Shown here: one piece after another, positions 1 to 44,386 of the stretch
Layout of the letters: each line of letters opens with the position of its first letter
Numbering within the stretch: the stretch's first letter is position 1
Assembly: GCA_017417385.1 (NCBI GenBank)
Contig: JAFPZF010000016.1
Span: 1-44,386 of the forward strand
Length of the DNA stretch: 44,386 nt
From: Bacteroidales bacterium
GTDB lineage: Bacteria; Bacteroidota; Bacteroidia; Bacteroidales; Marinilabiliaceae
Reading direction: 5' to 3'
Translations under genes and position numbers: made by a program
The notes under the pieces: model-generated
Told to the model about the DNA's origin: nothing
The model's input: the letters and a program-made list of their open reading frames with translations, nothing else
The model's database searches: none

Positions 1-186
1 CCCGTATGGGGAGGGGGGAGTTATGCGATTTCTTATCATTTTTGTTGGCATGAGAACCATTTGTCAACACAATTATTTGCGTTATATCAAAGTGTTCACT
101 ATTTCAACAAATTCGTAATGGGTTTTGCGGATTTAAGGTTACACTTTTTCTTTGTGCTATTTATGATAAGATAAAAACAAAAACAG

Positions 187-483
187 ATGGAAGAAATGAA
201 TAACAGATTTGCAAAAGATTGGATGCGTGAGTTGCTAAACGAGTCCGTTGAAGATGTACTGAACAGGATTGGCTTGATAACCGAAAAGGTTGTGACAAGG
301 AAGACATACTGAGAAGACTATCATTGTGAATGCTATGAGAGGGGATGAGTCTGTAAAGAGTTTGCAGATAACGTAAGAGGCTTGATTGATGCGATCTCGA
401 TGGACACGATTGACACAGATGGGTATATACAGAATACCTTTGATATAAGAGGGGCGAGGAATGGTTGGGTGACCGGCAGATAG
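187..483 (+). pseudogene. Possible decayed small ORF with two in-frame UGA codons
   Basis: An ATG at 187, preceded by an A-rich stretch typical of Bacteroidota ribosome-binding regions, opens a 41-codon frame that ends at TGA 310-312. The same frame continues past this TGA and a second TGA at 346-348 to a TAG at 481-483, and the part after the second stop reads like protein (it includes DNVRGLIDAISMDTIDTDGY). UGA is a normal stop elsewhere in the window (glf, the export protein and others end in TGA), so recoding is not implied. A degraded gene of about 98 codons is one reading; chance openness in purine-rich DNA is another. I recognise no family. Bases 1-186 hold no ORF or clear promoter that I can support. 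Confidence 0.25.
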
Positions 484-570
484 ATAGGTAGAGGTATCGG
501 GGAAACACTGATGAGGAGAGGGAATAAAGAAATATTTCCCTAAATAGTAGGTTTTTGTGTTGAAAAGGGT

Positions 571-579
571 TTACTTTGC
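571..579 (+). promoter_or_regulatory. Candidate -7 promoter box for the nqr operon
   Basis: TTACTTTGC resembles the Bacteroidota -7 element TAnnTTTG but with one base fewer between TA and TTTG. A TTTTTG at 552-557 could be the -33 element, although the spacing of about 14 is shorter than the usual 19-21. It would give a leader of about 65 bases before the nqrA ATG at 651. Confidence 0.35.
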
Positions 580-650
580 AGATTGATAAAGACTGTTCGG
601 GAACGGGCGGTGAAATCATTAAAACGGATAAACACTCAACAGTTATACAA

Positions 651-1994
651 ATGTCTGACGTAATCAAACTAAGGAAGGGGTTGGACATACGCTTGAAAGG
701 CAAAGCCGAGACAGTGTATGGGCAGGCCCCGGCTGCAGAGTTGTATGCGATCAAGCCGACAGACTTCAACGGTCTCAAGCCGAAGATGATGGTCAAGGAG
801 GGCGAGCATGTAGATGCGGGCGGTGTCTTGTTTGTCGACAAGAACAAGCCCGAGGTCAAGTTCCTCTCGGCTGTCAGTGGTACGGTAGAGGCCGTTCGTC
901 GTGGTGAGCGTCGTGCGATTCTGGAGGTCGTCGTCAGGGCGGAGGGAGAAGTTAAGCCGGTCGAGGTCGGCAAGCTGAATCCGTCGCAGGCGACGCGAGA
1001 GCAGGTCATCGAGAAGCTATTGGAGACGGGAGCATGGACGTATCTATTGCAGCGTCCGTACAACGTCATAGCTGACCCGAAGCTGTATCACAAGGCAGTC
1101 TTCATCTCGACATTCGACACGGCGCCGTTGGCACCGGACTACGATCATGTAGTCAGGGGCAACGAGGAGGCGTTCCAGGCGGGCGTTGACGCGCTGGCTA
1201 AGTTGGCACCAGTATTTATAGGTACGAGGGGCCAGGGCAGTTCGAAGGCGTTCACAGGAGCGAAGAATGCGAAGGTAGTCGAGTTCCAGGGTCCGCATCC
1301 GGCGGGGTGTGTCGGTGTCCAGATCAACCACGTCCAGCCGATCAATGCGGGCGAGGTAGTCTTGACAGTCCAGCCGCAGGAGGTCGTAGCCATCGGCAAG
1401 ATCTTCTCGGAGGGCAAGCTTGACTTCTCGAGGGTCGTCGTCGTGACGGGACCTGAGGTCAAGAAGCCGGCGTATTACAGGACAGTAGTAGGCGCGCAGG
1501 TCAGCTCGATAGTCGAGAACAACGTCAATCCGGAGGGCACGCGTCTCGTCAGTGGCAATGTGTTGACGGGCAAGACGATAGCCATGGACGGGTTCCTCGG
1601 GTATCATGACAGCCAGTTGACCGCGCTGAAGGAGGGCAACGAGAGCGAGTTCATGGGGTGGATAGCACCGGGACTGAACAAGTTCTCAGCGTCGAGGACA
1701 TTCTTCACTTGGCTACAGGGGAAGAAGGAGTACAGGCTCGACACGAACATGCATGGCCAGCCGAGGGCGATTGTCGTCAGTGGCGAGATGGAGAAAGTAT
1801 TGCCGATGGACATTTATCCGGAGCATTTGCTGAAGGCAGTGATGGCGAAGGATATCGACAAGATGATCGAGCTCGGCATCTTCGAGGTCGTCGAGGAGGA
1901 CATGGCGCTGTGTGAGTTCGTCAGCACGAGTAAGCTGCCGGTTCAGCGGATACTCAGGAATGGCCTGAACCTGATGATGGAAGAAGTCGGATAA
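651..1994 (+). CDS. nqrA: Na+-translocating NADH:quinone reductase subunit A
   Basis: NqrA is the cytoplasm-facing, quinone-associated subunit of the six-subunit Na+-NQR, which couples NADH oxidation and ubiquinone/menaquinone reduction to sodium export. The 447-residue product has the expected family length and begins SDVIKLRKGLDIRLKGKA, the usual NqrA N-terminus. The frame is open upstream to a TTG at 576, but those 25 codons do not resemble NqrA, so the ATG at 651 is chosen. It is the first gene of an nqrABCDEF operon, with nqrB following after 18 bases. Assignment rests on overall sequence plus the unbroken operon order. Confidence 0.95.
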   Translation: MSDVIKLRKGLDIRLKGKAETVYGQAPAAELYAIKPTDFNGLKPKMMVKEGEHVDAGGVLFVDKNKPEVKFLSAVSGTVEAVRRGERRAILEVVVRAEGEVKPVEVGKLNPSQATREQVIEKLLETGAWTYLLQRPYNVIADPKLYHKAVFISTFDTAPLAPDYDHVVRGNEEAFQAGVDALAKLAPVFIGTRGQGSSKAFTGAKNAKVVEFQGPHPAGCVGVQINHVQPINAGEVVLTVQPQEVVAIGKIFSEGKLDFSRVVVVTGPEVKKPAYYRTVVGAQVSSIVENNVNPEGTRLVSGNVLTGKTIAMDGFLGYHDSQLTALKEGNESEFMGWIAPGLNKFSASRTFFTWLQGKKEYRLDTNMHGQPRAIVVSGEMEKVLPMDIYPEHLLKAVMAKDIDKMIELGIFEVVEEDMALCEFVSTSKLPVQRILRNGLNLMMEEVG

Positions 1995-2012
1995 CACCTT
2001 TTATCACTGGAA

Positions 2013-3170
2013 ATGAAATCACTAAGAAAATATTTAGACAGCGTAAAGCCCAACTTTGAGAAGGGGGGCAAGTACGAGAAGTTCAGTCAGACGTTTGAGG
2101 CGTTTGAGAGCTTCCTGTACGCACCTGGGACGACGAATCAGGGCGGCGTACATGTGCGAGACGGGGTAGACTTGAAGCGAGTCATCTCGATGGTGATATT
2201 GGCGTTGATACCGGCGGCGATATTTGGCATTTGGAACACAGGATATCAGCATTATCAGATGCTTGGGTTGGAGCAGTCGTTCTGGTGCAACTTCTGGTAT
2301 GGCTTGACGATCTTCGTCCCGATGATGATAGTCAGCTACGTTGTAGGACTCGGCATCGAGTTTGCTACGGCGGAGATCAGGCATGAGCAGGTCAACGAGG
2401 GTTTCCTTGCGACGGGCCTGTTGATACCTCTCGTCATGCCGGCGGACGTACCGCTGTGGATGGTAGCGGTTGCTACGGCGTTCTCAGTCATCTTTGCTAA
2501 GGAAGTCTTTGGCGGCACGGGCATGAACATCTGGAATCCGGCGCTTGTAGCGAGGGCGTTCCTGTTCTTTGCGTATCCGAGCAAGATGAGTGGTGATGCA
2601 GTCTGGTATGGCGAGGGCGAGGCAGTCGATGGCTTCACCGGAGCGACGGCGCTTTCGCTTGCAAACTCCAACATGGAGTTAGCGACGTCGAAGTATGACT
2701 TCTGGAATGCGTTCATCGGCTACATGCCAGGTTCGATAGGTGAGACCAGTGCGTTGTGCATACTGATAGGCGGCGTATTCCTGTTGCTGACGGGTGTAGC
2801 AAGCTGGAAGACCATGCTTAGCGTCTTTGTCGGTGGCGGACTGACAGCGTTCCTGTTCAACCAGTTTGGACCGGCGACCGGCATAGCGCAGTTGCCGTGG
2901 TACATGCATCTCGTCTATGGTGGCTTCTGTTTTGGTGCAGTCTTCATGGCGACCGACCCAGTGACGAGCTGCAGAACCGAGGCTGGCAAGTACATCTTCG
3001 GATTGCTGGTAGGCTTTGTCGCCATCTTGGTTCGTGTCTTGAACCCAGGTTATCCGGAGGGCATGATGCTTGCCATCTTGTTCATGAACACGTTGGCACC
3101 GACGATCGACTACTTCATCGTAGACCGCAACATTTCTAAACGGCGCAAGCGTGCGCTCAAAACAGCATAA
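2013..3170 (+). CDS. nqrB: Na+-translocating NADH:quinone reductase subunit B
   Basis: NqrB is an integral membrane subunit of Na+-NQR carrying a covalently bound FMN and riboflavin, and is part of the sodium-translocating path. The 385-residue sequence has many hydrophobic helices (for example around 58-75, 97-114, 250-275 and 330-350). It contains the FMN attachment motif as TGAT at residues 209-212, in which Thr212 would carry the phosphoester-linked flavin; the first residue is Thr instead of the common Ser. The N-terminus, with YAPGTTNQGGVHVRDGVDLKR, is characteristic. Its stop at 3170 lies 10 bases before the nqrC ATG. Confidence 0.96.
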   Translation: MKSLRKYLDSVKPNFEKGGKYEKFSQTFEAFESFLYAPGTTNQGGVHVRDGVDLKRVISMVILALIPAAIFGIWNTGYQHYQMLGLEQSFWCNFWYGLTIFVPMMIVSYVVGLGIEFATAEIRHEQVNEGFLATGLLIPLVMPADVPLWMVAVATAFSVIFAKEVFGGTGMNIWNPALVARAFLFFAYPSKMSGDAVWYGEGEAVDGFTGATALSLANSNMELATSKYDFWNAFIGYMPGSIGETSALCILIGGVFLLLTGVASWKTMLSVFVGGGLTAFLFNQFGPATGIAQLPWYMHLVYGGFCFGAVFMATDPVTSCRTEAGKYIFGLLVGFVAILVRVLNPGYPEGMMLAILFMNTLAPTIDYFIVDRNISKRRKRALKTA

Positions 3171-3180
3171 GAAAAAGGTC

Positions 3181-3879
3181 ATGGCAAACGATAATAAGAA
3201 AGGGCTGTCGACGAACAGCAACGCCTACACGCTGATATATGCAGCGGTGCTGGTGGTCATTGTTGCGTTCCTTCTCTCGGCTGTTGCGTCGTCATTGAAG
3301 GAGCGTCAGGAAAGCAACGAGCGACTTGACAAGAAGGCTCAGATACTCTCGGCAATCAACGTAAACGACTCGGAGGACGTCCTGGCGGACTACACGAAGT
3401 ATGTCAAGAAGGAGTTGATGGTCAACATAAACGGCGACGTCGTCAGCGAGGAGGGTGGATTTGACACCGACTTCAAGATGGCGGCTGACGAGGATCATCT
3501 GCCGGTATACGTCTGCGAGGTCAATGGCGAGACGAAGTACATAGTACCATTGAGGGGTGCAGGACTTTGGGGTCCGATCTGGGGCTATGTCGGACTCAAC
3601 GACGACAAGAGCAAGATCTACGGCATCTATTTCGCGCATGAGAGCGAGACCCCGGGACTTGGTGCGGAGATAGTCACCGACAAGTTCAGGGAGCCGTTCA
3701 AGGGCAAGGACATCAAGAAAGGTGGCGAGGTAGTCTCAGTCGCAGTCTTGAAGAAGGGCAACAAGGCAGAGGGTCAGGATCAGGTAGATGCCATCTCGGG
3801 CGGCACGATAACGTCGACGGGAGTGCACAACATGCTGAAGAGTTGTCTTGAGAAGTACAGGAATTTCTTAACCAAGTAA
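3181..3879 (+). CDS. nqrC: Na+-translocating NADH:quinone reductase subunit C
   Basis: NqrC is anchored by one N-terminal helix and exposes a domain that holds the second covalent FMN of Na+-NQR. The 232-residue product has a hydrophobic segment at about residues 18-40. The C-terminal flavinylation motif reads SGGTITS, with the acceptor Thr at residue 209 (SGAT in most described NqrC proteins, so Ala is replaced by Gly). An in-frame ATG at 3151 lies inside nqrB and would add ten lysine-rich residues; the ATG at 3181 gives the conventional NqrC start. Flavin attachment normally needs the transferase ApbE, which is not encoded in this window. Confidence 0.95.
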   Translation: MANDNKKGLSTNSNAYTLIYAAVLVVIVAFLLSAVASSLKERQESNERLDKKAQILSAINVNDSEDVLADYTKYVKKELMVNINGDVVSEEGGFDTDFKMAADEDHLPVYVCEVNGETKYIVPLRGAGLWGPIWGYVGLNDDKSKIYGIYFAHESETPGLGAEIVTDKFREPFKGKDIKKGGEVVSVAVLKKGNKAEGQDQVDAISGGTITSTGVHNMLKSCLEKYRNFLTK

Positions 3880-3895
3880 GCTGGAGGATAAAGCA

Positions 3896-4531
3896 ATGAG
3901 TGAATTATTTTCAAAGCAGAACAAGGAAGCGTTCTGGCAGCCGCTCGGTAAGAACAATCCTGTGACCGTACAGGTGCTCGGCATCTGCTCGGCGCTAGCT
4001 GTGACGGCGCAGTTGAAGCCGGCGCTGGTCATGGGAATCGCGGTGACGATCATCGTAGCTTTTGCAAACGTGATCATCTCGTTGATCCGCAACACCATAC
4101 CGATGCGAATAAGGATTATCGTACAGTTGGTCGTCGTAGCGACACTCGTCACGATAGTCAATCAGATCCTGAAGGCGTTCGTGTATGACGTGAGCAAGGA
4201 GTTGTCAGTGTACGTCGGACTTATCATCACGAACTGTATCTTGATGGGACGCCTTGAGGCATTTGCGATGATGAACAAGCCGTGGCCGTCGTTCCTTGAT
4301 GGACTTGGCAATGGACTTGGCTATGCTAAGATACTTATCATAGTCGGCTTCTTCAGGGAGTTGCTCGGTAGCGGCACGTTGCTCGGTTTCAACGTGTTGA
4401 ACTACGAGTGCCTGCAGAACATAGGCTACATGAACAATGGCATGATGCTGATGCCGGCGATGGCGTTGATAGTCGTAGCTTGCATCATCTGGTGGCAGAG
4501 GGCACATGACAAGGACTTGCAGGAGAAGTAG
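3896..4531 (+). CDS. nqrD: Na+-translocating NADH:quinone reductase subunit D
   Basis: NqrD is a small integral membrane subunit related to RnfE. The 211-residue product is almost wholly hydrophobic with about six helices. Cys31 (LGICSALA) and Cys114 (ITNCILMGRLEAF) match the two NqrD cysteines that, with two from NqrE, hold the iron centre between the subunits. It starts 16 bases after nqrC and is followed by nqrE after 30 bases. Confidence 0.95.
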   Translation: MSELFSKQNKEAFWQPLGKNNPVTVQVLGICSALAVTAQLKPALVMGIAVTIIVAFANVIISLIRNTIPMRIRIIVQLVVVATLVTIVNQILKAFVYDVSKELSVYVGLIITNCILMGRLEAFAMMNKPWPSFLDGLGNGLGYAKILIIVGFFRELLGSGTLLGFNVLNYECLQNIGYMNNGMMLMPAMALIVVACIIWWQRAHDKDLQEK

Positions 4532-4561
4532 AGGAGTAATAACAGAAAAGACATCAGATAA

Positions 4562-5191
4562 ATGGAAAATAGTTTATTGAGCCTATTCGTCCGCTCGATT
4601 TTTGTGGACAATATGATCTTTGCGCTATTCCTAGGCATGTGTTCATACCTTGCCGTGTCGAAGAGTGTGAAGACCGCATTGGGGCTTGGTGCAGCAGTCA
4701 CGTTCGTGTTGACAGTGACGTTGCCTGTCAACTATCTGCTTCAGAAATATGTCTTGGCTAATGGTGCATTGGTTGAAGGCGTAGACTTGTCGTTCTTGAG
4801 CTTCATACTCTTCATCGCGATCATCGCGGGCATCGTACAGCTTGTCGAGATGGTAGTCGAGAAGTACAGTCCGGCGCTCTACTCGCAGCTCGGTATCTTC
4901 CTGCCGCTTATAGCAGTGAACTGTGCGATCATGGGTGGTTCGCTGTTCATGCAGCAGAGGATAGGTCTTGCGGCAGACGATCCAAAGGCGTTGACGAGCG
5001 TATGGGATGCACTCGTATATGCACTTGGCTCGGGTATCGGCTGGCTGGTAGCGATAGTCTTGTTGGCGGCGATCAGGGAGAAGATGCAGTACAGCAATGT
5101 ACCGCCTGCGCTGAGGGGCCTTGGCATCACGTTCATCGTGGTCGGCCTGATGGCGTTGTCGTTCATGTGTTTCAGTGGTCTGAAAATCTAA
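4562..5191 (+). CDS. nqrE: Na+-translocating NADH:quinone reductase subunit E
   Basis: NqrE is the membrane partner of NqrD and an RnfA relative. The 209-residue protein has about six hydrophobic helices, and Cys27 ([11 protein letters not shown]) and Cys121 ([11 protein letters not shown]) stand where the family's iron-ligand cysteines lie. The sequence [20 protein letters not shown] is a strong family signature. Length and gene order are typical. Confidence 0.95.
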
Positions 5192-5197
5192 CGCTCA

Positions 5198-5205
5198 AAG
5201 GAGGA
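5198..5205 (+). promoter_or_regulatory. Shine-Dalgarno that decides the nqrF start
   Basis: AAAGGAGG lies four bases before a TTG at 5210. Strong Shine-Dalgarno sites are uncommon in Bacteroidota, and here one favours the TTG over the ATG at 5225, which would be about 19 bases away. Confidence 0.55.
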
Positions 5206-5209
5206 GTAT

Positions 5210-6508
5210 TTGAATACACAGATTATGGATACAAATTTGATATTAGCGAGCATTGGAGTTTTCTTGACCATAATACTGCTGCTCGTCATCATACTGCTCG
5301 TAGCGAAGAAGTATCTGACGGCATCGGGGAGCGTCACGATAACGATCAATGACAAGGACAGCTTGACAGTCGATGCAGGCGGCACGCTTCTGTCGACTCT
5401 CAGCGAGAATGGCGTCTACCTCCCGAGCGCATGTGGTGGCAAGGGTTCTTGCGGTCAGTGCAAGTGCCAGGTAGTCGAGGGTGGCGGTGAGATACTGCCA
5501 TCGGAGAAGGGCCACTTCACGAGGAAGGAGCAGAAGGCGCACTGGAGACTTGGTTGCCAGACGAAGGTCAAGGGCGACCTGAAGATCAAGGTGCCGGAGT
5601 CCGTCATGGGCGTCAAGGAGTACGAGTGCACAGTCATCTCGAACAAGAACGTCGCAACGTTCATCAAGGAGTTCAAGGTACAGTTGCCAGAGGGAGCACA
5701 CATGGACTTCCTGCCGGGCTCGTATTCACAGATCAAGATACCGAAGTTCCAGATCAACTACTCAGACTTCGACAGGGAGCTGATAGGCGAGGAGTATGCG
5801 AAGTCTTGGGACAGGTACAAGATGTTCGAGTTGAAGTGTAAGAATGACGAGGAGACGATCAGGGCATACTCCATGGCAAACTACCCAGCGGAGGGCAATG
5901 TCTTCATGCTGACAGTACGTATCGCGACTCCGCCATTCAAGCCGAAAGATCAGCAGAAGCCGGATGCCAACAACTTCATGGATGTCAATCCGGGTATAGC
6001 ATCGTCATACATCTTCTCGTTGAAGCCGGGCGACAAGGTCATCATGAGTGGACCTTATGGAGACTTCCATCCGCACTTTGACTCGAAGAAGGAGATGATC
6101 TGGGTCGGTGGTGGTGCAGGTATGGCTCCGCTGCGTGCACAGATCATGCACATGACGAAGACGTTGCACACGACAGACAGGGAGATGCACTACTTCTATG
6201 GTGCGAGGGCTCTGAACGAGGTGTTCTACCTCGAGGACTTCCTCGGCATCGAGAAGGAGTTCCCTAACTTCCACTTCCACTTGGCACTCGACCGTCCGGA
6301 TCCTGCGGCAGATGCAGCAGGAGTCAAGTACACGCCGGGCTTCGTGCATCAGGTCATGTATGAGACGTACCTCAAGAACCATGAGGCACCTGAGGACATC
6401 GAGTACTACATGTGTGGTCCTGGCCCAATGTCTAAGTCAGTCGTAGCAATGCTTGACGGACTTGGAGTCGAGCCGCAGAGCATCATGTATGACAACTTTG
6501 GAGGCTAG
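5210..6508 (+). CDS. nqrF: Na+-translocating NADH:quinone reductase subunit F
   Basis: NqrF is the NADH-oxidising subunit with FAD and a 2Fe-2S cluster, and is the electron entry point of Na+-NQR. The 432-residue product has an N-terminal membrane helix (about 9-33), then a ferredoxin domain with Cys75, Cys81, Cys84 and Cys116 placed as cluster ligands. A ferredoxin-reductase module follows, with the FAD motif RAYS at 218-221, an NAD-binding segment VGGGAGMAPLR, and a C-terminal CGPGPMSKSV near the nicotinamide site. Translation probably starts at the TTG because of the adjacent Shine-Dalgarno site; an ATG five codons later is the alternative. Last gene of the operon. Confidence 0.95.
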   Translation: MNTQIMDTNLILASIGVFLTIILLLVIILLVAKKYLTASGSVTITINDKDSLTVDAGGTLLSTLSENGVYLPSACGGKGSCGQCKCQVVEGGGEILPSEKGHFTRKEQKAHWRLGCQTKVKGDLKIKVPESVMGVKEYECTVISNKNVATFIKEFKVQLPEGAHMDFLPGSYSQIKIPKFQINYSDFDRELIGEEYAKSWDRYKMFELKCKNDEETIRAYSMANYPAEGNVFMLTVRIATPPFKPKDQQKPDANNFMDVNPGIASSYIFSLKPGDKVIMSGPYGDFHPHFDSKKEMIWVGGGAGMAPLRAQIMHMTKTLHTTDREMHYFYGARALNEVFYLEDFLGIEKEFPNFHFHLALDRPDPAADAAGVKYTPGFVHQVMYETYLKNHEAPEDIEYYMCGPGPMSKSVVAMLDGLGVEPQSIMYDNFGG

Positions 6509-6535
6509 GCAGTAGCCTACTGACAGATAAGAGAG

Positions 6536-6566
6536 TTTGCCACGTCTCGATGAGGGGCGTGGCAAA
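6536..6566 (+). terminator. Hairpin after the nqr operon, possible terminator
   Basis: TTTGCCACG (6536-6544) pairs perfectly with CGTGGCAAA (6558-6566) around a 13-base loop. The T-tract after it is short and broken, so termination may be inefficient. A second small inverted repeat, AGGCTA/TAGCCT (6502-6518), overlaps the nqrF stop codon. Confidence 0.5.
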
Positions 6567-6621
6567 TTTGCGTTTAGTAAGACAAGGAGGAAGAAGGTAG
6601 AATACATAAAAGCGGAAAGAC

Positions 6622-7161
6622 ATGACAGAAGTAGAGCTAAGAGCAATAAACAAAGAAGACGTAGAGGAACGTGAACGTTTCATCAGGGACAATCAGGAGG
6701 CGTTTCGACATGGAGCGTTAGAGGAGTTCGGGCTTAGGGACGAGCACTTCGATGAGGACGGAGAGATAATATCGCGAGAGACGATAGAGGGGAGTATTGA
6801 CGGGGAGAATGCGGAGACGTATTGGATAGTCAGCGAGCGAGGTATAGTCGGAGGCGTTGTCATAAGCATTGCCAAGGAAGAGCGGCGGGGGTATTTGGAA
6901 TTGTTGTTCGTCTCGCCGAGGGTTCATAGTAGAGGGATAGGATATGCGGCGTGGTGCAAGATAGAGACCATGCATCCGGAAGTCGAATTATGGGAGACGA
7001 TGACACCATATTTTGAGAAGCGTAATATACACTTCTACGTAAACAGGTGTGGATTTCGGATAGTAGAGTTCTTCAACGAGCGTCATCCGATGGAGGGACA
7101 TGATGGTGGACCAGAAGCAATGTTCCGATTTGAGAAGGAGATGGTGAAGAGAGGGGAATGA
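6622..7161 (+). CDS. GNAT-family N-acetyltransferase
   Basis: A 179-residue protein with a GNAT fold. Its beta4-alpha3 acetyl-CoA motif A reads VSPRVHSRGIGYAAWCKIE (R-x-x-G-x-G/A type), preceded by the strand GYLELLFV. The C-terminal HFYVNRCGFRIVEFF is the usual GNAT motif B region. It should transfer an acetyl group from acetyl-CoA to a small molecule or protein; the substrate cannot be told. The ATG at 6622 is the first in frame. It stands alone between the nqr hairpin and the next promoter region, so it could be read through from nqr or have its own promoter. Confidence 0.85.
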   Translation: MTEVELRAINKEDVEERERFIRDNQEAFRHGALEEFGLRDEHFDEDGEIISRETIEGSIDGENAETYWIVSERGIVGGVVISIAKEERRGYLELLFVSPRVHSRGIGYAAWCKIETMHPEVELWETMTPYFEKRNIHFYVNRCGFRIVEFFNERHPMEGHDGGPEAMFRFEKEMVKRGE

Positions 7162-7222
7162 AGGAGAAGAAAAGAGAGGAAAGAAGTATAAATGCGAAGA
7201 ATGATAGGAAATAAAGACGGGG

Positions 7223-7248
7223 GGTATAGCATTTTTTTATACCTTTGC
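7223..7248 (+). promoter_or_regulatory. -7 promoter box within an inverted repeat, very close to the start codon
   Basis: TACCTTTGC (7240-7248) is an exact Bacteroidota -7 element. GGTATA (7223-7228) and TATACC (7238-7243) form an inverted repeat whose right arm overlaps the box, which could make it an operator. The ATG at 7257 is only 8 bases after the box, so the predicted transcript has almost no leader. No clear -33 TTTG is seen. Confidence 0.5.
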
Positions 7249-7256
7249 CGTTTGGT

Positions 7257-7697
7257 ATGATAGACGAGGTAAAACAGCGGAAACTAGACCAGCGGTATCT
7301 TGCGATGGCAAGAGTATGGTCGTTGAATTCCTACTGCAAGCGGTTGCAGGTAGGGGCGTTGATGGTCAAGGACAAGATGATCATCAGCGACGGTTATAAT
7401 GGTACGCCGTCTGGTTTCGAGAACAATTGTGAGACCGAGGAGAACACGACGAAGCCATACGTCCTACATGCGGAGGCCAATGCGATAACAAAGGTAGCAC
7501 GGAGCAACAATTCGTCTCAGGGAGCGACGATGTATGTGACGGCGTCGCCGTGTCTGGAGTGTGCCAAGTTGATCATACAGGCGGGGATAGTCAGGCTCGT
7601 CTACTCGGAGGACTATCGGAACACGGACGGCATAGAGTTGCTCAGGCGGGCAGGGATATGCGTCGAGAGAGTAGAGGAAGAAATAGTCATAAAGTAG
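7257..7697 (+). CDS. dCMP deaminase family protein (ComEB-like)
   Basis: A zinc deaminase of 146 residues that should convert dCMP to dUMP for thymidylate synthesis. The zinc/proton-relay motif HAEANA (LHAEANAITK) and the downstream PCLECAKLI (PCxxC) are present, as is the nucleotide-contact segment SDGYNGTPSGFENN typical of dCMP deaminases. The frame opens at a TTG at 7245, but the ATG at 7257 gives the normal family N-terminus (about 15 residues before LAMARVWS). The TTG lies inside the -7 promoter box, so it cannot be the start if that promoter is used. The stop is 8 bases before the protease gene, so the two are co-transcribed. Confidence 0.9.
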   Translation: MIDEVKQRKLDQRYLAMARVWSLNSYCKRLQVGALMVKDKMIISDGYNGTPSGFENNCETEENTTKPYVLHAEANAITKVARSNNSSQGATMYVTASPCLECAKLIIQAGIVRLVYSEDYRNTDGIELLRRAGICVERVEEEIVIK

Positions 7698-7705
7698 GGA
7701 GAGAG

Positions 7706-9331
7706 ATGAAGAAGTTGTGGGTTCCACTCTTGATGACGTGTGCGTCTCTTGCGGGTCTGGTCTTAGGCCGGATAAGCGGGAAGAACGCAGCGGAGAGGGA
7801 GATCAACAAGATAGACTTAAATCAGATAATGGGAGGGGGCTATGGCTCGAGCAAGTTGCAGAGCATCATGGGCCTCATCCAGGAGATGTATGTAGACAGG
7901 GTCGACATGGACTCCATAGAGGAGATAGTGATACCCGAGTTACTGGAGAAACTCGACCCACACTCAGTCTACATACCCAAGTCGGAGGTCGAGCATGTCG
8001 CAGGTGAGCTGAAGTCGAACTTTGGCGGCATAGGAGTGACGTTCAGCATGAGGGATGACACCGTGAGAGTGATGTCCGTCATACCGGGCGGTCCGTCGGC
8101 CGTCATCGGCATACAGCCTGGGGACAGGATAATAAAAGTCAACCATCAGGACTTCACTGGCAAGAAGGTGAACAGCCAGATGGTCATGGACTCGTTGCGA
8201 GGTGAGATAGGAACGCAGGTCGACGTCACCATACTCCGGAATCCGTCGACGACGATAGACTATAAGATCACGCGAGGGGAGATACCATTGACGAGCGTAG
8301 ACTGCACGTATCAGATAGCGCCGGGCGTCGGCTACATGAAGATAGACCGATTCGCGGAGAAGACGTACGAGGAGATGCTCACGGGCATAGCGAAGATCAG
8401 GAGTGAGGACTGTGGGACATTGATAATCGACCTCAGGGGCAACTCGGGAGGATTCTTGCAGGTCGTCATCGGGATGTGCAATGAGTTCCTAGAGAAGGGG
8501 CAGCTCATAGTCTATACAGAGGGACTGCATCAGAGCAGGCAGGACACATACGCGAGGGGGAACGGGACGGCGAAGGACCTGAAGCTCGTCGTCTTGATAG
8601 ACGAGTTCTCGGCGAGTGCGAGCGAGATACTTGCGGGTGCGGTACAGGACAACGACAGGGGTCTGATCATAGGTCGTCGGTCGTTTGGCAAGGGCCTAGT
8701 CCAGACAGAGATGACATTGCCGGACAAGTCGGGACTACGACTAACCGTCGCGAGGTATCACACGCCGAGTGGCAGGTGCATACAGAAGCAGTATGGAAAG
8801 GGCAAGGATGACTATTACAACGACATACACGAGAGGCTGCAGAACGGTGAGCTCTTCAGTGCGGACAGCATCAAGGCGGACACCCTACAGGCGTATAAGA
8901 CGTTGAATGGCAGGACAGTGTATGGAGGAGGAGGCATAATACCAGACATCTTCGTCCCGTATGACACCTTGACAGCGTCGGTATATCTCCAGCAGCTGAG
9001 GGCAAAGCGCATCATGTATGACTATGCGATGACGTATGTCGATGAGCACAGGGAGGAACTGAAAAAAATGAAGACTGACGAGCTGATCAGGCATCTGTTT
9101 TCGAAGAGCTTCTTGGGGGGAGTCGAACAGTATGCGAAGAAGCGGAAGGTGACCGACAAGGACGGTGGGGCGGTCCGCGACAGGGGCGTAATCGAGACAG
9201 AGGTCAGGGCATACGTAGCGCAGGCGATAGCAGGAAATGACGCGTTCTATCCGATACTGAACACGTTGGATCCAGTCATCAAGCGGGCGTTGACAGAGCT
9301 CGGAGTCGAGGCGACGTACAAGTACAATTAG
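7706..9331 (+). CDS. S41-family C-terminal processing peptidase (CtpA-like)
   Basis: A periplasmic serine protease of 541 residues. An N-terminal signal/anchor (about 1-22) is followed by a PDZ domain (about 95-185; FGGIGVTFS and SAVIGIQPGDRIIKVN) and the S41 catalytic core. The Ser-Lys dyad is visible as SASASE with Ser304 and FGKG with Lys329, spaced 25 residues as in CtpA/Prc. GTLIIDLRGNSGGFLQ is the conserved oxyanion segment. The frame is open far upstream through the deaminase gene, but the ATG at 7706, after GGGAGAGAG, gives the signal sequence. It would trim or degrade envelope proteins from their C-termini. Confidence 0.93.
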   Translation: MKKLWVPLLMTCASLAGLVLGRISGKNAAEREINKIDLNQIMGGGYGSSKLQSIMGLIQEMYVDRVDMDSIEEIVIPELLEKLDPHSVYIPKSEVEHVAGELKSNFGGIGVTFSMRDDTVRVMSVIPGGPSAVIGIQPGDRIIKVNHQDFTGKKVNSQMVMDSLRGEIGTQVDVTILRNPSTTIDYKITRGEIPLTSVDCTYQIAPGVGYMKIDRFAEKTYEEMLTGIAKIRSEDCGTLIIDLRGNSGGFLQVVIGMCNEFLEKGQLIVYTEGLHQSRQDTYARGNGTAKDLKLVVLIDEFSASASEILAGAVQDNDRGLIIGRRSFGKGLVQTEMTLPDKSGLRLTVARYHTPSGRCIQKQYGKGKDDYYNDIHERLQNGELFSADSIKADTLQAYKTLNGRTVYGGGGIIPDIFVPYDTLTASVYLQQLRAKRIMYDYAMTYVDEHREELKKMKTDELIRHLFSKSFLGGVEQYAKKRKVTDKDGGAVRDRGVIETEVRAYVAQAIAGNDAFYPILNTLDPVIKRALTELGVEATYKYN

Positions 9332-9335
9332 GACG

Positions 9336-9833
9336 TTGGAGAGCAGGGTCAGCAGGATAGTCGGTCGATACGGGCTATGGGGCATCTTCGTCCTCAGTTT
9401 CGGATCGGCGACACTACTGCCAGGCGTATCGGAGGCGGGACTTGTAGCAGTAGCGTTGACGCTACAGTTCAAGATAGGTCGGCTAGTAGGAGTAGCGACG
9501 CTAGGCAACTGGCTTGGAGGGATGCTGACGTATGCCACGGGATGGTGGCTCGGGATAGAGCAGGTCGCCGAGTGGTTCTCGATCAGCCCCGAGAGCATAG
9601 CGGAGATGGAGAACTGGGTCGACAGGTATGGAGGCTGGGCAGGACTGGGAGTCTGGCTGCCGATAGTCGGAGACCCCTTGGCGGCGGCGCTCGGGGTAGT
9701 ACGGGCGAATCCGATGCTGGTTGGGGTGACGATGTTAGTCGGGAAGGCGATACGATATGTAGTGATAGCGTGGCCGGCGATAAAGGCTGGTGAGATGATA
9801 GAAAAGAAGCGAGATGAGCGACAGGAAATATGA
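9336..9833 (+). CDS. YqaA-type membrane protein (DedA/VTT superfamily)
   Basis: A 165-residue membrane protein of the YqaA branch of the DedA/SNARE-associated family. It shows the family signatures SATLLPGVSEAGLVA near residue 24, GNWLGGMLTY, and WLPIVGDPLAAALGVVR, plus GKAIRYVVIAWP near the C-terminus, across about four hydrophobic segments. The start is inferred to be the TTG at 9336, four bases after the protease stop, because no ATG occurs until past the first conserved motif. It overlaps glf by 20 bases. DedA-type proteins are linked to lipid-carrier or phospholipid movement, which would suit a polysaccharide operon, but that role is inference here. Confidence 0.85.
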   Translation: MESRVSRIVGRYGLWGIFVLSFGSATLLPGVSEAGLVAVALTLQFKIGRLVGVATLGNWLGGMLTYATGWWLGIEQVAEWFSISPESIAEMENWVDRYGGWAGLGVWLPIVGDPLAAALGVVRANPMLVGVTMLVGKAIRYVVIAWPAIKAGEMIEKKRDERQEI

Positions 9834-10947
9834 CTACTTGATAGTAGGAGCGGGCTTGTTTGGGGCCGTGTTTGCTTGCGAGGCGAAGAAAGCCGGCAAG
9901 CGTTGTCTCGTCGTGGACAGGCGTGACCACAGTGGAGGAAACATACATTGTGATGTCATCGAGGGCATCAACGTACATAGATATGGAGCTCACATCTTCC
10001 ACACGTCGGACAGGGAAGTATGGCGATACGTCAACGAGTTGGCCGAGTTCAACAGATATACAAATCAGCCTGTAGCTAATTACAGAGGGAAGTTGTACAA
10101 CCTCCCGTTCAACATGAACACATTCAACAGGATGTGGGGTGTCGTGACGCCAGCGGAGGCAGAGGCCGAGATAAGCAGGCAGCGTGCGGAGGTCGTCGTG
10201 GCAATGAGGAAGGCAGGGGTGACCGAGCCGCGGAACCTCGAGGAGCAGGCTCTGATGCTCGTCGGCAGGGACATATATGAGATACTGATAAAAGGATACA
10301 CCGAGAAGCAGTGGGGGCGGAAGTGCACGGAGCTGCCGGCGTTCATAATCAAGCGGTTGCCAGTCAGACTGACGTTTGACAACAACTATTTCAACGACAC
10401 ATATCAGGGAGTCCCGATAGGCGGGTACAACATACTGATAGACAAGATGCTGGAAGGCGTCGAGGTTCGTCTTGGAGTCGACTATTTCAAGGAGCGGGAG
10501 ACGTTGACAGCCGTGGCTGACAGGACAGTGTTCACAGGGGCCATAGACCAGTATTTCGGATATGCGCATGGGCATCTGGAGTACAGGACCGTACGGTTCG
10601 AGACAGAGACGCTCGACATGGCGAACTATCAGGGGAATGCGGTAGTAAACTACACGAGTGCGGACGTTCCATACACGAGGATAATCGAGCACAAGCACTT
10701 CGAATTTGGTACGCAGCCGAAGACCGTCATATCGAGGGAGTATTCGGAGGAGTGGAGAGAGGGCATGGAGCCGTATTATCCAGTCAATGACGCAAAGAAC
10801 GGCGAGACGGCGAGGAAGTATGGAGAGATGGCGGCGAGCGAGAAAGGCGTCATATTCGGAGGAAGATTAGCAGAATACAAATACTATGACATGGACAAGG
10901 TCGTGGCACGAGCCTTGGAAGTATCACGACTTGAACTAAAAAGATGA
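9814..10947 (+). CDS. glf: UDP-galactopyranose mutase
   Basis: A flavoenzyme that interconverts UDP-galactopyranose and UDP-galactofuranose, supplying Galf for surface glycans. The 377-residue length is standard. The N-terminal FAD Rossmann motif is GAGLFGAV (12-19), followed by the second dinucleotide element and the family hallmarks GGNIHCD, YGAHIFHT and YTEKQWG. The C-terminal part contains EYKYYDMDKV, the usual ending. Its start overlaps the YqaA-like gene and its stop overlaps the next start in an ATGATG arrangement, so it is translationally coupled with the export genes. This suggests the exported polymer contains galactofuranose. Confidence 0.95.
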   Translation: MSDRKYDYLIVGAGLFGAVFACEAKKAGKRCLVVDRRDHSGGNIHCDVIEGINVHRYGAHIFHTSDREVWRYVNELAEFNRYTNQPVANYRGKLYNLPFNMNTFNRMWGVVTPAEAEAEISRQRAEVVVAMRKAGVTEPRNLEEQALMLVGRDIYEILIKGYTEKQWGRKCTELPAFIIKRLPVRLTFDNNYFNDTYQGVPIGGYNILIDKMLEGVEVRLGVDYFKERETLTAVADRTVFTGAIDQYFGYAHGHLEYRTVRFETETLDMANYQGNAVVNYTSADVPYTRIIEHKHFEFGTQPKTVISREYSEEWREGMEPYYPVNDAKNGETARKYGEMAASEKGVIFGGRLAEYKYYDMDKVVARALEVSRLELKR

Positions 10948-13367
10948 TGAGAAAGTTTTTGCTCAGTATAGCGATGGTGTTGTCGTCGCTGGTGGTCAGT
11001 GCGCAGGACATTGACTTCGGTATGTATAAGAACATCAACATCAATAACATACCGGAGACACAGATCAAGACAGCGTCGGAGAAGCTCATCAAGAGGGGGG
11101 AGAGCCTTGAGAGCATAGTAGCTCAGGCGCGGTCCAGGGGTCTGTCGGAGAGGCAGATAAACCAGCTCAAGAACCGATTCGCGAAGTACATGGGAGGCTC
11201 AGGGAAGGACGGGAAGGACAAGGGCCTCGGGAGCAAGTCGAAGGTCGGGAACAACAAGTCGCTGTCGACGAAGCAGAAAGTAAACATAGGGCCAGGCGAG
11301 CAGAGAATCTTCGGGCATGATATATTCAACAAGGAGAACTTGACATTTGAGCCAGCGGAGAGCATGGCAGTACCGGACTCGTACATCATAGGTCTCGGTG
11401 ACGAGATAGATATCGACATATATGGAGCGGCGGACATGAGCTATGAGCTCGAGGTCGGTACAGACGGGACAGTAAACGTCCCGATGGTCGGTCCCGTAAA
11501 AGTCGCAGGATTGAAGCTTGAGGAGGCGAGGGCTCGGTTGACGAGCAAGATGCGGACAATATATAGCGACCTCGGAGGCAGGACAAAGGCTGCCATCAGA
11601 GTAGGGGCGTTGAAGCCAGTGACAGTCAGCGTGATAGGTGAGGCATACATGCCAGGGACGTTCACCGTCTCGTCGGCGTCGTCGGTATTCCACGTGCTTT
11701 ATCTCAGCGGAGGACCTAATGCCAACGGATCATACAGAGACATACAGTTGATAAGAAACGGGAGCATAATAGCGCATCTCGACGTATATGACTACCTCTT
11801 GAATGGCAAGGCGGATGGCAACGTAGGGCTTGCAGACGGAGACATCGTCATGATACCGACGTATCAGAAGCGCGTAGCTGTCGGAGGGTATTTCAAGAGG
11901 ACAGGACAGTTCGAGGCGAAGGAGGGTGAAACCGTCGCAGACCTGATACGCTATGCTGGCGGATACTCATCGCTTGCGATGGAGGGGCATACAGGATTGT
12001 TCAGAGTCGGCAAGTATGCCATGGAGTTCAAGGAAGTGTCTCGCCCTGACGAGGTGAAGCTAGCGAACGGAGACTCACTGTATGTCAGTGCGGTAGACAT
12101 AGCGAGGATGGACGGCATGGTAAGCATCGAAGGTGCAGTGTTTGCGCCAGGATATTACGAGTATGCAGAAGGCATGAAGTTGTCGGCCTTGATAGAGAAG
12201 GCAGGAGGGTTGAAGGAGAACGCCTTTCAGACGCACGGAGTCATCTCGCGACGGAAGGACGACTTCACGCTTGAGTCAGTAAGTTTCGTGGTCAGCGACA
12301 TAAATAAGGGAAGCGACATAGAGCTAAAGAGCAGGGACGAGGTGACGATAGGTTACATAGACGACATGCGTGAGGCGCCGACAGTCAGCATAAGTGGAGA
12401 GGTCAATTCACCGACGACAGTCGACTACAGGGAGAACTTGACCGTTGGTGACCTGATAGTCTTGGCGAGCGGACTGACGGAGAAGGCATCGTTGACGAAC
12501 GTCGAGATCGTAAGGCGACTCGTCGGGGAGGAGGCAGCCAAGTCTCCGTCGACGTCGAAGAAGATAAACACCGTCACGATCACGCGAGACCTGACGATAG
12601 GGGACTCGGGTAACGACTTCAAGTTGGAGCCGTTTGACGAGGTGTTCATCAGGACGTTGCCATCGGCGTTGATAGGAGGGTCTGTGACGTTGAGCGGGGC
12701 GTTCCTGAATCCGGGAGGTTATGGACTGACGAGTAACACGACGAGGCTGAGCGACATCGTGAAACGGTGTGGAGGGTTCACGTCGACAGCGGACATTAGT
12801 GGAGCGCGTCTGCTGAGGCGGATCGTCGTAAGTGAAAAGGAGAAGAATATCAAGCTCAGGCAGATGGCGGAGAAGCAGGACACAGTCTTCTACCTGAAAG
12901 ATGAGGAGATACCATACGAGATAGTCGCTATCGACCTGCAGTCGGCGCTAAACAACCCGGGGACGGGTGCGGACTTGTACCTGGTAAATGGCGACGAGCT
13001 GGTGGTCCCGGAGCTCAGTCAGACAGTCAGAATCTCGGGAAGCGTGCAGAGCGTCGTCTCGATACAGTGGAAGGAGAAATGGAATGCAAAGGACTACGTG
13101 AAGGCGGCAGGAGGATTTGCGGCGAGGGCACACAAGAAGAAGACGTACGTCGTCTATCCTAACGGACAGAGTGCGTCGGTCGACCATATACTTTTCTTTA
13201 GGCGATATCCGAAGGTCGTGCCTGGCACTGAGGTCATAGTACCGCAGAAGCCGGAGAGTGACATATCATCACAAAACTACATACAGATGGGAGCGACGGT
13301 GACGAGTGCACTTAGCACAGCGGCTGTCGTGATAGTAACTCTATTGAATAACAGGAACAACAAATGA
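10944..13367 (+). CDS. Polysaccharide export protein with SLBB repeats (Wza-like)
   Basis: An 807-residue secreted protein: signal peptide to about residue 21 (LSSLVVSAQ), then a polysaccharide-export (Poly_export) domain with YIIGLGDEIDIDIYG. Several SLBB beta-grasp repeats follow (for example around VTVSVIGEAYMPGTF, VSIEGAVFAPGYYEY, VSISGEVNSPTTVDY, VTLSGAFLNPGGYGL and VRISGSVQSVV). It ends in a hydrophobic segment (SALSTAAVVIVTLL) that may be an outer-membrane or inner-membrane anchor. It is about twice the length of E. coli Wza, as is common for Bacteroidota versions. It should form the export channel for capsule or exopolysaccharide. It overlaps glf and wzz by four bases each. Confidence 0.92.
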   Translation: MMRKFLLSIAMVLSSLVVSAQDIDFGMYKNININNIPETQIKTASEKLIKRGESLESIVAQARSRGLSERQINQLKNRFAKYMGGSGKDGKDKGLGSKSKVGNNKSLSTKQKVNIGPGEQRIFGHDIFNKENLTFEPAESMAVPDSYIIGLGDEIDIDIYGAADMSYELEVGTDGTVNVPMVGPVKVAGLKLEEARARLTSKMRTIYSDLGGRTKAAIRVGALKPVTVSVIGEAYMPGTFTVSSASSVFHVLYLSGGPNANGSYRDIQLIRNGSIIAHLDVYDYLLNGKADGNVGLADGDIVMIPTYQKRVAVGGYFKRTGQFEAKEGETVADLIRYAGGYSSLAMEGHTGLFRVGKYAMEFKEVSRPDEVKLANGDSLYVSAVDIARMDGMVSIEGAVFAPGYYEYAEGMKLSALIEKAGGLKENAFQTHGVISRRKDDFTLESVSFVVSDINKGSDIELKSRDEVTIGYIDDMREAPTVSISGEVNSPTTVDYRENLTVGDLIVLASGLTEKASLTNVEIVRRLVGEEAAKSPSTSKKINTVTITRDLTIGDSGNDFKLEPFDEVFIRTLPSALIGGSVTLSGAFLNPGGYGLTSNTTRLSDIVKRCGGFTSTADISGARLLRRIVVSEKEKNIKLRQMAEKQDTVFYLKDEEIPYEIVAIDLQSALNNPGTGADLYLVNGDELVVPELSQTVRISGSVQSVVSIQWKEKWNAKDYVKAAGGFAARAHKKKTYVVYPNGQSASVDHILFFRRYPKVVPGTEVIVPQKPESDISSQNYIQMGATVTSALSTAAVVIVTLLNNRNNK

Positions 13368-14611
13368 GCGAGAAGGAGCAAAAGAACGCGGGGGAGAAGA
13401 AGTCGGAGGAGCAGTTCGACATAGTGTGGTTGTTGTACTATGTCTGGGCGAAGCGGAAGTTCATCATGACGATGATCGGGATAACATTCGTAATGGCGTT
13501 GCTGGTATATGCTAACAAGCCGAAAGTATATGCGACAGAGGCGTCGATATTGCCGATGACAGATGGTGAAAGTGGGAATATGGGGAGCCTGAAGGGAATG
13601 GCGAGCGTTATGGGAGTCAACCTCGGGAGCACGAGTTCGAATGGAGCCGTGATAACGCCGGATCTGTATGAGGAGGTGGCTAGCAGCACGCCGATAAGGC
13701 TGAGGCTTATGAACACGCCATTGACGTGGAGCAAGCCGAAGGACACCGTCGAGACACTGTATTCCCATATCAAGAACGACACGGTGAAGACGTTCGTAAA
13801 GACGCTGAAGAAGTATACAATCCAGTTGCCGAGCACCATAATCAGTGCGATAACGCCGAAGGAGAAGCTGCCTGCGGTCGTCATGTTGCCGGAGGAGGGA
13901 GACGACGAGAAGGAGAATCAGTCGGTTGTCCTTGACCTGACTCACGATGCGGCATGCAACTGGTTGGCGGGGAATGTCACCGTCACGCTTGACGACGATC
14001 TTGGCCTCATTAGGATAAAGACGAGGGGAGAGAATCCCGAGCAGTGCACAGAGCTGGCGGTGGCCGTGATGGACGAGATAAAGAAGGCAGTCTCGGACTT
14101 CAAGACGAAGGATGCGACGAGGAATTATAAGAGTGCCGTCGAGAGCTACAAGGCAGTGAGCGAGGAGTATGACAGAGCTCGGAACGAGTTTTTCGAATAT
14201 AGCGACAAGCACAGGAACCTCGTGACAGAGAGGGCGGACATCGAGCAGAAGAAGCTGGAGGACAAGTACAACATGCTGGCGGAACTTGCGAAGAGTTCGC
14301 AGGCGGAGGTCGAGGCGTGCAGGCTGGCGATACTCAAGAAGACACCAGTATTCTCGATAGTCGAGCCGGCGGTACAGCCGTTGAAGAAGGACAGTCCGAA
14401 GCTGATGCTACACATACTGGGCGGACTCTTCATGGGCGGACTTCTCAGTATCGGGTGGTTGATAGTTCGCGTCGGTTACCTACAGGCGTTCAAGCCGGCG
14501 GAGTACAAGAAACTGTACAAGGAGTACTACAAGCAGTCGGAGGAGCCAGTCAGCGAAGAGGTTACGATAAGCGAGAAGAGCAGTGAAGTCGTCGACAGTA
14601 AAGAAGAGTAG
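13364..14611 (+). CDS. Chain-length determinant protein (Wzz-like)
   Basis: A 415-residue inner-membrane protein with the Wzz architecture: a cytoplasmic N-terminus, a first membrane helix at about 28-46 (FIMTMIGITFVMALLVYA), a large periplasmic part with helical segments in the middle, and a second membrane helix near 346-367 (GGLFMGGLLSIGWLIV). The second helix is preceded by the PVFSIVEPAVQPLKKDSPK proline-rich segment usual in this family. No Walker motifs of a fused tyrosine kinase are present. It is expected to work with the SLBB protein encoded just upstream to set polymer length. Confidence 0.92.
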   Translation: MSEKEQKNAGEKKSEEQFDIVWLLYYVWAKRKFIMTMIGITFVMALLVYANKPKVYATEASILPMTDGESGNMGSLKGMASVMGVNLGSTSSNGAVITPDLYEEVASSTPIRLRLMNTPLTWSKPKDTVETLYSHIKNDTVKTFVKTLKKYTIQLPSTIISAITPKEKLPAVVMLPEEGDDEKENQSVVLDLTHDAACNWLAGNVTVTLDDDLGLIRIKTRGENPEQCTELAVAVMDEIKKAVSDFKTKDATRNYKSAVESYKAVSEEYDRARNEFFEYSDKHRNLVTERADIEQKKLEDKYNMLAELAKSSQAEVEACRLAILKKTPVFSIVEPAVQPLKKDSPKLMLHILGGLFMGGLLSIGWLIVRVGYLQAFKPAEYKKLYKEYYKQSEEPVSEEVTISEKSSEVVDSKEE

Positions 14612-15431
14612 TTCGTTCCTGATAGCGGCGCTGCTTGTCGGTGGGTACATCCTGAACCGTGGTGGCTGGTCGGAGACGGAGAGCACGGGTGGCATCGAGA
14701 CAATAGACAGCGATGTCGCGCAGCTATTGCCGTCGAGAGTCGGAAACAATCAGATAGTCCGGCACAAGGCCTTCGTCCTGTCTTACAACGACAGTCATGA
14801 GCAGGCGGACTGGGTATTCTACAAGCTGACGAGAGAGATGGTGACGGGGGCTGCGACGAGGAATACAGAGTTCGTCGAGGACAAGTCAGTCAGCAGTGGT
14901 ACGGCGACGACGCACGACTATAGCAGGACGGGATTTGACAGGGGGCATCTATGTCCGAGTGCTGACATCAGGAATGACGAGGATGCGCACGACGAGACAT
15001 ACCTGATGAGCAACATGTCGCCACAGCTACACGAGTTCAATGCGGGGATATGGAATGACCTCGAGATGCAGACGAGGTCTTGGGCAAAGAAGAAGGGGGA
15101 GGTCTATGTAGTAGTCGGACCGATACTCAAGGGGGGACTAGACAAGATAGAGCAGTACAAGAAAGGAAAACAGGAGACAGCGAGGAGCCATTATAACGGG
15201 GTCTCAGTTCCGAAGGAGTTTTATAAGATTATCTACAGTCCGAAGGGGGAAGGGCGGATGATAGCGTACAGACTGGAGAACAAAGAGTATCCGGAGAATG
15301 AGAATCCGAACAAGTATTGTGTCTCGGTAGATGCGATAGAGAAAGAGACGGGGATAGACTTCTTCCCGGGCGTGCCTAACGAGGCGGAGCTGGAGAAGCG
15401 ACTCGGAGGGACGAGTTGGTGGAGAGAATAG
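14583..15431 (+). CDS. Membrane-anchored DNA/RNA non-specific endonuclease
   Basis: A 282-residue beta-beta-alpha-metal nuclease of the NucA/Nuc1 family. An N-terminal hydrophobic anchor (about 11-25) suggests the enzyme faces the periplasm or cell exterior. The catalytic DRGH motif is at 119-122 (FDRGHLCPSADI), and the metal-binding asparagine lies in the conserved SNMSPQLHEFNAGIWNDLE segment (about 143-161). It begins at a GTG at 14583, overlapping the Wzz gene by 29 bases. Its role could be degrading extracellular DNA or scavenging nucleotides; the link with polysaccharide export is only positional. Confidence 0.9.
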   Translation: MKSSTVKKSSSFLIAALLVGGYILNRGGWSETESTGGIETIDSDVAQLLPSRVGNNQIVRHKAFVLSYNDSHEQADWVFYKLTREMVTGAATRNTEFVEDKSVSSGTATTHDYSRTGFDRGHLCPSADIRNDEDAHDETYLMSNMSPQLHEFNAGIWNDLEMQTRSWAKKKGEVYVVVGPILKGGLDKIEQYKKGKQETARSHYNGVSVPKEFYKIIYSPKGEGRMIAYRLENKEYPENENPNKYCVSVDAIEKETGIDFFPGVPNEAELEKRLGGTSWWRE

Positions 15432-15819
15432 GGAAGAAGGGAGAGAATGGAGCGACGGGGAAGAAGGGGAAGAAGGAATGAAGGGGACGACGAATAAGAC
15501 CGAGACGAAGGAGAGAGGAAATAGAAAGAATAGTAGGGAAGTCGAGGAGTCAGGGCTCAGAGAATAGGAGGAGGAGAAGAGAGGCGGAATGCGAGGGAAT
15601 GGACAGAGTTGCGGAAAGGGGAGCGAAATGGGCGCCAATGCGAGGAGAGTCCATCGGAAGAAAAAAGTAAAGCTAAGAAAAGCAAAAGAATAATAATTCG
15701 GGGGAAAGGATTATCTTTGCCTAAGAGGTTCGCGCCAAAGGGAGAAGAGGAAAGAAGAAAGAGAGAGGAGAGGACGTAAGGGCGAGCCAGGAGAAACAAA
15801 ACACGAGAAGAAAGAATAT
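15432..15819 (+). other. Purine-rich intergenic segment with a -7 promoter box
   Basis: No convincing gene is seen in these 388 bases. The + strand is nearly all A and G between about 15432 and 15670. TATCTTTGC at 15712-15720 is an exact TAnnTTTG-type -7 element and probably starts the glycosyltransferase transcript, giving a leader of about 95 bases. No -33 element stands out. Confidence 0.5.
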
Positions 15820-17205
15820 ATGAGTTCATACATGGCAAGCATGGAAATAGTCGCCCAATATGGGGTGACGGTGGACGGGATAGAAGTCAGGCATAGCGAC
15901 TCCATAGCATCATTGAAAGGATTGACAGAAGTCTTGAACCAAGTCAGGACGGAGCATGTCGGCGTAGTATTGGCACAGTCGGACGTAAAGCTGAGCGACA
16001 TGAGCCTGCAGTTCATGTCGGACTGTCTGGAGGAGCAGAGCGTATCTGGCGTCATAGCGGACTACATAGAAGAGACGGGAGACGGGGGGCGGAAGCTGAA
16101 GCTCGTGGCGGAGCCGGAGAAGCACGTGACGAGAGACACCTTTGATATGGGACTGATAGTGATATGCAGGACAGAGGTTGCGCAGACGATAGCGTCGACG
16201 ATGGTAGAGACAGAATATGGAGCGTTGTATGGCTTGTGGCTGGGGCTCCAGAGGTATGGGGAGCTATTTCACACGGCAGTCCCATCAGGATTCATAGTGC
16301 CGAAGGACCTGAGGGAGAGCGACAAGAAGCAGTTTGACTATGTGAATCCGCTATACGAGACATATCAGAAAGACCTGGAGAGAGTATGCACAGATCATTT
16401 ATATAAGATAGGGGCCTCGGTCTCGGGGAAGAGCAGCCTGACGTTTGAGACCGACGAGGTGTTCCCTTGCGAGGCGACAGTAGTCATTCCGGTAAAGAAT
16501 CGACACACGACGATAGCGGACGCGATACGTTCGGCGTTGACGCAGAAGACCGACTTTACATTCAACGTCATAGTCGTCGACAACCACAGCACGGACAGCA
16601 CGACCGAGATAGTATCCGGGATTGCAGACAGGGACAACAAGCTGATACACATAGTGCCAGAGGCGAAGGACCTCGGGATAGGAGGATGCTGGAACGTAGC
16701 CGTCTCGGACTCACGATGTGGGAAGTACGTCGTCCAGCTCGACAGTGACGACCTGTATGCCTCCGACAAGACGCTGCAGACAATGGTGAACTGCCTAAAG
16801 AAGGGGAAGTATGCGATGGCAGTCGGCTCGTATAAACTAGTCGATTTCAGCCTTAACGACCTGCCGCCGGGAGTCATAAGCCACAAGGAGTGGACCGACG
16901 AGAACGGGGGAAACAACCTCCTGCGCGTCAATGGGCTTGGTGCGCCACGAGCATTTGCAACGTCATGGCTCCGCTCGAACCCGCTACCGAACGTCAGCTA
17001 TGGAGAGGACTATGCCATAGGGCTGCGGGCGACGAGATGCTTCAAGATCGGGAGAATCTTTACGCCGATATACCTCTGCAGGAGGTGGGCAGGGAACTCG
17101 GACAGCGGAATCTCGGCAGAGGTAGAGGCTGCGCACAACGCATATAAAGACAGGATACGCAGCGAGGAGATAGCAATCAGGATCAAGCAAAACGAGAAGC
17201 AGTGA
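15820..17205 (+). CDS. Family 2 glycosyltransferase with an extra N-terminal domain
   Basis: A 461-residue protein whose C-terminal half (from about residue 217) is a GT-A glycosyltransferase: EATVVIPVKNR, then IVVDNHSTDSTTEIV, GGCWNVAV, and the metal-binding DSDD at 308-311 (VVQLDSDDLYASD). The first ~190 residues are not a standard GT2 start. They include TEHVGVVLAQSDVKLSDMSL, which resembles a degenerate GT-A half, so this may be a tandem protein with an inactive first module. No membrane segment is obvious. The stop overlaps the next gene's GTG (GTGA), so both are coupled. The donor and acceptor sugars are unknown. Confidence 0.85.
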   Translation: MSSYMASMEIVAQYGVTVDGIEVRHSDSIASLKGLTEVLNQVRTEHVGVVLAQSDVKLSDMSLQFMSDCLEEQSVSGVIADYIEETGDGGRKLKLVAEPEKHVTRDTFDMGLIVICRTEVAQTIASTMVETEYGALYGLWLGLQRYGELFHTAVPSGFIVPKDLRESDKKQFDYVNPLYETYQKDLERVCTDHLYKIGASVSGKSSLTFETDEVFPCEATVVIPVKNRHTTIADAIRSALTQKTDFTFNVIVVDNHSTDSTTEIVSGIADRDNKLIHIVPEAKDLGIGGCWNVAVSDSRCGKYVVQLDSDDLYASDKTLQTMVNCLKKGKYAMAVGSYKLVDFSLNDLPPGVISHKEWTDENGGNNLLRVNGLGAPRAFATSWLRSNPLPNVSYGEDYAIGLRATRCFKIGRIFTPIYLCRRWAGNSDSGISAEVEAAHNAYKDRIRSEEIAIRIKQNEKQ

Positions 17206-19508
17206 GCACGAGCAGAATACTGACGGAAGAGGTCGAGGACCTGTTTGCCGACCTCTGGAGATGGAAGTTGGCGGACGAGAACCACAAGGCTATAAAGTGC
17301 AACCGGCGGAAAGAGCTGAGGGACGACGAAGACGTAGAGAAGGGAGAAAAGGAGGAACAGAGCAAGTACGGAAAGATAATTCTGAGGGCACAGTATAACC
17401 CGTCGAGAATAAGGTCGACGGCGGCGAAGACCGATGCAGCCTCGATAGCAAAGAGACAGTGCTTCCTATGCAGTGACTCGAGGCCGAAGGAGCAGCGATG
17501 GGCAGAATGGGAAGGGGAGGAGAAGTATCAGATACTCATCAATCCATATCCGATATTCAAAGGGCACCTGACGATAGTCAACATGGAGCATAAGCCGCAG
17601 AGGACGGAGACCATGATAGGCGACATGGCGAGACTCGCGAAGGCGCTCCCAGGCTACACTATCATACTGAACGGAGCGAAATGCGGGGCGTCTGCGCCAG
17701 ACCATGCGCACTTCCAGGCGTTCAAGAGAGACGAGAGCCTCCTGCCGACAGTCGAGGACATAATCAAGAGGGAGCCAGTATGGGCGAGGAGGTATGCCAA
17801 CGGAAAGATAAGGGCCGTCGAGGGCGACGTGTGCCTGGCGTATGTCTTGACGATAGGAGCTGAGGAGGAGGGGAACAGACTCTTCGAGATACTTGAGAGC
17901 CAGCGGCAGATAGAGGGAGACATGACAAACATCGTCAGCCACACGACAGAGAATGGGGAGGTTGAGCTAGTCGTCTTCCCGAGGAGGGCGTTCAGGCCGA
18001 AGTGCTTCTATGAGGCAGGGGGGCGAAAGATGATGGTAAGTCCCGCATCGGTAGAAGTCGGAGGCGTCTTCGTGCTCCCGAGGGAGGAGGACTATGAGAA
18101 GATAGACTATGAGAAAGCGAGGGCAATATATAGGGAAGTGTGCTATCAGAGAGACGAGGAGATAAAGAAGATGATAGCGGAGCCGCGGATAACAGTAGGA
18201 ATAGTCTGGGCGAAGTCAGTAGAATTCAACCTCAGGGAGGGAGGAGTGATAAGAGGAAAAGGAGGAGAGATAAGGGCAATAGACAGCGGGAGACACAGGG
18301 CTGAGACCGACGGAATAACCATAAAGATAGACGGGGAGACGTACGGCACGCCAGAAATCAGGGGCGCGGAAGACAGAGACTTCACATTTGACATAGACGA
18401 CGTCGAGATAGGTGTAGGGTTCCACTGGGACCAGAAGGAGAGACAGACGTTCGTCGGGACCATAAAATTCGTGATAGAGGACGGGAAGCTATGGGCGGTC
18501 AATGAAGTCGGCGTCGAGACCTACCTTCAGAGCGTCGTGGCGAGCGAGATGAGTGCGACGTCGAGCCTAGAGCTGCTGAAGGCGCATGCGATAGCGTCGA
18601 GGAGCTGGCTCATGGCACAGGTATGGGGAAAAGGAAGGTTTACGGGGTCGCAGAAGAGATATTACAAGCGGGGGAACATAGAAGAGATAGAGACGTGGAG
18701 AGACAGGGAGGACCACAGACTCTTCGACGTCTGCGCGGACGACCACTGCCAGAGGTATCAGGGAATAGGGAGGATAGCGGCTAAGCAGGCGAGCCAGACG
18801 GCGCTCAAAGCAGTCGAGAGTACGCGGGGCGAGATACTCACGTATGAGGGTGAGGTGTGTGACGCGCGATTCTCCAAGTGTTGCGGAGGGGCGACGGAAG
18901 TCTTCGAGAGCTGCTGGGACGACGAGGCGCACGAGTACCTCAGACATTTTGCGGACGGGTATCAGTGGCCGAAGGGCTACGAGAGAGACCTGACGAAGGA
19001 GGAGAATGCAGAGAGGTGGATAGAAGGGGAGCCGGAGGCATACTGCAACACCAGCGACGTCGAGACACTAAGACAAGTCTTGAACGCATACGACCAGAGT
19101 ACAAAAGACTTCTACAGATGGGAAGTCGAGTATACAGCAGAGGAGGTGAGCGAGCTCGTCAGGGAGAAGACTGGGAAGGACATCGGGAAGATAACCGAGA
19201 TAAAAGCCTTAGAGAGGGGAAAGTCTGGGAGGATAACGAGACTCCTCGTAGAGGGAGAGAAGGGACAGATGATAGTCGGGAAGGAGCTCGAAATCAGGAG
19301 GATACTAAGCAAGACGCATCTGTATAGCTCGGCCTTCGTTGCCAAGTGGAACGAGGGGAAGACGCGAGTCACGCTGAGAGGTGCAGGATGGGGGCATGGA
19401 GTTGGGCTGTGCCAGATAGGAGCGGCAGTGATGGCAGAGAAGGGTTTCAACTACCGGAGCATACTATATCATTACTTCAGGAGGGCGATGATAGAGAAGA
19501 CGTGGTAG
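17202..19508 (+). CDS. Fusion of Ap4A-phosphorylase/GalT-like domain and SpoIID domain
   Basis: A 768-residue two-part protein. Residues about 55-320 look like the HIT/GalT-type nucleotidyl phosphorylase fold: Cys87-x-x-Cys90, a strand LTIVNMEHKPQ, and the catalytic-type HxHxQ at 168-172 (PDHAHFQAFK). This half resembles Bacteroidota DUF4922. Residues about 330-768 are a SpoIID/LytB domain: VETYLQSVVASEM with the expected catalytic Glu449, LKAHAIASRSW, a cysteine/histidine cluster around 511-516 and 560-571, and the terminal GWGHGVGLCQIGA (729-741). SpoIID enzymes cleave peptidoglycan glycan strands, yet no signal peptide or membrane helix is visible. Start is GTG, overlapping the glycosyltransferase stop. 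Confidence 0.85.
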   Translation: MSTSRILTEEVEDLFADLWRWKLADENHKAIKCNRRKELRDDEDVEKGEKEEQSKYGKIILRAQYNPSRIRSTAAKTDAASIAKRQCFLCSDSRPKEQRWAEWEGEEKYQILINPYPIFKGHLTIVNMEHKPQRTETMIGDMARLAKALPGYTIILNGAKCGASAPDHAHFQAFKRDESLLPTVEDIIKREPVWARRYANGKIRAVEGDVCLAYVLTIGAEEEGNRLFEILESQRQIEGDMTNIVSHTTENGEVELVVFPRRAFRPKCFYEAGGRKMMVSPASVEVGGVFVLPREEDYEKIDYEKARAIYREVCYQRDEEIKKMIAEPRITVGIVWAKSVEFNLREGGVIRGKGGEIRAIDSGRHRAETDGITIKIDGETYGTPEIRGAEDRDFTFDIDDVEIGVGFHWDQKERQTFVGTIKFVIEDGKLWAVNEVGVETYLQSVVASEMSATSSLELLKAHAIASRSWLMAQVWGKGRFTGSQKRYYKRGNIEEIETWRDREDHRLFDVCADDHCQRYQGIGRIAAKQASQTALKAVESTRGEILTYEGEVCDARFSKCCGGATEVFESCWDDEAHEYLRHFADGYQWPKGYERDLTKEENAERWIEGEPEAYCNTSDVETLRQVLNAYDQSTKDFYRWEVEYTAEEVSELVREKTGKDIGKITEIKALERGKSGRITRLLVEGEKGQMIVGKELEIRRILSKTHLYSSAFVAKWNEGKTRVTLRGAGWGHGVGLCQIGAAVMAEKGFNYRSILYHYFRRAMIEKTW

Positions 19509-19536
19509 TCGGGACTGTAGAGAAGGAATAATAAGA

Positions 19537-19571
19537 CCCGGGGCACAGAAGTGTCTCGGGATTTCTTTTTT
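19537..19571 (+). terminator. Rho-independent terminator after the SpoIID-fusion gene
   Basis: CCCGGGGCAC (19537-19546) pairs with GTGTCTCGGG (19551-19560) through ten base pairs, two of them G-U, around a four-base loop AGAA. ATTTCTTTTTTT follows. It separates the + block from the converging - block. Confidence 0.85.
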
Positions 19572-19684
19572 TATGTAGGGTAGGGGAGGAAAGATGAGGA
19601 GTGGTAGTGAACATGTGGGATTGAAATCACTGTCAAGGAAAATGGAACACGTGACGAATGCATGGGCTCAGTCATACTCTTATT

Positions 19685-20650
19685 TTATAGTAGTCCCTCT
19701 CCTCCGCTCTCCTTCAGCCAGTCTTCTATCGCTTCTTCAAACGTGTATTTCCTAACGTAGCCACTATCCGACATCTTCTTCCCGCATATATTCGTCGAGA
19801 TCATTAGCTTCCTGACTCTTTCCGGACATATCCCCATCGGACTTCCTATCGCTTGAGCCACGTACGCAGCTGGCATCAGTATCCATGTCGGTATCAGCGG
19901 AGTCCAACTCTTCAGCCCCGTCACCTTCTTCATCGATTCTACTATCTGACCAATGGTGTACGCCGGCTCGTATGTGCAGTTGTATAACTCCGTCCCTCCC
20001 TTGTGGTTCGCAACTTTATATAGGATGAAATGCACTAGGTCTTTGACATAGACACACGCCTTGACGGTGTCCCGCCGACCTGGGAACGCAAATCTGTGCT
20101 TGCGTATCGCCCAATACAGTCGAGTGAAATTTCCTCCCTCGCCATTGCCAAACACTACCCCAGGTCGCAATATTGTCAACTCCCTACCTTCCCCACCTTT
20201 CTGCCATCCCCTCAGTATCTCCTCTGCTACTAGCTTCGATATGCCATACGGCGTGTTTGGCGTCGGCAATGTATCCTCATACTTCTCCTCCTCGCTCGCA
20301 GCGTATGGCGCTATGCTGCTCGTAAAGACCATCCTCTTTACTCCTACTCTCTCTGCCCAATCGGCTATGTTCCTCGCCCCACGTATGTTTGTTTCGAAAT
20401 ACTCTTTGTCCTTGTGCCCAGGCGTACGATGAACAGCCGCTAAGTTGATTACGACGTCCTCATCACTGTTGACTGTCACCGGAACGTCTAATTTCTCCCT
20501 GACGTCGCAATAGACATACCTGCATTTCCCCTCATGATTGTTCTCTACGAGGTCAAGGTTTACTATTTCGACGTCAGCAAATTCCTCCCTTAGGACATCT
20601 ATCAGATGCCCCCCGATAAATCCACTCCCGCCAAATATATAATATGTCAT
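19685..20650 (-). CDS. NAD-dependent epimerase/dehydratase family protein
   Basis: An extended short-chain dehydrogenase/reductase of 321 residues. The N-terminal cofactor motif is GGSGFIGG (about residues 8-15), followed by NLAAVHRTPG, the active-site YGISK (Tyr-x-x-x-Lys, near 135-139) with Ser in FTSSIAPY, and LRPGVVFGNGEG. Such enzymes act on nucleotide sugars or on sterol- and lipid-like substrates; the C-terminal hydrophobic IPTWILMPAAYVAQAIG leaves the substrate open. It is the last gene of the cyclase-smpB-recF-epimerase run, 31 bases after recF, and converges on the SpoIID-fusion gene. Confidence 0.85.
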   Translation of the reverse strand: MTYYIFGGSGFIGGHLIDVLREEFADVEIVNLDLVENNHEGKCRYVYCDVREKLDVPVTVNSDEDVVINLAAVHRTPGHKDKEYFETNIRGARNIADWAERVGVKRMVFTSSIAPYAASEEEKYEDTLPTPNTPYGISKLVAEEILRGWQKGGEGRELTILRPGVVFGNGEGGNFTRLYWAIRKHRFAFPGRRDTVKACVYVKDLVHFILYKVANHKGGTELYNCTYEPAYTIGQIVESMKKVTGLKSWTPLIPTWILMPAAYVAQAIGSPMGICPERVRKLMISTNICGKKMSDSGYVRKYTFEEAIEDWLKESGGEGLL

Positions 20651-20681
20651 ACTGACTTAACGCCTTCTTTTGCCTATCCCT

Positions 20682-21815
20682 CTATTTATCTATCTCCTCG
20701 ACCTTCCCGCTGTCGACAGACCATATCTTATACGCCTTCTTTGTCTTCGAGAGGACTCGTCGAAGTCTCTCCATGTTTGTGTCCGTTATGAATATCTGTC
20801 CGAACTCCTCTGTCGCTATCAGAGAGACCAGGTTATCTCCTCTCTCTCCGTCGAGCTTATCGAATATGTCGTCGAGCAATAGCATCGGTTGCGTCTTTTT
20901 CCTTTCGCACAAATATGCGTACTGCGCCAGCTTCAACGCTATGATGAAACTCTTCCTCTGACCCTGAGACCCGACTCTCTTTATCGAGTACTCCTCCTCC
21001 CCAGTCGTGAAGAGGAACTCTATGTCGTCCTTGTGTATCCCCCTCGAGGTATATCCGAGGACGACATCCCTCGCATGCGTCTCCCTCAACCCCTCTACGA
21101 GGTCATACCTGTCGAGGCATGTCTTGTACCGGATTCCGACCCGCTCACTGTTGGGCGCTATGAGACTGTAATACCTGTTCAGCGTCGGCTCTATCTGACC
21201 TATGAACTCCCGACGAGCCTTCCCTATGTACTCCGCATGTGTCGCTATCTGCTCGTCAAGGACGTTTAGCAACGTCTCCGACTCCGCTAGGTTGTTCTTC
21301 TCCTCTATTGTCTTCAGAAGCGTGTTCCGCTGCTTTATCAGCTTACTATACGCTATCGTATGCAGTAGATAGACGTTGTCGCACTGCGAGAGCACCCCGT
21401 CGGCATATTTCCGCCGAGCCTCACCTCCGTCCGCTATCAGCATCTCGTCCGACGGCGATATTAGCACCATCGGCAGCAACCCGATGTGGTCCGACAGCCG
21501 CTCATACTCTTTCTTGTTACGCTTGAACTGCTTCTTCGCCCCTGGCTTGAATCCGCAATATATCTCGTCTGTCGTCGCGTCACCACTCAGGCTATATCTT
21601 CCCTGTATCAGGAAGAACGGCTGATGATGACGAAGGTTCTGCGAGTCCGGCAGTCCTGTCAAACTCTTGCAGAACGACAAGTAATATAGCGAGTCCAGCA
21701 CGTTTGTCTTCCCTGCGCCATTGACACCTACAAAGCAGTTTATCCCGTCGACGTTGTTTATCTCTGCAGCCTCAATATTCCTGTAGTTGACTATATTGAG
21801 CGTCTCTATCCGCAT
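20682..21815 (-). CDS. recF: DNA replication/repair protein RecF
   Basis: An SMC-like ATPase that, with RecO and RecR, loads RecA on gapped DNA. The 377-residue protein opens with MRIETLNIVNYRNIEAAEI and Walker A GVNGAGKT (30-37). The ABC signature is GSQGQRKSFIIALKLAQ and Walker B is MLLLDDIFDKLD, in normal family order. It starts 5 bases after the smpB stop, so they are co-transcribed. The usual dnaA-dnaN neighbours are absent. Confidence 0.95.
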   Translation of the reverse strand: MRIETLNIVNYRNIEAAEINNVDGINCFVGVNGAGKTNVLDSLYYLSFCKSLTGLPDSQNLRHHQPFFLIQGRYSLSGDATTDEIYCGFKPGAKKQFKRNKKEYERLSDHIGLLPMVLISPSDEMLIADGGEARRKYADGVLSQCDNVYLLHTIAYSKLIKQRNTLLKTIEEKNNLAESETLLNVLDEQIATHAEYIGKARREFIGQIEPTLNRYYSLIAPNSERVGIRYKTCLDRYDLVEGLRETHARDVVLGYTSRGIHKDDIEFLFTTGEEEYSIKRVGSQGQRKSFIIALKLAQYAYLCERKKTQPMLLLDDIFDKLDGERGDNLVSLIATEEFGQIFITDTNMERLRRVLSKTKKAYKIWSVDSGKVEEIDK

Positions 21816-21820
21816 CTCCT

Positions 21821-22276
21821 CTAAAAATGCTTTTTAGCCCTGTCCATGTCACGTTTCGCATCGTTCTCCTTGAGGGTCTCGCGCTTGTCATACTGCTTCT
21901 TTCCCCTCGCCAGCGCTATCTCCAGCTTCGCCAGTCCCTTGTCATTGATGAACAGCAGCAAGGGGACTATCGTCAGCCCGCTCTCCTTTGTCTTGCGCTC
22001 CAGCTTCCTGAGTTCCTTCTTCTGCAAGAGTAGCTTGCGCTCCCGCTCCGGTGCATGGTTGTTGAACGTCCCATAGAAATACTCCTGGACCCTCATTCCC
22101 TTGACCCATAGCTCACCCTTGTGGAAGTAGCAATACGAGTCCGGCAACGAGGCATGCCCGCCCCTTATCGACTTTATCTCTGTCCCGCTCAACTGTATCC
22201 CCGCTACGTATCGCTCGATTATCTCGTAGTCGTATGTCGCCCTCCTGTTCCTTATCTGTACCTTCTCTTGTGCCAT
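21821..22276 (-). CDS. smpB: SsrA-binding protein SmpB
   Basis: SmpB binds tmRNA and guides it to stalled ribosomes in trans-translation. The 151-residue protein has the full family pattern: [10 protein letters not shown] near the start, [42 protein letters not shown], and a basic C-terminal tail. The ssrA gene itself is not in the window. It lies 32 bases after the cyclase/HD gene and 5 bases before recF. Confidence 0.96.
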
Positions 22277-22308
22277 TTACTTGTTTCTCGTTTTCCCCGT
22301 CGACGCGC

Positions 22309-23706
22309 CTACTCTATTCCTTCCTTGTCGCACGCCTCGACCAGCTCTTTCAGTCTCTCTATCTGACTCTGTTTGTTCACTTCTCGTAAGTTCTTCGCCG
22401 TCTGTGTGTAGTACTGGTGAGCCGAGATGAACTTTATCTGTGCCTTGTTCCACTGGTTCATCGTCATCTTAGCTCCTCTCTCCGTCAACTCCTTGTATAG
22501 CATGTTCGAGACTGGAATGAAGTCCGAACGCCCTAGGTAGTCGAGGTCGCTGTCCTGGATGACGGCCTCTAGCGTGTCCGCAGGCTCGTGAGGCAGCTCG
22601 GTCGCCATGATGATGCGCTTGATGGTGTCTATCTTCTCCTGCGGATAATGATACCGCGGTAATATCTCCTGCGCATACTCGCAGCTGACCGCCTCATGTC
22701 CCTTGCTGCACTTTATCTGACCACTGTCATGGAACAACGCAGCCACCTTCAGCAGCATTATGTCGCTCTCGCTCAGCCCCTCTGTCCAGCCTATCAGCTC
22801 GACCTCCGTCGTCACGTCTATCGTGTGCTTGACGTTGTGATAGTACAGGTTCTTCGGCAGCTGCTCCTCCAGCATGTCCAGCATGTATTCCTGTATGTCC
22901 ATGAACTGTATGCGGGAATACCTGAGGTCAAACTCGTCACTCATGCTTCCGTCTGCATTCAGCAAGCCTTCCTTTATCTTCCCGAGCTGATACACCTCCA
23001 TCGTCCCACTGTACTTCACCGGGACCTTTCCGAACTTCTCTATCTCAAAGAACTCCTTGACGAGCTCATACGTCATCGGCGATACGACGATGTCACCACT
23101 ATCTGCAGCACGCCCAAGCCTCGATACCGTCAAGACGTTGTTCCCTGCCAAGGTGTAAGGCGACGTCTTCCTCGGTGCATACCTAGCCATGATCGGCCCC
23201 GTATGTATTCCGATCGCGACACTCCATATCGTCGGCGTCTTCTTTTTATAGTCGTCGATGCTCTTGATTATCTCCTTCGCAGCCATCGCAGCATCGATAG
23301 GGTTCGTCTTGTTCTCTACCATTATGCCGCCCGCCAGCAAGATGTTGTCTCCGACTGTCGGTATCTTCGTCAGGTTGTACTTCCCTGCTATGTCCCCTAT
23401 GGTGAAGATGATCTCGTCCAGCTTGTCTAGCTGCATCTGAGCATCCTCCGTGTGTACGAGTGTGTTGAATCCCTTGATGACTACATATAGCATAGAGACC
23501 ATCTTGAATCGCTTGACGCCCTGCCTGTCACGAGACGCCCCGTCCTCAAGTCCGAACTCCTTCAGCAATGCCTCATACTGCTCGGTTCGGCTGTTCATGC
23601 TCTCATACTGAGTCACCAACTCCTTCAACTGCTTGTCTAGGCCAGCTCCGCGCTTGCCCAACTGCTGAAGCAGCGACAACTTCTCTTCGTTGTTATTATC
23701 AGCCAT
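22309..23706 (-). CDS. Degenerate class III nucleotidyl-cyclase domain fused to HD phosphohydrolase domain
   Basis: A 465-residue soluble protein. Residues 1-60 look helical. Residues about 65-245 form a class III cyclase-like domain, recognisable from VSMLYVVIKGFNTLV, IPTVGDNILLAGG, IGIHTGPIMARY and LAGNNVLTVSRLGRAA. Residues about 285-400 form an HD domain with YYHNVKHTIDV (His290, His294), LFHDSGQIK (His326-Asp327) and QDSDLDYLG, resembling cyclic-nucleotide phosphodiesterases. The cyclase domain lacks several catalytic residues: the first metal Asp is Val76, the base-contact Lys position is Pro116 and the transition-state Asn is Leu192, while Asp120 and Arg196 remain. A nucleotide-sensing domain controlling the HD domain is the likely design. 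First gene of the smpB-recF operon. Confidence 0.82.
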   Translation of the reverse strand: MADNNNEEKLSLLQQLGKRGAGLDKQLKELVTQYESMNSRTEQYEALLKEFGLEDGASRDRQGVKRFKMVSMLYVVIKGFNTLVHTEDAQMQLDKLDEIIFTIGDIAGKYNLTKIPTVGDNILLAGGIMVENKTNPIDAAMAAKEIIKSIDDYKKKTPTIWSVAIGIHTGPIMARYAPRKTSPYTLAGNNVLTVSRLGRAADSGDIVVSPMTYELVKEFFEIEKFGKVPVKYSGTMEVYQLGKIKEGLLNADGSMSDEFDLRYSRIQFMDIQEYMLDMLEEQLPKNLYYHNVKHTIDVTTEVELIGWTEGLSESDIMLLKVAALFHDSGQIKCSKGHEAVSCEYAQEILPRYHYPQEKIDTIKRIIMATELPHEPADTLEAVIQDSDLDYLGRSDFIPVSNMLYKELTERGAKMTMNQWNKAQIKFISAHQYYTQTAKNLREVNKQSQIERLKELVEACDKEGIE

Positions 23707-23734
23707 CAGTCCTCGTTTGTTTTTTAACCTATAT

Positions 23735-23743
23735 GCGAATTTA
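23735..23743 (-). promoter_or_regulatory. Candidate -7 promoter box for the cyclase/HD-smpB-recF operon
   Basis: Read on the - strand this is TAAATTCGC, one mismatch from TAnnTTTGC, with a TTG about 20 bases upstream (near 23764-23767). The transcript would begin about 20-25 bases before the start codon. It lies just beyond the rny terminator, where a new promoter is needed. Confidence 0.4.
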
Positions 23744-23831
23744 ATAAAATCCTTTCATTCTTTCAACCCCCTCACCCTCCTTTTGCTCTCTTTTTTACGC
23801 CCTTTTTCCTCGTCTGTCCTCTCTCCCTCAC

Positions 23832-23876
23832 AAAAAAAGAACACTCCGCCGCTGCCTTCGCACCGACGGAATGTTC
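23832..23876 (-). terminator. Rho-independent terminator after rny
   Basis: On the - strand GAACATTCCG pairs with CGGAGTGTTC (23876-23867 with 23848-23839; one mismatch), enclosing a further paired segment, and is followed directly by seven T (23838-23832). It closes the ZapB-like/zapA/rny unit. Confidence 0.85.
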
Positions 23877-23892
23877 CTTCTCTTCTTTTATG

Positions 23893-25428
23893 CTATTTCG
23901 CGTAGCTGACAGCCCTCGTCTCCCTGATGACGGTGATCTTCACCTGTCCCGGATATGTCATCTCTGTCTGGATACGCTTTGCGAGATCCTGAGATATGTT
24001 GTCCGCCTCCTTGTCACTGACCTTCTCGGCGCCGACTATGACTCTCAACTCCCTACCTGCCTGTATCGCATACGTCTTGATGACGCCCGGATAAGACATC
24101 GCCATGCTCTCGAGGTCGTTAAGCCTCTTGATGTACGCCTCGATGATCTCTCGCCTTGCGCCTGGCCTTGCTCCAGAGATCGCATCGCAGACCTGTACGA
24201 TCGGCGCCAGCATTGTCTGCATCTCTACCTCGTCGTGGTGCGCTCCGATGGCATTGCATATCTCCGGCTTCTCCTTGTACTTCTCCGCCAGCTTCATGCC
24301 GAGGACTGCGTGCGGGAGGTCTGGATCCTCGTCACTGACCTTGCCTATGTCATGCAAGAGGCCCGCCCTCTTCGCCTTCTTCGTGTTGAGCCCGAGCTCC
24401 GACGCCATCACTGCACATAGGTTGGCTGTCTCCCTCGCATGCTGCAGCAGGTTCTGGCCGTAAGACGACCTGTACTTCATCTTGCCTATGAGCTTCACGA
24501 GCTCCGGGTGCAACCCGTGGATGCCGAGGTCTATCGTCGTCCTCTTTCCGGTCTCGACGACTTCCTCCTCGACCTGCTTGCGGACTTTGTTCACGACCTC
24601 CTCGATACGCGCCGGGTGGATTCGTCCGTCCGTGACGAGCTGGTGCAGTGCCAACCTCGCTATCTCACGCCTCATCGGGTCAAATGCTGATAGGACTATC
24701 GCCTCTGGCGTGTCGTCGACGACTATCTCGACTCCCGTAGCCGCCTCGAGCGCCCTGATGTTCCTTCCTTCCCTTCCGATGATTCTTCCCTTGATCTCGT
24801 CAGAGTCTATGTGGAATATCGTCACTGAGTTCTCTATCGCAGTCTCTGTAGCTACTCTCTGTATGGTCTGGAGGACTATCTTCTTGGCCTCCCTGTTGGC
24901 GTTGATCTTCGCCTCGTCCATGATGTCGTTGATGTAAGACATCGCGTCCGTCCTCGCCTCCGCCTTCAGGCTCTCTATCAGGTTCTCCTTCGCCTGCTGG
25001 CTCGACAACCCAGATATGCTCTCGAGCTTCTCTATCTCCTGCTTGTGCAGCTTCTCGATGTCCTCCTGCCTCTTCGCGACGCTCTCCCTCTGCTTGTCAA
25101 GCCCGTCCTGCTGCAACTGTAGCTCGTGCTGCTTCTTCTGCAGCTCCTCGAACTTCTGCTTGACCTGTGCCTCCTTCTGGCGCACTTTGTTCTCCTCCTG
25201 CGCCATCTTTGCGTTCCTGCCGTTTATCTCTTTCTCGTTCTCTGCCTTCATCGCCAGAAACTTCTCCTTAGCCTGCAGGATCTTGTCCTTCTTGATGACC
25301 TCCGCCTCCGCCTCGGCCTCCCTTATGATTTCGTTGCTCCTGTTCTTCAGCGCCGTGTTCATCAGCACCCATGTGACTGCCGCTCCCACCAGAAGTCCCG
25401 CAACTCCGATAATAATCTCGATTACCAT
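23893..25428 (-). CDS. rny: Ribonuclease Y
   Basis: A membrane-anchored endoribonuclease that starts mRNA decay. The 511-residue length is standard. Order of domains: an N-terminal membrane helix (about 1-22), a long charged coiled coil (about 30-190), a KH domain with [19 protein letters not shown], and an HD domain with the metal ligands in [12 protein letters not shown], followed by GAHHDEVE. The C-terminus is typical of the family. It is transcribed after zapA, with a structured 135-base segment between them. Confidence 0.96.
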
Positions 25429-25458
25429 TTCCGTGTTCTTATATCTGATTTATATATA

Positions 25459-25510
25459 TAAAAAATTACGCACCACCAGCCCCGCCCTCTTGGGCAGCTA
25501 CCGATAGTGC
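25459..25510 (-). ncRNA. Long hairpin with T-tract between zapA and rny; possible small RNA 3' end (6S RNA position) or terminator
   Basis: On the - strand, bases 25510-25470 fold into one long imperfect hairpin (GCACTATCGG... against ...TGGTGGTGC, with G-U pairs and small bulges, closed by GCCC-AAGA-GGGC). It is followed by GTAATTTTTTATATA. The interval between zapA and rny is 135 bases and non-coding. In many bacteria, and as I recall in Bacteroidota, the 6S RNA gene (ssrS) lies next to zapA, so a 6S RNA ending at or near this hairpin is possible. I could not recognise 6S consensus bases, so a plain attenuator before rny is equally possible. Confidence 0.35.
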
Positions 25511-25563
25511 AGATTAGTTCTTATCCGAAACATTCGACAGACCCGTCAAGACCACCCTTCCTC

Positions 25564-25905
25564 TCACTCCTCTCCTTCCAAGACGCTCTCTATGTCAGCT
25601 ATCCCTTGCTCCGCCGCCTCCGCCAACGCACTCTCGTTGTTCGCATCGCGCAACTTGACAACCTCCATCGCCAGCCAGTACGCCACCATCCCCATCTGCG
25701 TCTCCTCGTCATACTTCTCCCCATTCTCGTCCAGCCTCCCTGAGTACATCTTCCTGAGCTTCCCGAACAAATCATTCGCCGACTTATACAGCCTCACCTC
25801 CTCTGGCTTGACCTGCAGCGTCATATTCTTCTTCCCCAGGTTTACTGTCACATCTACCACCGCACTGCTCAATCCAGCAGCCGACTTATCTACGCTCCCC
25901 GCCAT
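25564..25905 (-). CDS. zapA: Cell division protein ZapA
   Basis: A 113-residue protein of the ZapA family, which bundles FtsZ filaments at the division site. The N-terminal part has the beta-strand pattern DVTVNLGKKNMTLQVKPEE. The long helix follows with Met-Val-Ala-Tyr-Trp-Leu-Ala (MGMVAYWLAMEVVKLRDAN), the position of the conserved coiled-coil segment. Its place between a ZapB-like coiled-coil gene and rny is the common Bacteroidota arrangement, which supports the call. Confidence 0.8.
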   Translation of the reverse strand: MAGSVDKSAAGLSSAVVDVTVNLGKKNMTLQVKPEEVRLYKSANDLFGKLRKMYSGRLDENGEKYDEETQMGMVAYWLAMEVVKLRDANNESALAEAAEQGIADIESVLEGEE

Positions 25906-25920
25906 GCTCTTCCTCCCTCG

Positions 25921-26223
25921 CTATTGTTTTAGTAGTGCTATGCACCGGTCTATCTCCTGCACCATCCTGCTGATTCTCGCCTTCGCTGCCTTCACGTTCT
26001 CCTCCGATTCAGCACCTCTGACGCTCACACCACGTAACGTAGCCGCTATCTTATATGTCTCCAACTGACTCTCCGCCGTCTTGACCTCCTCGGTCTTTAT
26101 CGCCAGCGCCGCCCTAAGTCTCTCACATTCAGCCTTCAGCCTCCTGTTCTCGTTCGTCAGAAGCTCTATACGCCTCGTCGCCCTCCCTATCGCCTTAAGC
26201 AGCCTCTCAGCCAGTTCTCTCAT
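25921..26223 (-). CDS. Small coiled-coil protein upstream of zapA (ZapB-like)
   Basis: A 100-residue, highly charged helical protein. A heptad-rich region runs from about 12 to 60 (NENRRLKAECERLRAALAIK), and the C-terminus ARISRMVQEIDRCIALLKQ resembles that of short proteins found next to zapA in other Bacteroidota. No catalytic motif is seen. It probably acts with ZapA in division, by analogy with ZapB, but this is inferred from context and coiled-coil form only. It is 15 bases from zapA. Confidence 0.65.
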   Translation of the reverse strand: MRELAERLLKAIGRATRRIELLTNENRRLKAECERLRAALAIKTEEVKTAESQLETYKIAATLRGVSVRGAESEENVKAAKARISRMVQEIDRCIALLKQ

Positions 26224-26270
26224 ATCTCTAGCTCCTATGCCAGTGTTTCACCATCAGCCTTATCGCACTA

Positions 26271-26278
26271 CAAATTTA
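26271..26278 (-). promoter_or_regulatory. -7 promoter box for the ZapB-like/zapA/rny operon
   Basis: Read on the - strand this is TAAATTTG, an exact TAnnTTTG match, followed by T. Transcription would begin about 40 bases before the ATG at 26223. No convincing -33 element is visible in the T-rich DNA upstream. Confidence 0.5.
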
Positions 26279-26432
26279 ATATTTTTTTATCACTCTTCCT
26301 CTCTTTCTGCTTTTTTATGTGCTCTATTTTGTCCTTTTTCGTTTTTTATCCTATTTTTCTTCTCCTCGCCTCCCTTTTCCACCACGTCCTCCCCGCCACC
26401 ATCTCCCGTCTCTTCCCTGCGCCTATCATTAG

Positions 26433-26786
26433 CCCCTTGTAACACGAACAACAAGATCGATGACACGTTTACCGACCTGAAGAGGAGCCTGAACAATCAC
26501 AGCATGATGAGCGGGCAGAAGCGCAATCTGTTCTTTGATGGGCTTTTATTGGCGTTGAATGGCGATTCGCCTATGACTCTACGACAATGGGGACCGTCGT
26601 CATCGACAGCCCCCATTATTAACTTGCTTCTCGCTTTGCAACCTTATTCCTTATGGAGTTGCTCCCTGGCAGGGCTCCACTTTACTTCAGGATGCAGCGC
26701 AAAATTTTCAATAGCGTTGGACGTTCGCAATCGGTCGGCAAAATTCCAGCCTGCAAAATGACCTATACGCCTAAAACTATGAGGGG
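26433..26786. other. Intergenic segment of foreign composition between two operons
   Basis: This stretch lacks the strong pyrimidine bias that the + strand shows on both sides. To its left, 26279-26432 is an almost pure C/T tract on +. It is bounded by CCCCTTGTA (26433-26441) and TATGAGGGG (26778-26786), an imperfect inverted pair matching at 7 of 9 positions. A + frame from ATG 26503 runs 86 codons to 26763 and a - frame is also fairly open; neither has a recognised domain or a good start context. It could be a small non-autonomous mobile element or the remains of one. I see no transposase. Confidence 0.3.
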
Positions 26787-26790
26787 TGTC

Positions 26791-27564
26791 TTACCTGATG
26801 TTATCCCTCAGTTTCTCGAGATAAGCCTTCATCTGGACTGAGTCCCTGCTCTTGATTATCTGCAGCAGGTCTTCCATCTGGCTGATCACGTTCTGGACTT
26901 TCTCCGGAGTCTGAGGCGAGAACAGAATCTCGCTCAGGAGGTAGTCGTCCTCGGACAGTACACCTCTTGCCGTGTCGTAGTGCTTAGCAAACGTCGTTCC
27001 CGGCGCATCTGGCTGCTTCATGCAGGCTGCGAACACCATAGACGAGACGAACGGGACCGAGAGAGCGTATGCCATGTTCTCGTCATGCTCCTCGAAGGTG
27101 TATTCGTGGAGGTTGAGACCGAGGCTCCCATAGAAATCCTTGAAGAAGACCTTTCCGAGATGGTCACCTTCGGAGATGATTATCGCATGGTTCTTGCTTA
27201 GCTCGCGCAGGTTTGCGAATGTCGGGCCGAACATCGGGTGTGTCGAGACGTAGGGGTGCCCACACTTCGAGTAGAACTTCTTCAGGTCTGTCTTCACCGA
27301 GGCAATGTCCGATATCATGCACTTTTCTGATATGTATGGCAGGACATCCTCAAAGGTCTTCAGCGTGTACTTGAGCGTGACGGCGTTTATCAGCAGCTCC
27401 GGGTCAAACTCTCGCAACTCCTCCAGTGTCGTCAGCCTTCGTGTGTTGAAGACGTACTGCAACCTGTGCAGGTCTACGTCGTAGACTGCCACCTCGTGAA
27501 GCAGGCACATCGAGTCGGCCAGGAATGCGCCCATCTTGCCGGCACCGACTATACAAATCCTCAT
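26791..27564 (-). CDS. tyrA: Prephenate dehydrogenase
   Basis: Converts prephenate to 4-hydroxyphenylpyruvate with NAD+, the tyrosine branch of the aromatic pathway. The 257-residue protein starts with the dinucleotide motif MRICIVGAGKMGAF (Gly-x-Gly-x-x-Gly at 7-12). It has ISDIASVKTDL and the substrate-binding STHPMFGPT, both typical of TyrA. It is shorter than many TyrA proteins and has no ACT or chorismate-mutase domain; that mutase is fused to the DAHP synthase encoded 8 bases upstream. Last gene of the four-gene operon. Confidence 0.92.
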   Translation of the reverse strand: MRICIVGAGKMGAFLADSMCLLHEVAVYDVDLHRLQYVFNTRRLTTLEELREFDPELLINAVTLKYTLKTFEDVLPYISEKCMISDIASVKTDLKKFYSKCGHPYVSTHPMFGPTFANLRELSKNHAIIISEGDHLGKVFFKDFYGSLGLNLHEYTFEEHDENMAYALSVPFVSSMVFAACMKQPDAPGTTFAKHYDTARGVLSEDDYLLSEILFSPQTPEKVQNVISQMEDLLQIIKSRDSVQMKAYLEKLRDNIR

Positions 27565-27572
27565 CTTGCTCT

Positions 27573-28670
27573 CTACTTCTTGTTCTGCAACTCGTTCATG
27601 ACGGAGTTCTGACGGCTTACACTCTCCTCGTGTATGTCCTCGTAGATCTTTGTGACGAAGTCTGCATCGAGGTTGTTCTGGACTGCCGTCTGCCTGCGAT
27701 TCTGCAATATCTCGTCATATCGCTTGCTCTGCAGGATGGTGATGCCGTTCTCGTACTTGTACTTTGCTATGCTCTCAGAGATCTTCATTCGAGCTGCCAA
27801 GGACTCGATGATCTGCTTGTCGAGCAGGTCTATTTTCTGCCTGAGCTCGTCGAGCTCCGTACGAGGCTTGTCGCCTATCTGAGCGTCACGGATGACGAGG
27901 TCGTCGAGTATCATCTTGAGGTGCTGAGGCGTCACCTGCTGCTTGGCGTCGCTCCAAGCCCTTGCCGGGCACTCGTGGCTCTCGATGATCAGACCGTCGA
28001 AGTTGAGGTCCATGGCCTGCTGAGAGACTTCAAGTATCAGTTCTGAGTCGCCAGATATATGGCTCGGGTCATTGATGATCGGGAGCTCAGGCAGACGCCT
28101 GTGTAGCTCGATGGCGAGTTGCCACTGTGGGTCGTTCCTGTACTTGATCTTCTGATAGACTGAGAATCCTCTGTGGATTGCGCCGAGTCTCTTGATGCCA
28201 GCCCTGTTGAGGCGCTCGAGTGCTCCTATCCATAGCTCAAGGTCTGGGTTGACTGGGTTCTTGACGAGGATTGGCATGTCGGTGCCGCGTAGTGCATCAG
28301 CGACTTCCTGGACAGCAAACGGGTTTGCGGTCGTCCTCGCTCCGATCCATAGCATGTCGACACCATACTTGATGGCCTCGTAGACGTGCTGTGCTGTAGC
28401 TACCTCGACAGCGGTGTACATGCCGGTCTCCTTCTTGACCTTCTGTAGCCATGGCAGTCCGACCGAGCCGACTCCCTCGAACGACCCTGGCCTTGTCCTC
28501 GGCTTCCAGATGCCTGCACGGAATATCTTGACGCCGATCGCCGATAGCTCCCTCGCCGTGTTCAAGACCTGTTCCTCTGTCTCTGCACTGCACGGACCTG
28601 CTATGACGACTGGTCGCCTGCTTTCGACGCCCGGCAGCAATATTGTCTCTAACTCTAACTTTGATTCCAT
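27573..28670 (-). CDS. aroF: Bifunctional DAHP synthase / chorismate mutase
   Basis: The first enzyme of the shikimate pathway (phosphoenolpyruvate plus erythrose-4-phosphate) joined to the mutase that makes prephenate. Residues about 15-260 are a type I-beta DAHP synthase with VVIAGPCSAETEEQ, AGIWKPRTRPGSFEG, WIGARTTANPF, LVKNPVNPDLELW and NDPSHISGD. Residues about 270-355 are an AroQ-type chorismate mutase (LDELRQKIDLLDKQIIESLA, ending near EESVSRQNSVMNELQNK). This fusion, N-terminal synthase and C-terminal mutase, is the usual Bacteroidota form and allows prephenate or chorismate to feed back on the synthase. The symbol is used loosely, as several paralogue names exist. Confidence 0.93.
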   Translation of the reverse strand: MESKLELETILLPGVESRRPVVIAGPCSAETEEQVLNTARELSAIGVKIFRAGIWKPRTRPGSFEGVGSVGLPWLQKVKKETGMYTAVEVATAQHVYEAIKYGVDMLWIGARTTANPFAVQEVADALRGTDMPILVKNPVNPDLELWIGALERLNRAGIKRLGAIHRGFSVYQKIKYRNDPQWQLAIELHRRLPELPIINDPSHISGDSELILEVSQQAMDLNFDGLIIESHECPARAWSDAKQQVTPQHLKMILDDLVIRDAQIGDKPRTELDELRQKIDLLDKQIIESLAARMKISESIAKYKYENGITILQSKRYDEILQNRRQTAVQNNLDADFVTKIYEDIHEESVSRQNSVMNELQNKK

Positions 28671-28685
28671 TATGTTGTTCTTTTT

Positions 28686-29846
28686 TTATTTCATATTCTT
28701 GATTCTTCTGAGGGCCTCCTGGAAGACCGGCACCTTGGCGCATAGCGAGATTCTGAGAAAGCGCTCTCCCTGACTGCCGAAGATGAAGCCTGGCGTGATG
28801 AAGACGCCTGTCTGATTCAGTATGGCGTCGCTCTGCTCCTCCGCACTCTTCCACTTGTCCTCGACTTTTGCCCAGACGAAGAGTCCGCCCTGCTTCTCGT
28901 CGAACTTGCAACCGAGGGTCCGCATTATCTCGAAGGCGTACTTCTGCCTCTCTCTGTACTCCCCGTTGACTTTATCAAACCACTCCTTGCCGAGGCTCAA
29001 TGCCTCGACGGCTGCCTCCTGCATCGGCCTGAACACTCCACTGTCCATGTTGCTCTTGACTCTGAGGACTGTCGCAATGACGTCTTTGTTCGACGCCGCC
29101 ATGCCAAATCTCCAGCCCGCCATGTTGTGTGCCTTGCTCATCGAGTTCAGCTCTATGCACACGTCCTTGGCTCCCTCGACTGATAGGATGCTCAGCGGCT
29201 TGTCGTTCAGTATGAAACTGTATGGGTTGTCGTTGCAGACGAGGATGTTGTGCCTCCGCCCGAAGTCTACTATCTTCTTGTATAGCTCCATCGTGGCCTT
29301 GGCGCCCGTCGGCATGTTGGAGTAGTTGGTCCACATGATCTTCACTCCGCTCAAGTCCATCTTCTCCAGCTCATCGAAGTCTGGCTGCCACCCGAGATGC
29401 TCATACAGCTTGTACTTGATGACTCTCGCTCCGACGAGGTTGGATACCGACGAGTACGTCGGATACCCCGGGTCTGGGATGAGTACACCGTCTCCCTCGT
29501 TCATGAATGCCATCATGATGTGCATGATGCCCTCCTTCGAGCCTATCAGCGGCAATATCTCGTTGTCGGGATTCAACTCGACACCATACCACTTCGCATA
29601 CCAGTCTGCATAGCCTTTGCGGAGCGCCGGTATGCCGACATACGACTGATAGCCGTGTACGTCGTCCCTGTGTGCCACGGTGGACAGCTTCTCTATGACG
29701 CTCTCCGCCGGTGGCAGGTCCGGACTGCCTATTCCGAGATTGATCACGTCGACTCCGCTCTTCCTCATCGCGTCGAGTCGCTTGTTGTTCTTCGAGAAGT
29801 AGTACTCCTCGACTTTCTCTGCTCTTCTGGCTGGTGCTATTATCAT
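28686..29846 (-). CDS. Class I/II pyridoxal-phosphate aminotransferase
   Basis: A fold-type I PLP enzyme of 386 residues. Lys238 in SMSKAHNMAGWRFG is the Schiff-base lysine; Asp206 in VCNDNPYSF binds the pyridine nitrogen; and TNYSNMPTGA (173-182) is the NYPxNPTG-like cofactor segment. Lying between pheA and the DAHP synthase gene, it most likely transaminates phenylpyruvate and 4-hydroxyphenylpyruvate, or prephenate, at the end of phenylalanine and tyrosine synthesis. Sequence alone does not exclude an aspartate or diaminopimelate aminotransferase. Confidence 0.88.
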   Translation of the reverse strand: MIIAPARRAEKVEEYYFSKNNKRLDAMRKSGVDVINLGIGSPDLPPAESVIEKLSTVAHRDDVHGYQSYVGIPALRKGYADWYAKWYGVELNPDNEILPLIGSKEGIMHIMMAFMNEGDGVLIPDPGYPTYSSVSNLVGARVIKYKLYEHLGWQPDFDELEKMDLSGVKIMWTNYSNMPTGAKATMELYKKIVDFGRRHNILVCNDNPYSFILNDKPLSILSVEGAKDVCIELNSMSKAHNMAGWRFGMAASNKDVIATVLRVKSNMDSGVFRPMQEAAVEALSLGKEWFDKVNGEYRERQKYAFEIMRTLGCKFDEKQGGLFVWAKVEDKWKSAEEQSDAILNQTGVFITPGFIFGSQGERFLRISLCAKVPVFQEALRRIKNMK

Positions 29847-29870
29847 GGTCTTATCTTTTTTTCTTGTCTT

Positions 29871-30740
29871 TTAGTCTTCGACGCTCTGTCTGCCGAGCTC
29901 ATACTCGCCGAGTATCCTGAGCATCGCCGTCAGTGGCCTTACTGCATCTATTGCCTGCACGTATCGCGTGTAGTTGTTGAAGCTGAGGTCGACGTAGAAT
30001 ATGTACTCCCACTCATGCCCGACGACTGGGTTGCTCTGTATCTTGGTCATGTTGATGCCGTAGAATGCAAGCACTGTCAGCACTTTCGAGAGGCTGCCGA
30101 CCTCGCCTGCCTGTGGTAGCGAGAAGACGATCGACGAGCGCGTTATCTTGTTCTGTGCCAACAGGTCATCGATGTCAAACCGCCCTCTCTCGCTGACGAC
30201 GAGGAACCGTGTGAAGTTCTTCTTGTTCGTCTCTATGCTGCGCTGCAGTATGTTGAGGCCGTACATCTCTGCCGCCAGCTCCGGAGCAACGGCCGCGACG
30301 TCTTTTAGCTTCTTCTCCGCAACCTCCTTGGCCGAGAGCGCCGTGTCCTCTGCCTCTATCAGCCGTATGTGTGGATACTGCTTGAAGAACGCCCTGCACT
30401 GGAGCAACGCCATAGGGTGGGTGTGCACCTCCTTGATGTCCTCGAACTTGACGCCCTTCAGCGCCATCAGGTTGTGACGGATCCTTAGCTTGTACTCGCC
30501 GATGACTTCGAGCCCCGAGTCCTTCAGCAACGTGTAGTTGGACTGGAGCGAGCCTGCTATGGTGTTCTCTATCGCGACGATGCCATAGAGGTCCTCCTCC
30601 GTGCGGACTCTGTCGAATAGCTCCTCGAATGTCATGCATGGCACTATCTCGACTTGTTGACCGCGGAAGAACTCCCGTGCGGCTATCTCGTGGTTAGCTC
30701 CGGGGACACCTTGTATTGCGACTCGCTTCTTGTCTTTCAT
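29871..30740 (-). CDS. pheA: Prephenate dehydratase
   Basis: Decarboxylates and dehydrates prephenate to phenylpyruvate. The 289-residue protein has the periplasmic-binding-like catalytic fold (IQGVPGANHEIAAREFF, IENTIAGSL, catalytic-type TRF at 177-179) and a C-terminal ACT domain (about 200-285) for phenylalanine feedback. The usual ACT ligand motif ESRP reads QSNP here (235-238), so allosteric control may differ from the enterobacterial enzyme. No chorismate mutase is fused, in keeping with the mutase on the DAHP synthase. First structural gene after a Phe/Tyr leader-peptide attenuator. Confidence 0.94.
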   Translation of the reverse strand: MKDKKRVAIQGVPGANHEIAAREFFRGQQVEIVPCMTFEELFDRVRTEEDLYGIVAIENTIAGSLQSNYTLLKDSGLEVIGEYKLRIRHNLMALKGVKFEDIKEVHTHPMALLQCRAFFKQYPHIRLIEAEDTALSAKEVAEKKLKDVAAVAPELAAEMYGLNILQRSIETNKKNFTRFLVVSERGRFDIDDLLAQNKITRSSIVFSLPQAGEVGSLSKVLTVLAFYGINMTKIQSNPVVGHEWEYIFYVDLSFNNYTRYVQAIDAVRPLTAMLRILGEYELGRQSVED

Positions 30741-30760
30741 CTCAATGATTCCTAAATTGA

Positions 30761-30802
30761 AAGAGGCTCACTGTCTGTTCTCTTCAGACAGGTGAGCCTC
30801 TT
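30761..30802 (-). terminator. Attenuator terminator hairpin before pheA
   Basis: On the - strand, bases 30802-30785 pair with 30777-30761 through 17 base pairs with one bulged base (AAGAGGCTCACCTGTCTG against CAGACAGTGAGCCTCTT), around a short loop. TTTCAATTT follows. It lies between the leader-peptide stop and the pheA ATG, so it can act only as a conditional terminator. Confidence 0.8.
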
Positions 30803-30854
30803 GTTATCTTTTCGCTTTTGCTCTGCTGCTATTCTGCAACGGCCCGACCTGCCT
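30786..30854 (-). promoter_or_regulatory. Antiterminator pairing of the phe/tyr attenuator
   Basis: AGGCAGGT inside leader codons 20-22 (30854-30847) can pair over eight positions (one G-U) with ACCTGTCT (30793-30786), which is the first arm of the terminator hairpin. The two structures exclude each other. A ribosome stalled on the Phe/Tyr codons 6-15 would leave this segment free and prevent termination; a ribosome reaching the stop codon would cover it. Confidence 0.65.
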
Positions 30855-30912
30855 CTTTGTCCCACGCAAAGAAGTAAAAGTAAAAACCGTAGTAAAATCG
30901 CAACTCTTGCAT
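30829..30912 (-). CDS. Phe/Tyr-rich leader peptide of the pheA operon
   Basis: A 27-residue ORF, MQELRFYYGFYFYFFAWDKE followed by AGRAVAE, ends at TAG just before the terminator hairpin. Nine of the ten residues at positions 6-15 are Phe (five) or Tyr (four). That composition, directly upstream of genes for phenylalanine and tyrosine synthesis, is the hallmark of a ribosome-mediated attenuator like E. coli pheL. It is expected to be translated as a sensor of charged tRNA-Phe and tRNA-Tyr and to have no function as a protein. It begins about 25 bases after the predicted transcription start. Confidence 0.85.
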   Translation of the reverse strand: MQELRFYYGFYFYFFAWDKEAGRAVAE

Positions 30913-30943
30913 CACGTTGTTTGTTTTTCGTTTTTTTGACTCG

Positions 30944-30952
30944 ACAAAGTTA
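30944..30952 (-). promoter_or_regulatory. -7 promoter box of the phe/tyr operon
   Basis: Read on the - strand this is TAACTTTGT, an exact TAnnTTTG element. Transcription would start near 30938, about 25 bases before the leader-peptide ATG. The -33 region (around 30972-30978) has GTTAA instead of a clean TTG. Confidence 0.6.
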
Positions 30953-31066
30953 GAAAAAATATGTTAGGGTTATTAACCTTCTGATGAAAATGTTATGAAA
31001 ATACGTGTTTCACTTACCCCCTCTGGCTTGCCGTTCCCTCGCGCCTCGCTTCCGCCCTCCCGGCTC

Positions 31067-32026
31067 TTAGTCACAGACTGGGCGTATGCTCATTCCGCGC
31101 CATCGACTTTCGTAATACTCATTTCCCGGCCCTGGCTCGTCTTTCCCATACTCGCTGATGACGTTTTCGTAAAAATTCAATACCGTGGCCTCGTCTGCAG
31201 CACAATCACTGACATTCGCCGTCCAGTACCATCCGTCAAACTCCTCGTCAAACATCTCTCCTTCGTCTATGTATCCAGCACATGGCAATATTATGAACCT
31301 CCCGTTCGTCTTAGACGTCACCTTGATGTAGCCCGACCAATCCTTCTCCTTGTCCTTGACCCATTCCCACTTGCACTTGGTTCTTAGCTCCAGCCACTCC
31401 TCCTTCGTCGGTATGCGCCACCTGCCTCCGAGATGCCGCTGCGCTGCGTCGTCCGCCGGCTCCAATGTCAGCTTGTCGTCGTGGAAGTCGTCGTGGATGT
31501 CATCGTTCGTGAACTCAACGACATACTTGGAGAGGTGCTTCTTGCCATCCGCCGTGATTCTGAGCCACTTGTACGCCTGTGGGCCTTTGTCCTCTTCCGC
31601 AGTGAATGGCTCCGTCTCCCCCCACCTGAAGTACTGCCCATACTCCTCCGGCTTCGTCGCCCCGAGATTGAATGATGCCCATTTGACCGAGAGGCCGAGA
31701 TCTACCATCTCTGGCTTCGCACATGTCTTGTTTGCGGTGGACCTGATATAGCCCTGACTTCCCGTCTTGACCTCTTCTCTTGCCTCTTCCCTCTCCTCTT
31801 CTCTCTTCTCTTCCCTCTCCTCTTCCCTCGCTTCTTCTCTTGCTTCTTCCCTCGCTGTCTCTACCTCCGTCGCCCCGCTATACGTTTCAGTGTTCTCCTC
31901 CTTCCGGTTGTATACGTCATATCCGTTAAGCTCCCGCTCCTCCCTTCTCTTGTTGATGACGTTTCGGATTATGGAGATTGCCACTCCCGCGACAACGGCT
32001 ATGAGTATTACTTGTGTCGTGTCCAT
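31067..32026 (-). CDS. Membrane-anchored FISUMP-type protein with charged repeat linker
   Basis: A 319-residue protein in three parts. A hydrophobic N-terminal segment (about 6-20) acts as a membrane anchor. A highly charged linker (58-85) has seven four-residue repeats of the type AREE/EREE/KREE. The C-terminal domain (about 95-319) has the FISUMP pattern: VDLGLSVKWASFNLGATKPE, YFRWGETEPF, GGRWRIPTKEEWLEL, YWTANVS and a closing MSIRPVCD. FISUMP domains are common on secreted and surface proteins of Bacteroidota and Fibrobacter; function is unknown. It has its own promoter and ends before the phe operon promoter. Confidence 0.78.
   Translation of the reverse strand: MDTTQVILIAVVAGVAISIIRNVINKRREERELNGYDVYNRKEENTETYSGATEVETAREEAREEAREEEREEKREEEREEAREEVKTGSQGYIRSTANKTCAKPEMVDLGLSVKWASFNLGATKPEEYGQYFRWGETEPFTAEEDKGPQAYKWLRITADGKKHLSKYVVEFTNDDIHDDFHDDKLTLEPADDAAQRHLGGRWRIPTKEEWLELRTKCKWEWVKDKEKDWSGYIKVTSKTNGRFIILPCAGYIDEGEMFDEEFDGWYWTANVSDCAADEATVLNFYENVISEYGKDEPGPGNEYYESRWRGMSIRPVCD
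31772..31855 (-). repeat. Seven 12-base repeats encoding (A/E/K)REE
   Basis: Seven imperfect 12-base units code for AREE, AREE, AREE, EREE, KREE, EREE and AREE in the linker of the FISUMP-type protein. On the + strand the tract is almost all C and T. Slippage would change linker length by four residues per unit without a frameshift. Confidence 0.8.
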
Positions 32027-32048
32027 AATGTTTATTCGTTTTTCTTTA

Positions 32049-32079
32049 CAAATCTACGTTGTTTGATCGACAACTCCAA
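32049..32079 (-). promoter_or_regulatory. Bacteroidota-type promoter of the FISUMP-type gene
   Basis: On the - strand a TTG (32079-32077), 20 bases, then TAGATTTG (32056-32049) match the -33 and -7 elements with standard spacing. Transcription would begin near 32042, about 16 bases before the ATG. This is the best full promoter match in the window. Confidence 0.65.
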
Positions 32080-32083
32080 CACT

Positions 32084-32123
32084 GAAAATGAAAAGCACCG
32101 CCGGCAGGTTCGCCGGCGGTGCT
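32084..32123 (-). terminator. Rho-independent terminator of the TonB-dependent receptor gene
   Basis: AGCACCGCCGGC and GCCGGCGGTGCT form a perfect 12-base-pair stem around a six-base loop (32094-32105 with 32112-32123). On the - strand TTTTCATTTT follows. It lies 30 bases after the receptor's stop codon. Confidence 0.9.
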
Positions 32124-32152
32124 GTGTCGCTATGTCGTGTCCTCTCCTTGGC

Positions 32153-35100
32153 TTAGAAGCCGAAGTTCAGACCGACGCTGTACATGCCTCCTATCTTGTC
32201 GGTGTATACGAACTCGCGCTCGTCGTTATTCAGCAGGTTCTGTGCGTTGATGAAGAGCTCGATGTTGCTCGTCGGGTTATAGCCGACTCTGAGGTTCAGC
32301 GAGAACTTGCTCCTGACGGTGCTGGTCTTCTTGGCAAGTGCCATGTACTTCTTTGCGTCTACAAGCAATCCGTCGTTCCACTCTACCCACTCTTTCACCC
32401 AATCTTCGTCTGCGTCATCGCCCCAGTCTATCTCGTCCGAGGTGTAATTGTCAAGCCTGTCCTTCGCAAGATCTTGGAATAGGTGTGAATATGTCGTACT
32501 ATATGTCCTGTGATGCATGTAGTTGCCATACGCCGATATCGTCAACTCCTTGATCGGCTTGTAGACGAGACCTACCATTCCATACACCGCCGGCGTCGAC
32601 TTGTGGCGCAACCCGTTCTGCGTCTCTTGAACAGCTGCCTCAGACTCGCCTACTTCATACGTTACATTCCCTTTCGAATCCTTCACCTGATGTACCTTGT
32701 AGAGCAATCCATACATGAGCGAGAGTGGCATGCCGTCATACACGACCTTCGTCCCGTCCGTCTTCGTGAACTCTATGTGGGCATTCCCGTTCTCGTCTGT
32801 CTCCCCGTTGAGATATGCATTCTGCAAGACCTCGAGGAACGAATGCTTGTCCCACGTGTAGTTCCCTTCCGAATCTGGCGTTTTGTCCCAGTTGTCATAG
32901 TCATACTTCGCTTTGAAGTCGTCCATGTAGGCCTTGCCAAACGCCGCATTTAAGTACCCCTGGCCATTATCAAGAACGCCTCCATACAACTTCTCAAGTG
33001 CCGAGACGGTGTTGTAACGCGCATCATCAACCTGCTTCGTTATCTCTATGTTCTGGTTGTAGTCGTAATATGAGTCTACCATGGTCTTCTGGACGTTGGC
33101 ATTCACCTTAAAGATGAGCTTCGACGAGATTATCCAGTCAAGATTGAGACTCAACCCGAGCTGCTTGACCTTGTATGGCAGATTCTGATAACCGATGTTG
33201 CTGTAAGACGTCACCTGCCCATTCATCATTTCCGCAACCCTGTTGGAGACGAGAAGGTCCGTGTCGGGATTTATCCACTCGTCGTCTGCATACTTCTCCA
33301 CCTCTGCCGCATACTCTGTCATCAGTATGCCCAGATTCGTCGCAAACGTCTCCGGCGTCAACGAGTACACTGAACTGGTAGACATCAGTGCCCCGTAATC
33401 CTTGCTCTGTGAGTAATACACCTCAGCATCCAAAAGTATTGCCGGCGTTGGCTGCCAACGATACCCAAGCTCGATGTTGTCTATGCTCATCAGGTCCGCG
33501 TCTGTGCTGCCTATGTACTTCAAGCGGTCCGGACCGTCAAGACCTCGCCTGTCCCATACGTAGCTTGTCGCTGTGTTGATCATGTTCGGCGCCCTGAACG
33601 ACTTGCCATACACGGCTCGAATGAAATTCTTCTCGTTGAGCTCCTTGGCAACTACTCCCTGCCATGAGACATTCCACTTGTCTGGCGCCGAGGTCTTGTC
33701 TCCACGTATGCCTCCTATGACTCTCCATCCATTGCTGTGGTAGTCTAGACGTAGGCTCGGCGCTATCGTGCTCAGACTAGCGTCATCGTTGAAGAATCCT
33801 GTCTGCTTGACTCCGTTGCTCGTGCTCTCGTAATCTTTGTAATATAGATGCTGGTACGCAATCGACGGACGTACAAGGAAACTCTCCCCCAGGTTGATGT
33901 CATAGTCCGCCTGGATGTTGAGGTTGTCTCCGCTCGTCTTAAACCCTGCTATGCCCTTCGCCAGATTCTGTGGCCCTCCCGAGAAGCTGCCCATGAAATG
34001 GAAGTCCTTGATGCGTGCGTCTAGGCTCAAGTAACCGGTCTTCGACGTCTGACCTATCATCACGTACGAATACTGCATCATCGGCGTCGTGTTGATGAAC
34101 GAATTCTGATAGCCTCCTGTCAAATCGATCGTAACATCCTTGCTCGGCGCAAAACGTAAATACCCGTTGATTCCGAAGTTCTTCCTCGCCACATCCGAGT
34201 CTGAGAATATGTCATATACTGACGTGTTCTCCTCGTTCATCCTGTAGAAATATGGCTTGTACTCATAGTCTCCGGCATAGTCGTATGCACTGACTACCTT
34301 GATCATCCTGCTCATCTCGTCCACTGAGTAGCTGCCCATGAGCTCTACCTGTTTCGCATTCTTGGCAATCAGCTCTTTCCTCTCTTCTGTCGTCATGCCA
34401 GGATCAACACCTAACAACTCGCGATACGATGTCTGATTGTTGGCAACGTATATCCCCTCGCTCGGTGCTATCCAAACTTTGTCGTTCGGCCTGCCTCTGT
34501 GCTGCATGTTGAATGTGACGCCATAGCTCCACTTGTCGTTGATCGACTTGCGGAATGCCAAGTCTGCTGTGTACGTGTTCTGATTGCCCATCTGGAAACT
34601 GCCGCTCACTAGCTTCGACGACGACGACGGCTTCTCCGTGATGATGTTGATGACGCCGTTGACCGCATTCATGCCATAGAGCGCCGAACATGCTCCTCGT
34701 ACTACCTCTATGCGCTCGACGTCCTCTATCGAGATCGGCAGACGCTCCATCTGCATAGCTCCCGTGATGTAGTTGTTCACTATTCGACCATCGACCATCA
34801 AGAGCGTGTTGTTGTTCTCTGTGTAGAGCAGCGAATTGTTGTCCGGGAGGTTGTTGAGTCCGCGCATGTGTATGTCATACACTCCGTTGAACTTCTGCTG
34901 GACTATCATGCCAGGTATCAGGCGGAAGGCGTCCTCTATTGTCGTCGCTCCGTATGTGCGCAACTCGTCGCGAGTGATGACGGTCGTCGCAAGCGGCGAC
35001 GTGAAACTGTTCTCCTCGCTCTTCGATGCCGACGAGACGTTCTTGTTCATGATCAGCGCAAACAACTCGTCTACGCTGCTGACTCCAAGAGTCTCCACGG

Positions 35101-35245
35101 CTTTCATGAGTTCATCAAGTGGAAGTTCAGACAGCTCGTCTGTCGTCATTGAGAGTATCTGCTCTCTTGTTAGGCTATTATCTTGTGCATTTGCATTGGT
35201 AAGGCATAACGCTGCAAGAAACAATCCAACTAATGATTTTTTCAT
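32153..35245 (-). CDS. TonB-dependent outer-membrane receptor
   Basis: A 1030-residue outer-membrane active transporter. A signal peptide (about 1-20, ending ALCLTNANAQ) precedes a helical segment (about 22-75). The plug domain follows (about 75-200) with PLATTVITRDELRTYGATTIE, IPGMIVQQ, MLVDG-like LLMVDGRIVNN, and VERIEVVRGACSALYGMNAV. A long beta-barrel runs to the terminal aromatic, MYSVGLNFGF. The plug resembles colicin-receptor/FepA-type receptors, and the N-terminal carboxypeptidase-like domain of SusC proteins is missing. No SusD partner gene is adjacent. The start is the ATG at 35245; a TTG six bases upstream is in frame. The ligand is unknown. Confidence 0.92.
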   Translation of the reverse strand: MKKSLVGLFLAALCLTNANAQDNSLTREQILSMTTDELSELPLDELMKAVETLGVSSVDELFALIMNKNVSSASKSEENSFTSPLATTVITRDELRTYGATTIEDAFRLIPGMIVQQKFNGVYDIHMRGLNNLPDNNSLLYTENNNTLLMVDGRIVNNYITGAMQMERLPISIEDVERIEVVRGACSALYGMNAVNGVINIITEKPSSSSKLVSGSFQMGNQNTYTADLAFRKSINDKWSYGVTFNMQHRGRPNDKVWIAPSEGIYVANNQTSYRELLGVDPGMTTEERKELIAKNAKQVELMGSYSVDEMSRMIKVVSAYDYAGDYEYKPYFYRMNEENTSVYDIFSDSDVARKNFGINGYLRFAPSKDVTIDLTGGYQNSFINTTPMMQYSYVMIGQTSKTGYLSLDARIKDFHFMGSFSGGPQNLAKGIAGFKTSGDNLNIQADYDINLGESFLVRPSIAYQHLYYKDYESTSNGVKQTGFFNDDASLSTIAPSLRLDYHSNGWRVIGGIRGDKTSAPDKWNVSWQGVVAKELNEKNFIRAVYGKSFRAPNMINTATSYVWDRRGLDGPDRLKYIGSTDADLMSIDNIELGYRWQPTPAILLDAEVYYSQSKDYGALMSTSSVYSLTPETFATNLGILMTEYAAEVEKYADDEWINPDTDLLVSNRVAEMMNGQVTSYSNIGYQNLPYKVKQLGLSLNLDWIISSKLIFKVNANVQKTMVDSYYDYNQNIEITKQVDDARYNTVSALEKLYGGVLDNGQGYLNAAFGKAYMDDFKAKYDYDNWDKTPDSEGNYTWDKHSFLEVLQNAYLNGETDENGNAHIEFTKTDGTKVVYDGMPLSLMYGLLYKVHQVKDSKGNVTYEVGESEAAVQETQNGLRHKSTPAVYGMVGLVYKPIKELTISAYGNYMHHRTYSTTYSHLFQDLAKDRLDNYTSDEIDWGDDADEDWVKEWVEWNDGLLVDAKKYMALAKKTSTVRSKFSLNLRVGYNPTSNIELFINAQNLLNNDEREFVYTDKIGGMYSVGLNFGF

Positions 35246-35525
35246 CAGCAATAGTTAGTTAAGTTTGCTCGCTTTTACGATTGTCTATGGTCATGGTTTC
35301 ACGCTTTAGTATTATTAACCATTATTTATCCTTGATAAATATTCGTTGTCTGTTTGTATCCCTCTGCTTGGAATTTTCGTCTATTCTGTGTGCTTCCGAA
35401 AGTCTTGGTACGTATGTGCGCAAGTCCAAAATAATGTGTAACTTAGTAGCTGAAAAGTGCCGTGTTCCCGGCCTCCTTTTCGTCAATTCCCTATGTTTTA
35501 CTCTTACACTATGTTTACGAGGATA

Positions 35526-37148
35526 ATGATAAAAAGTGTTTTATTGTCGATGGGCGCATGCTGCCTGATGCTTTCGGCTGCCGCCCAAGAGTCTTTTAGG
35601 ATTCCTGTCTCTGAGGACCACGAGAAGATGCAGACTGGGGCCTACGAACCAACGTGGCAGTCTCTCGAGACTCACGAGACTCCCGAATGGTTTAAGAATG
35701 TGAAGTTCGGAATCTGGGCGCATTGGGGCCCTCAGTGCGTCGAGGGTAGCGGAGACTGGATGGCGAGAAAGCTCTACATTGAGGGCAGTGAGCAGTATAA
35801 GTACCATGTCGAGCACTACGGACATCCGTCTGAGTTCGGATTTAAGGACGTGCTGCCGCTCTTTAAGGCGGAAAAGTGGGACCCGGAGAAGCTTGTCGAG
35901 CGCTATAAGAGGCTTGGCGCTCAGTATTTCTTTGTCCTCGCCAACCATCATGACAACTACGACCTCTGGGACTCGAAGTATCAGGAGTGGAACTCTGTGA
36001 ATATCGGCCCGAAGAGGGATATCCTCGAGGGTTGGGCGAAGGCGGCGAAGAAGTATGGTCTGCCTCTCGGCCTCTCTTTCCACGCCGACCACGCCTGGAC
36101 TTGGTACGAGCCGGCTCAGCGCTACGACCTCGAGGGCGACAAGGCTGGTGTCTTCTATGACGGCAATCTTACTAAGGAGGACGGAAAGGGTAAATGGTGG
36201 GACGGTCTCGACCCACAGATGCTCTACCGTCAGAACCACCCGATGAGCAAGGGCTCTTGGGAGACGCGCAAGATTCATCAGCAGTGGGACTGGTCTAACG
36301 GCGCCTGCCCCCCGTCTGCCGAATTCGTCACTAACTTCTACGACAGGACTCTCGACGCTATTAATAGATATGAGCCTGACCTGATTTACTTCGACGTCAC
36401 TGTACTGCCATTCTACCCCTTGAGCGACTGCGGACTGAAGATTGCTACGCATCTCTACAACAAGAATCCTCGTGGCATCGTCTTCGGTAAGATTCTCTCC
36501 GAAGAACAGAAGAAGGCCCTGACGTGGGATGTCGAGAGGGGCGCTCCGAGCGGAATGGTCGAGGACGCCTGGCAGACCTGCAACTGCATCGGCGACTGGC
36601 ATTACAATACGGGTGTGTATGAGAAGGGTGGATACAAGAGTGCCGCTTTCGTCATCAAGCAGCTCGTCGACGTAGTCTCAAAAAATGGTAGGCTGCTCCT
36701 TTCGGTCCCCTTGAGAGCCGACGGCACCTATGACGAGAAGGAGGCGGCAATCCTTGACGACATCGAGGCCTGGATGAACCAGAACAAGGAGAGTATCTTC
36801 GGCACTACTCCCTGGGTGAAGTTCGGTGAGGGACCGATTGCTGGCAAAAATATCAAGATGAATGCTCAGGGCTTCAACGATGGGCAGTACAATAATATTG
36901 ACTGTCAGGACATCCGTTTCAATCAGACGGCGAAGTATCTCTACGCGACCCCTATGGGCTGGCCTGCCGATGGTAAGATTGTTATCCGTAGTCTCGCTAA
37001 GGGTAACCCTGATTTCAAGAAGAGTATCAGTAGTGTCTACCTGCTCGGCTATGGAAAGCTCAAGGCGAAGCAGACTGAAGAGGGGCTCCTCATCACGCTC
37101 CCGAAGCCCTGCAACGAGATCGTCCCTGTCCTGAGGATTACGAAATAG
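35526..37148 (+). CDS. GH29 alpha-L-fucosidase
   Basis: A secreted glycoside hydrolase of 540 residues that should remove alpha-L-fucose from glycans. The signal peptide is MIKSVLLSMGACCLMLSAAA. The catalytic TIM barrel shows the family pattern: VKFGIWAHWGPQ (His67), FFVLANHHDNYDLWDS (His141-His142), LSFHADHAWTW, and DLIYFDV with Asp290 as the likely nucleophile. MVEDAWQTCNCIGDWHY lies near the acid/base region. KHHD of most family members is NHHD here. In-frame ATGs exist at 35457, 35493 and 35511, but only 35526 gives a clean signal peptide. Its codon use (ATT/ATC for Ile) differs from the ATA-rich genes upstream in the window. Confidence 0.88.
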   Translation: MIKSVLLSMGACCLMLSAAAQESFRIPVSEDHEKMQTGAYEPTWQSLETHETPEWFKNVKFGIWAHWGPQCVEGSGDWMARKLYIEGSEQYKYHVEHYGHPSEFGFKDVLPLFKAEKWDPEKLVERYKRLGAQYFFVLANHHDNYDLWDSKYQEWNSVNIGPKRDILEGWAKAAKKYGLPLGLSFHADHAWTWYEPAQRYDLEGDKAGVFYDGNLTKEDGKGKWWDGLDPQMLYRQNHPMSKGSWETRKIHQQWDWSNGACPPSAEFVTNFYDRTLDAINRYEPDLIYFDVTVLPFYPLSDCGLKIATHLYNKNPRGIVFGKILSEEQKKALTWDVERGAPSGMVEDAWQTCNCIGDWHYNTGVYEKGGYKSAAFVIKQLVDVVSKNGRLLLSVPLRADGTYDEKEAAILDDIEAWMNQNKESIFGTTPWVKFGEGPIAGKNIKMNAQGFNDGQYNNIDCQDIRFNQTAKYLYATPMGWPADGKIVIRSLAKGNPDFKKSISSVYLLGYGKLKAKQTEEGLLITLPKPCNEIVPVLRITK

Positions 37149-37169
37149 GGTAGGGTGTTCTATTTCTGT

Positions 37170-37220
37170 GGCGACTGGAGACGGGACCTGAATGGTTTCC
37201 ACCTCCAGTCGCCTTTTTTT
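37170..37220 (+). terminator. Rho-independent terminator of the fucosidase gene
   Basis: GGCGACTGGAG (37170-37180) pairs with CTCCAGTCGCC (37203-37213), with further pairing inside (GGGACC with GGTTTCC). A run of seven T follows directly. It lies 21 bases after the stop codon. Confidence 0.92.
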
Positions 37221-37234
37221 CTCCCTTCCTCTGC

Positions 37235-37417
37235 TTAGATATACCTTGATAGCTTCTCCCCGAGCCATCCGATTCTCTCGTAGGTGACGAGTCTGCACAG
37301 CTTGTCAGACACTCTCCCGAACTTTCGATAGAGGAAGTTGAACGTCAGGTACGCAAGCCACTGGCGCCCCCCCCGTGTCTCCCTACTTATACACTCCCGA
37401 CTCCGTCCCGTCTTCAT
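37235..37417 (-). pseudogene. C-terminal gene remnant next to a G8 tract
   Basis: A - strand frame with no credible start encodes about 45 well-formed residues, from QWLAYLTFNFLYRKFGRVSD to GEKLSRYI, ending at a TAA at 37235. The pattern of aromatic and basic residues looks like the end of a real protein, not an antisense shadow, since nothing is coded on the + strand here. Upstream it runs through eight G (C8 on + at 37367-37374) into the end of the fibronectin-like gene, in a different frame. It could be the tail of a gene whose front was lost when the neighbouring operon arrived. I cannot name the family. Confidence 0.4.
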
Positions 37418-39395
37418 ACACTATCTTCACAGCATACGTGTACTTCTTGCCAACCCTGACATCCTTGTCCGTATAGCTCCGTTCTGCTGTCTCTGCAACT
37501 CTTTGCAATTGCCCATCTCCCTCGGCCCTGTACACTATGAACTCAGATATGCTTCGGCTGGTGGTTACACTCCACGTCACCTTGTTGCCGTCAACAGACT
37601 TTTGGCATCGTATCTTCACCTTGTCTACAACCACTTCGTCTGTGTGGTAGTATGCCGATGAGAGGCACGAGATGTTGCCCGAGCGGTCTTGCGCAACGAT
37701 GGCGTATATATAGTCTAGTCCACCGCCAGCTGTCTTGTCGTCATACGTATTCTGTGCGTCGTTGAAGATGGCTATGGTGTCGTACTGCTCTGCTTTAGGC
37801 TCTTTGCGTAGCAGATAGTGATGCGCCACGTCGTCGCTACTGCTACATATCCACTGGAGCGACGGCCGTCCGCGTTTTTGCTCAATTGGCTTCATCACTG
37901 GCGCTACGGGCGCAATAGTATCGGGGCGCATAAGTACAAGCGTTTTCGATGGCGCTGAATGGTTGTCACGCTTGTCGATGGCTCGCACCTGATAGAAAAT
38001 CTCGTGGGTGAGCGTATTGAGGTTGACTTTGTGCCTAAATACGGTGTCGGTCAGCATTGTGGTGGTGAGGAGCGAATACTCATTATCGTCCTTCGTGTTG
38101 GCAGTGTAGACTCTATAGCCAGCGAGGTCGCTTTCGTTGTTCGATCTCCATCTGATGGTAGCTATACCAGTGGTATCAATTTCGCCTTTGAGAGCTACGG
38201 GGGCTATGGGCGGAAAACTATCCACAAGCGCTGCATAACTAACTGTCGGCATGAGGTTCTCGCGCTCCGTGTTGTAGACCGATACCTTGTAGTAGTTTGT
38301 TATGCCCGGCATTCGGTCCACGAAACTTCTCTGCTGCGGGTCGTTGCCATCGAATATCTTCTTCAGGCGACTCTTCGGCCCGCTCTGCCTATACACTCTG
38401 AAACCCTCAGCTGAGTTGTTTAGGCTGTCGGGGAACGCCCATTCTATCTCTATTCTGTTGTTGTCCACCGCCTCGCAATGTGTTATGTATGGCATCACGG
38501 TGAGCGGCATAGCTCCATGACCTTCGTCGGAGATGGCTGGCTCACTCTTGCGTCCGAAGCTGTCAGTGCCAAATACTCGATAGATTATCTGTGTACTATT
38601 GTCGGGCAGTGTGTCGCGCCTGAACAGTGTCGAGTTCTTTGTGTCTGTTTGCGCAATATTTATGGTCGGAGCATCGGAGAGTTGCACGAAGGTCTTGCCG
38701 CCATCTGCCGAGCGCTCGATGAAGTACGACGTGTAGGCACCTCTGAGTATACTGAGGTCCACAGATATGTCCGCAATCTTGTTGCCCCACTTCACCTCAG
38801 GCTTTGGTATGCGACGCATCGGCGTTGGCGTGGCTGCGTTCAGGAATACCATGGCCGTATCTTGCGCAGTGGTGTCGTTGACGTAGACTTTGTATAGGTA
38901 TTTCTCGTCCTTGCTTATCGCCTTGTCGGTATACGACAGCCCCGAAAGCCAAGCTACGTCCACACTCATATCGGCGGCATAGAGTGCGAACGAGAATTTC
39001 TGCTGCTTGCGTTGGTGTATCTGATATGCCGCCTTGGGCGAGAGCACACCGACGTTCTCATCTTCGCCATAAATACACTCGGCTGCTATGGCCGCATATT
39101 TTTCCTCTGCAAATGGCTCCCAGTCCTCCAATGGTGCTGGCGTGAACGCTCCGCCAAGTACCTTATGTTCCTTGGCGATGTCCTCTGGCGACAGTATCTC
39201 GTCGCCTCGCATGATGGTGTATCGCTCAATGACGTAGCCCTTCTTGATGCCCGCCTGCCACGTGTCGTAATTAGCTGGAGCCCAACGCAGGTCTATCTTT
39301 CCTTCGCCTACGCAGCCCTGCATCTTAGTCTCATATCTCTGTGCCGATGCCACTGTAGCAAGCATCAGCAACATCGCTATTATTGCCATCCTCAT
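37383..39395 (-). CDS. Secreted protein with fibronectin type III-like repeats
   Basis: A 670-residue exported protein: signal peptide to about residue 18 (MLLMLATVASAQ), then an N-terminal domain of about 170 residues. Several fibronectin-III-like beta-sandwich units follow, recognisable from repeated endings such as KYLYKVYVND, IIYRVFGTDSFGRKSEPAIS, NYYKVSVYNTERENL, IFYQVRAIDKRDNHSAPSK, YIYAIVAQDRSGNISCLSS and KYTYAVKIVYEDGTESG. No catalytic motif is seen. It follows the beta-barrel gene with a four-base ATGA overlap, so the two are coupled and probably made in fixed ratio, as a barrel and its periplasmic or surface partner. Last gene of the accessory operon. Confidence 0.82.
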   Translation of the reverse strand: MRMAIIAMLLMLATVASAQRYETKMQGCVGEGKIDLRWAPANYDTWQAGIKKGYVIERYTIMRGDEILSPEDIAKEHKVLGGAFTPAPLEDWEPFAEEKYAAIAAECIYGEDENVGVLSPKAAYQIHQRKQQKFSFALYAADMSVDVAWLSGLSYTDKAISKDEKYLYKVYVNDTTAQDTAMVFLNAATPTPMRRIPKPEVKWGNKIADISVDLSILRGAYTSYFIERSADGGKTFVQLSDAPTINIAQTDTKNSTLFRRDTLPDNSTQIIYRVFGTDSFGRKSEPAISDEGHGAMPLTVMPYITHCEAVDNNRIEIEWAFPDSLNNSAEGFRVYRQSGPKSRLKKIFDGNDPQQRSFVDRMPGITNYYKVSVYNTERENLMPTVSYAALVDSFPPIAPVALKGEIDTTGIATIRWRSNNESDLAGYRVYTANTKDDNEYSLLTTTMLTDTVFRHKVNLNTLTHEIFYQVRAIDKRDNHSAPSKTLVLMRPDTIAPVAPVMKPIEQKRGRPSLQWICSSSDDVAHHYLLRKEPKAEQYDTIAIFNDAQNTYDDKTAGGGLDYIYAIVAQDRSGNISCLSSAYYHTDEVVVDKVKIRCQKSVDGNKVTWSVTTSRSISEFIVYRAEGDGQLQRVAETAERSYTDKDVRVGKKYTYAVKIVYEDGTESGVYK

Positions 39396-41104
39396 GCCTT
39401 TACCTCCTCTCTTGCCACCCTGCGTTTAATGGAATATCCGAGCGACAAATTGTATGTAACGTTCGCAGTATACTGCGTGCCTTTGTTGTTTGAGTTGTTG
39501 TTGAGTGCCGTGAGACTGCAATTGAGCGAATGGTATTTCAGGAATGGGTACGACAGCGAAAGTCTGGCGTTCACTATGTGGTAGTCGGTTGCTGCATCGA
39601 CCATGCTGTAATTGACCGAGACGTTCGTCCGTAGCTTCTGCACTATCGGCACACCTGCCGATGCTATCAGAGTCAGCACATTGCTCTCCGTCTCGGGTGT
39701 CTTGTTGATGTTGTAGTTAGCCCCGAACGACCCCGTCAGCTTGGTCGGCGTGTGCGATGCCTGATAGTTGGCGTTGATGTTATGCAGTCTGTTGCTGACG
39801 AACCGCTGGCTGTAGTCCTGATCATGCGTGGCTTTCTGGTATGTATAGCTGCTGCTAATGCTCTGCGCAAGTCGATCCTTGTCGCCAAAGCGGTAATTGA
39901 CATTGCCCGATGCGCTGAAGTTGAGCTCCGTGAAGCTCAGCGTGTCGAGGTTCTGATACTGCGTGGTCTGCGTCACTTGCTCCAAAATGTCTTTTATATG
40001 TGCGTACGACTGCACGTTCGACACAGAGACGCCGAATGACCATTTTTCGCTTGGTGTGGCATTGACGTTCACCGAGTAGATGAGTTGCGAGTTGGTATTG
40101 ACCTCCTGATTATTGAGGTTGTCGCGCTGCCAGCCCACGTTGGTGCTAAGGCTCACCTTCTGCGCTATGTCCAAGGAGAAGTTGGCGGTTATGTTCTCGA
40201 AATTGTTGGTGTTGTAGTACGATGCAAACGACTTGTAGAACGGTGACACGCGCTCGTAGGTCGCGCCGATACTGCCTATTTCAAACGCCTGACTTACGGA
40301 TACTTTGCCAGCCGTATGGCGCGATATGTCGGTATTCTCCTCGAAGAATCCGCTCGTATGCCCGAGCGAGTCGGCTTTGCAATTAGCGTTGATCATGCTC
40401 ACCGCATATTCTCCCTCTATCGTCGTTCGCTCAAAAGGTCTGAAGACTGCCGATATGCTGCCTACGAGGTTGCTTTGCGGTGCTACGTACGTAGTATCGA
40501 CACCCTCGGCGAATGTTAGTGAACTTGCATCGTCTTTGCATACAGACACGTTGGCAAGTAGCGACCACCTCTCGCCTTTATATCCACCCATGAGACCGCC
40601 GCCCATGCGTTTGTATATCGGTTCCGTGTTTATGCTGTCGCGCGGTACTGCCTTGTTGAGCCTGCCGAAGAAAGCAGAGAACTGCCACGGCATCTCGTCT
40701 GGCGTTAGCTCTACGCCGCCACCGAGGAAATCGTGCCCCGCCATGGTGTATGTCGAGAAGGTCATCTGTGAATAGCCGATATGTAGCTTCACCCATTTGT
40801 ACGACGGTGTGAGCGAGAAGCGATTGAACGGATACGTAACAGTAGAACTCAGCGTATTGTTTGTATATGCGAACGATATTGGCAAACTGACCGCTCCATA
40901 TAGTGTGGTGTTCAAATTCCCCGAAATATAGTACGAGTACGTTGGCACTTGCCTCGCGCTATCCTTTGGCCAAGTGAAGATATTGCTCCACGTAACGCCG
41001 CCACTCCATGCCACAGGATCGGCTTTGGTGAGCTGTTCAATGCCTTGGGCGGAGGAGAAGATGACAACTATTAGGGAAATAACTATCGCTACAACTCGTT
41101 TCAT
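39392..41104 (-). CDS. Outer-membrane beta-barrel protein, accessory operon
   Basis: A 570-residue protein with a signal peptide (about 1-19, VISLIVVIFSSAQG). Nearly the whole length consists of alternating polar/aromatic strands, such as YSYYISGNLNTTLYGAVSLP, GSIGATYERVSPFYKSFASY and QYTANVTYNLSLGYSIKRR. That is the pattern of a large outer-membrane beta-barrel. There is no TonB plug or TonB box. Its start shares one base with the stop of the membrane-protein gene upstream (TAATG), and its end overlaps the fibronectin-like gene. It may act as the outer-membrane part of an export or display system for the metallopeptidase protein; that is inference. Confidence 0.8.
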   Translation of the reverse strand: MKRVVAIVISLIVVIFSSAQGIEQLTKADPVAWSGGVTWSNIFTWPKDSARQVPTYSYYISGNLNTTLYGAVSLPISFAYTNNTLSSTVTYPFNRFSLTPSYKWVKLHIGYSQMTFSTYTMAGHDFLGGGVELTPDEMPWQFSAFFGRLNKAVPRDSINTEPIYKRMGGGLMGGYKGERWSLLANVSVCKDDASSLTFAEGVDTTYVAPQSNLVGSISAVFRPFERTTIEGEYAVSMINANCKADSLGHTSGFFEENTDISRHTAGKVSVSQAFEIGSIGATYERVSPFYKSFASYYNTNNFENITANFSLDIAQKVSLSTNVGWQRDNLNNQEVNTNSQLIYSVNVNATPSEKWSFGVSVSNVQSYAHIKDILEQVTQTTQYQNLDTLSFTELNFSASGNVNYRFGDKDRLAQSISSSYTYQKATHDQDYSQRFVSNRLHNINANYQASHTPTKLTGSFGANYNINKTPETESNVLTLIASAGVPIVQKLRTNVSVNYSMVDAATDYHIVNARLSLSYPFLKYHSLNCSLTALNNNSNNKGTQYTANVTYNLSLGYSIKRRVAREEVKA

Positions 41105-42042
41105 TATCGGTTCTTTTCTATCAGTCTGACTGGGGTTTTATATTTTTCTATATCTGCGGGCGTTGGCTGCCAATCGAGGACATCGACGGTTTTCGTTTTG
41201 CCTTCGGTCAACTTTATCATGACGGGGGCTCCAACACTTAGGGATTCATATTCTTCTCTATCGCTCTTAAGAATACCCCTTACTCTGATGAAACTTGTTT
41301 CCATCTTATCGTTAATTCGGAGTTTTGCATAGTAGATTATCGAATGCTTTCTTTGTTTGTTGTCATCTACAGATTTCTTAGATATAACCGTGGCTATCAT
41401 TAGATATGATTTGTTTTCATCTATATATGAACTCCTATCATTTTCGCACTTCTCAATATCTTGTATGGACGGGTGTGTTTTCTTCACTCTTGATATGTTT
41501 CGGTTAATATCTGAGACATTAATGATTATCGTATCATTTTCATTAATACGTTCAAAAGTTTCCTTTGTTACATATACAGGATGGTCACAAACCGTTTTTG
41601 ATGTTACGTACAAATAGTATACATGTTCTGTCGAATGGCTATATTTCCATTCGTTTTCCTTTTTGATTCTGACTACTGTTACTTCGTCGAAGTTTTTTGA
41701 CCATAATATCTTTGTGGTAATCATACTTATAGGTATGGGCAAACACCATGCTATAGTTAATGCAATCAAAGGCAAACACAACAAAATGATCCAACTGTGT
41801 TTCTTTTCAGAGCAAACAGAGGGCACGATGACTATCACACAGGCTCCTGTCACCGCTTGAGAACAACCTGAAAAAATCCACAACCATTCATTGTAATACC
41901 CACCTCTCAGTAAATATAATGGTTCAATCAGATTGACAATCAACACTAAAAATACAAGTAGGGAGATAATTAACGTTTTGTGTTGCGACTTCTCTATAGT
42001 ATCAAATATATCCATTTGATTTTTTTTATTCAATGTTTTCAT
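41104..42042 (-). CDS. Membrane protein next to the metallopeptidase gene; candidate immunity protein
   Basis: A 312-residue protein, counted from an ATG at 42042. About three hydrophobic segments lie in the first 120 residues (LIISLLVFLVLIVNLIEPLY, VTGACVIVIVPSV, IILLCLPLIALTIAWCLPIP), followed by a soluble domain of about 190 residues. Other starts are 42063 and 42015; the last would remove the overlap with the upstream gene, which ends at 42026. I recognise no family. The gene is markedly AT-rich, like the metallopeptidase gene. A small membrane protein directly after a toxin-like gene is a common place for an immunity protein, so that is suggested but not shown. Confidence 0.65.
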   Translation of the reverse strand: MKTLNKKNQMDIFDTIEKSQHKTLIISLLVFLVLIVNLIEPLYLLRGGYYNEWLWIFSGCSQAVTGACVIVIVPSVCSEKKHSWIILLCLPLIALTIAWCLPIPISMITTKILWSKNFDEVTVVRIKKENEWKYSHSTEHVYYLYVTSKTVCDHPVYVTKETFERINENDTIIINVSDINRNISRVKKTHPSIQDIEKCENDRSSYIDENKSYLMIATVISKKSVDDNKQRKHSIIYYAKLRINDKMETSFIRVRGILKSDREEYESLSVGAPVMIKLTEGKTKTVDVLDWQPTPADIEKYKTPVRLIEKNR

Positions 42043-44209
42043 AATTTGACACCAAATTATCAAACTTTCTAGTTATGTATCCAACGAATATTTTGGTAAC
42101 TGTATTGCTAGGATAGTCTATGAATAGCTCAACATACTGTTTCCTGTCATCAATTGCATATACTATATACTTTTCATAATTGCCATCCCTTTTGTAATAC
42201 ATAGCAATACCCCCATTATAGTCTAACAAGAATTGTTTTGCAGAGATTTTTTTGCCACCAATCTCTATTTTCGACAAGAACAAATCATTATTACATATTT
42301 CATCTAAGATCTTAGCAGAAGAACCTTTACTATGTATATACCTTAGCATTCGATTAATATCTCGTCCTGAATTCAACAATGATTTCATAATATTTAATTC
42401 CTGCTCATTACCTACATTCATTTTTACGAATCGTGAAAGGCGTTCAAAATTCTGAAGAGACAACTTCATATAATCCAAATCTAAGTCTTGCAGCATATAA
42501 AACGCACCGTTACCATATTCACGAATAATTCTCTTCATTTCTGATAACCAATGATTGTTCTTCCCACATAAAAAGGACACGATTTCCAATTCCGCTTCTG
42601 GATTATTAAGGTTAAGTTTTCTAATAACATTAACTATTTTCTGAGAAGGAATATCTATTAACTTGTGAGAATATCTATTTTTGACCTTATCAAATAGTTT
42701 GTCAAATCCTGTACTAACTGTACACTGTATAGACGCTCGCAGAATGCGCATTAAAATGTCCTCGTCAGAATTCAACAGATTATCAATATTGACACCATCG
42801 ATACATACAGAAATCGTTTTGATTTTCTTACTCGGTTTGACCACATTTCTAAAACCCGCCGAAATAATATCACTCACAAAATCAGCTCCAAGTTCAATGT
42901 TTTGTGCAGGCTCAGAAAGTACTTTTTTATCAATGTATTCCGCTAAAAGATAGCTTAATGCTTCGGATGTGCTACCTAAAAGAAAATTTGTTCCTAACTT
43001 TTTGATGCTATTTTGAATGATAGCAGTGCCTGCTTCTATTCCATATGCAGTTACATACTCTATCAAATAAGGTGCCAATGCGGTTGCTGCCATTCCTACC
43101 ATGACAACTTTGCCACCGTCGTTCATGGCTTTTATCACATCATTTCGCAACCAGTTATACTTAGAATCTGCAAGCTGAGCCTCCGTCATTCGTATCTCAC
43201 CTGGTGCAAACTCTTTTATCTCATCATAGGAAACAGAACCTTTTGCCTTTAACCAACTCAAGTCATGAACATTGGTAACTATGATTATCTTATTCTCTTT
43301 CTTGTCATAGAACCAATACTCTTTATTTTCGTCCACCACAAGAGGCTCAAACTCACTGCTGAATGTGTATTTCGCCATCTGACAATCGCAAATGTTCTCA
43401 TCATAAGCCTCAAGCTCATTGCCCATAAAATCTATTATGGTCACTTTACCATCAGTCAACCTAATACGTACTGGGTGCAATTCACTTGCTTTGTCCGCAC
43501 TTATTGATGGCAATTCATATTTAAGTCGAGCACTGCCATCCAATAAATAGCCATATCCTCTGTTTTGATGCGTGTCGTGGTCAAATACGTAATACAAATC
43601 TTTGTCTCCCTCTCTGATTGTTGCCACCGTTCCGTACGAAGTCTTCGCATCTACATCATTCGACAAATAGAATCCTGATGGCAAATAATCTTTCATATCC
43701 ACAATAGATCCGTCTGGATAGTAGAAATAGCGATACTTACTCTTTATCTTAGTTGCTAATTCTGTACTAATGCATTTATATCGAGTTCCTTCGCTCCAAG
43801 CATCCGCCCCCTCTTCATCCTGCAGCCACTTGAACCGCACGCTCTTGGGTTGGTGAATATCTTTCCACTGCCAGTGGTTGAGCGTTTTAGGCTGGTCGTT
43901 CCTATAGTCCATCAGGTTGTCGGTAGTGCGCTCTGCGGCAAGGAAATCGTCTTGGGCAAAGGTGTGCTTCAGGTGGAATGCGCCGTGGCATATCTCGTGC
44001 GCTATCGTTCGGAAATTGCTGAGTTCCTTGTAGATAAAGCCAAATTGGTAGCCGCGCGGCATATAACCGTTTACAACATCGGGGCTGTCGTTGGCTTTCA
44101 GAGCATTGCATTCCTTCACAAAGAAGAGATAAACCGTTTCGTTATCTATGCCGCGCTCTTTTAGCTTGCTAATCGCTGCCTTCTGGTCGGTGTTATATAC
44201 GCCAATCAT
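42026..44209 (-). CDS. Metzincin-like metallopeptidase with long C-terminal region, 5'-truncated
   Basis: The first ATG gives 727 residues. H71-E-I-C-H75-G-A-F-H-L-K-H82 is an extended zinc-binding motif, and TTDNLMDY (95-102) supplies a Met-turn-like segment, so an active zinc peptidase is likely. The whole has the look of the HExxHG-F-L-HTF peptidases found in large polymorphic-toxin-type proteins. After about residue 130 come beta-rich segments, a hydrophobic stretch near 365-400 (VVMVGMAATALAPYLIEYVT) and about 300 residues of unassigned C-terminus. No signal peptide is present. The reading frame stays open upstream to 44317 and still reads as protein (YAKNNIFTHGGSG), so the true 5' end seems to be missing. 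Confidence 0.7.
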   Translation of the reverse strand: MIGVYNTDQKAAISKLKERGIDNETVYLFFVKECNALKANDSPDVVNGYMPRGYQFGFIYKELSNFRTIAHEICHGAFHLKHTFAQDDFLAAERTTDNLMDYRNDQPKTLNHWQWKDIHQPKSVRFKWLQDEEGADAWSEGTRYKCISTELATKIKSKYRYFYYPDGSIVDMKDYLPSGFYLSNDVDAKTSYGTVATIREGDKDLYYVFDHDTHQNRGYGYLLDGSARLKYELPSISADKASELHPVRIRLTDGKVTIIDFMGNELEAYDENICDCQMAKYTFSSEFEPLVVDENKEYWFYDKKENKIIIVTNVHDLSWLKAKGSVSYDEIKEFAPGEIRMTEAQLADSKYNWLRNDVIKAMNDGGKVVMVGMAATALAPYLIEYVTAYGIEAGTAIIQNSIKKLGTNFLLGSTSEALSYLLAEYIDKKVLSEPAQNIELGADFVSDIISAGFRNVVKPSKKIKTISVCIDGVNIDNLLNSDEDILMRILRASIQCTVSTGFDKLFDKVKNRYSHKLIDIPSQKIVNVIRKLNLNNPEAELEIVSFLCGKNNHWLSEMKRIIREYGNGAFYMLQDLDLDYMKLSLQNFERLSRFVKMNVGNEQELNIMKSLLNSGRDINRMLRYIHSKGSSAKILDEICNNDLFLSKIEIGGKKISAKQFLLDYNGGIAMYYKRDGNYEKYIVYAIDDRKQYVELFIDYPSNTVTKIFVGYITRKFDNLVSNYENIE

Positions 44210-44386
44210 GCCGCTACCGCCGTGCGTGAATATGTTATTCTTAGCATACCTTAAATCCGCAACAAACGAGCAGAAATATTTATAACTAATTAATACAAAG
44301 GCATTTGGATATGTCGTTTAAATCACCTAAATAGGTGTGTGAATTCAAAAGCAAACAACAAGACCCAAATGCCATGACAAAAATAG
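44210..44386. other. Edge of a possible mobile element upstream of the metallopeptidase gene
   Basis: GGCATTTGG (44300-44308) and CCAAATGCC (44365-44373) form a perfect 9-base inverted pair. Between them lies the palindrome CACCTAAATAGGTG (44324-44337). An ATG at 44374 on + opens a frame (ATGACAAAAATA...) that runs off the window and could be the start of a transposase. The metallopeptidase frame on - stops at 44318-44320, inside this structure. The picture fits an insertion that cut off the front of the metallopeptidase gene, but nothing here proves a transposon. Confidence 0.35.

Follow-up and report, generated by a model that had tools for sequence, protein, structure and literature searches.

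The leader locus and its operon

The window (the whole stretch of 44,386 nucleotides analysed, from a contig assigned to a Bacteroidales bacterium of the Marinilabiliaceae) carries on its minus strand a set of features that can be read directly in the sequence. A -7 promoter box is followed by a leader gene of 27 codons, a hairpin and the genes pheA, aminotransferase, aroF/CM and tyrA, in this order (Table 1). The box matches TAnnTTTG, which we take to be the Bacteroidota consensus. The leader gene starts at the ATG at 30912, ends at the TAG at 30831-30829 and encodes a peptide of 27 aa, MQELRFYYGFYFYFFAWDKEAGRAVAE.

The preliminary description had listed a -7 box, a 27-residue ORF whose positions 6-15 are five Phe, four Tyr and one Gly, a 17-bp terminator before pheA and the identities of the operon genes. 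All were recovered: the box TAACTTTG at 30952-30945, the ORF with this composition, the hairpin at 30802-30761 with one bulged C, and the four genes through their Pfam matches. The ACT-like domain of the pheA product gives 22.2 bits with PF01842, below the cut-off of 27.

A predicted intrinsic terminator lies between the leader and pheA, its U-tract in the window being weak. The 16-bp core of the hairpin (30801-30762) is at -26.6 kcal/mol, and the fold of the 196-nt leader has z = -4.2 relative to shuffles. The U-tract of the window is short and broken (5 T in the best 8); among the leader hairpins, 6-8 T in 8 are found in 128/158.

Positions 31067-32026, also on the minus strand, encode a protein of 319 aa that includes a repeat stretch rich in Glu and Arg and matches nothing in Pfam or NCBIfam at 1e-3.

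Table 1. Features of the pheA leader and operon in the window, and loci of relatives with tandem leaders. Positions are those of the window unless stated otherwise.
Feature	Positions	Strand	Basis or remark
-7 promoter box, Bacteroidota-type, TAACTTTG	30945..30952	-	read directly
27-codon gene of the leader peptide, starting with ATG, without Shine-Dalgarno-like sequence	30829..30912	-	
Control codons 6-15, FYYGFYFYFF (Phe x5, Tyr x4, Gly x1)	30868..30897	-	
Region 2 (r2), 5' strand of the antiterminator, codons 20-24	30841..30854	-	pairing and covariation
Region 3 (r3), strand common to both stems: antiterminator with region 2, terminator with region 4	30786..30798	-	
Terminator hairpin, 17 bp, one bulged C	30761..30802	-	covariation
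U-tract after the hairpin, weak, TCAATTT	30754..30760	-	read directly
pheA, prephenate dehydratase with ACT-like domain	29871..30740	-	Pfam PF00800, E 4.3e-58
Class I/II aminotransferase	28686..29846	-	Pfam PF00155
aroF-like DAHP synthase with chorismate mutase (aroF/CM)	27573..28670	-	Pfam PF00793, PF01817
tyrA, prephenate dehydrogenase	26791..27564	-	Pfam PF02153
Tandem leaders in relatives: L053, L057, L075, L180, L187, L188, L205, L210, L219, L227, L242, L273	about -360 to 0 relative to pheA		

Occurrence of the leader in relatives

Relatives were collected with the PheA of the window (80 named loci and 71 genomes of the family, 148 of the order and 198 of the phylum); the PheA of a further locus, L338, was used as query on 217 genomes of the class. 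For the phylum-level matches, DNA was examined for a part only. The chance test was done on the 197 unique loci among the 229 that have at least 300 nt upstream of pheA, out of 240.

A mini-ORF with at least 7 Phe/Tyr in 10, located at -300 to -30 of pheA, was found in 156/197 unique loci, against 1/197 on the antisense strand and 9/1970 dinucleotide shuffles. These counts, and the covariation of both stems reported below, leave almost no room for the view that the hairpin is an ordinary terminator or spacer and that the Phe/Tyr ORF arose by chance from the composition of a T-rich intergenic region, even if runs of six TWY codons are also seen at other places in this genome (8 matches in all, versus 4 for reversed-pattern controls) and short runs alone are no proof. 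Measured from stop to stop, the frames that hold the other TWY-run sites of the genome are 15 to 576 aa long. A bare search for TWY codon runs in the 71 family genomes gave no discrimination, the reversed-pattern controls being similar in size by eye.

The distribution was established on 263 unique loci, a leader being defined here by at least 6 Phe/Tyr in 10. Leaders were found in 32/32 loci of the same family, 57/64 of the same order, 49/66 of the same class, 4/28 of other classes of the phylum and 53/71 named loci. The window locus and one locus of the same genus also have leaders, the rest of the genus being mostly counted under the named loci. The named carriers include members of the Marinilabiliaceae (14/14), Salinivirgaceae (4/4), Sphingobacteriaceae (2/2), Dysgonomonadaceae (1/1), Prevotellaceae (1/1), Saprospiraceae (5/12) and Crocinitomicaceae (1/2). 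In the class-level samples, no Phe/Tyr leader was found in 7/7 loci of one family (f159) and 3/6 loci of another (f117), whose operons are pheA-aminotransferase-tyrA; a possible reading is that regulation has been lost or replaced in these leaderless operons.

At four loci (L030, L031, L044 and L319), pheA lacks aroF/tyrA partners and no leader could be detected. In the first three, pheA is located 15-46 nt downstream of a gene that, from its sequence, is presumably truA-like. In L364 (genome G348), a single reading frame, 0-2028 from the start of pheA, apparently encodes PheA fused to the DAHP synthase-chorismate mutase. A search for His codon runs that could belong to a second attenuator in the genome of the window gave 11 matches, with no convincing leader at the 4 loci examined.

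In 115/147 loci, window included, the 90 nt that precede the leader ATG contain TAnnTTTG (19 for the antisense strand, 8 for the reversed motif), mostly 25-40 nt before this ATG. Only 3/147 loci have an SD-like motif before the leader. The bacteria of this major gut and marine group mostly initiate translation without Shine-Dalgarno sequences.

Alternative stems and covariation

Region 2 of the window (30854-30841) pairs with region 3 (30798-30786) in a 13-bp duplex that has a single bulged C and an energy of -22.4 kcal/mol. An equally good r2:r3 pairing was found in 0/200 dinucleotide shuffles of the leader stretch of the window. The alternative pairing proposed in the preliminary description does therefore exist, but the 8 bp assigned to it are only the core of this longer duplex.

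A hairpin with a T-rich tail follows 158/199 leaders (181 loci); by the criteria applied, the other 41/199 leaders have no hairpin. The r2:r3 pairing beats 95% of shuffles in 123/158 leaders, with 7.9 expected, the loci being related and hence not independent.

Covariation was analysed in an alignment of 15 leaders, i.e. the window and its closest relatives. In the terminator pairs, 96.7% of cells are paired, with 16 both-side changes versus a shuffled mean of 5.2. In the antiterminator pairs, 95.8% of cells are paired, with 17 both-side changes versus a shuffled mean of 6.6. Slid controls, partly favoured by the choice of structure, reach at most 59% paired for the terminator and at most 45% for the antiterminator. 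The number of antiterminator pairs having a both-side change is 3, versus 2.8 in shuffles, i.e. no better than shuffles.

Columns 71/130/157 of the alignment are G/C/G in most leaders and A/U/A in the group of L010. Region 2 and region 4 thus change together against region 3, as expected from a three-way logic. In the same group the stop codon of the leader is located inside region 2, so that the RNA pairing is kept and the end of the peptide is not. The comparison of related genomes that had been suggested as a check on the element therefore gives a conserved Phe/Tyr run and two conserved stems, both with compensatory changes.

Ribosome position and switch geometry

The antiterminator and the terminator are mutually exclusive and are placed so that stalling would free the antiterminator. 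An occupancy model was used in which the ribosome is a 31-nt block on the leader RNA. In this model, the antiterminator probability in the window is 0.94-0.99 with the A-site at codons 6-15, 0.92 at codon 16, 0.65 at codon 17 and at most 0.01 from codon 18 onwards. Every control codon falls within the modelled permissive zone. From the stall to the stop codon, the modelled antiterminator probability drops by more than 0.3 in 129/158 leaders and rises as much in 2.

The geometry had been described as a ribosome stalled on codons 10-15 leaving the antiterminator free and a ribosome at the stop codon covering it. The first half agrees with the model (0.94-0.99). The second has to be amended: a footprint of 31 nt would cover only a part of the antiterminator, yet its modelled probability at the stop codon is 0.00.

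At equilibrium, the full-length terminator dominates the model in all ribosome states (0.97 in the window); the switch must therefore be kinetic and set by the order of synthesis. The state without ribosome was also modelled: the antiterminator of the window still forms, with a probability of 0.90, unlike in the E. coli trp model. Protector pairing (1:2) has p<=0.05 in 51/158 leaders, and p = 0.14 in the window. A clear 1:2 protector hairpin was searched for in the window by the pairing test and the model, and none was convincing. The classical protector hairpin is thus predicted to be missing or weak in the window, and, for a leader that is not translated, readthrough is consequently predicted instead of termination.

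Leader codons and operon content

The leader is a short ORF with a codon run for the products of its operon. This relation was examined in a first sample of 125 unique loci, each including 2.3 kb or more of downstream DNA; another 13, whose flanks are short, were skipped. aroF/CM or tyrA is found at most 3.6 kb from pheA in 104/125 of these loci and neither of them in 21. Leaders with at least 5 Phe/Tyr in 10 have at least 2 Tyr in 95/95 cases with aroF/CM or tyrA versus 0/6 without; the aminotransferase is also absent from the loci of these six Tyr-poor leaders. In a second sample, at least 2 Tyr are found in 15/16 partner leaders, which gives a combined total of 110/111. The exception, L420, has aroF/CM nearby, no tyrA seen and one Tyr in its leader. 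Three loci (L387, L388, L407) were left out of both counts: their leaders are Tyr-rich (at least 2), only the aminotransferase is in view and their DNA ends at about 2.3 kb.

For 30/111 leaders, aroF/CM is the only partner seen in the DNA covered; these leaders nevertheless have a median of 3 Tyr. Judged from gene content, Tyr codons follow aromatic partners generally and not tyrA alone. The absence of tyrA had been predicted beforehand for five Tyr-poor leaders and was found in four (L185, L197, L198, L228); the fifth locus, L183, has aroF/CM next to pheA and tyrA fifth after it, and has kept two Tyr. With a looser threshold (at least 4), 2/14 no-partner ORFs have at least 2 Tyr (L030 and L031). 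Both ORFs start with GTG, lie within the truA-like gene upstream and were judged spurious as leaders.

A PheA tree was made for 104 rows of the first sample; the two traits (Tyr codons, partners) change five times in it, always together and with no disagreement. Four independent pairs are on well-supported branches; the sign test gives p = 0.125 and cannot reach 0.05 with so few pairs. For this tree, leaders were defined by at least 3 Phe/Tyr in 10 in no-partner rows (a looser criterion) and at least 5 in partner rows, and the leader of L062 was scored by hand. The tree comprises the first-sample loci with an ATG leader by these criteria; three of the 21/125 others (L037, L039, L343) have Tyr-rich leaders that begin with GTG. 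The 33 loci of the second sample, L420 included, are not in the tree. A search for further independent partner changes in the class-level and second samples gave no new event.

The association between Tyr codons and partners (110/111 versus 0/6 without aromatic partner) and the five concordant changes bear on whether the leader could respond to Phe only. The Tyr codons would then be passive filler, tolerated as UAY, like UUY, keeps the leader pyrimidine-rich. The commonest difference within the run is indeed F<->Y (109/305 nonsynonymous pairwise codon differences among 15 close relatives), and E. coli pheL is Phe-only. As drift is not expected to track operon content, a Phe-only attenuator is nevertheless considered improbable. 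Sensing of both Phe and Tyr, as put forward in the preliminary description, is supported by the Tyr codons that track the aromatic partner genes beside pheA and appears likely.

The pheA leaders of Saprospiraceae mix Phe and Ile codons, e.g. MKNNFFINFIIIFIYELS (L045, L048, L051, L056, L062, L073; about -182 to -80 from pheA). In 5/6 of these loci pheA is followed by ilvD or by an ORF that begins in the same way, the DNA of L056 ending after pheA. An ilvB-like ORF comes next in L045, L048 and L051, where the locus is long enough. The genes after pheA were identified by Pfam in L045 and by near-identical ORF starts in the other loci. In L338 the gene order is pheA-ilvD-ilvB-ilvN-ilvC; the pheA leader is Phe-only, and a separate Ile-rich leader, MRHMLTSIIFIILTCHGKK, with its own strong hairpin, is found between pheA and ilvD (about 1590-1720). 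Taken together, the link between Tyr codons and partners and the Phe/Ile leaders beside ilv genes indicate that leader codons follow operon products.

Sensing could in principle involve the nascent peptide rather than charged tRNAs at codons, the aromatic peptide arresting the ribosome in response to free Phe/Tyr in the exit tunnel. TnaC is an example of nascent-peptide sensing in the exit tunnel. Inside the genus of the window, a motif such as RFYxGFYFYFFG recurs, as would be expected of an arrest peptide; between families, the order of residues varies while the Phe/Tyr run persists. Moreover, the Ile swap in Saprospiraceae tracks codon identity and operon content, and stalls anywhere in codons 6-15 have the same predicted structural outcome. 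Peptide arrest is therefore regarded as very improbable, and stalling at Phe and Tyr codons is retained as the preferred reading.

Tandem leaders

Two leaders were flagged in 18/181 loci, a few of them probably spurious (e.g. L145). In at least 12 loci (Table 1), two Phe/Tyr leaders, each with its own terminator, are found upstream of pheA. Tandem attenuators with two short ORFs in one leader have been described for mgtCBR of Salmonella (PMC3641672). As far as the available part of that description goes, the tandem pheA loci resemble mgtCBR in having two leader ORFs and differ from it in their signals and genes, each pheA leader being Phe/Tyr-rich and having its own terminator.

Comparison with known systems

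In E. coli, pheL has Phe-only control codons, and a leader peptide, a terminator and a competing antiterminator precede pheA. The element of the window has the same leader/terminator/antiterminator logic before pheA as this pheL-pheA attenuator (RF01859, Phe_leader). It differs from pheL by its Phe and Tyr codons, the lack of an SD and the lack of a clear protector hairpin, and its operon differs in including aroF/CM and tyrA. The E. coli ilvGMEDA and thrABC leaders each sense several amino acids, matching the products of their operons; the window leader is like them in that more than one amino acid would be sensed by one leader, with different amino acids, genes and phylum.

RF01859 gave no match in window positions 30700-31050 at E<=1 and none over the cut-off in the whole genome, the best match being elsewhere (24 bits versus a gathering cut-off of 55). 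With gathering cut-offs, Rfam detected no leader family in the window and the loci of 18 relatives, and one tRNA only. At E<=1, four matches to the window leader were obtained, all far below cut-offs and none relevant. Bacteroid-trp RNA (RF01692), a putative cis-regulatory RNA of Bacteroidetes according to the part of PMC2864571 available, concerns by its name trp genes, i.e. another aromatic amino acid. It has no match in the genome of the window, and does have one in Bacteroides ihuae, used as control genome.

A structured 5' element upstream of pheA was reported in F. psychrophilum in 2021, with conservation in other genera of Flavobacteriaceae (PMC9723704). Its authors report that attenuation by leader peptides is strongly suggested ahead of amino-acid operons and that elements of this kind have no Rfam hits. 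Gene and phylum are the same as here; the description, in the part available, includes no codons, Phe/Tyr mixture or antiterminator. In B. thetaiotaomicron, sORFs reminiscent of attenuation leaders were reported in 5' UTRs, Phe/Tyr codons not being mentioned in the available part of the text (PMC7366714). No description of a mixed Phe/Tyr leader in Bacteroidota was found in the literature searched, some of it accessible in part only; the likeliest prior source is Lopatovskaya et al. 2010 (cited in PMC4833913). Dual Phe/Tyr leaders had been called little described in this phylum. This is fair as far as checked, and "undescribed" would go too far, a pheA 5' element being already listed in the part of PMC9723704 available.

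Proposed mechanism

Attenuation is very likely to be the mechanism overall, given the leader, the stems and their conservation. The element is very probably a ribosome-mediated transcription attenuator with two inputs, Phe and Tyr. From the -7 box, transcription would start about 25-30 nt upstream of the SD-less leader gene. When charged tRNA-Phe and tRNA-Tyr are both plentiful, the translating ribosome would pass codons 6-15 and cover region 2 once its A-site is at about codon 18; region 3 would then pair with region 4, and RNA polymerase would stop before pheA. When either tRNA is scarce, the ribosome would stall on one of the interleaved Phe/Tyr codons and leave region 2 free. Region 2 would form its 13-bp duplex with region 3 before region 4 has been transcribed, the antiterminator being presumably trapped kinetically, and readthrough would carry transcription into pheA-aminotransferase-aroF/CM-tyrA. 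The leader would thus act as an OR gate, its inputs being the two amino acids for which the operon encodes enzymes. Judged from its sequence, the element would work like E. coli pheL, with one run for two amino acids.

Significance

Most known cases of ribosome-mediated attenuation come from Proteobacteria and Actinobacteria. The comparative evidence points to a major gut and marine group that relies on it for Phe/Tyr synthesis. If the mechanism is as proposed, transcription and translation must be coupled in these bacteria. Somewhat more tentatively, the pheA attenuator found across Bacteroidia is probably an ancient, SD-independent and rewritable sensor of several amino acids. Its codon vocabulary would be edited as the operon gains or loses genes (Phe where there is only pheA, Phe and Tyr with aroF/tyrA, Phe and Ile with ilvD), and it would have been duplicated in several lineages into serial tandem attenuators. 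Such attenuators in series, if real, would provide steeper or two-step control. The leader would be a readable label of the products of the operon, and leader codons could aid product prediction. The changes in codon content would constitute a natural experiment on the rewriting of such sensors.
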